The notes below the pieces were generated by a model, which was not told the DNA's origin, did no database searches, and was given only the letters and a program-made list of their open reading frames with translations. Below are positions 1 through 26,469 of a DNA stretch of 26,469 nt, one piece after another. The position numbers and the translations under genes were made by a program. Where the stretch lies: the IMG/VR virus record IMGVR_UViG_3300036770_002951, positions 1-26,469 of that record, one strand, 5' to 3'. Origin of the DNA: a virus. Position 1 is the stretch's first letter. Each line of letters begins with the position of its first letter.

Positions 1-238
1 AGCATCAACGGAGGAAGACCTTGAATACGCACTCTGGACTGTGTCCGATCTACTATCCGAAGCCCAACGAAAGCTCGAAGAATCATGCGAGCGGCCTGAC
101 CTGGGAGAGGATGAACTGGCCGTTCAAAACAAAGGAAGAACTGTCTTCTTTGACGACATACTTCCAGAAGACCGGATCGACATTGGAGTCACTCCCGACG
201 GCGTTACTTTGACCACACTGCATGGAGAGATTAAATGA
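1..238 (+). CDS. Left-truncated hypothetical phage protein
   Basis: The reading frame is open at the left edge (first whole codon at position 2), so the start lies outside the window. About 78 residues are visible, acidic and without membrane segments or a recognisable motif. A GTG at 41 could be a start but has no clear Shine-Dalgarno site, so I treat the gene as cut by the window. Its stop overlaps the ATG of the next gene at 235 (ATGA), as usual in this operon. A competing frame from a TTG at 21 has a GGAGG upstream but does not join to the next gene in this way. Function unknown. Confidence 0.55.
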   Translation, partial: ASTEEDLEYALWTVSDLLSEAQRKLEESCERPDLGEDELAVQNKGRTVFFDDILPEDRIDIGVTPDGVTLTTLHGEIK

Positions 239-465
239 GAAGGAAAGTCACACGCAAACCCTTGGCCGCGAACGACATACAAGAGGGCGGCTCCCACTAC
301 AAAGAGATGACCATCCAGACCTGGGACTACATCATCGCCAACAAGATCGGCTACATGGAAGGCAACGTCATCAAATACGTCTCCCGTTGGCAATCCAAAG
401 GCGGCATCGAGGATCTGATGAAAGCACGACACTACTTAGACAAACTCATCGAGGTGAGCCAATGA
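235..465 (+). CDS. DUF3310 family protein (T7 gp1.7-like)
   Basis: This 76-residue protein has the compact DUF3310 signature: SHYKEM near residue 21, a W-DYI-AN segment, EGNVIKYVSRW in the middle, and KGG-EDL-KARHYLDKLI at the end. The family is common in phages and includes T7 gp1.7, described as a nucleotide kinase, so a role in nucleotide metabolism during infection is plausible but not shown here. The length fits the family. It starts at an ATG overlapping the upstream stop, and its own stop overlaps the next start at 462, so the three genes should be translationally coupled. Confidence 0.88.
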   Translation: MRRKVTRKPLAANDIQEGGSHYKEMTIQTWDYIIANKIGYMEGNVIKYVSRWQSKGGIEDLMKARHYLDKLIEVSQ

Positions 466-629
466 ACCTTTTTCTCGGAGCAGCATTTACATTCTGGATG
501 CTTGGATCATGGCTCACGCACGTGATCACATGCATTCAACAAGGTGAGTGGTTTTTTCTCGTCGCAGGAGCTTTGTTTTTTCCAATAGCCATTGTCCACG
601 GAACCGGCGTCTGGTTCGGTGCTTGGTAG
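462..629 (+). CDS. Small two-helix membrane protein
   Basis: The 55-residue product is mostly hydrophobic, with predicted membrane segments at about residues 2-22 and 30-50 separated by a short polar turn (CIQQGEW). The ATG at 462 overlaps the DUF3310 stop, and a GAGGTGAGCC stretch provides the ribosome-binding site. An upstream extension in the same frame to 222 would run antiparallel to the evidence, because it overlays the whole DUF3310 gene. No lysis-gene context is visible nearby, so calling it a holin would be a guess. It is best described as a small inner-membrane protein of unknown function. Confidence 0.75.
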   Translation: MNLFLGAAFTFWMLGSWLTHVITCIQQGEWFFLVAGALFFPIAIVHGTGVWFGAW

Positions 630-641
630 GAGCTATCAAAA

Positions 642-929
642 ATGACACCACTTGAAACGTATAAATTTCTACAGAAAAAAGATGTAGACCTAAAAGAAAT
701 GGCTCTGCTTGAGCGCTTGAACTTCTTCCACCGTCCCATGATGACGGGTGATGTGGTTTACGACGCAACGAAAGGCGAGGCCTTCGCATCACAAGCCACA
801 GTCTTTAAATACTTAGCACGGCTCAAGGACCGGGGTTTCGTTGAAGAGATAGAAGAAGTTAGCGATCAGCGCTGCACCTACATTTTGATTACCAACAAAG
901 GCAAGAAACTACTTAAGGAGTGGACATGA
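642..929 (+). CDS. Winged-helix DNA-binding protein (MarR/PadR-like)
   Basis: The 95-residue protein has a winged-helix layout: an N-terminal helical half, then an ATVFKYLARLKDRGFVEE segment (about residues 52-69) typical of a recognition helix followed by the wing, a beta hairpin containing TYILITNKG, and a terminal KLLKEW helix. MarR and PadR regulators look like this, so it probably binds DNA as a small transcriptional regulator of the phage or host. It starts after a GGAGCTATCAAAA leader and ends in an ATGA overlap with the next gene. No operator can be assigned from sequence alone. Confidence 0.7.
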   Translation: MTPLETYKFLQKKDVDLKEMALLERLNFFHRPMMTGDVVYDATKGEAFASQATVFKYLARLKDRGFVEEIEEVSDQRCTYILITNKGKKLLKEWT

Positions 930-1132
930 GCATTTACTTTAAAAACCGGACGGTCATCGACATTGAGATCGAGGACATCGACCCACGGGACTATCCAGAC
1001 TTCTGCGATGCGCGTGTGAGCCGCGCGGTTTGGAAAGACACGGGCGAAGAGCTTACTGATGCGGAGCTAAACGAGCTTGCAGAGACGTGCTCGGATCAAG
1101 TGTATGACGCAGTCCTCGACCAAATCTATTAG
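926..1132 (+). CDS. Acidic hypothetical phage protein
   Basis: The 68-residue product is strongly acidic and contains a DYPDFCDA motif followed by a tryptophan and GEELTDAELNEL, a pattern I associate with conserved small phage proteins of unknown role. I chose the ATG at 926 because it overlaps the upstream stop and sits behind AAGGAGTGGAC; a GTG two codons earlier is less likely. There are no membrane segments. The high charge and small size would suit a DNA mimic or an inhibitor of a host protein, but nothing in the sequence proves that. Confidence 0.7.
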   Translation: MSIYFKNRTVIDIEIEDIDPRDYPDFCDARVSRAVWKDTGEELTDAELNELAETCSDQVYDAVLDQIY

Positions 1133-1144
1133 AAAGGGATTCCC

Positions 1145-1474
1145 ATGAAACGGCTTCTGGCTGCGCTTTTAATGGTCCCTGCGATGGCGAGTGCGGAGTT
1201 CATCAGTGGCAATGACCTGTATAAGGATCTACGCAGTGAGAGCACGGTGGATAAGGTCTATGCCCTGGGCTACATCGCCGGGGTTTCTGATGCTGGTCAA
1301 GGGGGGTCTCACTGCATACCTAACACAGTAAGCCTGGGTCAGATCCAAGATATGGCGATTAACTACTTGAGAAAAAATCCAGAGATCAGAAACCTGTCTG
1401 CTGATGTTTTGCTCAGCATGATGTTAATGGAGCGTTGGCCGTGTAAAGACAAACCGAAAGGGCGTGGAACATGA
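1145..1474 (+). CDS. Exported Rap1a/Tai-like protein
   Basis: Residues 1-17 form a clear signal peptide (basic start, LLAALLMV core, AMASA before the likely cleavage site). The mature part has the Rap1a/Tai layout: SGNDLY near the start, ALGYIAGVSDA in the middle, a CIPN cysteine at residue 57, a GQIQDM helix, and a closing ERWPC with cysteine 100. Known members are periplasmic immunity proteins against type VI amidase effectors, and their cysteines can form disulfides. In a phage the partner is unknown; it may guard against periplasmic enzymes or alter the envelope. Its stop overlaps the next ATG at 1471. Confidence 0.75.
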   Translation: MKRLLAALLMVPAMASAEFISGNDLYKDLRSESTVDKVYALGYIAGVSDAGQGGSHCIPNTVSLGQIQDMAINYLRKNPEIRNLSADVLLSMMLMERWPCKDKPKGRGT

Positions 1475-1704
1475 TCACCGTAAGAGAGTACGCCACGAAA
1501 CAAAAGATCTCCGAGAACAGTGCTCGGAAAAGGCTAGAGCGCAAGGTCAAGCTCGGGTACATGCGGCGTATGCGAGGGCCTGATCACAAGTACGTCTACT
1601 ACGACAAGCCGCCTGAGATGAAGTGGCACGACCCTTTTAATCTGATCAACCGTAAACCCAAAGCCGAGGATTACAAACTTAAGACCGAGGCACTAGAAAC
1701 TTAA
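1471..1704 (+). CDS. Small basic helix-turn-helix protein
   Basis: The 77-residue product is very basic. Its first half reads like a helix-turn-helix: VREYATKQKISENSARKRL, then a KLGYMRR segment and a short wing-like KYVYYDKPP. This is the pattern of small phage DNA-binding proteins that recognise DNA through an N-terminal helix-turn-helix, so it may be a second regulator besides the winged-helix protein at 642. It begins in an ATGA overlap with the exported protein and ends 11 bases before the next gene, which has a GGGGTGAG site. Confidence 0.6.
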   Translation: MITVREYATKQKISENSARKRLERKVKLGYMRRMRGPDHKYVYYDKPPEMKWHDPFNLINRKPKAEDYKLKTEALET

Positions 1705-1715
1705 AGGGGTGAGAG

Positions 1716-2294
1716 ATGAGCATTGAGGCTATGAAGCAAGCATTGGAGGCTTTAGATTCCGATGACCCAAGCATTCAATTGAGGGCTGCTGTTGCCCTAC
1801 GCCAAGCCATAGAGCAGGCAGAGAAAACAGTACCTAGCGACTATTCAAATAGTCACCAGCCTGTTGCGTGGTCAGTGTTTGACAAAAAAACTGGAAAGCA
1901 CTGGTATACGAACGACTCCAAAAACATAGCCAGTGGATATGCGGAACACTACGGCCACAGAGAGCCAGATGGTAGATCCTCAATGGTTGTCATGCCGCTT
2001 TACGCCGCACCTGTACACGCCAGCGACATATCAGCAAAACGTGTCGATGAAACGGCAAAAGATCGACATGAGCCAGAATCAAATAATGTTGAAGCTGCGG
2101 CAGAGCAGTCCGACAACTACGCCGCTTTTTTTGCTGGCGTTAGGTTTGCAAGGGTTAATTTACCCGCACCATCAAAAGAATGGGTTGGGCTGACGCATGA
2201 AGAACTTGCTTGGTTAAACGAGGCTTTGAATCTTGGCGGGAGGTTGGCGGTTATTGAAGCCATCGAAGCCAAGCTAAAGGAGAAGAACACATGA
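1716..2294 (+). CDS. Hypothetical protein with C-terminal WVGLT module
   Basis: This 192-residue protein has three visible parts. Residues 1-36 are a helical segment (EAMKQALEALDS ... ALRQAIEQAEK). Residues 48-98 begin with PVAW and end with VMPLYAAP, a pattern I recognise from accessory phage proteins of unknown function. Residues 155-192 are the shared module running from EWVGLTHEE to KLKEKNT. The last codons contain AAGGAGAAGAAC, which serves as the ribosome-binding site of the next gene at 2291. No enzymatic motif is visible. Start ATG follows GGGGTGAGAG. Confidence 0.75.
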   Translation: MSIEAMKQALEALDSDDPSIQLRAAVALRQAIEQAEKTVPSDYSNSHQPVAWSVFDKKTGKHWYTNDSKNIASGYAEHYGHREPDGRSSMVVMPLYAAPVHASDISAKRVDETAKDRHEPESNNVEAAAEQSDNYAAFFAGVRFARVNLPAPSKEWVGLTHEELAWLNEALNLGGRLAVIEAIEAKLKEKNT

Positions 2295-2713
2295 CCCGCG
2301 ACGACATCATCCGCATGGCGCGGGAGGCTGGGTTTGCTGATGGCGTGGCAGAGATCGTGGGGCTTGAGGGTTTTGCACGCTTCGCCGCCCTTGTGCTTGC
2401 CAAGCACCCACCGCAGTCATCAATGGCGTGGCAGGAAGGGTTTGAAGCAGGGCGGCTGGCCGATGCGCTGGAAGAAAAAGAATACCCACCACGCCGCGCA
2501 GCAGCCGCTGAACTACGCCGCTTGCATGAAGAAAACGAACGGCTAAAAGCAGCGTCCACAGCACCGCGCCAGTGGGTTGGGCTGACGGAGGAAGAAATTG
2601 AGTTGCTGTCAATCAAACACGCGCCACCAATACACCCTGACTTTACGGAAGATGATGACTTCATAGAGTTCGCCCGTGCCATCGAAGCCAAACTAAAGGA
2701 GAAGAACACATGA
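2291..2713 (+). CDS. Hypothetical protein with C-terminal WVGLT module
   Basis: The 140-residue product starts with MTRDDIIRMAREAGF and an FARFAALVLAKH helix, followed by an alanine- and arginine-rich coiled-coil-like stretch (RRAAAAELRRLHEENERLKAA, given here only in part: residues 69-90). Residues 94-140 carry the shared module from QWVGLTEEE to KLKEKNT, with a longer acidic insert than in its neighbours. Both ends are ATGA overlaps, and the upstream start uses the AAGGAGAAGAACAC site inside the previous gene. Function unknown; the coiled coil suggests oligomerisation or protein binding. Confidence 0.72.
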   Translation: MTRDDIIRMAREAGFADGVAEIVGLEGFARFAALVLAKHPPQSSMAWQEGFEAGRLADALEEKEYPPRRAAAAELRRLHEENERLKAASTAPRQWVGLTEEEIELLSIKHAPPIHPDFTEDDDFIEFARAIEAKLKEKNT

Positions 2714-2991
2714 AAAGATTTACTGCATATCGAAGGGCCATAAGCCAACGTGACACACACAACCACTATCAAAAGAATCCCGATGATGAACCACAATTTG
2801 AAGGTGTGATCTGGACTGACGGCACCGTGACTTTACGATGGCTTACTGCATGCACTTCGCATTCGGTATGGGCGAACATTGAAGACTGCTTAAATATCCA
2901 TGGGCACCCAGAGTACGGTACTGAGATTATCTGGCATGACGGGCCAGCCCCTGAATGTTGGGAAACCAAACTGAGAGAGAAGAACACATGA
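2710..2991 (+). CDS. Hypothetical protein with KEKNT-type terminus
   Basis: The 93-residue protein has a compact centre rich in tryptophan and acidic residues (FEGVIWTDGTVTLRWL, IHGHPEYGTEIIWHDG), suggesting a small beta-rich fold. It lacks the WVGLT half of the shared module but keeps its end (WETKLREKNT). The DNA there, GAGAGAAGAACACATGA, gives the next gene its ribosome-binding site and start. This points to a minimal, partly eroded copy of the module kept for the translational signal. I do not recognise a family. Confidence 0.65.
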   Translation: MKRFTAYRRAISQRDTHNHYQKNPDDEPQFEGVIWTDGTVTLRWLTACTSHSVWANIEDCLNIHGHPEYGTEIIWHDGPAPECWETKLREKNT

Positions 2992-3245
2992 GCAAAATAA
3001 CTGTCGTGTGCCACAAAGACCATTCGCATGGCTACGAGGACTTTGAAGGTAAATGTCTGTTGTGCGTGGTTGATGACCTGATGCTTCAGATCGGGAACTT
3101 GATGATTCAAAAACGCAGGGCGGAAAAGCGTGAATGGGTGGGGCTCGCCACCGGAGAAGCAAAGATGTTTTATGACAGCGACCTGAACCGAGCAGAGTTA
3201 ATAAACAAGATAGACGAGTTTCTTGAGGAGAAGAACGGTGGATAG
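2988..3245 (+). CDS. Hypothetical protein, short HxC-type N-terminus plus WVGL module
   Basis: I place the start at 2988, where ATG overlaps the upstream stop behind GAGAGAAGAACAC; an in-frame upstream start at 2955 would lie inside the previous gene. The 85-residue product has an N-terminal segment with two cysteines and several histidines (VVCHKDHSHGYEDF, CLLCVVDDL), possibly metal binding, then the shared module from residue 49 (EWVGLATGE ... FLEEKNGG). The terminal codons contain GAGGAGAAGAAC, which leads to a GTG start for the next gene at 3238. Confidence 0.65.
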   Translation: MSKITVVCHKDHSHGYEDFEGKCLLCVVDDLMLQIGNLMIQKRRAEKREWVGLATGEAKMFYDSDLNRAELINKIDEFLEEKNGG

Positions 3246-3435
3246 ACAATGCCCGTCTTGCGGTGGTTCTTGTAAGAGGTCTGGGTGTGAACGAGAGAAC
3301 GCCAAACAATGGGTCAGCCTGACCGACGAGGAGATCAAAGAAATCATCGGCCCCTGGGGCGAGACCTCCGTCAAGGGCTACACCCGCAAACTGTTCGATG
3401 CTATTGAAAACAAACTAAAGGAGAAGAACACATGA
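3238..3435 (+). CDS. Small zinc-ribbon-like protein with WVSLT module
   Basis: The start is a GTG at 3238, chosen because it follows GGAGAAGAAC at the same spacing as the other junctions of this cluster. The 65-residue product opens with CPSCGGSCKRSGC, four cysteines that could hold one zinc ion, and then goes straight into the shared module (residues 24-65, QWVSLTDEE to KLKEKNT). This is the shortest clear case of the module fused to an independent N-terminal unit. The stop overlaps the next ATG at 3432. Confidence 0.65.
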   Translation: MDRQCPSCGGSCKRSGCERENAKQWVSLTDEEIKEIIGPWGETSVKGYTRKLFDAIENKLKEKNT

Positions 3436-3593
3436 TTAAAGACATACGTGTAGTTGAGTGGGTAGACGAGGCCAAGAACTTACAGTGGGACATACAAGTC
3501 CTGCGAGATGGAAGCGACAAATGGGAGCCAGTTACTTATGTTCGATTAGAAAAAAGACCTGAAGAAGTATCAAGGGAGAAGAACTGTGGATGA
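3432..3593 (+). CDS. Small hypothetical protein (53 aa)
   Basis: This 53-residue gene starts at an ATG overlapping the upstream stop, behind AAGGAGAAGAACAC. The protein begins MIKDIRVVEWVDEAKN and has a short strand-rich body (LQWDIQVLRDG, VTYVRLEK) that may be a small beta sheet. It ends with REKNCG, a degenerate version of the shared KEKNT end. The DNA under that end (AGGGAGAAGAAC) supplies the next ribosome-binding site, followed by GTG at 3586. Unbroken gene-to-gene overlaps on both sides are the main support. Confidence 0.62.
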   Translation: MIKDIRVVEWVDEAKNLQWDIQVLRDGSDKWEPVTYVRLEKRPEEVSREKNCG

Positions 3594-3753
3594 AGAGAAA
3601 AGAAAAGAAACACTTGAGGCGATCTTGGAAATCAACCGGATGATCGTTAAACAAAACGCCCTTATTGTTCAAGTAATAACCATGCCAAAAATTATGGTGT
3701 CGGGAGAGCGACCGGGAGCATGGACGGAATACCCTGGGGAGAAGAACGCATGA
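3586..3753 (+). CDS. Small hypothetical protein (55 aa), GTG start
   Basis: The GTG at 3586 lies 5 bases after GGAGAAGAAC and is followed by GAT, exactly as at 3238. The 55-residue product is a charged N-terminal helix (DEEKRKETLEAILEINRMIV) with a hydrophobic face and a short tail ending PGEKNA. The tail again encodes GGGGAGAAGAAC in front of the next ATG at 3750. The frame has no other good start. It is probably a small helical protein; its function is unknown, and part of its value may be to carry the translational junction. Confidence 0.55.
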   Translation: MDEEKRKETLEAILEINRMIVKQNALIVQVITMPKIMVSGERPGAWTEYPGEKNA

Positions 3754-3968
3754 GCACCCACACATGCAGCTATCACTGCGACAGGCCAGAGTGCATCAAA
3801 GCACAAAGAGATAAGTTACGCCAAGCCATAGAAAAGAAGCGTGAGTGGGTTCACCTCACCGACGAGGAATTCGACCAAGTACTAAAGGAATTTAGTCACG
3901 ACCCACGGGCCATGGCTATCGAACTCGAGATCCGCATCATGGAGAAAAACACATGCACACAACCTTAG
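3750..3968 (+). CDS. Small Cys/His protein with WVHLT module
   Basis: The start at 3750 overlaps the upstream stop behind GGGGAGAAGAACGC; a longer in-frame form from 3720 is inside the previous gene. Residues 1-16 contain THTCSYHCDRPEC, a cluster of three cysteines and two histidines that could bind zinc. Residues 32-72 are the last copy of the shared module (EWVHLTDEE ... IMEKNT), here extended by CTQP because the stop lies 16 bases beyond the next start at 3953. This is the end of the module series. Confidence 0.65.
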   Translation: MSTHTCSYHCDRPECIKAQRDKLRQAIEKKREWVHLTDEEFDQVLKEFSHDPRAMAIELEIRIMEKNTCTQP

Positions 3969-4222
3969 AAAACAAAATCCAAAACGGCACCTACTGGTCT
4001 GGCTTTGTCCTCGGAGCACTGACCACGGCACTCCTCTTCTTGGTGATCGGTAAACTCTCCACGGACCAAGGGGCTTACCCGCCCGGTCTTATCCCTCAGG
4101 ATATTGTCAAGGCCTATAACATGGGCCTTAAAGACGCCCTTCGCATTAACCCACCGTCCATGGAGCTCGACGCCGTCTGTTTAGAACTGTGGACCGAACG
4201 CCAACCAGGAGTGACTAAATGA
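3953..4222 (+). CDS. Single-pass membrane protein with C-terminal soluble tail
   Basis: The 89-residue protein has one strong membrane segment at about residues 14-34 (WSGFVLGALTTALLFLVIG) after a short polar start. The rest is a soluble tail with DIVKAYNMGLKDALRINP and a closing CLELWTERQPGVTK. The tail would lie in the periplasm if the N-terminus is cytoplasmic. The ATG follows GGAGAAAAACAC, the last of the recycled ribosome-binding sites. It ends in an ATGA overlap with the gene at 4219. No lysis function can be claimed; it resembles small accessory membrane proteins of environmental phages. Confidence 0.7.
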   Translation: MHTTLENKIQNGTYWSGFVLGALTTALLFLVIGKLSTDQGAYPPGLIPQDIVKAYNMGLKDALRINPPSMELDAVCLELWTERQPGVTK

Positions 4223-4428
4223 CCCAAGTAGTTGAGAAGAAACACGAGATCGACCCCGCCGTCCACGCCGTGATCCTAGGCCGCAACGCCCGTCGTTTAC
4301 AGGAGATCTGCGCTAACGCCTCACTGACCAAGGAGCAAATAGATGAAATTGAAGTCCTCACCCGGGATTGTGTCCGCGCTGCAACTCGAATCACAGTCTG
4401 GGCAGACGCACAATCTTCCCCAAAATAA
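4219..4428 (+). CDS. Small helical hypothetical protein
   Basis: The 69-residue product is almost wholly helical by eye, with a HAVILGRNARRLQEIC segment and an EQIDEIEVLTRDCVRAATRI segment, giving two amphipathic helices. It begins in an ATGA overlap. The gene at 4343 starts inside its last third in another frame. Overlap of that size is unusual for this operon, yet both frames look coding: this one through its regular helical pattern and upstream coupling, the other through its ribosome-binding site and downstream sequence. I do not recognise a family. Confidence 0.6.
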   Translation: MTQVVEKKHEIDPAVHAVILGRNARRLQEICANASLTKEQIDEIEVLTRDCVRAATRITVWADAQSSPK

Positions 4429-4663
4429 TCTTTTTCAATGCTGGGCCATAACCTCGAACAAAGGAAAGATCAGAGGCAGACATCTCAAAATGCCGCCTCT
4501 CTTCTACAGTCGCGCCGATGCAATCGCCTACGTCAGACTGAACACTAAGCAGGACACCGACCCGTCCGAAATGCCTTACATATGTAAGTTCACCCTCGTG
4601 CCCGAGGAACACACGTTCGAGCAGGTAACCAAAGAAAAACGCCCGAAATTTAGGATCCTATGA
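4343..4663 (+). CDS. Hypothetical protein overlapping the preceding gene
   Basis: The start at 4343 is preceded by AAGGAGCAAATAG, a near-ideal ribosome-binding site, although it overlaps the upstream gene by 86 bases. The 106-residue protein has a low-complexity first 30 residues and then a convincing core: FQCWAITSNKGKIRGRHLK, FYSRADAIAYVRLN, and MPYICKFTLVPEE. The core suggests a small alpha-beta domain. Alternative internal starts at 4370 (GTG) or 4490 (ATG) would avoid most of the overlap. The stop directly abuts the next ATG at 4664. Function unknown. Confidence 0.6.
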   Translation: MKLKSSPGIVSALQLESQSGQTHNLPQNNLFQCWAITSNKGKIRGRHLKMPPLFYSRADAIAYVRLNTKQDTDPSEMPYICKFTLVPEEHTFEQVTKEKRPKFRIL

Positions 4664-4873
4664 ATGAATTGTCCCGAATGCGATACACCAAAGACAGAAG
4701 TGCTCGAAACAAGGAAGTACAAGGATTATGAAAAGTGGAATCACCGCCTACGCAAATGCCTCGCCTGCGATTACCGTTTTAAGACCCTGGAGATGACCAT
4801 TGAAGACTTCCAAAACGCCATTGCCACCCCCGCCGAACCCGACGACAACATCATCGAGTTCGAAGATTCATGA
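4664..4873 (+). CDS. NrdR-like zinc-ribbon protein
   Basis: The first 45 residues match the N-terminal zinc ribbon of NrdR: CPEC at residues 3-6, then TEVLETR, a basic RLRKC stretch and CLAC ending at residue 35, followed by YRFKTLEMT. NrdR is a nucleotide-sensing repressor of ribonucleotide reductase genes. This 69-residue protein has the ribbon but not the ATP-cone domain, so it cannot sense nucleotides in the same way. It probably binds DNA or RNA through the ribbon. The ATG follows the upstream stop directly (TGA at 4661-4663). Confidence 0.75.
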   Translation: MNCPECDTPKTEVLETRKYKDYEKWNHRLRKCLACDYRFKTLEMTIEDFQNAIATPAEPDDNIIEFEDS

Positions 4874-5054
4874 CCCACACGCCCGAGTCCACGTCATCCG
4901 CATCCGCGTCGGAGGCGTCGACCACCTCTTCTTCGGCCCCGCCATAGACATAGAAGGCGAAATGCAAGAGATTGAGTTCCTGGGCATCACGGACAAAGAA
5001 ACACTGATCAAGGCCCTATCCCACCCCTCTCCAACAATGGAAGGCCTACAATGA
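4800..5054 (+). CDS. Possible small protein with uncertain start
   Basis: The frame from about 4870 to 5054 reads like a real protein: VHVIRIRVGGVDHLFFGPA, then EIEFLGITDKETLIKALS. The only in-frame ATG upstream is at 4800, deep inside the previous gene, and the residues before 4870 are proline- and serine-rich and look spurious. The expected coupled ATG at 4870 is in another frame and stops after 25 codons. A start at 4960, a non-standard start, a frameshift or a sequence error would each explain this. I report the longest form; the downstream half is the part I trust. Confidence 0.42.
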   Translation: MKTSKTPLPPPPNPTTTSSSSKIHDPHARVHVIRIRVGGVDHLFFGPAIDIEGEMQEIEFLGITDKETLIKALSHPSPTMEGLQ

Positions 5055-5060
5055 CCACCA

Positions 5061-5148
5061 GGAGGGCCTGAGTCGTGGGTCGGCGAGGCGACCTTAAATA
5101 GCCCGTATCCCTTTCGCAAGGTGCAAATGTCACGGCCCACGGCCCTCC
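5061..5148 (+). ncRNA. Structured RNA candidate upstream of the tRNA
   Basis: An 8-bp inverted repeat closes this segment (GGAGGGCC at 5061-5068 with GGCCCTCC at 5141-5148). Inside it, CGTG (5074-5077) can pair with CACG (5138-5141). Two hairpins fit inside that: GGTCG-GCGAGG-CGACC at 5078-5093 and CCTT-TCGC-AAGG at 5110-5121. The helices are mutually compatible if the outer one is 7 bp. No known riboswitch or ribozyme core was recognised. The segment ends before CTACCAAA, the same letters that end the tRNA 100 bases later, so a decayed or divergent tRNA-like RNA is an alternative. Confidence 0.4.
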
Positions 5149-5174
5149 GCCCTACCAAAGATTGAAACTTCCGC

Positions 5175-5249
5175 CGCGCGGTGGAGAAGAGGCATCTCGT
5201 CAGGTTCATAGTCTGAAGATCGGCGGTTCGAATCCGTCCCGCGCTACCA
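5175..5249 (+). tRNA. tRNA-Met (anticodon CAU), initiator-like acceptor
   Basis: The full cloverleaf can be drawn by hand. The acceptor strand is 5175-5181 (CGCGCGG) with 5239-5245 (CCGCGCT), discriminator A5246 and encoded CCA 5247-5249. The D stem is GAGA/TCTC (5184-5187, 5195-5198). The anticodon stem is TCAGG/TCTGA with loop TTCATAG (anticodon CAT at 5207-5209). The variable loop has five bases, and the T arm is GGCGG-TTCGAAT-CCGTC. The first acceptor pair is C-T, unpaired, as in bacterial initiator tRNAs. The anticodon stem lacks the three G-C pairs next to the loop that initiators usually have. Confidence 0.9.
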
Positions 5250-5360
5250 AAAAAGACCCAAAAAGTAAGGATGCCCTAGAAGGGGCGGTGGTGAGGATTA
5301 GAGCGGTTTTGGGGGTTGGTGGCTAGGTAGGTACTAGGAAGATTTGGGAAAGGCAAGAAG

Positions 5361-5406
5361 AAGCCTCTGTAGGCCCTCCGTGGGGGTATTTACAGAGGCT
5401 TTTTGG
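5361..5406 (+). terminator. Rho-independent terminator after the tRNA
   Basis: An 11-bp perfect stem (AAGCCTCTGTA at 5361-5371, TACAGAGGCTT at 5391-5401) is followed by a T-rich run (5400-5405, then GG and more T). The 19-base loop contains a CCC/GGG segment that can pair further. It should end transcription of the early operon and the tRNA. Confidence 0.88.
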
Positions 5407-5508
5407 TTTTTGTGGAGGGAGAAGGGAGAAAGGGGCACGGATCACAGATTGAGGGGCAAAGTGGACGATACGCGGATCACGGACCAAGGTCCAAGAAGGG
5501 CAAAAACC

Positions 5509-5641
5509 ATTACGTCTCTTTGGGGGGAGGGGGTGGGGCGTAATGAGGGGCCGAAATCGGCTGGAAGAGACGTAATAAAAGGGTGTAAGGGCAGTGAGAG
5601 ACGTAATGAAAGTTCTCTTTTTGGGCATTTCTTACGTCTCT
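5509..5641. repeat. Four ATTACGTCTCT words in two inverted pairs
   Basis: ATTACGTCTCT occurs at 5509-5519, and its inverse AGAGACGTAAT at 5566-5576 and 5597-5607. TTACGTCTCT occurs again at 5632-5641. The outer two could pair with the inner two in different combinations, giving hairpins with loops of 46 or 24 bases. They may be protein-binding sites or alternative RNA hairpins. Confidence 0.7.
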
Positions 5642-5928
5642 ATAAGGGGAACTTCTAGTAAGAAAAAAAAATATTTTTTTTATGAGTAATAAGTTCTCTT
5701 TTAGTGTCGACTTTCCTGTAAGCCTTATCCAGTAAGGGTTATAGCCATTACAGTAACATTACGTTAGTGAAAGAGAGATGTATGAATAAGTTCTCCATTA
5801 CGGTAACTACAAGGTTTACTAGGGGAGCGGAACGGCGGCTTTTGGAAATTTTTTTTTTTTTTTTAGTAGAAGTTCTCCTTAAGGGGGGTTGGAAAAACGA
5901 GCAGGATTGGACTGTTGTTAAAGTTCTC
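5610..5928 (+). repeat. Five direct copies of AAGTTCTC
   Basis: The word AAGTTCTC occurs at 5610-5617, 5691-5698, 5788-5795, 5870-5877 and 5921-5928, all in the same orientation. Four of the copies are preceded by TAAT, GAAT, AGTAG or TTAA, giving a loose consensus TAATRAAGTTCTC. The last copy falls in the spacer of the promoter at 5907-5936. A sixth copy lies just before the terminase large-subunit gene at 11156. The set probably forms binding sites for one regulator. Confidence 0.65.
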
Positions 5929-5936
5929 GGTATAGT
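5907..5936 (+). promoter_or_regulatory. Sigma70-like promoter before 5977
   Basis: TTGGAC (5907-5912) and TATAGT (5931-5936) are separated by 18 bases. The AAGTTCTC word at 5921-5928 lies between them. Transcription would start near 5943 and read the gene at 5977 and the terminase small subunit. Confidence 0.5.
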
Positions 5937-5976
5937 GGGAACTAGGTTGGATTAAATGGCGTGGAGAAGCGAAGAA

Positions 5977-6264
5977 ATGAACGAACAGGCTAGAAAAGAA
6001 GTTCCCTTGGACCTCGAATCGGTGCAATACCTCCCTGGGATCCGTCCTCGACAGCATCATGTGCGCTATAGCGCAACGAGAGACCGCTATAAATGGCCGT
6101 TTAAGGCCATGATCCTGGGGGATTACTGCCTAATCTTTTCGGCGGGAGAAGCGCAGGCCGCACGGGCCGCATTACGGTCGTTTTACAAGAGGCAAGGCGT
6201 AGGCAGGCGGTTTTATGTGCACCAGGAGGCCGACGGGGTCTGGGTCTGCCGCAGGATTCAATAA
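5977..6264 (+). CDS. Hypothetical phage protein upstream of terS
   Basis: I start at the ATG at 5977 because GGAGAAGCGAAGAA precedes it; an ATG at 5956 in the same frame has no site. The 95-residue product is basic. Its second half (KWPFKAMILGDYCLIFSAG, then AARAALRSFYKRQGVGRRF, then a short VHQEADGVWVCRRIQ tail) reads like an alpha-beta domain with a positively charged helix. That would suit nucleic-acid binding, but I do not recognise a family. It is followed after 12 bases, with GGAGAAGAATCA, by the terminase small subunit. Confidence 0.68.
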   Translation: MNEQARKEVPLDLESVQYLPGIRPRQHHVRYSATRDRYKWPFKAMILGDYCLIFSAGEAQAARAALRSFYKRQGVGRRFYVHQEADGVWVCRRIQ

Positions 6265-6276
6265 GGAGAAGAATCA

Positions 6277-6924
6277 ATGACTTATAAAGATGTGTGGCAT
6301 GTCCCACCGATACTTCCTGACAAATTGCAAAAGAGGATTACGACTGCCGTGGCCCCGATGAAGAAGCAAAAGAAGAAGTTGACGCAGAGGGAATGGACTT
6401 TTGTGCAAGAGTTGGTCGCGGGTGATGGCACGGTGACCATGAAGGAATGCGCGTTGCGCGCGGGATACTCGCCGCAATCGGCGAAGGCCATGGCATGGCG
6501 CCTGACTAATCCTGACTTAAATCCGCATGTCGTGGCCGCGATTCAAGAGTACAGGGCCGAATTGGCCGCGAAGTATGGAACGACTTTCGAGCGGCATATG
6601 CGGGACTTGCAGACGATACGCGACGCGGCCTTGTCTGCCGGGGCATATGGTGCGGCGGTGCAGGCCGAATATCGACGAGGGCAGGCCCTGGGCACGATCT
6701 ACATTGAACGCAAAGAGATCCGGCACGGGACTATTGACCAGATGAGCAAGGAGGAGGTCGAGAAGAAACTCGAGGAGATCAAGAGGCTATATGGTGGGCC
6801 GCCCCCGCAGGCCATTCTTGAGGTCGAGGCAAAAGACATTACGCCTGAGGTCGAGCCCGATTTTGAGATCCCGCAGGATGTGGTTAATACACGGGAAGGG
6901 GGAGACGATGAGCCAAGCACCTGA
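6277..6924 (+). CDS. terS: Terminase small subunit
   Basis: Residues 35-93 match the Terminase_2 family: LTQREWTFVQELV, a glycine-containing turn, a helix with ECALRAGYSPQSAKAMAWRL, then NPDLNPHVVAAIQEY. The ALRAGYS segment is the family's best mark and lies in the DNA-binding helix-turn-helix. Later residues 150-170 form a charged coiled coil (KEEVEKKLEEIKRLYGG), probably used for ring assembly, and the tail is acidic. The protein recognises the packaging site on phage DNA and recruits the large subunit. Here the large subunit lies 4.3 kb downstream rather than next door. Start follows AAGGAGAAGAATCA. Confidence 0.88.
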   Translation: MTYKDVWHVPPILPDKLQKRITTAVAPMKKQKKKLTQREWTFVQELVAGDGTVTMKECALRAGYSPQSAKAMAWRLTNPDLNPHVVAAIQEYRAELAAKYGTTFERHMRDLQTIRDAALSAGAYGAAVQAEYRRGQALGTIYIERKEIRHGTIDQMSKEEVEKKLEEIKRLYGGPPPQAILEVEAKDITPEVEPDFEIPQDVVNTREGGDDEPST

Positions 6925-7336
6925 GGCCGCCCTGTATGCAAGGCTTAAGGAGAACCTCCCGAAGGCCTACATAACCCGCCTGGAGTCGCGGGTAGGGTTA
7001 GGTATTCCCGATTGCCTGATCGCCTTGGGGCCGCTTCCAGGCGTGTTCGTGATGGTCGAGCTTAAAGTCGTGAAGCGGGGCAAGAAGATCAACCTCTCGC
7101 CGCATCAGATCGCCTTCCATTTGAAGCATTCGACCTTGAAGTGTCCGACCTTTGTTTTGGTGCAATATCACCCGCCGGGGACTACCTCTTCGCGCAATGC
7201 GGAGATTCTTTTGTACTCGGGCGCGCAGGTCGAATCCTTGGCAATGGTGGGCGTCGAGACGCCGCCGCTCGACCGTTGGAACCTCGCGGCCATGGAATGG
7301 AACATGCTCCGCTTCCGAATCCTTGAGGCAATTTGA
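6908..7336 (+). CDS. PD-(D/E)XK nuclease (VRR-NUC/Holliday-junction type)
   Basis: I use the ATG at 6908, behind AAGGGGGAGACG and overlapping the end of the terminase small subunit. The 142-residue protein has the nuclease core: GIPD with aspartate 35, then VELK with E51 and K53, and LSPHQIAF with Q67 downstream, a spacing typical of phage PD-(D/E)XK enzymes related to VRR-NUC. Such enzymes cut branched or replicating DNA. Its position between the terminase subunits suggests a role in resolving concatemers before packaging, though this is inference. The C-terminal 45 residues are not part of the core. Confidence 0.8.
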   Translation: MSQAPEAALYARLKENLPKAYITRLESRVGLGIPDCLIALGPLPGVFVMVELKVVKRGKKINLSPHQIAFHLKHSTLKCPTFVLVQYHPPGTTSSRNAEILLYSGAQVESLAMVGVETPPLDRWNLAAMEWNMLRFRILEAI

Positions 7337-7361
7337 AACTTTTTTCGGGTGCGTGTATCGT
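7333..7361 (+). promoter_or_regulatory. Promoter for the NinX-like gene
   Basis: TTGAAA (7333-7338) and TATCGT (7356-7361) are 17 bases apart. The leader that follows contains the hairpin CCGGC-GGATTG-GCCGG (7370-7385) and AGAAAGG before the start. The same TATCGT box and AGAAAGG leader recur before 8045. Confidence 0.6.
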
Positions 7362-7405
7362 AGTCAGTACCGGCGGATTGGCCGGGATATCTCAGAAAGG
7401 GCTAG

Positions 7406-7768
7406 ATGATGAAAACGAGTGAATTGCAAGGGGCCGCGCTTGATTGGGCGGTGGCGAAGTGTGTGGGCTGGAAGAGAGAGCTCTGTTATTTAAATACGGA
7501 GTATCCAAATTATTCAGAAAATTGGTCTTTAGCTGGCCCGATCATTGAGCGGGAGGGGGTGTCTATGCGGTTTAGCCTAAGAGATGCTCGCGGCGCGTGG
7601 TATTCCGTAATGGGAAAAAACCTATTCCTCTCTCCAGACTTTGAGGGTTCAGGCCCAACACCCCTAATCGCAGCAATGCGGTGCTATGTCGCGAGTAAAT
7701 TGGGCGAAGAGGTCGAAATTCCTGAAGAACTGGTGGGAGTGCACGGGGGCAATGCATGGGCCAAATGA
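7406..7768 (+). CDS. NinX-like protein (DUF2591)
   Basis: The 120-residue protein matches DUF2591, the family of phage lambda-type NinX: KTSELQGAALDWAVAKCVGW at the start, a GGPIIERE-like GPIIEREGVS in the middle, and the characteristic TPLIAAMRCYVASKLGEEVEIPEEL near the end (residues 85-109, quoted in part). Lambdoid NinX sits in the nin region between replication and late control, and its biochemical function is not established. The first two codons are both ATG, so the start may be 7406 or 7409; AGAAAGGGCTAG gives the ribosome-binding site. The gene lies downstream of the promoter at 7333. Confidence 0.88.
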   Translation: MMKTSELQGAALDWAVAKCVGWKRELCYLNTEYPNYSENWSLAGPIIEREGVSMRFSLRDARGAWYSVMGKNLFLSPDFEGSGPTPLIAAMRCYVASKLGEEVEIPEELVGVHGGNAWAK

Positions 7769-7836
7769 TCGCGTTGTTTTATTTTTGTGTGCTCGGCATA
7801 TGCGCGGGGCTTATTTTGTTGAATGTGGGGTTTTGA
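7765..7836 (+). CDS. Tiny single-pass membrane protein (23 aa)
   Basis: An ATG at 7765 overlaps the upstream stop (ATGA) and opens a 23-residue frame, MIALFYFCVLGICAGLILLN plus three residues, which is one unbroken membrane helix. An in-frame ATG at 7756 would add three residues. It stops one base before the next ATG at 7838. The overlap, tight spacing and hydrophobicity are the evidence; there is no homology claim. It could be a small holin-like or stress protein. Confidence 0.45.
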   Translation: MIALFYFCVLGICAGLILLNVGF

Positions 7837-7837
7837 C

Positions 7838-7972
7838 ATGCCCCGCCTTACACCTGAGGAAATCAAGAAACGAAAAGATGAGAGACAGCGGGGGGAATGG
7901 TTCGGTATGATCCGCCGCCTTGTCTCTATGGCCTTTTTTCACGCCGTATTCGGGCGGGACCGACGAAAATAA
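7838..7972 (+). CDS. Small basic protein (44 aa)
   Basis: The 44-residue frame starts one base after the tiny membrane gene ends. It begins with a helical charged segment (LTPEEIKKRKDERQRGEWF) and continues with a hydrophobic patch (LVSMAFFHAVF) before a basic end, RDRRK. The charged start and amphipathic end could place it at a membrane or on nucleic acid. It lacks a strong ribosome-binding site and would depend on coupling to the gene before it. I do not recognise it. Confidence 0.45.
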   Translation: MPRLTPEEIKKRKDERQRGEWFGMIRRLVSMAFFHAVFGRDRRK

Positions 7973-7980
7973 AAACCCGT

Positions 7981-8009
7981 TTGCATTTTGCGGCGGGGCC
8001 GTGTATCGT
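7981..8009 (+). promoter_or_regulatory. Promoter for the 8045-8937 gene pair
   Basis: TTGCAT (7981-7986) and TATCGT (8004-8009) are 17 bases apart. The spacer contains the small inverted repeat CGGC-GGG-GCCG. An AGAAAGGG site follows at about 8031-8038 before the ATG at 8045. Confidence 0.6.
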
Positions 8010-8044
8010 TTCTCTGTCGTTCCATACTTTAGAAAGGGTTAACC

Positions 8045-8251
8045 ATGTTTCAGATATTCGATTGCAACGGCCGCCCCGTCGGCCGCCCCGAAGGGTACAA
8101 AAAACACGCTACCGCGCAACGATTGGCCGAAAGAAAGGGCCGCATTAAAACGGCCATTTGGTCGGCCTTTCACGCGTCGCCATTGCCTGAACCCCCTCAA
8201 ACCTCGAGTTTGCTTTACCGCATCGAATGGCAGGAGGGCTCGACATGTTGA
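8045..8251 (+). CDS. Small basic hypothetical protein
   Basis: The 68-residue protein opens with FQIFDCNGRPVGRPEGYKKH, followed by a helix rich in arginine and lysine (RLAERKGRIKTAIWSAF) and ends in a short strand with YRIEWQEG. The first part has the look of a small strand-turn unit found in many phage accessory proteins. High GC and GGCC-rich codons begin with this gene. Its stop overlaps the next start at 8245, and the AGGAGGG just before that start lies in its last codons. Function unknown. Confidence 0.65.
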   Translation: MFQIFDCNGRPVGRPEGYKKHATAQRLAERKGRIKTAIWSAFHASPLPEPPQTSSLLYRIEWQEGSTC

Positions 8252-8937
8252 AAACCATACGCGTAAGCGCGAATTCCAAAACCGGCCCCATTGCCGTGAC
8301 CTATCGGGCCGGGGCGCGGGGTACATACGACACTTGCCCGAAATCGTGTCAATTGCACCCCATGCCCTCGACGGGGGCCGACGAAATCGATGCGGAATAT
8401 CTCGCGGCCCTTCGGGCCGCCGTGCCCCGTGGTGGCGTCGCGTGGACATACTCGCATTTTCCCGCCGCGTCGTTACCCGTGGCCGCGCCCGGGGAGACGG
8501 TAATAAATGCATCGTGTGATGACATGGACACCGCCGTCGCGGCGTGGTCGATTGGTCGCCCCGCCGTAGTGGCCGCCCCGGCGGGTACTGAATGGGCCGG
8601 GGGCGTGGAATATAAGGGGGTTAAATTCGTGCAATGCCCCGCCGAAAAGGCCGAAGGGTTCACATGCATGCAATGCGGGAATGGCCGCCCTCTATGCGCG
8701 CGGCCTGAGCGGGATTATGTAATCGTGTTCGTCGCGCATGGGGCCGGGAAAAATAAGGTGGGAATGGCCGAGGCCGGGGGATGCTACGCGGCGGCGGGAC
8801 ATGTCGCGATTCAATGGCACGGCACCCGTAAAAATGGCGCGGCCAATGATGCGGCGGCCCTTTTGGAATTCGCGAAATCATTGCCCCCGGGTTCAATGGT
8901 TCGTCATCATGTCGCGGGGGACATCGGGCGGGGTTAA
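8245..8937 (+). CDS. Cysteine-rich conserved phage/plasmid protein
   Basis: The start at 8245 follows AGGAGGGCTCGAC; an earlier in-frame ATG at 8227 is less likely. The 230-residue protein has a CPKSC motif at residues 31-35 followed by C91, then C131, a CMQC at 141-144 and C151, and a last C180. This pattern suggests bound zinc or an iron-sulfur cluster. Between them are VAWTYSHFP and INASCDDMDTAVAAW segments, then REDYVIVFVAHG-like residues. I recognise the layout from phage and plasmid proteins of unknown function but cannot give a proven role. Confidence 0.65.
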   Translation: MLKTIRVSANSKTGPIAVTYRAGARGTYDTCPKSCQLHPMPSTGADEIDAEYLAALRAAVPRGGVAWTYSHFPAASLPVAAPGETVINASCDDMDTAVAAWSIGRPAVVAAPAGTEWAGGVEYKGVKFVQCPAEKAEGFTCMQCGNGRPLCARPERDYVIVFVAHGAGKNKVGMAEAGGCYAAAGHVAIQWHGTRKNGAANDAAALLEFAKSLPPGSMVRHHVAGDIGRG

Positions 8938-8961
8938 TTTTTCCCGCGTTTTACTTTAAAA

Positions 8962-8991
8962 TTGCAACATGCCCCCGCCGGGGGCTATACC
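8962..8991 (+). promoter_or_regulatory. Promoter with a hairpin in its spacer, before 9008
   Basis: TTGCAA (8962-8967) and TATACC (8986-8991) are 18 bases apart. The spacer holds the perfect hairpin GCCCCC-GCC-GGGGGC (8971-8985). An AGAAAGG site follows at about 8994-9000. The surrounding 60 bases are duplicated before 9349. Confidence 0.55.
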
Positions 8992-9007
8992 TTAGAAAGG
9001 GTCAAAA

Positions 9008-9268
9008 ATGGAAGAAACGAAAGTATTAGAAGGCGCGCGCAATGATGCGATTCGATACGCGCGCGAAGTCGCGGCTCGTTACACCGTGGCCGATCGCGTC
9101 TCGGTGACGGTGTACAAAAAGGATTCGGCCTTTTTTGTCCGGCCTGATAAGCATTCGGAAGGGTTCGGGCCAATTCCTGAGGGCGCGGAGGTCGTTTGCA
9201 TCGCGCAACGGTGGAATGAAAACGAAATCCAGACGCGCCACGCGGGGGCGTGGTCTGAGTGGAGTTGA
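9008..9268 (+). CDS. Small hypothetical protein (86 aa)
   Basis: The 86-residue product has an N-terminal helix (NDAIRYAREVAARYTVAD), then strands VSVTVYKKDSAFFVRPD and VVCIAQRWNENEIQ, a simple alpha-beta layout with no catalytic motif I know. It begins behind AGAAAGGGTCAAAA and is flanked on both sides by the duplicated promoter and hairpin leader, so it is an independent transcription unit. The GC-rich, GGCC-heavy sequence matches its neighbours, which suggests this whole block entered the genome together. Confidence 0.65.
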   Translation: MEETKVLEGARNDAIRYAREVAARYTVADRVSVTVYKKDSAFFVRPDKHSEGFGPIPEGAEVVCIAQRWNENEIQTRHAGAWSEWS

Positions 9269-9293
9269 GTTTTTCCCGCGTTTCACCTTAGAA

Positions 9294-9331
9294 TTGCAAC
9301 ATGCCCCCCGGATTGGCCGGGGGGTCATACT
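9294..9331 (+). promoter_or_regulatory. Promoter-like element with long spacer hairpin, before 9349
   Basis: TTGCAA (9294-9299) and CATACT (9326-9331) flank the hairpin CCCCCCGG-ATTGG-CCGGGGGG (about 9304-9324). The gap is 26 bases, too long for ordinary sigma70 use unless the hairpin shortens it. An AGAAAGG site follows at 9334-9340 before the DUF932 start. Confidence 0.45.
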
Positions 9332-9348
9332 CTAGAAAGGTTTTAATC

Positions 9349-10434
9349 ATGACTACCTTAATGCAAGCATCCCACCAATGGGCTACACGCCCCGCCGAGG
9401 AGCGGTTTCTTTCTTTGCCCGAAATGTTGGCCGCCGCCGAGGCCGAGCGCGCTATCAGTCGTGCCGCTGTCGTTTCGTCGCGCCGTCTCCGCGCCGTACC
9501 GACCGAAGATAATGCGGGGATTATGATCGAGGGGCCGAATGGTCACGCCTACGCGCCGACTCATTGGGCATTCGGTCAAGCGGCGAACCTTACCGGGGCC
9601 CCGGCGTCATACTTGCGCGGCCTCCCCGCGCCGCTCGCCGCCGATTGTCTGAATTTTGGTTTTCAAGTCGAGCGCGACGCGCAGGAAATCGGAGTTTTAC
9701 TTTCCCGCAATGGTTCGGACCAAATTAAGGCCATGACCGGCCCCCGTTATGGCCGCATCTGGAATTCTGAGGTTATCCGCGCGCTTATTGATCGATTCGG
9801 CGACGGCCGGTCGGGGGATTTTCGGGTGCCGGGGGAGTATGGCCGCGCGGTCGAAATCACGCGCGAGAATACGACACTTTTCGCGGGTGACCGTGACATG
9901 TTCGTGTTTTTGGCCGACGAAAATAATCGCGTCGAAATCCCGAATCGTCGTGAGGGCCAGACCGGCACACTCGCGCGCGGGTTTTTTGTGACGAATTCGC
10001 AAGTCGGCGCGGGGGCCTTGCGGGTTAAGACTTTTCTTTTTGATTATGTCTGCGCGAATCGGATCGTGTGGGGCGCGCACGAATTAGAGGAAATCAGCAT
10101 CAGGCATACGGCGGCGGCCCCGGATAGGTTTATCGAAGAGGTAACCCCCGCCCTCTTGGCCTATTCTCAGTCGAGCGCGGCGAACCTCAACAATGTTTTG
10201 AAGGGCGCGCGCGAATCGAAAATCGATAAGGTTGACGCGTTTCTTGCGAATCGATTCGGCCCCCGCGTAGCGCAACGAATCAATGCCGCGCATGTCGAGG
10301 AGGAGGGCCGCCCGATCGAGACCCTTTGGGATGCGGTCACGGGCGCGACCGCCTATGCGAAATCGATCCCTTGGACCGCCGACCGCGTCGAATTAGAGAC
10401 CGAGGCCGGGAAAATCCTCGACCTAGTCGACTAG
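9349..10434 (+). CDS. DUF932 family protein
   Basis: I start at the ATG at 9349, behind AGAAAGGTTTTAATC; an in-frame start at 9301 lies in the leader hairpin. The 361-residue protein matches DUF932 (TIGR03299 type): HWAFGQAANLTGAPASYLRGLP near residues 71-92 (quoted in part), ADCLNFGF, RAMTGPRYGRIWNS-like residues, FLFDYVCANRIVWGA in the middle, and helical AHVEEEGRPIETLWDAVTG near the end. The family is common on plasmids and phages, and its biochemical function is not known. A terminator follows directly, then the iteron-like array, which fits a role near a replication locus. Confidence 0.85.
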   Translation: MTTLMQASHQWATRPAEERFLSLPEMLAAAEAERAISRAAVVSSRRLRAVPTEDNAGIMIEGPNGHAYAPTHWAFGQAANLTGAPASYLRGLPAPLAADCLNFGFQVERDAQEIGVLLSRNGSDQIKAMTGPRYGRIWNSEVIRALIDRFGDGRSGDFRVPGEYGRAVEITRENTTLFAGDRDMFVFLADENNRVEIPNRREGQTGTLARGFFVTNSQVGAGALRVKTFLFDYVCANRIVWGAHELEEISIRHTAAAPDRFIEEVTPALLAYSQSSAANLNNVLKGARESKIDKVDAFLANRFGPRVAQRINAAHVEEEGRPIETLWDAVTGATAYAKSIPWTADRVELETEAGKILDLVD

Positions 10435-10455
10435 GCCGCCCCGGCCCCGTTATAG

Positions 10456-10480
10456 CCCCGCCCCGCGCGGGGTTTTTTTT
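10456..10480 (+). terminator. Rho-independent terminator after DUF932
   Basis: CCCCGC (10456-10461) pairs with GCGGGG (10467-10472) around a five-base loop, and eight T residues follow (10473-10480). It ends the GC-rich gene block 22 bases after the DUF932 stop. Confidence 0.88.
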
Positions 10481-10492
10481 CGCCCTTGAAAA

Positions 10493-10607
10493 TTGATCTG
10501 TCCCTATTTATTCGGTTGATCTGTCCCTATTTATTCGGTTGATCTGTCCCTATTTATTCGGTTGATCTGTCCCTATTTATTCGGTTGATATGTCCCTATT
10601 TATCGAG
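10493..10607 (+). repeat. Tandem 23-bp iteron-like repeats, 4 perfect and 1 diverged
   Basis: Units start at 10493, 10516, 10539 and 10562, identical over 23 bases (beginning TTGATCTGTCCC and ending TATTCGG). A fifth at 10585 differs by GATATG for GATCTG and by its last bases. The copies are joined without spacers, which excludes a CRISPR array. The 23-bp period, about two helical turns, puts every copy on one DNA face, as for iterons bound by a replication initiator. Terminal repeats of a lost transposon are a weaker alternative. Confidence 0.9.
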
Positions 10608-10801
10608 CCGTGGTTTAACCCGCCCCCGCGTGCCCTCGTTTCTCGCCCTCTAGCCCCGCCCGTCGCGGGTTACATGCCCCGGTATTCACCCCCGCCGCCG
10701 TGGCCGCCTATGCCCCGCAAACTAGGCCCCTCGGCCCCCGGCCCGTTATCCTTTCCCCTCTCCACGGGTATCGTGCCCCCTCGACCGTGCCCCCTCGGTT
10801 C

Positions 10802-10879
10802 GTGGTTCGTGCCCCGTGGCCGCCCGCCCTCGGGCCGTGGTTCGTGGTCCGTGGTCCGTAGTTCGTGCCCCCGTGGCCG
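10802..10879 (+). repeat. GTGGTYC heptamer repeats
   Basis: GTGGTTC occurs at 10802-10808 and 10837-10843, then GTGGTCC at 10844-10850 and 10851-10857, and GTAGTTC at 10858-10864. Each string is followed by GTGCCCC and GTGGCCG, so a longer segment (10802-10822 and 10858-10879) is also directly repeated. No gene is visible here. Confidence 0.7.
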
Positions 10880-11062
10880 TCGACCCCGGCCCCTCGACCG
10901 CGTCGCATGGCCCCCGGCCCCCGCCCCGGGGGTCGAGTCCCGGCACCGATTCCCGCCGCGCGTGGGCCGTGGGCCGCGTCGCGCGCCGCGCGAGCCGCGC
11001 GCCAAAGGCGCAAAGGCTTTAGCCCGATTTCAGACAAATATTTACCGGTCAAAAGTGAATTG

Positions 11063-11078
11063 GTTAGTGGTCGCTAAC
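11063..11078. promoter_or_regulatory. 16-bp palindrome adjoining parS
   Basis: GTTAGTGGTCGCTAAC has perfect GTTAG/CTAAC arms and nearly symmetrical centre. It ends one base before the parS palindrome at 11080. Two adjacent dyads of equal length suggest paired protein-binding sites. Confidence 0.5.
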
Positions 11079-11079
11079 A

Positions 11080-11095
11080 TGTTTCACGTGAAACA
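11080..11095. promoter_or_regulatory. parS: parS centromere site (exact consensus)
   Basis: TGTTTCACGTGAAACA is a perfect 16-bp palindrome and is identical to the consensus chromosomal parS bound by ParB in most bacteria. ParB loads on this site and spreads as a clamp, and with ParA it moves the replicon to the cell poles. No parA or parB gene is visible in the window, so the phage would have to use the host's ParB or one encoded elsewhere in the genome. A chance match of a 16-bp word in a genome this size is unlikely, but CACGTG-type palindromes also serve as operators for other proteins. Confidence 0.85.
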
Positions 11096-11103
11096 CCCCC
11101 CGT

Positions 11104-11123
11104 CACTTTGCAAAATCAAAGTG
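11104..11123 (+). other. Hairpin before the terminase large subunit
   Basis: CACTTTG (11104-11110) pairs with CAAAGTG (11117-11123) around CAAAAT. The next run of T starts only eight bases later (11131-11135), so terminator activity is doubtful. It separates parS from the terminase gene. Confidence 0.5.
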
Positions 11124-11155
11124 GCCGGTATTTTTATAAAAATTTGAAACTAAAA

Positions 11156-11163
11156 AAGTTCTC
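11156..11163 (+). promoter_or_regulatory. Sixth AAGTTCTC word, before terL
   Basis: This copy, preceded by CTAAAA, ends 15 bases before the terminase start. It is the only copy I noticed outside the cluster at 5610-5928, which suggests joint control of the two regions. Confidence 0.5.
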
Positions 11164-11178
11164 TGTTACCTTGACCCC

Positions 11179-12660
11179 ATGTCAGATCAAACCAACCCCT
11201 CCGCCACGCCCCCAGACGTAGAAGCAGAGCGTCTCCGCCTTGAACTTCGATTAGCCCAGATTGCTGCCAGGGAGAAGGCCACTGACAACTTCTTGGCGTT
11301 CTGTCGGTACGTTTGGCCCGAGATGATTGTTGGGGCACACCATGTGAAGATCGCTGCCGCGTTGGACCGTGTTGTGTCGGGCGAGTGCAAGCGTCTGATG
11401 ATCGCGATGCCGCCCCGGCATGGAAAGTCGCAGATGGGAAGCTACTTGTTTCCTGCGTATCTGATGGGCAAGAAGCCTCAATCCAAGCTCATTGTTGGGT
11501 CGCACACGGCAGAACTGGCGCAGCGTTTTGGCCGGATGATCCGGAATCTTGTCGCGGAAGACTCGTACAAGGAGTTGTTCCCCGAGTTCCAGTTATCGGC
11601 GGACTCGAAGGCTGCTGGACGGTGGGACACGAACCGTGGTGGGGAGGCCTTTTTCATTGGTAAGGGTGGTGCGATGACGGGCCGTGGTGGTGACATTGTG
11701 ATTCTTGATGACATCTTGGATGAGCAGGATGCGATGTCGATGACGGCGATGGAGAACACCTGGAACTGGTACACGTCTGGGCCGCGTCAGCGTTTGCAGC
11801 CGAACGGGTCGATTATTGTGATCAACACCCGTTGGAAGACGGACGATCTGTCTGGGCGGTTGCTCAAGCAGCAGGGAGCGCTGAAGGCGGACAAGTGGGA
11901 GGTATTGGAGTTCCCGGCCATTCTGCCAAGCAACAAGCCTCTTTGGCCTGAGTATTGGAAGTTGGAGGAGTTAGAGGCTGTCAAGATGAGTATTGGGTTG
12001 TCGAAGTGGAATGCTCAGTGGCAGCAGCAGCCGACCAATGACGAGGGGGCGATACTGAAGCGGCAGTGGTGGAAGGTTTGGCCGCACATGGAGCCGCCTG
12101 ATGTGGAGTACATCATTCAGTCGTATGACACGGCGTACAGCAAGAAGGAGACTTCTGACTATTCGGCGATTACGACGTGGGGTGTGTTTTATCCGGATGC
12201 GGATTCGGGGCCGAACATTATCCTTTTGAATGTTCTCAAGGGCCGGTGGGACTTTCCGGAGTTAAAGCGTGTGGCGAAGGATGAGTATGTGTATTGGAAG
12301 CCGGACAATGTTTTGATTGAGGCGAAGGCGACTGGAATTACGTTGCAACAGGAGTTGCGGCGGATGGGGATTCCGGTGACAATGTACTCGCCTGGAGGGC
12401 GGCGCGCGGGCCAGGACAAGATATCCAGGGCGAACTCGATTGCGCCACTTTTGGAGTCTGGGATGGTGTGGGTGCCGGAGACTGAGTGGGCGGATGAGTT
12501 GGTTGAGGAGTGTGCGGCGTTTCCCAATGGGGATAACGATGACTTAGTGGACTCGACGACGCAGGCGTTGATGCGGTTTCGGGCGGGGAATTTTATATCG
12601 TTGGGCTCGGATGAAGTGGATGAGGCCAAGGATGAGGCGAAGGTACTGGAGTACTACTGA
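11179..12660 (+). CDS. terL: Terminase large subunit
   Basis: The 493-residue protein has both terminase domains. The ATPase half contains a Walker A-like PPRHGKS at residues 78-84 and Walker B VILDD near 174-178, with a TRWKTDDLSGRL coupling segment after it. The nuclease half has SYDTA near residue 317, IEAKATG near 381 and DDLVDSTTQAL near 455, giving the three acidic residues of the RNase H-like cutter. It pumps phage DNA into the procapsid and cuts it. The length is normal. Unusually, no Shine-Dalgarno site precedes the ATG at 11179. Its stop overlaps the next start at 12660. Confidence 0.95.
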   Translation: MSDQTNPSATPPDVEAERLRLELRLAQIAAREKATDNFLAFCRYVWPEMIVGAHHVKIAAALDRVVSGECKRLMIAMPPRHGKSQMGSYLFPAYLMGKKPQSKLIVGSHTAELAQRFGRMIRNLVAEDSYKELFPEFQLSADSKAAGRWDTNRGGEAFFIGKGGAMTGRGGDIVILDDILDEQDAMSMTAMENTWNWYTSGPRQRLQPNGSIIVINTRWKTDDLSGRLLKQQGALKADKWEVLEFPAILPSNKPLWPEYWKLEELEAVKMSIGLSKWNAQWQQQPTNDEGAILKRQWWKVWPHMEPPDVEYIIQSYDTAYSKKETSDYSAITTWGVFYPDADSGPNIILLNVLKGRWDFPELKRVAKDEYVYWKPDNVLIEAKATGITLQQELRRMGIPVTMYSPGGRRAGQDKISRANSIAPLLESGMVWVPETEWADELVEECAAFPNGDNDDLVDSTTQALMRFRAGNFISLGSDEVDEAKDEAKVLEYY

Positions 12661-15026
12661 TGATGGATCTCCTGGGTGCTGGTAATCCGTATGTGAAGCG
12701 GTACGCTGATGGTGGTGAGGTACAGCCACCACCTCCGCCTGTTGTTAATGTAGGACTTAATTGGTTTAAAGATCCTGGTATGTGGAATCAGCCTGACTTT
12801 CAGAAGGGTGTTCAGGCGTATGGGAGTGTTGCGGCGTTCAAGTCAGCGCTTGAAAAGTACAACCGGGATCATGCTCAGTATGTAATTGATTTCCATGAGA
12901 ATGAATTTAACCGAGGCAGAAGCACTCCGGGTCGTTTGGCTGGGGCGTATGAGATGGCGGCTACGAGCCCTTGGTTCTCGGAGCAAGAAAGGGAGACCTT
13001 TTTAGCCAAGGCTGTGCCATTAAATGAGCAGATGAGGCAGATAACGGAAGCGAACAGGGCTATACGTGCTGCTGACAGGATTATAGATGAGAGGCTTACT
13101 GCTTTTAGTCCTGTGAAGAAGCAGTTACTGGATCAAGCGCAACAGCAGAACGTAGAGCAGAAAAAGTACATAAACGAGCAGTTTGAAAAGCAGCGTAAGG
13201 CTTTGGTGGAGCAGTATTTGAATCCGAATGCCATGGATCAAAGAAGTTATGACAGGTATCGGAAAGAGCTTACCAATAAAACAAAGGCAGACATAGAGGC
13301 AGTACAGCAGGGGTTGAAGCAGAACAGGGATTATTTAAGGTCGGTTCAGGAGTTAATGCGTTCTCAGGATGTGGATTTATCGAGCTTAGTGTTGCCGTAT
13401 TTGTTTACAAGGCCAGAGGAAGTTGCTCCTAGTGAGCCTCCTCCTGCTGTGGTTCAACCTGTTACTCCACCGGAGCAAACAACTCCTGTTCGCCCACCGA
13501 TCCCTGTTCCTGTTATTCCGCAGACGCCGACAAGCTCTACGGTTCCATCGCCGTCTATAACGCCGTCAATTCCTTCGGGCAATTTAACACCAATGCCGTT
13601 GCCTATTGGTGGAATTCCGCAGCCGAGCTTTGGGTATCAGCCTCCTTCGTATGAAAGTATCTTTCCTGGCTATCAGAGCCCCACGGCCCAAGCAGCACCG
13701 ACCATGCAACAACAGCAACAGCAGCAGATTCAGTATGGTCCTATTGGTCAGGCAGCAACTTCCTCTTCAGATCTTTTGAAGAATCTGTTGGCATCGACTC
13801 AACAATCGATGCCGTTTGATTTCACGGCCAACAATCCGTACTTGATGAAGCAAGAGCCGGTGCAGTTCTTTGCTGATGGGGGTGAGGTACAGCCTCCTGC
13901 TGCCCCGGTTGTTAATGTGGACTTAAGTTGGTTCAACAACCCTAGTTTGCAGAATGAGCCTGCTTTTCAGCAGGGTGTGCAGGCATATGGAAGTGTTGCG
14001 GCGTTTAAGAATGCGTTGGAGAGTTATCGTCGAGACTATGACCGGTATCAAGCGGCTTTTGCGGAGAAGGAGTTTCGTGAGGGCAGGAGCGTTCCGGGGA
14101 CGTTAGCCTCGACCTATGAGCAGCTTTCTAAGTCGCCTTTCTTGTCTGCTGGAGAGCGCAGTAATTATGCTGCTCAGGTTCCTACTCTGCTTGCCCAACA
14201 GGAGGCTTTAGACAAGAGGAATCAAGAGGAGCGGGCAGCGTTTGATGTAGTGCTTGATCGGTTTAGGGCATACAACCCTGTTGAGACTCAGTTGAGTCAG
14301 CAGGCGTATGACATGCACAGTCAAGAGAAGAACTATATTCAGTCTAAGTATGCGACGGAAAAGCAAGGGATCAGCCAAATCGGGGATCGTGCTTTACGGG
14401 CAAAGATGCTTCAGGACTTAAATGCTCGGATGACTGCGGAAGAGGATGCAGCGGTTAGGGGATTGGAGCAGAACATAGCCTTCATTGCGGACACGCGTGA
14501 GCGGTTGCGTGGTGGTGATATTGATTTGTCTAAGATCACTTTGCCGCATTTGTTCACGGTCCCTGAGCCGGTGCCCGTGCCTGAACCTCAGCCTACTTTG
14601 GTTCAGCCAACGCCTGCCCCTGCGCCGACGCCCACGACGCCTGTGCCTTCTCCGATTCCTGTTCCGGGTATTCCGCAGACGCCGTCTACTTCTGTTCCTG
14701 CGCCGTCGATAACGACGCCGACGTTGACCACGCCATCGGTTCCGGTGAGCAATTTAACTCCCAGGCCTCTGCCTGTTGGTGGGATTCCGCAGCCTACTTT
14801 TGGCTCTTTGAGTGTTCTGCCGCAGTATCAGAGCCCAACGACTCAGGCCATGCAGCCCACGAATCAGCAGCAACAACCTCAGCAACAGATCCAGTATGGT
14901 CCTATCGGCCAGGGGGCCGTGGGCCAAGCATCTTTACTCAGTACGCTCTTGTCCCAGCAGCAGGATCCGACTAAGGTATCGTTGTTGGGTTTTGACAATC
15001 CTTATTTGATGAAGCCATTTGGATGA
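12660..15026 (+). CDS. Tandemly duplicated, proline/glutamine-rich virion-type protein
   Basis: The 788-residue product is two similar halves. The first runs from about residue 9 and the second from about 398, an offset of 389 residues. Each has ADGGEVQPP, then VVNV-L-WF, QGVQAYGSVAAFK, a charged helical middle, a proline-rich stretch, and a glutamine-rich IQYGPIGQ end followed by NPYLMK. The glutamine runs and proline hinges suggest an extended fibre-like or internal structural protein. I do not recognise the family. The end of each half repeats the start-type NPY motif, so the gene could expand or shrink by recombination. Start overlaps the terminase stop. Confidence 0.78.
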   Translation: MMDLLGAGNPYVKRYADGGEVQPPPPPVVNVGLNWFKDPGMWNQPDFQKGVQAYGSVAAFKSALEKYNRDHAQYVIDFHENEFNRGRSTPGRLAGAYEMAATSPWFSEQERETFLAKAVPLNEQMRQITEANRAIRAADRIIDERLTAFSPVKKQLLDQAQQQNVEQKKYINEQFEKQRKALVEQYLNPNAMDQRSYDRYRKELTNKTKADIEAVQQGLKQNRDYLRSVQELMRSQDVDLSSLVLPYLFTRPEEVAPSEPPPAVVQPVTPPEQTTPVRPPIPVPVIPQTPTSSTVPSPSITPSIPSGNLTPMPLPIGGIPQPSFGYQPPSYESIFPGYQSPTAQAAPTMQQQQQQQIQYGPIGQAATSSSDLLKNLLASTQQSMPFDFTANNPYLMKQEPVQFFADGGEVQPPAAPVVNVDLSWFNNPSLQNEPAFQQGVQAYGSVAAFKNALESYRRDYDRYQAAFAEKEFREGRSVPGTLASTYEQLSKSPFLSAGERSNYAAQVPTLLAQQEALDKRNQEERAAFDVVLDRFRAYNPVETQLSQQAYDMHSQEKNYIQSKYATEKQGISQIGDRALRAKMLQDLNARMTAEEDAAVRGLEQNIAFIADTRERLRGGDIDLSKITLPHLFTVPEPVPVPEPQPTLVQPTPAPAPTPTTPVPSPIPVPGIPQTPSTSVPAPSITTPTLTTPSVPVSNLTPRPLPVGGIPQPTFGSLSVLPQYQSPTTQAMQPTNQQQQPQQQIQYGPIGQGAVGQASLLSTLLSQQQDPTKVSLLGFDNPYLMKPFG

Positions 15027-17422
15027 AGAAGAAGCTAACGACGACTGACTTCATTCGCAAGCGTCAGGCTGGCTCCCCGCCGGAGGCGGAGGTTCCCACG
15101 GACGACTACATCCAGCAAATGATGACTGGGACGCCGCCGTCGGACACGTCGACGAACACTGGTCTCTTGCCCCCTGAGTTGCGTCGTGCGATTGATGTGC
15201 CGTTGGATCTGGCGAACATGGCGGTTCGTGGGACGATAGGCGCGGTTGCCGGTCCGGCGTATGGCTTGTACAAGGGCATTACGAGTGAGAAGTTTGGTAC
15301 GCCTGAGGGTGTGCAAGAGGCGGGATCTGAGGCAGGGAAGATGATGCAGAAAATCACGGGAACGCCCAAGACGGAGACGGGGCGAGACGTGATGGAGTTC
15401 ATTGGCAAGCAGGCTGAGGCCTTGAAGCTTGCGCCTACGCCCCAGCTTTTGACTGCCCCGCTTCCTGGACCAGGGTCCGCAAATGCTCTACTTCGATCCT
15501 ATGAGTTAGCCGAGACGGCGCCTACTGGGTCGGTGAAGTTGCCGGGGAAAGAGGGCAAGCCTGTTGCCACACCGCAGATGGACGCGATGGGTTTGTACTC
15601 GCCCACGGAGCAGGTGGTGATGAACTTGCCGCAGGAGAAGGGCACGGCGCAGCAGATGCTGGCGCAGATTAGTAAGGCTCCGGGGTCCAGGGCTGCTGAA
15701 TTACGCGCCACTGGCCTTGAGGAGTATTTGAAGGGTAAGGGCAATGCGCCTGTGACGCGGCAAGAGATTCAAGACTTCTTGAAGAGCAATCCGGTGCAGA
15801 TAAATGAGGTGGTGTTGGGCAAGGGTATGGTCTTGTCTCCGGAGGCCAAACAGCGGATGGGTGAGGCTGAGAATCGGATGATTGAGATTGACAATCAGCT
15901 TGCGCCTTACTTTGAGAATTCGCAGAGGCAAGACATCGATCCTGTCAGTACTTTCTACAGACTCCGTGGTTCGTTAGGCAGGAAGGCTGCGGCTGGGGAT
16001 GCGGAGGCGATGGCCGAGATTGATGCGTTGAACTTGCCTCCGGACATTAAGCAGTTAGTGTTGGAGTTTGGTGAGCAGAAGAATGAGTATGGGAAGTACT
16101 CAAAGCAAGCGCGCAAGATGGTCAAGCCTCAGTTTGAGAAGTACAACATTCCTGGTGGCGAGAATGCGCGGGAGATTTATCTGACGTTGCCCGGTCCAAC
16201 AAAAGCTGGTGTTTTACCCCCTTCTGTGGACGCGCAAGGAAACGTAATTCGTTCTGCAAATGCACCAAGCCCTCTTTACATGGCTCCTCCTCTTCATCGT
16301 GTCAGCCCTGAGGCGGACACAAACCGTCTTGCCCATATCTTCTTAGACGACCGTATGGATGCAGAAGGTAAGAAGGTCTTGTTCGTGCAGGAATTACAGT
16401 CGGACTGGGGGCAGGAAGGGAAGAAGAAGGGTTTCCAAGTTCGTGGTAGTTCGTTGACGGAGGCACAAGACAAGCGGCTTACAGAGTTGACTTTGCGTGA
16501 TCCAGACAGTCTTACTCCAAAAGAAAATCGTGAGCTGATGGATCTGATGGCGCTTCTTCCGCTGTCTGAATCTGAACGTATTGCCAATGAGTCAAAAATT
16601 CCGCAAGCCCCCTTCGTCACCAGCACCGAGGACTGGCTCAACCTTGCACTCAAGCGCGTGATCAAGGAAGCGGTGGACACGGGCGCGGAGAATGTGGCCT
16701 TTATCAAAGGCGAACAGGCCGCGAAGAAGTATTCTCTAACTACGGTTTTAGATGGAATTGAAGTTTTCCCAACAAAACCCCAAAGTAACACCTCGCGACT
16801 TATTGAGTTAAAGCAAAAGGGGGGCGGAATAATTCCTATGTTTGTAAATGAGAAGGGTGTAGTAAACACCGTTGCTCCTCGGGTTTCCCAAGAATTTGTA
16901 GGCAAGCCCTTGTCTGAGATAATAGGCAAAGAACTGTCTGAAAAGGTTATGTCTGCAAAGCAAAAGCCCAGCGAGGGGGAATCAATTAGTTTTGATGTTG
17001 AGGACATTGAAGTAGGCGGCGAAGGCATGAAAGGTTTCTATGACAACATCCTGCCAAAGACTGCAGAAAAACTCTTGAAGAGACTGGGTGGCGGGAAGAT
17101 TGAGACAATAGATCTTGGCCGTACAAAAAGCAGGGAAACCTGGGTGCAGGGCAGAGAACACCCGTTTAGTGTTGAACAGGACATCAACGAGCCATTTGAA
17201 GGGCGCGTAACAGTAGTTAATAAAGAAACTGGCGAATCCAAGATGTTTAACACACGAGATGAAGCGGACGAGTATATGGCCGAAGCTCTCGGCCATAACG
17301 TGGACCAAATACACCTCGGCTTCAAAATCACCCCCGAGATGCGTGAGATGGTCAAGACGCAGGGTCTGCCAAAGTTCGCAGCAGGCGGCGAAGTGACACA
17401 ATTCATCAAGGCGCATGCCTAA
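15023..17422 (+). CDS. Large polyvalent-type phage protein
   Basis: The 799-residue protein overlaps the previous gene by four bases. A hydrophobic glycine-rich segment (AVRGTIGAVAGPAYGLYKGI) lies at about residues 67-86. Then come motifs I associate with polyvalent proteins: ELRATGLEEYLKGKGN at about 227-243, VQELQSDWGQEGKKKGF at about 453-469, NLALKRVIKEAVDTG and ENVAFIKGEQAAKKY at about 545-575, and a closing LPKFAAGGEVTQFIKAHA. Such proteins are often packed in the head and injected with the DNA. No active site can be shown here. The segment GFYDNILPKTAEKLLKRLG (about 671-689) is another conserved part. Confidence 0.72.
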   Translation: MKKKLTTTDFIRKRQAGSPPEAEVPTDDYIQQMMTGTPPSDTSTNTGLLPPELRRAIDVPLDLANMAVRGTIGAVAGPAYGLYKGITSEKFGTPEGVQEAGSEAGKMMQKITGTPKTETGRDVMEFIGKQAEALKLAPTPQLLTAPLPGPGSANALLRSYELAETAPTGSVKLPGKEGKPVATPQMDAMGLYSPTEQVVMNLPQEKGTAQQMLAQISKAPGSRAAELRATGLEEYLKGKGNAPVTRQEIQDFLKSNPVQINEVVLGKGMVLSPEAKQRMGEAENRMIEIDNQLAPYFENSQRQDIDPVSTFYRLRGSLGRKAAAGDAEAMAEIDALNLPPDIKQLVLEFGEQKNEYGKYSKQARKMVKPQFEKYNIPGGENAREIYLTLPGPTKAGVLPPSVDAQGNVIRSANAPSPLYMAPPLHRVSPEADTNRLAHIFLDDRMDAEGKKVLFVQELQSDWGQEGKKKGFQVRGSSLTEAQDKRLTELTLRDPDSLTPKENRELMDLMALLPLSESERIANESKIPQAPFVTSTEDWLNLALKRVIKEAVDTGAENVAFIKGEQAAKKYSLTTVLDGIEVFPTKPQSNTSRLIELKQKGGGIIPMFVNEKGVVNTVAPRVSQEFVGKPLSEIIGKELSEKVMSAKQKPSEGESISFDVEDIEVGGEGMKGFYDNILPKTAEKLLKRLGGGKIETIDLGRTKSRETWVQGREHPFSVEQDINEPFEGRVTVVNKETGESKMFNTRDEADEYMAEALGHNVDQIHLGFKITPEMREMVKTQGLPKFAAGGEVTQFIKAHA

Positions 17423-17441
17423 TTAAAGAGGAAACGGCACT

Positions 17442-19850
17442 ATGCCTATAGATAAAGTGGTGAATCCTGCACCGACCATCGAGATTGAGATCGAGGACCA
17501 GGGGCCGATGCCTGATGTGGAGATCGTGCTTGAGCCGGATGGCGGGGCGACGATTGAAATTGATGACAAAGCAGACGACGTGGACTTCTACGACAACCTT
17601 GTTGATGTGATCGACAAGGGCGAGTTGTCTGGAATTTCGTTGGAACTCTTGGACATGTTCGAGGCGGACAAGTCCAGCCGTGAGCAGTGGGAGCAGATGT
17701 ATGCCAAGGGGCTGGATCTGCTGGGTCTGAAGGTCGAAGAGCGCACGAAACCCTTTCGTGGAGCGGCGGGTGCGGTGCATCCGATGCTGACCGAGTCAAT
17801 TGTGCAGTTCCAGGCGCAGGCATTCAAAGAACTTATGCCTGCTGGAGGCCCGGTACGGACGCAGATCCTTGGAAAAGAGACCTTGGACAAGGCGCAGCAG
17901 GCTGCGCGTGTGCAGGATTTCATGAATTACCAGATCACAACGGTGATGGAAGAGTTCACACCGGAGATGGATCAGGCGTTGTTCTACCTTGGGTATGGTG
18001 GTTCGGCGTTTAAGAAGGTGTATTTTGATGGTCAGTTGGGCCGGATGGTCTCAAAACTGGTGTTGGCGGACGATTTATATATCCCGTACACCGGTTCGAG
18101 TGTCATGTCGCAATGTTCGCGGATCACGCACCGTATTGCGATGGATGCCAACGAGTTCAAAAAGCGTGTGGTAGCGGGGGAATACAGCGACATTGACGTT
18201 GTGGAAGAGGATCAGGACACAAATCCGTCCCAGATCCGCATGAACACGGACAAAATCCTTGGTGTTCAGCCCACGGGCGAGGCCGAAGAGGTCTTTTTGC
18301 TTGAGTTCCACGTCAATTTGGACATTTTGGGCTTTGAGGACAAGGGCGAAGATGGCGAACCGACGGGAATTAAGCTTCCTTACGTCGTAACCATCGACGA
18401 AACGAGCGGTCAGATTGTCGGAGTTCGTCGGAATTGGGAAAAAGAAGACGAACTGAAGCGTCGAATCGAGTATTTTGTGCATTACGTGCTTGTGGAAGGC
18501 CCTGGAGCGTATGGCTTGGGCTTTGTTCACTTGATTGGTGGGCTTTCGAAGACGGCAACGGCGGCATTGCGGCAACTTTTGGACGCTGGAACGCTCTCTA
18601 ACCTGCCTGCGGGGTTCAAGGCACGTGGCGCGCGGATCGCGGACGATGACAATCCGATCCAGCCGGGTGAATGGCGTGATATTGACGCTGGCGGGGCGGA
18701 ACTTTCGGCTTCGTTGATGCCGCTGCCGTACAAAGAGCCCTCGCAGACGTTGTTTTCGCTGCTTGGGTTTGTTGTTGATGCGGGAAGACGGCTTGCCAGC
18801 ATCTCGGACATGCAGGTTGGCGACGCGAATCAGATGGCGCAGGTTGGAACGACGCTGGCGCTGCTTGAGCGTGGCTCGATGGTGATGTCTGCGATCCACA
18901 AGCGGCTGCATTACGCGCAGAGCATTGAATTTAAGATGCTGGCGAAGGGCTTTGGTGAGTATCTGCCTGATGAGTACCCGTATGACGTGCCTGGGGCGAG
19001 TCGCAAGGTCAAGAAGAAGGACTTTGACAAGATGGTTGCGGTCTTGCCGGTGGCAGATCCCAACATCTTCTCGACAGCACAGCGTATAACGCTGGCGCAG
19101 ACGCAGTTGCAGTTGGCTCAGACTGCGCCGCAGATGCACAACATGTATGAGGCGTACTACCGCGTGTATGCGGCGCTGAATGTGCGGGACATTGACGGCA
19201 TTTTGAAGCCGCAGAGCAATCAGATGCCTGTGGACCCGGCAACGGAGAACTCCAACGTGCTTAATGGCATGCAGCTAAAGGCCTTTGCTGGTCAGCAGCA
19301 TGACGCGCACATTGCATCGCACTTGATCATGGGCATGAGCCCGATGATGGGAGCAAATCCTCTGGCCGCGCAGGTGCTGCAGCAGCATATCCTGGAGCAC
19401 ATTAAGTTGAAAGCCGAAGAATTCGTTGAGGCCGACATCTTCCGCAACTATGGCGTGGATCCTGACCGTATGGTCTCGGTCATCCAGAAGGAGGGCATGG
19501 TTGCGCTGAAGGTTGTGGAGTTCATGCAAGAGATGAAGAACATGCAGAACCAGTTGGCCGGGGTCGATGGTCAACAGCCGGATCCTGTTGTTCAGCTTAA
19601 GCAGCAAGAGCTTCAGATGCGCGCGCAGAACGACCAGATGGACAATCAAATCGAGCAGCAGCGCTTGGCCTTGGAGCAACGGAAGGCTCAGGATGTTATG
19701 GCGGCGAATCAGGCGCGGATCCAGTCGCAAGAAAACATTGCAATGCTGCGCGCCGACATGGCTAAACAGCGTTTGGATCAGGTTGATCGTCAGCAGAACA
19801 TTTCACGTATGGAGGCGAGACAAAATGCCACTCAAACCCGGCAAAAGTAA
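17442..19850 (+). CDS. Portal protein
   Basis: The 802-residue protein has the layout of long podovirus-type portals: an acidic N-terminus, EADKSSREQWEQMYAKGLD near residue 72, a FRGAAGAVHPMLTESIVQFQAQ segment that opens the core (quoted in part), DDLYIPYTGS, HRIAMDANEFKKRV, a long central domain with MQVGDANQMAQVGTTLALLE, and a C-terminal helical barrel rich in glutamine (residues about 700-795). Twelve copies form the ring through which DNA enters, and the terminase docks there. The start follows AGAGGAAACGGC. The basic protein at 19825 starts inside its last codons in another frame. Confidence 0.93.
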   Translation: MPIDKVVNPAPTIEIEIEDQGPMPDVEIVLEPDGGATIEIDDKADDVDFYDNLVDVIDKGELSGISLELLDMFEADKSSREQWEQMYAKGLDLLGLKVEERTKPFRGAAGAVHPMLTESIVQFQAQAFKELMPAGGPVRTQILGKETLDKAQQAARVQDFMNYQITTVMEEFTPEMDQALFYLGYGGSAFKKVYFDGQLGRMVSKLVLADDLYIPYTGSSVMSQCSRITHRIAMDANEFKKRVVAGEYSDIDVVEEDQDTNPSQIRMNTDKILGVQPTGEAEEVFLLEFHVNLDILGFEDKGEDGEPTGIKLPYVVTIDETSGQIVGVRRNWEKEDELKRRIEYFVHYVLVEGPGAYGLGFVHLIGGLSKTATAALRQLLDAGTLSNLPAGFKARGARIADDDNPIQPGEWRDIDAGGAELSASLMPLPYKEPSQTLFSLLGFVVDAGRRLASISDMQVGDANQMAQVGTTLALLERGSMVMSAIHKRLHYAQSIEFKMLAKGFGEYLPDEYPYDVPGASRKVKKKDFDKMVAVLPVADPNIFSTAQRITLAQTQLQLAQTAPQMHNMYEAYYRVYAALNVRDIDGILKPQSNQMPVDPATENSNVLNGMQLKAFAGQQHDAHIASHLIMGMSPMMGANPLAAQVLQQHILEHIKLKAEEFVEADIFRNYGVDPDRMVSVIQKEGMVALKVVEFMQEMKNMQNQLAGVDGQQPDPVVQLKQQELQMRAQNDQMDNQIEQQRLALEQRKAQDVMAANQARIQSQENIAMLRADMAKQRLDQVDRQQNISRMEARQNATQTRQK

Positions 19851-20085
19851 TAAGGTAGTAAGCACAAACATCTCGGAGATGGTACGATCCTATGGAAAGA
19901 CGGGAAAGATAGGTGCCAGTAAGCCTGAGTCGAAGACGAAGGCTATTAAGCAAGCGACAGCGATAGCTCTTTCCAAAGCAGGTAAGTCGAGAAAGATGAA
20001 AGCTGGCAGTCGGCCTGCAGGTGTCCCTGGCCCGTCGATGGTTGTGAAGAAGAAGGATGGCAATAGGCCAGTAAAGATTTATTAA
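19825..20085 (+). CDS. Small basic protein (DUF6496-like)
   Basis: The ATG at 19825 follows GGAGGCGAGACAAA and overlaps the portal end by 26 bases. The 86-residue protein is strongly basic, begins with MPLKPGKSNKVVSTNISEMV, and contains KQATAIALSKAGKSRKM, the segment by which I place it near DUF6496. Many environmental tailed phages carry such a gene close to the portal. Its charge would allow DNA binding inside the head, but this is inference. The gene ends with PVKIY. Confidence 0.72.
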   Translation: MPLKPGKSNKVVSTNISEMVRSYGKTGKIGASKPESKTKAIKQATAIALSKAGKSRKMKAGSRPAGVPGPSMVVKKKDGNRPVKIY

Positions 20086-20132
20086 GCCCTTCAGACGGTG
20101 GCTTTTAACTGTCTGCTTTACATGGATAGACC

Positions 20133-20321
20133 ATGCTTGAGTATATTGAAGCACTACTGAAAGAGTTGCGGCAGATGCGCGCAGACTCTGAAGCTATTGT
20201 GCTCAACGGCACCATTACAGATATGGAACGCTATCGTTTCATGATGGGTCGTCTTGAAGGGTTAAGGCTTGCTGAAGAGACTGCCAAGCGATTGGCGGAT
20301 CGAGTCACGGAAGATTTATAA
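20133..20321 (+). CDS. Small helical protein (62 aa)
   Basis: The 62-residue product is a two-helix protein: LEYIEALLKELRQMRAD, then after a NGTITDMERY turn the second helix FMMGRLEGLRLAEETAKRLAD. The turn and second helix resemble small phage proteins placed near the portal, but I cannot name a family. The site before the ATG (GGATAGACC) is weak. A short inverted repeat, CAGACGGT with ACTGTCTG, lies just upstream at about 20090-20115. Confidence 0.65.
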   Translation: MLEYIEALLKELRQMRADSEAIVLNGTITDMERYRFMMGRLEGLRLAEETAKRLADRVTEDL

Positions 20322-20341
20322 CCCTGAAAGGAGAACATCAC

Positions 20342-20812
20342 TTGGAAACAGCAACCGTCACACCCCTTACGCCTCTGGAGCAGAAGTGGCAGAAAGAGCG
20401 TGAAGAGAAGGGGCCAATCTTGGATGATGCGTACAGCGATGAAGGTCGTTTTGATCCTTCGTCTTTGGAAGCGTCTGTCAAAGACCGTATTCCCACACCA
20501 ACTGGCTGGCGCATTGCGATCCTGCCGTACCGTGGGGCGGAGAAGACCAAGGGCGGAATTGTCCTGGCAGAGGAGACCCAGAAGCGCACACAACTGGCAA
20601 CGGTTTGTGGTTATGTGCTCAAAGTGGGTGAGCTTGCTTATAAGGACGAATCAAAGTTTCCCACCGGGCCTTGGTGCGCGGAGGGGGATTGGGTGATCTT
20701 TGGCCGTTATGCCGGGTCAAGGATTTCCATTGATGGCGGCGAGATCCGTATTTTGAATGACGATGAAATCATCGGTCGGTTGAACGACCCTGAAGACATC
20801 CTTCACATGTAA
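20342..20812 (+). CDS. GroES-like co-chaperonin (Cpn10 fold)
   Basis: The start is a TTG at 20342, eight bases after AAGGAG. The 156-residue protein has a 50-residue acidic N-terminal extension, then the co-chaperonin fold: PTGWRIAILPYRGAEKTKGG with a GGIVL mobile-loop end at residues 71-75, VCGYVLKVG, GDWVIFGRYAGSRI, and a final GGEIRILNDDEIIGRL. GroES caps GroEL and closes the folding chamber. Phage versions, such as T4 gp31, adapt host GroEL for the capsid protein. Its place just before the scaffold and capsid genes supports that role. The extension is longer than in host GroES. Confidence 0.83.
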   Translation: METATVTPLTPLEQKWQKEREEKGPILDDAYSDEGRFDPSSLEASVKDRIPTPTGWRIAILPYRGAEKTKGGIVLAEETQKRTQLATVCGYVLKVGELAYKDESKFPTGPWCAEGDWVIFGRYAGSRISIDGGEIRILNDDEIIGRLNDPEDILHM

Positions 20813-20821
20813 GGGGTGAAC

Positions 20822-21736
20822 ATGAGCGGCGAACAGATGGAATTTAAGATCGGAGAGGACGAAAGTCCTGCCGAAGTGGAATTGAATGAGGAGGGTGAAG
20901 GCAAGGTTCTTGACCAGCCGGAACCTCCTGCGGTTGAGACGGCTTCCGCACCGCAACAAGAAGACGAGCTTGATAACTACAGCGAGAAGGTCAAGAAGCG
21001 GATTGACAAGCTGACGGCTCGGTTGCGTGAGACGCAACGTCGGGAAGAGGCGGCTCTGGAGTATGCGAAGAATGTCCAAGCGCAGCTTCAAGCGGCCCAG
21101 CAGACGGTCATTCGTTCAGATACAGACCGTTTGGCTGAAGCCAAGAGCCGAGTAGACACTCAGTCGGTGGCGCTAAAGCAGATTATCCGCAAGGCGCGCG
21201 AAGAGGGTGATCTTGAGACGGAGATGGAAGCGCAAGAGCGTTTAGCCTCTCTTGTTTTAGAGCAAAAGCAGATTCAAGCGGCTGAATCGCAGCGCGCTGC
21301 GTATGTACAGCAGGCGCGTCAGCCCCAGCCTCAGCCCCAGCAATATCAACAGCCTGCAGCCCAGAGACCCAAGCCCAGCTTGGATCCGAAGGCAGAACAG
21401 TGGGCTGAAGATAATACTTGGTACGGCCAGGACATGGTGATGACCATGGCCGCGCAAGGTATTCACATGGAACTTGTTCAAAATGAAGGGATTGACCCGA
21501 CATCTGACGAGTATTATGATGAATTAAATCGTAGGCTTAGAACCACTTTTCCTCAAAAGTTTCAAGCCTCGCAGTCATCCAGGTCACCGCGCCCCGCGCA
21601 GGCGGTAGCACCTGCTAACCGGTCTTCCGGTATCAACAATGCGCGCCGCACTGTCCGGCTTACGCCGAGTCAGGTAGCGATTGCCAAAAAACTAGGTGTT
21701 CCTCTTGAGGAATACGCCAAATACGTGAAGGAATAA
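20822..21736 (+). CDS. Putative head scaffolding protein
   Basis: The 304-residue protein is acidic at the start, then a long coiled coil (about residues 55-155, SEKVKKRIDKLTARLRE and similar), a proline-glutamine linker (QPQPQPQQYQQP near 168-179), and a short C-terminal helical part ending LTPSQVAIAKKLGVPLEEYA. Acidic coiled-coil proteins directly upstream of the capsid gene are commonly scaffolds, which shape the procapsid and then leave. No protease motif is visible. The ATG at 20822 follows AAGGGGTGAAC; a GTG two codons earlier is less likely. Confidence 0.7.
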   Translation: MSGEQMEFKIGEDESPAEVELNEEGEGKVLDQPEPPAVETASAPQQEDELDNYSEKVKKRIDKLTARLRETQRREEAALEYAKNVQAQLQAAQQTVIRSDTDRLAEAKSRVDTQSVALKQIIRKAREEGDLETEMEAQERLASLVLEQKQIQAAESQRAAYVQQARQPQPQPQQYQQPAAQRPKPSLDPKAEQWAEDNTWYGQDMVMTMAAQGIHMELVQNEGIDPTSDEYYDELNRRLRTTFPQKFQASQSSRSPRPAQAVAPANRSSGINNARRTVRLTPSQVAIAKKLGVPLEEYAKYVKE

Positions 21737-21738
21737 AA

Positions 21739-22224
21739 ATGGATACTATCGGTAAGATACCTGAGATCAAACGCGCTTCTCGTGCTGCTGACACACGCGA
21801 AACAACTGCGCGCCGTAAACCGTGGGCTCCTCCGTCACGTCTGGATGCGCCTGAGCCGCCTCCAGGATACAAGCATCGTTGGCTTCGGATGGAAGCAGGT
21901 GGTCAAGAAGATCGAATCAATATTTCCGGCAAAATCCGGGAAGGTTATGAGTTGGTTCGTTCGGACGAGTACCCTGATTTCCCCGTTCCGTCGGTTGAAG
22001 ATGGCCGTTATGCAGGGATTATCTCTGTTGGCGGCATGGTTCTGGCTCGTATCCCTGAAGAGACTGCAGAGGAGCGCAATGCGTATTACCGCAGCAGGGC
22101 ACAAGACCAAGTTACGGCAGCCGATAATGACCTGCTGAAGACGAATGCTCACAACAGCATGCGTATTGACAGGCCAGTGCGGCAATCGAAGGTGACTTTT
22201 GGTGGCCCTAAGGCCGACTCTTAA
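21739..22224 (+). CDS. Conserved phage protein between scaffold and capsid
   Basis: The 161-residue protein begins two bases after the scaffold stop. It has a basic, disordered first third, then a GYKHRWLRMEAGGQEDRINI segment, REGYELVRSDEYPDFPVP, and GGMVLARIPEETAEERNAYY, a sequence layout I recognise from tailed phages of aquatic samples in this same genome position. Its function is not known; a head-assembly or structural role is suggested by its place. The C-terminus (RPVRQSKVTFGGP) is basic and probably flexible. Confidence 0.7.
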   Translation: MDTIGKIPEIKRASRAADTRETTARRKPWAPPSRLDAPEPPPGYKHRWLRMEAGGQEDRINISGKIREGYELVRSDEYPDFPVPSVEDGRYAGIISVGGMVLARIPEETAEERNAYYRSRAQDQVTAADNDLLKTNAHNSMRIDRPVRQSKVTFGGPKADS

Positions 22225-22244
22225 TCTTTTAAAGGACTTTCAAA

Positions 22245-22820
22245 ATGGCAAATTCCAACAATCCGTTCGGAATGCGCCCTCTAGGCAATCTCTCTGCCAC
22301 GGGAGCGCAAAAGCAGTATGGGTATTTGATCAAGGAAGACTACGGCACGAACATTTTCCAGGGTGACTTGGTGCGTATCGTGGGTGGTTACATCCAGCGT
22401 CTGTCTGGCGCTGATCAAACCGCAGTAGGCGTGTTTAACGGTGTTTTCTACAATGACCCCGTTACTGGCAAACCCACTTGGTCAAACAAGTTCATTGCCA
22501 ACGCTGCTTACACGGTAGATCTTCAGGCCGACATCATTGATGATCCCAGCCAGTTGTTCCTGATCCAAGCTGACAGCCAAGTTATCGTTCAAGCCGACAT
22601 TGGTGAGAACGTAGGCGTGGCTTACGGTAGCGGCAGCGTTACCACGGGTCAGTCTGCTATGACGACCACGGGTGCTCCTGGAACCACTCAGGGCAACACC
22701 CTGAAGATCGTTGGTTTGTACAACGAGCCGGGTAATGAGCTTGGTGCTTACGCCAAACTCGTCGTTAAGATCAACAACCACAGCTACGGTAGCCTCGGCG
22801 TGACCGGCGTTGCATCGTAA
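22245..22820 (+). CDS. Structural protein, possible capsid decoration protein
   Basis: The 191-residue protein is beta-rich, starting MANSNNPFGMRPLGNLSATG, with IFQGDLVRIVGGYIQRL and VGVFNGVFYNDPVTGKP in the first half and KIVGLYNEPGNELGAYAKLVVKI near the end (quoted in part). A gene of this size and type lies just before the capsid gene in many environmental phages, and a decoration or minor head protein is the usual guess. There is no cysteine or catalytic motif. It starts behind AAAGGACTTTCAAA and ends 12 bases before the capsid gene. Confidence 0.68.
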   Translation: MANSNNPFGMRPLGNLSATGAQKQYGYLIKEDYGTNIFQGDLVRIVGGYIQRLSGADQTAVGVFNGVFYNDPVTGKPTWSNKFIANAAYTVDLQADIIDDPSQLFLIQADSQVIVQADIGENVGVAYGSGSVTTGQSAMTTTGAPGTTQGNTLKIVGLYNEPGNELGAYAKLVVKINNHSYGSLGVTGVAS

Positions 22821-22832
22821 GGAGTCTGACAA

Positions 22833-23741
22833 ATGGCTATTTCACGTTCCCAACTGGTACAAGAGCTTGAGCCTGGACTTAATGCTCTTTTTGGCCTTGA
22901 GTATAAAAACTATGAGAACGAGCATGCTGAGATCTATGCAGTAGAGACCTCGGACCGCGCGTTTGAAGAGGAAGTCATGCTCTCTGGCTTTGACTCTGCC
23001 CCGGTGAAGACTGAAGGCGCTGGTGTTGCTTATGACCAAGCGCAGGAAGTCTATACCGCTCGTTACACGCACGAGACTATTGCTCTGGCCTTCTCCCTGA
23101 CGGAAGAGGCTGTGGAAGATAACCTGTACGCCTCTCTGGCTGCTCGTTATACCAAGGCTCTGGCCCGTTCCATGGCTAACACTAAGCAGATCAAGGCTGC
23201 GGCGATCCTTAACGGTGCCTTTACCACCTCTATCGGTGGCGACGGCAAGCCTCTGTGTGCTGATGACCACCCGACTCTGTCTGGCCCGGTCCTCAAGAAC
23301 GAGCTTTCCACTCCGGCTGACCTCAGCGAGACCTCCCTTGAGCAGGCTCTGATCGACATTTCTGCGTTCACCGATGAGCGTGGTCTGAAGATCGCTGTTC
23401 AGGGCATCAAGCTGATCATCCCGAAAGAGCTTCAGTTCACGGCTGATCGCATCATGAAATCCACTCTGCGTGTTGGTACGGCAGACAACGACATCAACGC
23501 GATCAAGAACATGGGAATGATCCCCCAGGGCTATCGTGTCAATCATTATCTGACTGACCCCGAGGCCTTCTTCATCCTGACGGACGCTCCGAACGGCATG
23601 AAGATGTTCCAGCGTGTAAGCATGAAGACTGGTTTTGAAGGCGACTTTGACACCGGCAACGTGCGTTACAAGGCTCGTGAGCGTTACAGCTTTGGATTCT
23701 CGGATCCGCGTGGCATTTTCGGCTCTCCTGGAGCCGCTTAA
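22833..23741 (+). CDS. Major capsid protein (Mu gpT-like)
   Basis: The 302-residue protein follows AAGGAGTCTGACAA. It contains VQELEPGLNALFGLEY at the start, FSLTEEAVEDNLYASLAARY in the centre, then ADDHPTLSG, GIKLIIPKELQFTADRIM and a final RERYSFGFSDPRGIFG. This resembles the Mu-type major head subunit family, with an HK97-like fold expected. It forms the shell of the head. The codons are strongly biased to those of high expression. A strong terminator directly downstream would keep its transcript separate from the homing endonuclease. Confidence 0.87.
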   Translation: MAISRSQLVQELEPGLNALFGLEYKNYENEHAEIYAVETSDRAFEEEVMLSGFDSAPVKTEGAGVAYDQAQEVYTARYTHETIALAFSLTEEAVEDNLYASLAARYTKALARSMANTKQIKAAAILNGAFTTSIGGDGKPLCADDHPTLSGPVLKNELSTPADLSETSLEQALIDISAFTDERGLKIAVQGIKLIIPKELQFTADRIMKSTLRVGTADNDINAIKNMGMIPQGYRVNHYLTDPEAFFILTDAPNGMKMFQRVSMKTGFEGDFDTGNVRYKARERYSFGFSDPRGIFGSPGAA

Positions 23742-23749
23742 GAAGTGCG

Positions 23750-23778
23750 AAAAAGGGGGCGACAACGCCCCCTTTTTT
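23750..23778 (+). terminator. Rho-independent terminator after the capsid gene
   Basis: GGGGGCG (23755-23761) pairs with CGCCCCC (23766-23772) around ACAA, extended by A-T pairs from AAAAA and TTTTTT. It starts nine bases after the capsid stop. A TATAAT box at 23786-23791 follows but has no good -35 partner. Confidence 0.92.
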
Positions 23779-23820
23779 GTTCCCCTATAATGGCACTAAC
23801 TTCATCTGCAGGAGTAGGTA

Positions 23821-24411
23821 ATGCCATATAAGGTAGATGTGTGTGGCTTGTATAAGATCGTAAATAAGGTCACTGGGCATTGTTATGTTGGTCAATCGCA
23901 GCGTTGCAAAAAACGGATAAAAGAGCACTTTCGGCTTTTGCGGTGGAACAAGCACACAAACCCACACCTTCAAAACGCATACAACAAATATGGGCACGAT
24001 AACTTTTATGGTGCGATTGAAATAGAAATTGAAAGCTTGGGAGAGTTAGATCAGATAGAAAACGCATTTTTAAAAGGAGAGGCTTGGTTTGATGAACCCT
24101 CCGTTTACAACATCGCCGACTTTGCAAAAGCCCCAATGAGGGGAAAAACACATAGTGAGGAGGTTCGTTTAAGGATTCGCTTAGGAAGAAGGGCTACAAC
24201 CTTTGACTACAAAAGTTCTGAGTACAAAGAAACCCTATCTAAAGCTCAACTGGCTCGTTATCACTCGGACCCAAAGTTCCTTGCGAAACTTAAATTCATT
24301 GTTGACAATGAAGACATGTCTTATGCAGAGCGCGCAAGAAGGCTAAGCGCTGACACTAGCGCTGTACGAAAACTTGCATTAAAGTATCAACATCTGAAAG
24401 GAGTTTTATAA
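23821..24411 (+). CDS. GIY-YIG homing endonuclease
   Basis: The 196-residue protein has the GIY-YIG domain at residues 8-100: GLY at 9-11, YVG at 22-24, conserved R32 and H36, and E80 in LDQIENAF. Residues 104-122 (APMRGKTHSEEVRLRIRLG) look like a NUMOD3-type DNA-binding motif, and the tail has a helix-turn-helix-like SYAERARRLSADTSAVRKLA. Such free-standing genes cut a target in related phages and spread by repair. It lies between the capsid terminator and the structural gene at 24411. The AAAGGAG at its end is the next gene's ribosome-binding site. Confidence 0.88.
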   Translation: MPYKVDVCGLYKIVNKVTGHCYVGQSQRCKKRIKEHFRLLRWNKHTNPHLQNAYNKYGHDNFYGAIEIEIESLGELDQIENAFLKGEAWFDEPSVYNIADFAKAPMRGKTHSEEVRLRIRLGRRATTFDYKSSEYKETLSKAQLARYHSDPKFLAKLKFIVDNEDMSYAERARRLSADTSAVRKLALKYQHLKGVL

Positions 24412-24989
24412 TGGCTCAGACTCGTTTTTCCGGCCCTGTGGCGTCGGACAATGGTTTTATCGGCGGTACAGCTTCCAGCCCCATCACTGTTTCCTCTGCT
24501 ACTAACGTCTCTTCTTCCTACGTTACAGCGTCCAATACCACTGGCGACGTTCGCCTGAACTATTCGCGTTTGGAGTTCACCTCCACCGGATCTGGCGAAA
24601 CGGCTCGTTTCCTTACCCGTGTGACCGGTGCCAATGGCGCGACGGGCGGCACAATCAATGGTGCCCACATTTCCCTGTCCATTAATGGATCCGGAACGAT
24701 CTCCGGTGCTGGTAATGCACTTCGTGTGACCCTTGGTGGTTCTTCCACTAACCCAGGTGGCACGATAGCCGCGATCCAGGTTGATTCGGACTTTGCTTCG
24801 GGCGGCACGTGGACCAATGCTTCGTTCCTGCGCTTTACGAACTCTGGCACGGGCACGATTGGCACACTGTTCACCGCTCCTGCTGCGATGTTCCAGACTG
24901 CTACCACGCCGACGGTTACCGATGGTATCGCGGTCAAGGATTCTGCTGGCAACACGTACTACCTGCTCTGCTCTACAGCGTTAAGCTAA
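24411..24989 (+). CDS. Beta-rich hypothetical structural protein
   Basis: The 192-residue protein is rich in serine, threonine and glycine with alternating hydrophobic residues (SSPITVSSATNVSSSY, GSGTISGAGNALRVTLGG), typical of a beta-solenoid or fibre-like virion protein. The final part, TDGIAVKDSAGNTYYLLCST, reads like a small closing domain. It starts inside the endonuclease stop (TAATG), with AAAGGAG nine bases upstream. Position after the capsid suggests a head fibre or decoration role, by inference. Confidence 0.65.
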   Translation: MAQTRFSGPVASDNGFIGGTASSPITVSSATNVSSSYVTASNTTGDVRLNYSRLEFTSTGSGETARFLTRVTGANGATGGTINGAHISLSINGSGTISGAGNALRVTLGGSSTNPGGTIAAIQVDSDFASGGTWTNASFLRFTNSGTGTIGTLFTAPAAMFQTATTPTVTDGIAVKDSAGNTYYLLCSTALS

Positions 24990-24992
24990 TAG

Positions 24993-25208
24993 ATGCAGAT
25001 CACCAAAGAGTTTCTTCTAGCGGAAATCAAGAAAATGCAGGCGCAACGGGACCATGCTCATGATGTGGCCGTTGCGTCTCAAGCAGCGATAGACACGATG
25101 AATGCGCTGCTTGCACGGCTTGATCTTCCGGAAGAAGAGGGCTTGAAATTATCGGATCTAGGGTTATCAGATCCAGTGCCCATCACTAGGGAAGGGGAAG
25201 CAACGTGA
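24993..25208 (+). CDS. Small coiled-coil hypothetical protein
   Basis: The 71-residue protein begins with TKEFLLAEIKKMQAQRDHAH and forms one long amphipathic helix to about residue 45, then a short acidic tail. It has no membrane segment. A clear ribosome-binding site is missing before the ATG, so it may be coupled to the gene before it, whose stop lies three bases upstream. Its stop overlaps the next GTG start at 25205. Small helical proteins in this place may be chaperones or head-tail linkers; I cannot say which. Confidence 0.65.
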   Translation: MQITKEFLLAEIKKMQAQRDHAHDVAVASQAAIDTMNALLARLDLPEEEGLKLSDLGLSDPVPITREGEAT

Positions 25209-25507
25209 GTTCCAGTAATCTAAGTACGGTCACAAAGACCGCAAATGATCAGGCTATAGCTGGTCGCACCCGTGTTATTGGTATTTACTTCACCTGCACG
25301 GATACGGCTTCTTCCTTTGAATTAAGGAATGGAGATGCCGACACTGATCCCGTTCTTGTGACCATTAACACTCCTGCTGCAGCCGGGGCTAATGATCTGA
25401 TCATTCCGGACATGGGTATTCTGTTCGAGGACGGCGTCTTTATTGACCTAGCGGACAATAACGTCGAAAGCGTTACGCTGATATTTTACGGTGGCGCTGC
25501 CGTTTAA
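25205..25507 (+). CDS. Small beta-rich hypothetical protein, GTG start
   Basis: The GTG at 25205 overlaps the upstream stop and follows GGGGAAGCAAC. The 100-residue protein has a strand pattern through RVIGIYFTCTDTASSFELRN, VLVTINTPAAAGANDLIIPD and a final VESVTLIFYGGAAV, like a small jelly-roll or immunoglobulin-like virion protein. No enzymatic motif is seen. Together with the genes on either side it makes up a run of small late proteins. Confidence 0.65.
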   Translation: MSSSNLSTVTKTANDQAIAGRTRVIGIYFTCTDTASSFELRNGDADTDPVLVTINTPAAAGANDLIIPDMGILFEDGVFIDLADNNVESVTLIFYGGAAV

Positions 25508-25515
25508 GGACAGCT

Positions 25516-25800
25516 ATGGCTTCCAAAGGCATGGGAATCAAAACTTCTGTGAAGTCGGGCAACTTTCGCCCGACTAAGCAGGGTGCAGGCATGACGAAAA
25601 AGGGCGTTGCCGCTTATCGTCGTGCCAATCCTGGTTCCAAACTTCAAACGGCTGTGACAGAAGACAAGCCTTCTCCCGCGCGCGCTGCGCGCAGGAAGTC
25701 TTTCTGTGCTCGTTCTGAAGGCCAGATGAAGAAATTTCCTAAGGCAGCGGCGGATCCCAACAGCCGTATTCGTCAGGCAAGAAAAAGGTGGAAGTGCTAA
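25516..25800 (+). CDS. Basic protein (DUF6321-like)
   Basis: The 94-residue protein is strongly basic. It has MTKKGVAAYRRANPGSKL, then KLQTAVTEDKPS, and then AARRKSFCARSEGQMKKFP with a single cysteine; this order matches small phage proteins of the DUF6321 type. The C-terminus RIRQARKRWKC is also basic. It may bind DNA or RNA, possibly inside the head, but the function is not established. The next gene starts one base after its stop. Confidence 0.7.
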   Translation: MASKGMGIKTSVKSGNFRPTKQGAGMTKKGVAAYRRANPGSKLQTAVTEDKPSPARAARRKSFCARSEGQMKKFPKAAADPNSRIRQARKRWKC

Positions 25801-26049
25801 ATGGAGATGATGCTTTGGAACGTCGTCTTGTCGGCGATAGTGGGGGTCATGGTGTTCATGCTTAAGAGCAAGTTTGATGAGATGAACCGCTTGAGCATCC
25901 TGCTTAATAGGACTCGGGAAGAAGTAGCCCGTGAACACATTACTCGTGCAGAAGTGCGGCAGGATCTGGACAAGATCCGTGAACATTTTGACGATGGCTT
26001 CCGCCGGTTAGAAGCCAAACTTGATGCCATGGCGCAGAGGAAAGCATGA
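25801..26049 (+). CDS. Single-pass membrane protein with coiled coil
   Basis: The 82-residue protein has one membrane segment at about residues 4-21 (MLWNVVLSAIVGVMVFML) and then a long charged helix (REEVAREHITRAEVRQDLDKIREHF). This resembles small phage proteins with an N-terminal anchor and coiled coil, including some holin- or spanin-like ones, but no endolysin is visible in the window, so I leave lysis open. The stop overlaps the next ATG at 26046. Confidence 0.68.
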   Translation: MEMMLWNVVLSAIVGVMVFMLKSKFDEMNRLSILLNRTREEVAREHITRAEVRQDLDKIREHFDDGFRRLEAKLDAMAQRKA

Positions 26050-26204
26050 ACAAGAAACCTCCTGGGTTGTATGCCAACATCCACGCCAAGCGTAAGCGCA
26101 TAGCCGCTGGCTCTGGCGAGAAGATGCGTAAGGTTGGATCTAAGGGTGCGCCTACCGCTAAGGCGTTTATTCAGTCTGCAAAGACAGCGAAGAAAGGAAA
26201 GTAA
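26046..26204 (+). CDS. Small basic conserved phage protein (52 aa)
   Basis: The 52-residue product, in an ATGA overlap with the gene before it, starts MNKKPPGLYANIHAKRKRIA and continues with SGEKMRKVGSKGAPTAKAF. I recognise this as a short conserved sequence in many environmental phages, of unknown function. About a third of its residues are lysine or arginine. It is followed after one base by the next ATG, with AAAGGAAAG as ribosome-binding site. Confidence 0.65.
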   Translation: MNKKPPGLYANIHAKRKRIAAGSGEKMRKVGSKGAPTAKAFIQSAKTAKKGK

Positions 26205-26205
26205 A

Positions 26206-26469
26206 ATGGCTTTTGGAAAGATGATGAAGAGAATGATGGAGTCCCCTGAGTTTAAGAGGGCGATGGGTCAATCAGGCGCTGCTAAAGGAACTGGACCTTC
26301 TGCTGGTGACATGAAAGCTGCAGAAATGGTGGCTGAAAAAAAGGGCCCTCTTAAAACTATGAATAAGCCCAGACGTGGTTTTAGAAACATTAAACAAGCA
26401 GCGGCAGCAGCGATGGCAGCTAAACCTGCAGGAATGAAAAAAGGCGGCATGGCCGATAAATCTGGCCGT
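26206..26469 (+). CDS. Right-truncated basic, Met/Lys/Gly-rich phage protein
   Basis: The frame is open for 88 codons to the right edge, so the end is outside the window. It starts MAFGKMMKRMMESPEFKRAM and later has an alanine-rich helix (KQAAAAAMAAKPAG) and MKKGGMADKSGR. The lysine- and glycine-rich KKGG type of sequence is common in small late phage proteins. AAAGGAAAGTAAA serves as ribosome-binding site. Function unknown; the missing part may add a domain. Confidence 0.6.
   Translation, partial: MAFGKMMKRMMESPEFKRAMGQSGAAKGTGPSAGDMKAAEMVAEKKGPLKTMNKPRRGFRNIKQAAAAAMAAKPAGMKKGGMADKSGR

Follow-up and report, generated by a model that had tools for sequence, protein, structure and literature searches.

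Phage phi29 is the one case that a literature search for host parS sites in phages returned, in the form of a citation: its chromosome is described as entrapped in spores by the ParB of Bacillus, Spo0J (PMC9437464, citing Meijer et al. 2005). As summarized there, the host ParB is implicated in moving the DNA of a phage that is regarded as virulent. In our own scan phi29, which served as positive control of the method, showed four copies of TGTTTCACGTGGAACA, one base off the consensus considered here, and it shares with the phages described below a host-type parS in a phage without ParB. Most of the four phi29 sites lie within annotated genes. It differs in that members of this clade usually carry a single site, perfect or near-perfect in consensus, and in that the phi29 account, as cited, concerns Bacillus during sporulation, whereas this clade comes from environmental metagenomes and has no link to sporulation.

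Chromosomal ParABS systems use the identical 16-bp site, which is found here on a phage with no detectable parA or parB. Extrachromosomal prophages (mycobacteriophages, P1) carry parABS cassettes, by which phage DNA likewise becomes a cargo of partition, but there ParA and ParB come from the phage itself, and neither was found in the clade studied here. Phages of Alphaproteobacteria with host CtrA sites offer a parallel in that sites for a host regulator evolved repeatedly in unrelated phages, although CtrA is a transcription factor with sites grouped in promoters and in terminal repeats (PMC9437464).

A consensus parS upstream of terL

The stretch of DNA analysed, hereafter the window, is a 26.5-kb fragment of a virus record (G000); contigs of its relatives reach 45–62 kb. 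Between a DUF932 gene ending at 10434 and the large terminase gene, 84 bp 5′ of the latter, lies a non-coding palindromic 16-mer that matches the chromosomal parS consensus perfectly (Table 1), the consensus used being TGTTNCACGTGAAACA (PMC7022226). It is the only site in the window at up to three mismatches, a threshold at which shuffled sequence gave a mean of 0.08 sites. The sole ORF running across it (10590–11147, GC-rich) is not conserved in relatives, and no ORF of at least 60 aa covers the site in L123, L125, L134 or L136. No sigma-70-type promoter was seen near it. Family searches, the positive controls of which gave matches, found neither ParB_N (PF02195) nor ParA (AAA_31, PF13614) in the window or its relatives (40 records, many of them fragments), and neither HTH_ParB (PF17762) nor a tyrosine integrase (PF00589) in 28 related records. 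A preliminary description of this DNA had reported a perfect, non-coding parS just before the terminase gene with no parA or parB visible, and had stated that ParB of most bacteria binds the site; the observation is borne out, and 17 of 17 ParBs bound parS when tested (PMC7383237).

Table 1. Coordinates of features around parS in the window
Feature	Position	Strand	Remark
parS TGTTTCACGTGAAACA	11080..11095		exact consensus match; kept in relatives
Non-coding terL leader with parS; GC-rich, short-period repeats	10435..11178	+	
Terminator-like hairpin immediately 3′ of parS	11102..11125	+	closest relatives only
terL, large terminase	11179..12660	+	marker for relative search
Gene 3′ of terL, without family match	12660..15026	+	counterpart in second subgroup has parS within the coding sequence

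The leader also holds an iteron-like 23-bp tandem repeat, TTGATCTGTCCCTATTTATTCGG (10493–10607, 4.8 copies), which is shared with L188 and absent from most relatives. Further along, 5′ of parS, a GC-rich tract (10620–11010) shows periodic repeats of 7, 14 and 21 bp (CCGTGGT and GGCCGTG types); a tract of this kind occupies the same place in L122–L136, 5′ of parS in most members with a site in the terL leader, with its periodicity kept and its sequence turned over. Elsewhere in the window, a gene for 799 aa (15023–17422) has a weak, partial match to a very large family annotated as endolysin (phrog_7348).

Conservation and placement in related phages

A TerL search of IMG/VR gathered 70 relatives. 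In 14 relatives parS is present at −82 to −99 of terL. The site is exact in L122, L123, L125 and L188, reads TGTTCCACGTGAAACA in L127, L129, L130, L135 and L185 and GGTTCCACGTGAAACA in L128, L133, L134 and L136, and takes the form TGTTCCACGTGAAACC in L204, a MAG contig. In alignment, the 60-bp flanks of the more distant members are down to 43–57% identity with the window, whereas differences within the site are confined to positions that parS tolerates. The preliminary description had left room for loss of the site from close relatives; these keep it, and at the same place, a counterexample being L124, in which the flanks are related and parS is absent. Assignment of a host by genome scan was abandoned, as relatives turned up in just two MAG bins, belonging to different phyla, which probably reflects binning.

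Over 19 distinct contexts, the four positions left free by our search pattern (the other 12 of 16 being fixed) each admit two bases: position 1 is T or G, position 5 T or C, position 12 A or G and position 16 A or C. Little signal extends beyond the 16 bp. These preferences agree with published parS consensuses (PMC7022226).

In a second subgroup of 18 further relatives (L149–L151, L153–L158, L163, L164, L168, L169, L171, L172 and L180–L182) parS lies inside the gene 3′ of terL, about 0.4–0.6 kb past the terL stop and, where the start is present, 1.8–2.1 kb past it; L171 has two copies 90 bp apart. Here the site sits in a Pro/Ala-rich linker and is translated as V-S-R-E-T or V-P-R-E-T. The codons are invariably xxT-GTT-(T/C)CA-CGT-GAA-ACA in 13 distinct contexts, and the codon preceding GTT ends in T every time, though its residue may be D, P, T, N or A. 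The core varies solely at parS position 5, a protein-changing base, while the surrounding residues and codons have turned over between contexts. Across related loci, 34 of 37 forward-frame occurrences of V(S/P)RET use exactly these codons. Given codon frequencies from the same genes, free codon choice would yield this pattern with a joint probability of about 10^-22 over seven linker contexts, which are partly related by descent and so not fully independent. That selection maintains V(S/P)RET as a protein motif is ruled out by the fixed synonymous positions; fixed codons across unrelated linkers mean that selection acts on the DNA of the coding copy and not on the protein.

Further placements relative to terL are −267 (L191), −1816 (L159), −2287 (L205) and +3523 (L160). 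Placement forms clusters on the TerL tree yet has switched repeatedly, with 14 changes against a shuffled mean of 29.8, and most members of the clade have exactly one site. Relatives without any are also found: the 45–62 kb contigs of G007, G013, G015, G025, G030 and G031 contain no parS, and the site is therefore dispensable. In L131, L132 (4618–4990) and L183 an ORF with HNH-like histidines, as judged by inspection of the sequence, has taken the place of the parS-bearing leader, and L173 bears the same signature of replacement; none of the four retains parS, indicating that it can be lost.

Possible roles of the site

Since the specificity of ParB is conserved across bacteria, host ParB very likely loads here in any host that has ParABS. 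Binding of parS by the host protein is likewise very likely, as we infer from sequence and that known specificity, and so is recruitment, given that selection acts on the DNA and that the conserved block equals the 16-bp ParB site with ParB's known degeneracy. Of the hijack of host ParB that the preliminary description proposed, recruitment is thus the part that very probably stands, with positioning, titration and silencing all still candidates for what it would achieve.

We consider it somewhat probable that the 16-mer acts in cis as a place where host ParB loads, serving to position or segregate phage DNA, and we hypothesize that this is the selected benefit. On entry or replication of the phage, host ParB-CTP clamps would load at parS and spread over adjacent phage DNA; host ParA, possibly together with SMC, would then treat the partition complex as an origin region of the chromosome. 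Phage genomes would in this way come to lie on the nucleoid or at origin positions, and daughter cells could inherit them if lysis is deferred or proceeds slowly. A single, mobile site in a leader or a linker fits a centromere acting at a distance better than the operator of one promoter. Against positioning or segregation, a virulent phage would gain little from inheritance as such.

Titration and silencing would come next in order. Replicated genomes bearing parS may draw ParB off the chromosome as a decoy and stall origin segregation and division; one site per genome multiplies on replication and ParB loads at parS repeatedly, so titration is an expected side effect, and some phages have several sites, such as the six in a 5.9-kb inovirus (see below). 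Selection for a decoy would favour arrays, yet most clade members keep exactly one site, and we regard this role as rather unlikely. It is unlikely, too, that spreading ParB keeps terL and the late genes silent pending a change in the state of the host, as a switch for lytic deferment. Such a switch could draw on known behaviour, in that plasmid ParB silences centromere-flanking genes over several kilobases (PMC7333895) and phages exploit the host regulators CtrA, Spo0A and LexA for control of the lytic-deferment type (PMC9437464), and parS does lie within the terL leader in one subgroup; but its placement varies (upstream of terL, within the next gene, or 1.8–2.3 kb upstream), and the vicinity of parS shows no sigma-70-type promoter.

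The remaining alternatives dispense with ParB. A phage protein of another family, whether a repressor, as the preliminary description had allowed, or a packaging or replication factor, might bind the palindrome, and the proximity of terL and the adjoining GC-rich repeats would suit it. We think this improbable: the conserved unit and its degeneracy equal those of parS, phages of many hosts share the 16-mer without being related, and the 28 related records yielded no phage DNA-binding protein with a ParB-type HTH. Chance, or the by-product of a conserved protein motif, does account for one match in a Pelagibacter phage (see below) but is hardly credible in this clade, where the site upstream of terL is non-coding and outlasts the turnover of its flanks, and where synonymous positions are fixed in the coding copy.

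Host-type parS in other phages

At least 120 IMG/VR contigs contain the 16-mer, compared with five that contain a control palindrome of equal composition. A 32-mer made of two sites matched 213 phage records and its control none; as this search requires about 17–18 matched bases, the phage counts set a minimum, for sites whose flanks are compatible. In a larger plasmid collection the same 32-mer gave 24 matches, several of them chromosome-sized. Among the IMG/VR matches listed, and under a crude gene model, 68 of 146 exact sites are non-coding, against 11% of the sequence. A ParB_N match was absent from 48 of the 50 parS-carrying IMG/VR contigs checked. A scan with a C-variant of the 32-mer was left out of the counts: its matches in Escherichia phages were numerous but partial, and apparently not to parS.

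Sixteen phage records were inspected with their annotation, and a ParB_N match above the cut-off is present in only one, Quhwah. Intergenic parS sites are found in Gordonia phages Woes and PatrickStar, Lactobacillus phage Lpa804, Roseobacter phage DSS3P8, Bacillus phage vB_BcoS-136 (four), Glutamicibacter phage Voltaire (two in tandem), Clavibacter phage CMP1, Enterococcus phage CUB-FM, Stenotrophomonas phage BUCT627 and Arthrobacter phage Racecar. The filamentous inovirus bajarodino virus 6 (L228, PQ006135) has six exact sites in 5.9 kb, five of them intergenic. ParB-less phages with a host-type parS are apparently far commoner than reported, and the word unusual, which the preliminary description had applied to such a hijack, is in one sense misplaced, since phages of many hosts carry the site without ParB and phi29 with Spo0J, as cited, is a published precedent.

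Borrowing of the host centromere may be a general strategy by which unrelated ParB-less phages, in diverse phyla, have their DNA positioned or segregated by host ParABS, with entrapment of phi29 in spores as a special case; we would give this somewhat less than even weight. If true, chromosome segregation would be a common target of phages besides transcription and replication. The intracellular location of phage DNA would become testable in cultured Gordonia, Lactobacillus and Bacillus phages by removing one host gene, and a parS in a ParB-less phage would predict, from sequence, a host with ParABS.

Arthrobacter phage Ranunculus (L232) has exact parS cores at three places, spaced by about 1.1 kb, in the genes for the portal and the capsid maturation protease, and Pseudomonas phages phiPsa300, 267 and 315 (MT670418, NC_073686, NC_073688) have a parS-like match in their direct terminal repeats. 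Pelagibacter phage HTVC027P carries the parS-like CGTTTCACGTGAAACA and was considered as a possible cultured member in which the site is conserved; it was rejected, and serves as a negative control, because the reading frame into which the 16-mer falls is conserved and encodes SPHQIAFHVKHP-type motifs. Its relatives read SPHQIAFHVKHP at that place, with the 16-mer varying to CATG, and the match, a protein-coding coincidence, is not counted as support. The window itself encodes, at 6791–7336, a protein with the motif SPHQIAFHLKH, the related DNA of pelagiphages resembling parS by coding coincidence.
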